The notes beneath the pieces were generated by a model. The model searched no databases. It was not told where the DNA came from and saw nothing but the letters and a program-made list of their open reading frames with translations. From Deltaproteobacteria bacterium RBG_13_61_14 (GTDB taxonomy: Bacteria; RBG-13-61-14), in NCBI GenBank assembly GCA_001797815.1, contig MGQK01000044.1, positions 14,669 to 20,505 of the forward strand: a stretch of 5,837 nucleotides of DNA, given 5' to 3'. Position numbers and translations under genes: made by a program. Shown here one piece after another: positions 1 through 5,837 of this stretch (its first letter is position 1; each line of letters opens with the position of its first letter).

Positions 1-1703
1 CGCTCTCTACCCGCGACCAGGGCGCACTTGTGCCGGAAGATGAGGACCTTGAGCTCGCCTCCCTCCAGGGTATCGCAGAGCTTGTCCACCGCCTCGCCGA
101 ACTCAAACGGGTCCACCTCCTCCACCGGCACGCCCAGGCCCTGGCAGACCTTCTCGATCGGGATCGGCTCCACCGTCTCGCCCAGCGCGTTCTTGCCCGT
201 GCCCGGATGGGGCTGGAACCCGGTCATGGAGGTGGCCGAGTTGTCGAGCACCACAAAAGTGAATTTCGAGCCGTTGTATTTGGCGTTGACCAGGCCGGGC
301 AGGCAGGAGTGGTAAAAGGTGGAATCGCCGGCCAGGGCGATCACCGGCTGCTTGAATTCCTTGATCTGGCCCAGGCCGTTGGAAAAGCCGATGCCGGCGC
401 CCATGCACTGGAGGGTGCGGCTCAAACTATAACCCGTGCGGGAGACGCCCATGGAGTAGCAGCCGATGTCGCCGATCACCACCCCGTCGCGGCCGTCCAA
501 TTTCAGCGCGGTCTTCATCACCCAGAAGCTGGCCCGGTGGGGGCAGCCGGCGCAAAAGGCCCACTCGCGGCCGGGGAGCCCAAAGCCGGACAGGGTCTTG
601 GCCGCTTCCTGGTATTTGGGCGCTCGCGGAGCTTTGCCCACGCCGGTGACTTTCTGGAGCGCGTCAGCGACCACATTGGTGTCCATCTCGCCGATGGCCG
701 GGCCGCGCTTGTTGGTGACGTGGCCGGAATACTTGCCGTAGAAACGCGGCACCTGCAATTCATCGAAGGTGGCGCCGGCCGCGATCACCTTCACGTTCTC
801 TTCCAGGAAGGGGTCCACTTCCTCGACGAGGATCACGTCGCTCGCGTGCTCCAGGTGCTTGAGCACCAGCTTCGCGGGCATGGGCCAGGTGGTGCCCAGC
901 TTGAGGATCCCGACCCGGTCCGAGAGGTTAAGCGCCCGCACCGCTTCCCAGGAATAGAGCACGCTCGCGCCCGAGGTGATGATCAGGATGCGGGCATCCT
1001 CCGGCCCCTGGTAAGAGTTAAAGGGCGAATTCTCGAACTCGTTCTGGATGGCCTTGAGTTTGCTGTGCAAGAGCGGATGCAGGATCGGATGGGCGATGAA
1101 GCGGTCGAAGAGCCCCATCTGGGGCTTGCGATTGCGCGGCTCGATCTCGCCCAGGGTGACGTTGCCGCGGGCATGGGAGATGCGGGTGACGCTGCGGACC
1201 AGACAGAGGAGCTTGTTGCGCTCGGACAGGGAGAAGGCGAACTTGACCATGTCCTTGGCTTCCTGGGTGGTGGAAGGCTCGAGCAGGGGCAGGTCGGCGA
1301 AGCGGGAGTAGGAGCGCGAGTCCATCTCGTTGGTGGAGGAGTGGGCCTGGGGGTCGTCGGCCACCACCAGGACCAGGCCGCCCTTGGAGCCGGAGAGGTT
1401 GACGGTGTTGATCACGTCGGCCACCACGTTGAGCCCGTTCTGCTTCATGGCGCTCAGGGCGCGAAGCCCGGCAAAGCTGGCCCCGCAGCAGCTCTCCAGC
1501 GCCACTTTCTCGTTCACCGACCATTCCGCGTGGTGCCCGAAGATCGCCGCGGCCCGGGCCAGGATTTCCTGGATCTCCGAGGCCGGCGAGCCCGGGTAGG
1601 AGGCGGTGTAGTCCACGCCCGCCTCGATCGCGCCGCGGGCGATGGCCTCGTTGCCCATCATCAGCAGGGTTTTGCCCGGCTGGTTCTGAAAAACCGGATT
1701 CAT
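1..1703 (-). CDS. iorA: Indolepyruvate:ferredoxin oxidoreductase subunit alpha, 3'-truncated by window edge
   Basis: This is the large, thiamine-diphosphate-binding subunit of indolepyruvate:ferredoxin oxidoreductase. The cytoplasmic enzyme oxidatively decarboxylates aryl 2-oxoacids made by transamination of aromatic amino acids, giving aryl-acetyl-CoA, CO2 and reduced ferredoxin; IorB is its partner. The 567 visible residues read without a stop. The N-terminal pyrimidine-binding domain has GNEAIARGAIEAGV (17-30), YPGSPASE (36-43) and a Glu in VNEK (63-66). A middle domain follows at about 235-350. The C-terminal pyrophosphate-binding domain has CAGCPHR (384-390), GDIGCYSMG (411-419) and the ThDP motif GDS (459-461) through N488, followed by TSMTGFQPHPG (491-501). 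The 4Fe-4S ferredoxin domain usual at the C-terminus lies off the left edge. The ATG at 1703 is preceded by AGGAAAGGA, about 9 bases upstream. A long plus-strand frame across the same bases is only an antisense shadow. The family assignment is secure; the preferred substrate among aryl 2-oxoacids is inferred. Confidence 0.95.
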   Translation of the reverse strand, partial: MNPVFQNQPGKTLLMMGNEAIARGAIEAGVDYTASYPGSPASEIQEILARAAAIFGHHAEWSVNEKVALESCCGASFAGLRALSAMKQNGLNVVADVINTVNLSGSKGGLVLVVADDPQAHSSTNEMDSRSYSRFADLPLLEPSTTQEAKDMVKFAFSLSERNKLLCLVRSVTRISHARGNVTLGEIEPRNRKPQMGLFDRFIAHPILHPLLHSKLKAIQNEFENSPFNSYQGPEDARILIITSGASVLYSWEAVRALNLSDRVGILKLGTTWPMPAKLVLKHLEHASDVILVEEVDPFLEENVKVIAAGATFDELQVPRFYGKYSGHVTNKRGPAIGEMDTNVVADALQKVTGVGKAPRAPKYQEAAKTLSGFGLPGREWAFCAGCPHRASFWVMKTALKLDGRDGVVIGDIGCYSMGVSRTGYSLSRTLQCMGAGIGFSNGLGQIKEFKQPVIALAGDSTFYHSCLPGLVNAKYNGSKFTFVVLDNSATSMTGFQPHPGTGKNALGETVEPIPIEKVCQGLGVPVEEVDPFEFGEAVDKLCDTLEGGELKVLIFRHKCALVAGRE

Positions 1704-1736
1704 CCTTCCCTATCCTTTCCTGGCGGGGATGATTCC

Positions 1737-1763
1737 ATTCTAACACAATGCCGGGCTAGTCAA
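1737..1763 (-). promoter_or_regulatory. Probable sigma-70-type promoter of iorA
   Basis: On the minus strand a TTGACT -35 box (1763-1758) is followed after 15 bases by a TAGAAT -10 box (1742-1737). Transcription would start near 1730, giving a leader of about 27 nt before the iorA ATG that includes the AGGAAAGGA ribosome binding site. The hexamers are close to consensus but the spacer is shorter than the ideal 17. Shifting the -35 two bases outward to TTTTGA would give a 17-bp spacer with a weaker box. Confidence 0.5.
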
Positions 1764-1797
1764 AAAATTTCTTGCCGACCGCGGTTGCCCCAAGAGG

Positions 1798-1826
1798 TTG
1801 AATAAATCCGGCGGGAATCGTAAACT
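1798..1826 (+). promoter_or_regulatory. Possible promoter for the lipoprotein hydrolase gene
   Basis: TTGAAT (1798-1803), a 17-base spacer and TAAACT (1821-1826) make a plausible sigma-70-type promoter reading right. It implies a leader of roughly 120 nt that contains the GGGGGTCAGGTCT fragment. The -10 box is only moderately good and no better candidate was seen between here and the ATG at 1959, so this is tentative. Confidence 0.35.
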
Positions 1827-1875
1827 GATCCTGGTCCGCAGGGCTTTCCCGGGGTCCGACGGCCAAGGGGCGTTC

Positions 1876-1905
1876 ATGGGGGTCAGGTCTTTACATTTTA
1901 CATTC
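1876..1905. repeat. Short REP-like repeat fragment (GGGGGTCAGGTCT type)
   Basis: The sequence GGGGGTCAGGTCT (1878-1890) is followed by a T/A-rich stretch in which TTTACATT and TTTACATTC occur in tandem. From memory, GGGGTCAGGTCT-type sequences recur in many bacterial genomes near REP-associated (IS200-like, Y1) transposase genes and at the ends of the palindromes those enzymes mobilise. No matching AGACCTGACC arm is present here, so this would be a half-site or remnant. No transposase gene is in the window. The assignment rests on pattern recognition only. Confidence 0.35.
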
Positions 1906-1958
1906 GATCATGATGCGGTGGCGCGTTTCATCGTCTCTTAAACTGAAGGGGGTAAAAA

Positions 1959-2888
1959 ATGAAGTTCGGAGCATCCGTTCTCGTCCTGGCGGCAGCCGGG
2001 TTGGTGCTTGCGGGCTGCGCGGGCAGGAAGGAGCTTAAGCCGTGGAACCCGCCGCCTTATTTCGCGCCGGAAAGCTATGCAGAAGTGGAAGGCGTGCGGG
2101 TGGCTTACCTCGAGGCGGGCGAAGCGAACCCGGCGGCGGTGGTGTTCGTGCACGGCTTCAGCGGGGACATCCAAAACTGGTGGGACCAGTTCGAGTATTT
2201 CGCAAAGAATTATCACGTGCTGGTCCTGGATAACCCCGGCCACGGCCGGTCCGCGCGGGGCGAAGAGGTGCACTGCTCGATTGATCTTTTCGCCCGGGTG
2301 GTGGTGGGGCTGATGGAGCAGCGCGGGATCGAGCGGGCGGCGCTGGTGGGCAACTCCATGGGCGGCCAGATCGCGGCTTACGCGGCCATCCATTACCCCG
2401 AGCGGGTGGAAAAGCTCGTGCTCTCTGATTCGGCCGGGGCCGGAAAATTGGGCGCCCTGAGTCTGCTCATCCCCTTTGCCAGCCCCGGAGCCGTGCACCT
2501 GTTTTTCAAAAGCATGGGCGACCAGTATCAGGGCACGGACCCCAAGGACCAGGCGCGGAATGCTTTTGCCCTGAGTTTCCGGGGCACGGTGGAGGAGCGG
2601 CCTTACATGAAGGCGCTCAGCCAGTCCATCAAGAGCGTGGCCCGGACGCCGCTGCGAGAAGATCTGCACCACATTTCCGCTCCCACGCTGCTGATCTGGG
2701 GAGACGATGATACCCTGGTCAAGCCCGAGACCATGGATGTTTTCGCTTCTCAAATACCAGAGACCGCCCGGTACCTGGTCCATGAGGGCGGCCATACCCC
2801 GCCCATGCAAAAGCCGGTGGAGTTCAACTGCGCGGTGGACAACTTTATCCTGGGAGAGGATTTGGAACCATGCCACCAGAGGGAATAA
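1959..2888 (+). CDS. Alpha/beta-hydrolase-fold lipoprotein
   Basis: This is a predicted lipid-anchored hydrolase (309 aa), probably facing the periplasm or held in the outer membrane. The N-terminus is a type II signal peptide: K2, a hydrophobic stretch at 6-17, then the lipobox LAGC with the modified Cys at 20. The residue after Cys is Ala, so there is no Asp(+2) inner-membrane retention signal. The hydrolase core begins near residue 44. It shows the oxyanion-loop HGFSG (65-69), a DNPGHGRS segment (91-98), the nucleophile elbow GNSMGG with Ser133, the acid motif WGDDD with likely Asp251, and GGHTPP with His279. All catalytic positions are therefore present. The length fits a single-domain esterase or lipase-like enzyme of the MhpC/lipase-like group. 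The substrate cannot be read from sequence. The RBS GAAGGGGG (1945-1952) supports the ATG at 1959. The gene is divergent from iorA and separated by 261 bp from the next gene, so it is probably monocistronic. Confidence 0.9.
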   Translation: MKFGASVLVLAAAGLVLAGCAGRKELKPWNPPPYFAPESYAEVEGVRVAYLEAGEANPAAVVFVHGFSGDIQNWWDQFEYFAKNYHVLVLDNPGHGRSARGEEVHCSIDLFARVVVGLMEQRGIERAALVGNSMGGQIAAYAAIHYPERVEKLVLSDSAGAGKLGALSLLIPFASPGAVHLFFKSMGDQYQGTDPKDQARNAFALSFRGTVEERPYMKALSQSIKSVARTPLREDLHHISAPTLLIWGDDDTLVKPETMDVFASQIPETARYLVHEGGHTPPMQKPVEFNCAVDNFILGEDLEPCHQRE

Positions 2889-3050
2889 AAGCCGGGCGGC
2901 TCTTCCAGGCTACTCATACAAATAATTGATTTTAAAAGTAAAAGTTAAAACATTGCGCTCGGCCAATCGCCCTTGATCCGGGATTCCGTAGAGCGGCCAT
3001 TGCCATGCTCCTATTTTCGCCTGGACCAGCGAGGTAACTAGCTTAAATCC

Positions 3051-3079
3051 TTGACAAATGTCCAGACGATGCTTATATT
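3051..3079 (+). promoter_or_regulatory. Strong sigma-70-type promoter before the FmdB-family gene
   Basis: A perfect TTGACA -35 box (3051-3056), exactly 17 bases of spacer and a TATATT -10 box (3074-3079) sit in a locally AT-rich stretch. The predicted start is near 3086, leaving a leader of about 64 nt that contains the CIRCE inverted repeat and the RBS. The vegetative-type promoter plus downstream operator is the classical arrangement for HrcA-repressed heat-shock genes. Confidence 0.8.
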
Positions 3080-3094
3080 GTTAATGCTTGCTTC

Positions 3095-3121
3095 TTAGCA
3101 CTATTCATGGTAGAGTGCTAA
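3095..3121 (+). promoter_or_regulatory. CIRCE operator (HrcA binding site)
   Basis: The left arm TTAGCACTA (3095-3103), a 9-base spacer (3104-3112) and the right arm GAGTGCTAA (3113-3121) reproduce the CIRCE consensus TTAGCACTC-N9-GAGTGCTAA, with one mismatch at the last base of the left arm. The site lies at about +10 to +36 from the predicted transcription start and 16 bases before the RBS, where bound HrcA would block transcription. HrcA represses groESL and dnaK operons at normal temperature and is released on heat shock. Its presence here implies that the downstream FmdB-family gene, and probably the TPR gene, are heat-shock inducible. No groES, groEL, dnaK or hrcA gene is in the window. 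Confidence 0.92.
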
Positions 3122-3149
3122 CGCTCAATAAGCGGGTGGAGGATCGGTA

Positions 3150-3464
3150 ATGCCCATTTATGAATATGAATGCAACAAGTGTGGCGTCATTGAAGTCAAC
3201 CAGCGGATCATCGAATCGCCTCTGAGCAGATGCCCCCATTGTCGGGGTAAGGTCCATAGACTAATCAGCCAGACCTCGTTCCAGCTCAAGGGAACGGGCT
3301 GGTATGCTACTGATTATGGAAGAGGCAACGGCAAAGGCAAGGGCAGGGGCAAGAAAGAAGTGACCGAGCCGGCCGGCGAGACGACCACGGCTTCCGAGAC
3401 GTCAAAGACCAAGACCGAGACCGAGACCAAGAAAAACAGCACCGCCGGCACTACCTCAAAATAA
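3150..3464 (+). CDS. FmdB-family zinc-ribbon protein with low-complexity basic/Thr-rich tail
   Basis: This is a small cytoplasmic protein (104 aa) of the FmdB zinc-ribbon family. The N-terminus [12 protein letters not shown] is the family signature. Cys8, Cys11, Cys28 and Cys31 form the zinc-binding CxxC pairs, and [13 protein letters not shown] (44-56) is the conserved segment after the ribbon. The family is often annotated as a putative regulatory protein from FmdB of methylotrophs, but its biochemical role is not established. Residues 59-68 alternate Gly with Lys, Arg or Asn, and 70-104 are rich in Thr, Glu, Lys and Ser; this tail looks disordered. It is encoded by two hexanucleotide repeat tracts. 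GGAGGA (3138-3143), six bases before the ATG, fixes the start. The promoter and CIRCE operator immediately upstream indicate HrcA control. The next gene begins 16 bp downstream, so co-transcription is likely. Confidence 0.9.
3324..3353 (+). repeat. Hexanucleotide tandem repeat (GGCAAN-type, 5 copies) inside the FmdB-family gene
   Basis: Five in-frame hexamers run head to tail: GGCAAC, GGCAAA, GGCAAG, GGCAGG, GGCAAG. They encode Gly-Asn, Gly-Lys, Gly-Lys, Gly-Arg and Gly-Lys (residues 59-68). Copy-number change by slippage would add or remove dipeptides without shifting the frame. Confidence 0.85.
3405..3428 (+). repeat. Hexanucleotide tandem repeat (RAGACC, 4 copies) inside the FmdB-family gene
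   Basis: Two AAGACC and two GAGACC units in frame encode Lys-Thr, Lys-Thr, Glu-Thr, Glu-Thr (residues 86-93). This is a second simple repeat in the same low-complexity tail and, like the first, is a whole number of codons per unit. Confidence 0.85.
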
Positions 3465-3480
3465 CCACCGACTCTCGCGC

Positions 3481-4215
3481 ATGTTAATCCTCTTGACCTT
3501 CCTCTTGGCCGGGCCCGTGGCGGCGGCCAGCCCGAACGACGCCGGCCTTTTTTATGAACGCGCCCAGCTTGCCTTTCAGGAAAGCCAGGACCAAGCGGCC
3601 CTGGAGTGGCTGAGCCGGGCCACAAACTCCGAGCAAGAAGCGGGCCGGGGAGATTACGCCTCGGGCTTGGAAAAGGCCGCGGCCACCCTCTTTCAATGGG
3701 GCCAGGTCCGCTGGCAGGAAAAAAGCCGGGAGCTGGAATCCAAAGGTCTGCTTCGGAAAAATCAGCATCCGAAGTTTTTTTTCGAGGAGTTGCTGAGGCG
3801 CTATCCGCAAAGCGCCCGGGCCGATGACGCGGCGCTCCTGTTTTTGGAGGACGGCTTTTGTTACGAGTGGGGCGGATATCCAGACTGCCCGGCCTTTGAA
3901 ATCCGGCAATACGAAAATTTCTTAGAGACCTATCCTTTCAGCGACCGCCGCGGCCATGTTCTCTTGGAAATGGCGCGGCGCTACCAGGCCTTGGCCGAGC
4001 GCTATTCCGAGGAAGCGCCGTGGCACCACCAGGCTCGGGCCGAGCTGTGTGGAGCCATGTCCCAGACCTTATGGCAGGAGCTGATGGGCAGCTACCCCGG
4101 CACTCCTGAAGCCGAGGACGCGAGCAAGCACCTGGAGGAGATCCCGCCGGAGCAGCGGCCGGCGATCCCGATCCCGCCGGGAGTATTCGGCTATCTCCGG
4201 GAAGGTCAAGATTAG
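3481..4215 (+). CDS. Exported TPR-like repeat protein (BamD/YbgF-like helical repeats)
   Basis: This predicted periplasmic protein (244 aa) is built of tetratricopeptide-like helical hairpins. Residues 2-16 are a hydrophobic signal sequence ending in AAAS, with likely cleavage after Ala16; the n-region lacks positive charge and there is no lipobox. Three segments share the aromatic/Leu...YP.S/T..A..A pattern of BamD- and YbgF-type repeats: 99-121 (FFFEELLRRYPQSARADDA), 140-170 (QYENFLETYPFSDRRG) and 197-218 (LWQELMGSYPGTPEAEDA). Cys127 and Cys136 could form a disulfide after export. The C-terminus (222-235) is Pro-rich. The specific function is unknown; such proteins usually act as protein-protein scaffolds in the envelope. 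ATG 3481 is the only ATG, GTG or TTG after the in-frame stop at 3361. It has no visible Shine-Dalgarno and lies 16 bp after the FmdB-family stop codon, which suggests translation coupled to that gene and shared CIRCE control. Confidence 0.78.
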   Translation: MLILLTFLLAGPVAAASPNDAGLFYERAQLAFQESQDQAALEWLSRATNSEQEAGRGDYASGLEKAAATLFQWGQVRWQEKSRELESKGLLRKNQHPKFFFEELLRRYPQSARADDAALLFLEDGFCYEWGGYPDCPAFEIRQYENFLETYPFSDRRGHVLLEMARRYQALAERYSEEAPWHHQARAELCGAMSQTLWQELMGSYPGTPEAEDASKHLEEIPPEQRPAIPIPPGVFGYLREGQD

Positions 4216-4342
4216 TATCCCTTCAACTTTATCTGGTCGGGTTGGCGTGGAAGGCGGTTACTGGTCTATGACCGGTAAGGCTGCGCCCAAGAAAAGGGCG
4301 GGCAAGCCCCCCTCCTAAAGAACAGGTCAGGCAACCGGGAAG

Positions 4343-5017
4343 ATGATTCACCCGAGCTACTTGGCAACGACTGTCGGCTTGAGCCTCGCGCTGTTCGGGC
4401 CGGCTCTCTTGTTCACGCCCGCGCACAAGCTCCTGGGCAAGCCCGAGCGTCTGGCGACGCGGATGTTCGAGCTGCTTTTCTTGTGGATCCTCGCCGGAGC
4501 GATAGTGGCCATCGTGGTCTGGTGGGAAGAGCTGCCCTTATCGTCCATCGGTCTCCGGCTGAGGTGGCAATCCGTGGTCCTGGGGCTTCTCTTGGCACTG
4601 TTGTTCATTCGGGTGGTGGCGCCTTTCCTCTATTGGATGATCAAAAAAATGGGCACTCCCGGCTTCGAAGGCGGCCTGGCCAAAATGGTCACTATGCCGG
4701 TCGGGTTCTTGCTTTTCGCGGCGCTGAGCGCCGGGGTGGTGGAGGAAACGCTTTACCGTGGTTATGCGATCGAGCGGCTGGCATCCCTCACCGGCAGCTA
4801 TTGGTGGGCGGGCCTGATCTCAACGACCGTTTTCGCTTTGCTGCATTGGCCGATGTGGGGGAGGGGTCCGGTGGCCACCTTCTTCGTGTCCGGTGGCTTA
4901 ATGGCGCTGTTCTACATTGGGACCCAGGACCTGGCGGCGTGCATGATCGCTCACGCGGTCACGGATGCCGTGGGCTTTATCACCGCCCAGCGCGCCAGCC
5001 GCGGCTCAGGAGGGTGA
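4343..5017 (+). CDS. CPBP-family intramembrane glutamic endopeptidase (CAAX/Abi type)
   Basis: This is an integral membrane protein (224 aa) of the CPBP (CAAX protease and bacteriocin-processing, Abi) family, whose members cleave within or near the membrane using a Glu-activated water. Hydrophobic segments lie near 8-25, 43-60, 77-98, 117-132, 155-168, 177-192 and 198-214. The three family motifs are present: EETLYR (Glu134, Glu135, Arg139), FALLH (Phe164, His168) and HAVTD (His204, Asp208). The catalytic set therefore looks intact. Bacterial members have been linked to bacteriocin self-immunity, peptide maturation and protein secretion, but the substrate here is unknown and no prenylated or peptide substrate gene is nearby. 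ATG 4343 is the first start after an in-frame stop at 4316-4318. Its RBS is poor, with AGG 11 bases upstream or GGGA only 2 bases upstream. The gene is 127 bp after the TPR gene, so co-transcription is possible but unproven. Confidence 0.9.
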   Translation: MIHPSYLATTVGLSLALFGPALLFTPAHKLLGKPERLATRMFELLFLWILAGAIVAIVVWWEELPLSSIGLRLRWQSVVLGLLLALLFIRVVAPFLYWMIKKMGTPGFEGGLAKMVTMPVGFLLFAALSAGVVEETLYRGYAIERLASLTGSYWWAGLISTTVFALLHWPMWGRGPVATFFVSGGLMALFYIGTQDLAACMIAHAVTDAVGFITAQRASRGSGG

Positions 5018-5180
5018 TCGCTCCCGCGCCGGCTTCCAGGCTTTCCGCCTAACCCGGCCGAGCCGGAAGCAAAAACAAGAACCGGAGTTTCACGCAAAGC
5101 CGCAAAGACGCTAAGGGTTAAAGCTTTCGGAGAAAAGAGAGCAGCTCGGATTTCAGGTCTTTTCTTGCCCCCCGGCTGCG

Positions 5181-5230
5181 CCGCCCTCGGCCGTGAGCTC
5201 CATTCGGCCCGAGCTCATGGCCGAGGGCGG
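5181..5230. repeat. Long near-perfect palindrome (20-bp stem, 10-nt loop)
   Basis: The arms 5181-5200 (beginning CCGCCCTCGGCC, ending GAGCTC) and 5211-5230 (beginning GAGCTC, ending GGCCGAGGGCGG) pair at 19 of 20 positions, and the one exception can form a G-U pair in plus-strand RNA. The loop is CATTCGGCCC. It has no T-run after it, so it is not a standard terminator, although so stable a hairpin could still impede or end transcription between the two convergent genes. It lies near the centre of the composite element. Confidence 0.9.
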
Positions 5231-5237
5231 GCCGAAC

Positions 5238-5275
5238 GGCAAAGAAGCAAAGTCGCAAAGGAACAACCCTTTGCG
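5238..5275. repeat. Internal octamer array ending in a perfect 8-bp hairpin
   Basis: Three octamers GGCAAAGA, AGCAAAGT and CGCAAAGG (5238-5261) repeat the unit found at the ends of the composite element. The last one pairs perfectly with CCTTTGCG (5268-5275) across a 6-base loop AACAAC. A further inverted partial unit, CTTTGCG, follows at 5286-5292. Confidence 0.8.
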
Positions 5276-5407
5276 GCCTATGGTTCTTTGCGTCAGCTTC
5301 TTCCCTCTTTCTCTTCCCCTTGGCGACTTGGCGGCTTGGCGTGAAATCCTTCTTTCAGCCCGGCATAAAATCGTGCCCACTTTGGCAGCGATTTCAGCGG
5401 CCAGGGA

Positions 5408-5837
5408 CTAAAGTTTCACAAAGATCGGGTTGGTAAACAGCTCGCTCTCCCGCTCCGGCGGCCGGCGGAGGGCTTCATCCTCGGGCAGGACCGGGCCCAC
5501 CACTTCCACCCGGTAAAAAGCCGGCATTTTCCGGGCGAACATGTCCTCGTCCCGGTATTCAAAAGAGCAACCCGGTTTTTCCAGGATCACTACTCCGTTG
5601 CGGATCAGCCGGGTGCGGACGTCCGGGACTTCGTGGTCCAGGCGGAAGCGGATCACCGGCGGCGAGGACACGGTCAGGGTTTGCGCGAACATGATCGGGT
5701 TGGCCGGGGCCTTGCCGGGCTCGCTGACCGAGAACTCGGCGACGTAGGAGTCCTGGAAGCTTTTCCCCATCAGCGCCACCATCCGGCCTTCCCGGATCGC
5801 GGCGTAAACGTCCTCGGGCGTGAATTCATGCAGGTAA
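5408..5837 (-). CDS. C-terminal part of a PHP/CehA-type metallohydrolase, 5'-truncated by window edge
   Basis: The frame is open from the right edge to a TAG stop at 5410-5408, giving 142 visible residues. Translation runs through the ATG at 5782, which is internal: the upstream codons give YLHEFTPEDVYAAIREGR, a typical domain sequence continuing into the rest. The stretch PEDVYAAIREGRMVAL matches the helix near the end of PHP phosphoesterase domains of the CehA/McbA type. It is followed by a beta-rich region (about 30-120 of the visible part) and a terminal FTNPIFVKL, an ending common in those proteins. The metal-binding His/Asp motifs would be off the edge, so catalytic competence cannot be judged. 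Other proteins with a C-terminal beta-sandwich cannot be excluded. The gene converges on the CPBP gene across the repeat element. Confidence 0.6.
   Translation of the reverse strand, partial: YLHEFTPEDVYAAIREGRMVALMGKSFQDSYVAEFSVSEPGKAPANPIMFAQTLTVSSPPVIRFRLDHEVPDVRTRLIRNGVVILEKPGCSFEYRDEDMFARKMPAFYRVEVVGPVLPEDEALRRPPERESELFTNPIFVKL

Follow-up and report, generated by a model that had tools for sequence, protein, structure and literature searches.

Why a predicted operator of the heat-shock repressor HrcA should lie before a gene for an FmdB-family zinc-ribbon protein is the question raised by a stretch of 5,837 nucleotides (hereafter the window) from Deltaproteobacteria bacterium RBG_13_61_14. 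An earlier note, made from the sequence of the window, had described a consensus sigma-70 promoter with a 17-bp spacer and, at +10 to +36, a CIRCE element with 17 of 18 matching arm bases directly before such a gene, and had proposed a heat-shock or proteostasis role that could give the FmdB family a function. We followed up these claims in the window, in the whole genome and in other bacterial genomes.

Architecture of the fmdB locus

The region around fmdB contains the following features:

3051..3079, + strand: sigma-70-type promoter, TTGACA-17-TATATT (consensus scan and sequence)
3095..3121, + strand: CIRCE operator TTAGCACTA-N9-GAGTGCTAA, 17/18 arm bases, predicted HrcA binding site
3138..3142, + strand: GGAGG ribosome-binding site, 7 bases ahead of the start codon (direct reading)
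3150..3464, + strand: FmdB/Ruc-family protein of 104 aa, with zinc-ribbon cysteines 8, 11, 28 and 31, an 11-letter motif and a hydrophilic tail of ~50 residues
3481..4215, + strand: predicted exported protein of 244 aa, with a signal-peptide-like start (by inspection) and weak YbgF/BamD-type TPR similarity

The -35 hexamer TTGACA (3051-3056) and the -10 hexamer TATATT (3074-3079), separated by 17 bases, matched the consensus at 11 of 12 positions. This was the best of four promoter-like sites found in 1.55 kb, against 0.8 expected; the others matched at 9/12. The CIRCE consensus that we tested was the inverted repeat TTAGCACTC-N9-GAGTGCTAA at a promoter, and the full sequence at 3095-3121 was found to be TTAGCACTA-TTCATGGTA-GAGTGCTAA, with a spacing of 9. 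It begins 15 bases past the -10 hexamer, and 28 bases separate its end from the ATG start codon of fmdB at 3150. The promoter and the operator were therefore both as the earlier note had described them, and its placement of CIRCE at about +10 to +36 holds provided that transcription starts ~7 bases past the -10 hexamer, as we infer. CIRCE would thus overlie the initially transcribed region, where HrcA is predicted to bind.

The FmdB protein matched TIGR02605 (E 4e-18, 65.1 bits, curated cut-off 31.3) and PF09723 (E 1e-14, 54.2 bits, curated cut-off 34.4). Its CxxC...CxxC zinc ribbon at residues ~8-32 and hydrophilic C-terminal tail form the layout of Ruc (Rv0991c) of M. tuberculosis. The tail is ~90% polar, charged, G or P, and is probably disordered, as judged from this composition rather than by a dedicated disorder program. 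The gene at 3481-4215 begins 16 bases past fmdB and no terminator was found between the two, so it is probably cotranscribed with fmdB and would probably share its promoter. The TPR similarity of its product was far below the cut-off (E 7.5e-5), and a Pfam search with this protein gave no match.

CIRCE and HrcA in the genome

In the 4.74 Mb genome, which is 95% complete so that additional sites could be missing, exactly two CIRCE sites were found at up to 3 mismatches, each with 1 mismatch. One is the fmdB operator and the other directly precedes the groES-groEL operon, whose genes were recognised by sequence reading; groES-groEL is a textbook HrcA target. Base composition predicts ~0.002 sites with 0-1 mismatch for the whole genome, and 4e-8 for any given 100 bp. 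When the window was shuffled 200 times, no shuffle contained a site at up to 3 mismatches, and the reversed pattern, used as a control, had no sites in the same genome. The genome-wide counts, the shuffles and this control ruled out a chance palindrome. The genome has two further FmdB-family genes, neither of which is preceded by CIRCE; this counts against the explanation favored below.

A profile search revealed a single HrcA gene (PF01628, E 4.7e-55), with frames resembling grpE and dnaK behind it. No CIRCE was found at this locus at up to 6 mismatches in 3.66 kb around hrcA. As far as seen, the HrcA regulon here comprises groESL and fmdB. The operator consensus, the spacing and the repressor are those of classical CIRCE/HrcA control of groESL and hrcA-grpE-dnaK, and groESL carries the other site of this genome; in contrast to the classical arrangement, the hrcA-grpE-dnaK genes lack CIRCE in the stretch retrieved, whereas fmdB has it. 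Published delta-proteobacterial HrcA regulons contain groESL, hrcA-grpE-dnaKJ and rpoH only (PMC545781).

The genome-wide CIRCE search and the check for an encoded HrcA, both proposed in the earlier note, were thus favorable. Its view that CIRCE controls fmdB rather than a chaperone operon was only partly upheld: CIRCE does precede fmdB, but groESL carries the other site, and fmdB itself probably encodes a chaperone.

Recurrence of the CIRCE-fmdB arrangement

To see how far the arrangement extends, 84,980 GTDB species genomes were scanned for the right half of CIRCE followed by an FmdB start. The scan gave 13 loci, 12 of which proved to have the left half as well, although it had not been sought, and no more than 1 mismatch over the complete site. 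A match in Bifidobacterium (L007), with 4 mismatches in all, was rejected as chance. The 12 CIRCE-fmdB loci belong to Chloroflexota (including Dehalococcoidia), Actinomycetota (mostly Propionibacteriaceae) and one further bacterium, and HrcA was found in 9 of these 12 draft genomes.

We then compared best-scoring fmdB matches, which are not a random sample, within several groups. In the order of a Propionibacteriaceae genome (G007), CIRCE with up to 3 mismatches lay within 200 bp upstream of 14 of the 30 best-scoring matches and nowhere else in 90 kb of control sequence. In the order of a Dehalococcoidia genome (G011), CIRCE preceded 5 of 29 such matches and was absent elsewhere in 81 kb; the starts of L112 and L132 were misplaced by the script, which left the picture unchanged. 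A broad sample of Actinomycetota showed CIRCE before 4 of 24 best-scoring matches. Two results count against a general link, namely a broad Chloroflexota sample (0/29 best-scoring matches) and the phylum of G005 (1 of 12 fmdB genes). CIRCE before fmdB thus recurs across groups, but in a patchy fashion.

The nearest genomes, G001 and G002, belong to the same order and another family and encode FmdB homologues (52% and 44% identity). Neither HrcA nor CIRCE was found in these two drafts, both of which are incomplete, which leaves the site without confirmation from a close relative. The joint absence of repressor and operator is consistent with a functional site and lends it no independent support. 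Conservation before orthologous genes, which the earlier note had set as a check, therefore gave a divided result: the site recurs in several phyla, but it is absent in the nearest genomes and patchy elsewhere. The FmdB homologues of G001 and G002 adjoin a CYTH-like gene.

The genes behind fmdB differ among the loci. A dnaJ-type gene comes after CIRCE-fmdB in two Dehalococcoidia genomes, at distances of 10 and 23 bases; these loci (L015:2614-3526 and L106) appear to place a Ruc-like protein and a J-domain cochaperone together under HrcA control. In three loci of Chloroflexota/Dehalococcoidia (L008, L012 and L019), a D-Tyr-tRNA deacylase gene (dtd) lies close behind CIRCE-fmdB, and this order suggests heat-shock control of D-aminoacyl-tRNA quality control.

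Comparison with Ruc and a possible role for the FmdB protein

Becker et al. (2020) found that ruc and three Hsp60/Hsp10-family genes are the only four targets directly repressed by HrcA in M. tuberculosis (PMC7448276). The Ruc level rises at 45 degrees C, and at 37 degrees C an hrcA mutant contains the protein in abundance (PMC7448276). Ruc binds one zinc and, once oxidised, stops aggregation and aids DnaK-dependent refolding, so that it was described as a redox-activated chaperone feeding Hsp70 (PMC7448276). Homologues of Ruc are widely distributed among bacteria and often lie close to chaperone genes, with dnaK, dnaJ, grpE, clpB and hrcA among the reported neighbors (PMC7448276). Deletion of ruc in M. 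tuberculosis caused no strong phenotype, a point against the explanation favored below. No literature pairing CIRCE or HrcA with FmdB was found, because the paper on Ruc does not use the word FmdB.

The arrangement in the window shares several features with HrcA-repressed ruc and differs from it in others. Both proteins have a zinc ribbon with four cysteines (C8, C11, C29 and C32 in Ruc (PMC7448276); 8, 11, 28 and 31 in the window protein) and a hydrophilic tail, which is disordered in Ruc and probably so here. Both genes have an HrcA site at the promoter, a predicted one in the window, and in both organisms the HrcA regulon is otherwise limited to Hsp60/Hsp10 genes. The link between Ruc and FmdB was drawn from this shared architecture and from the same invariant residues in the N-terminal halves of the CIRCE-bearing relatives, with Ruc compared by its description. 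In contrast, M. tuberculosis ruc is also driven by SigH, with overlapping SigH and HrcA sites, whereas the window gene, from a distant lineage, has CIRCE placed after a consensus sigma-70 promoter, and its next gene differs. Hsp33 offers a comparison of mode of action only, as it also holds zinc on four cysteines, is activated by oxidation and delivers clients to DnaK; it is unrelated in sequence, and the window protein is not a member of its family.

Based on these comparisons, we propose, with a probability of roughly 0.8, that the palindrome is a functional HrcA operator, that fmdB is derepressed together with groESL under stress and that its product is a Ruc-type redox chaperone for DnaK. 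The proposal builds on the operator and on how rare such sites are in the genome, on the encoded HrcA, the domain layout and the recurrence of the site before fmdB elsewhere, all of which come from the present analysis. In unstressed cells, HrcA bound to CIRCE, beside the -10 box and the transcription start, would repress fmdB and probably also the gene after it. Release of HrcA through GroEL titration is known from Bacillus and relatives; here, heat or another proteotoxic stress would draw off the GroEL that HrcA needs for activity, and repression of fmdB would be lifted jointly with that of groESL. Oxidation of the four cysteines of the Ruc-type product may then lead to zinc loss, and the oxidised protein would bind unfolded proteins and hand them to DnaK. 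HrcA repression, heat induction and redox chaperone activity are results from M. tuberculosis, carried over here to the organism of the window.

Two other explanations have to be weighed. A palindrome that arose by chance or survives as a relict, and is not bound by HrcA, would fit the lack of conservation in G001 and G002, but we consider this highly improbable in view of the ~0.002 sites of such quality expected genome-wide, the empty window shuffles, the presence of HrcA and the position of the site exactly at the promoter of a gene whose relatives share it. An operator that is real and HrcA-controlled, with an FmdB protein that serves some other stress-related function (it might be a regulator, bind metal, associate with the ribosome or act as an adaptor for DnaK/DnaJ), is a more serious competitor, albeit an unlikely one. 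The FmdB family has many members that vary outside the zinc ribbon, Rv0991c is the only one demonstrated to be a redox chaperone (PMC7448276), and the three dtd loci have no chaperone gene in that place. The cysteine layout and hydrophilic tail shared with Ruc, the two CIRCE-fmdB-dnaJ loci and the chaperone neighborhoods in the literature speak instead for the redox chaperone.

Since chance does not account for the operator, HrcA is encoded and the arrangement recurs in several phyla, the proteostasis role suggested in the earlier note is supported, as it also is by Ruc (PMC7448276) and by the dnaJ co-location in two Dehalococcoidia genomes. The novelty of assigning a function to the family was overstated there, as the chaperone function of Ruc and its regulation by HrcA were already known in M. 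tuberculosis; the fmdB locus here is a real case of a known system, and a largely expected one. What is added here is the breadth of the CIRCE-fmdB arrangement, beyond M. tuberculosis and in a very different lineage. We lean towards the view that HrcA control of Ruc-type FmdB proteins is widespread rather than peculiar to mycobacteria and has been repeatedly gained and lost (in Actinomycetota, Chloroflexota and the lineages of the window and G005), with dnaJ or a D-Tyr-tRNA deacylase gene sometimes joining the operon. If so, Ruc would be a core partner of GroEL and DnaK in the HrcA response. The fmdB locus of the window also lends distant-lineage support to the view that zinc-ribbon proteins of the FmdB family act as stress chaperones, and it extends the HrcA-Ruc link to an organism in which the dnaK locus seems to be without CIRCE. 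As a practical rule, CIRCE before fmdB would pick out the likely chaperone among several FmdB paralogues. If HrcA control is as widespread as we suppose, the gene for the predicted exported protein after fmdB would represent a further, unstudied HrcA-regulated gene.

Downstream of this gene pair, the window contains a gene for a CPBP-type (CAAX, Rce1-like) intramembrane protease (4343-5017; PF02517, E 3e-17). On the minus strand at 3-1703, inspection of the translation revealed a gene resembling indolepyruvate ferredoxin oxidoreductase alpha, which suggests anaerobic amino-acid metabolism.
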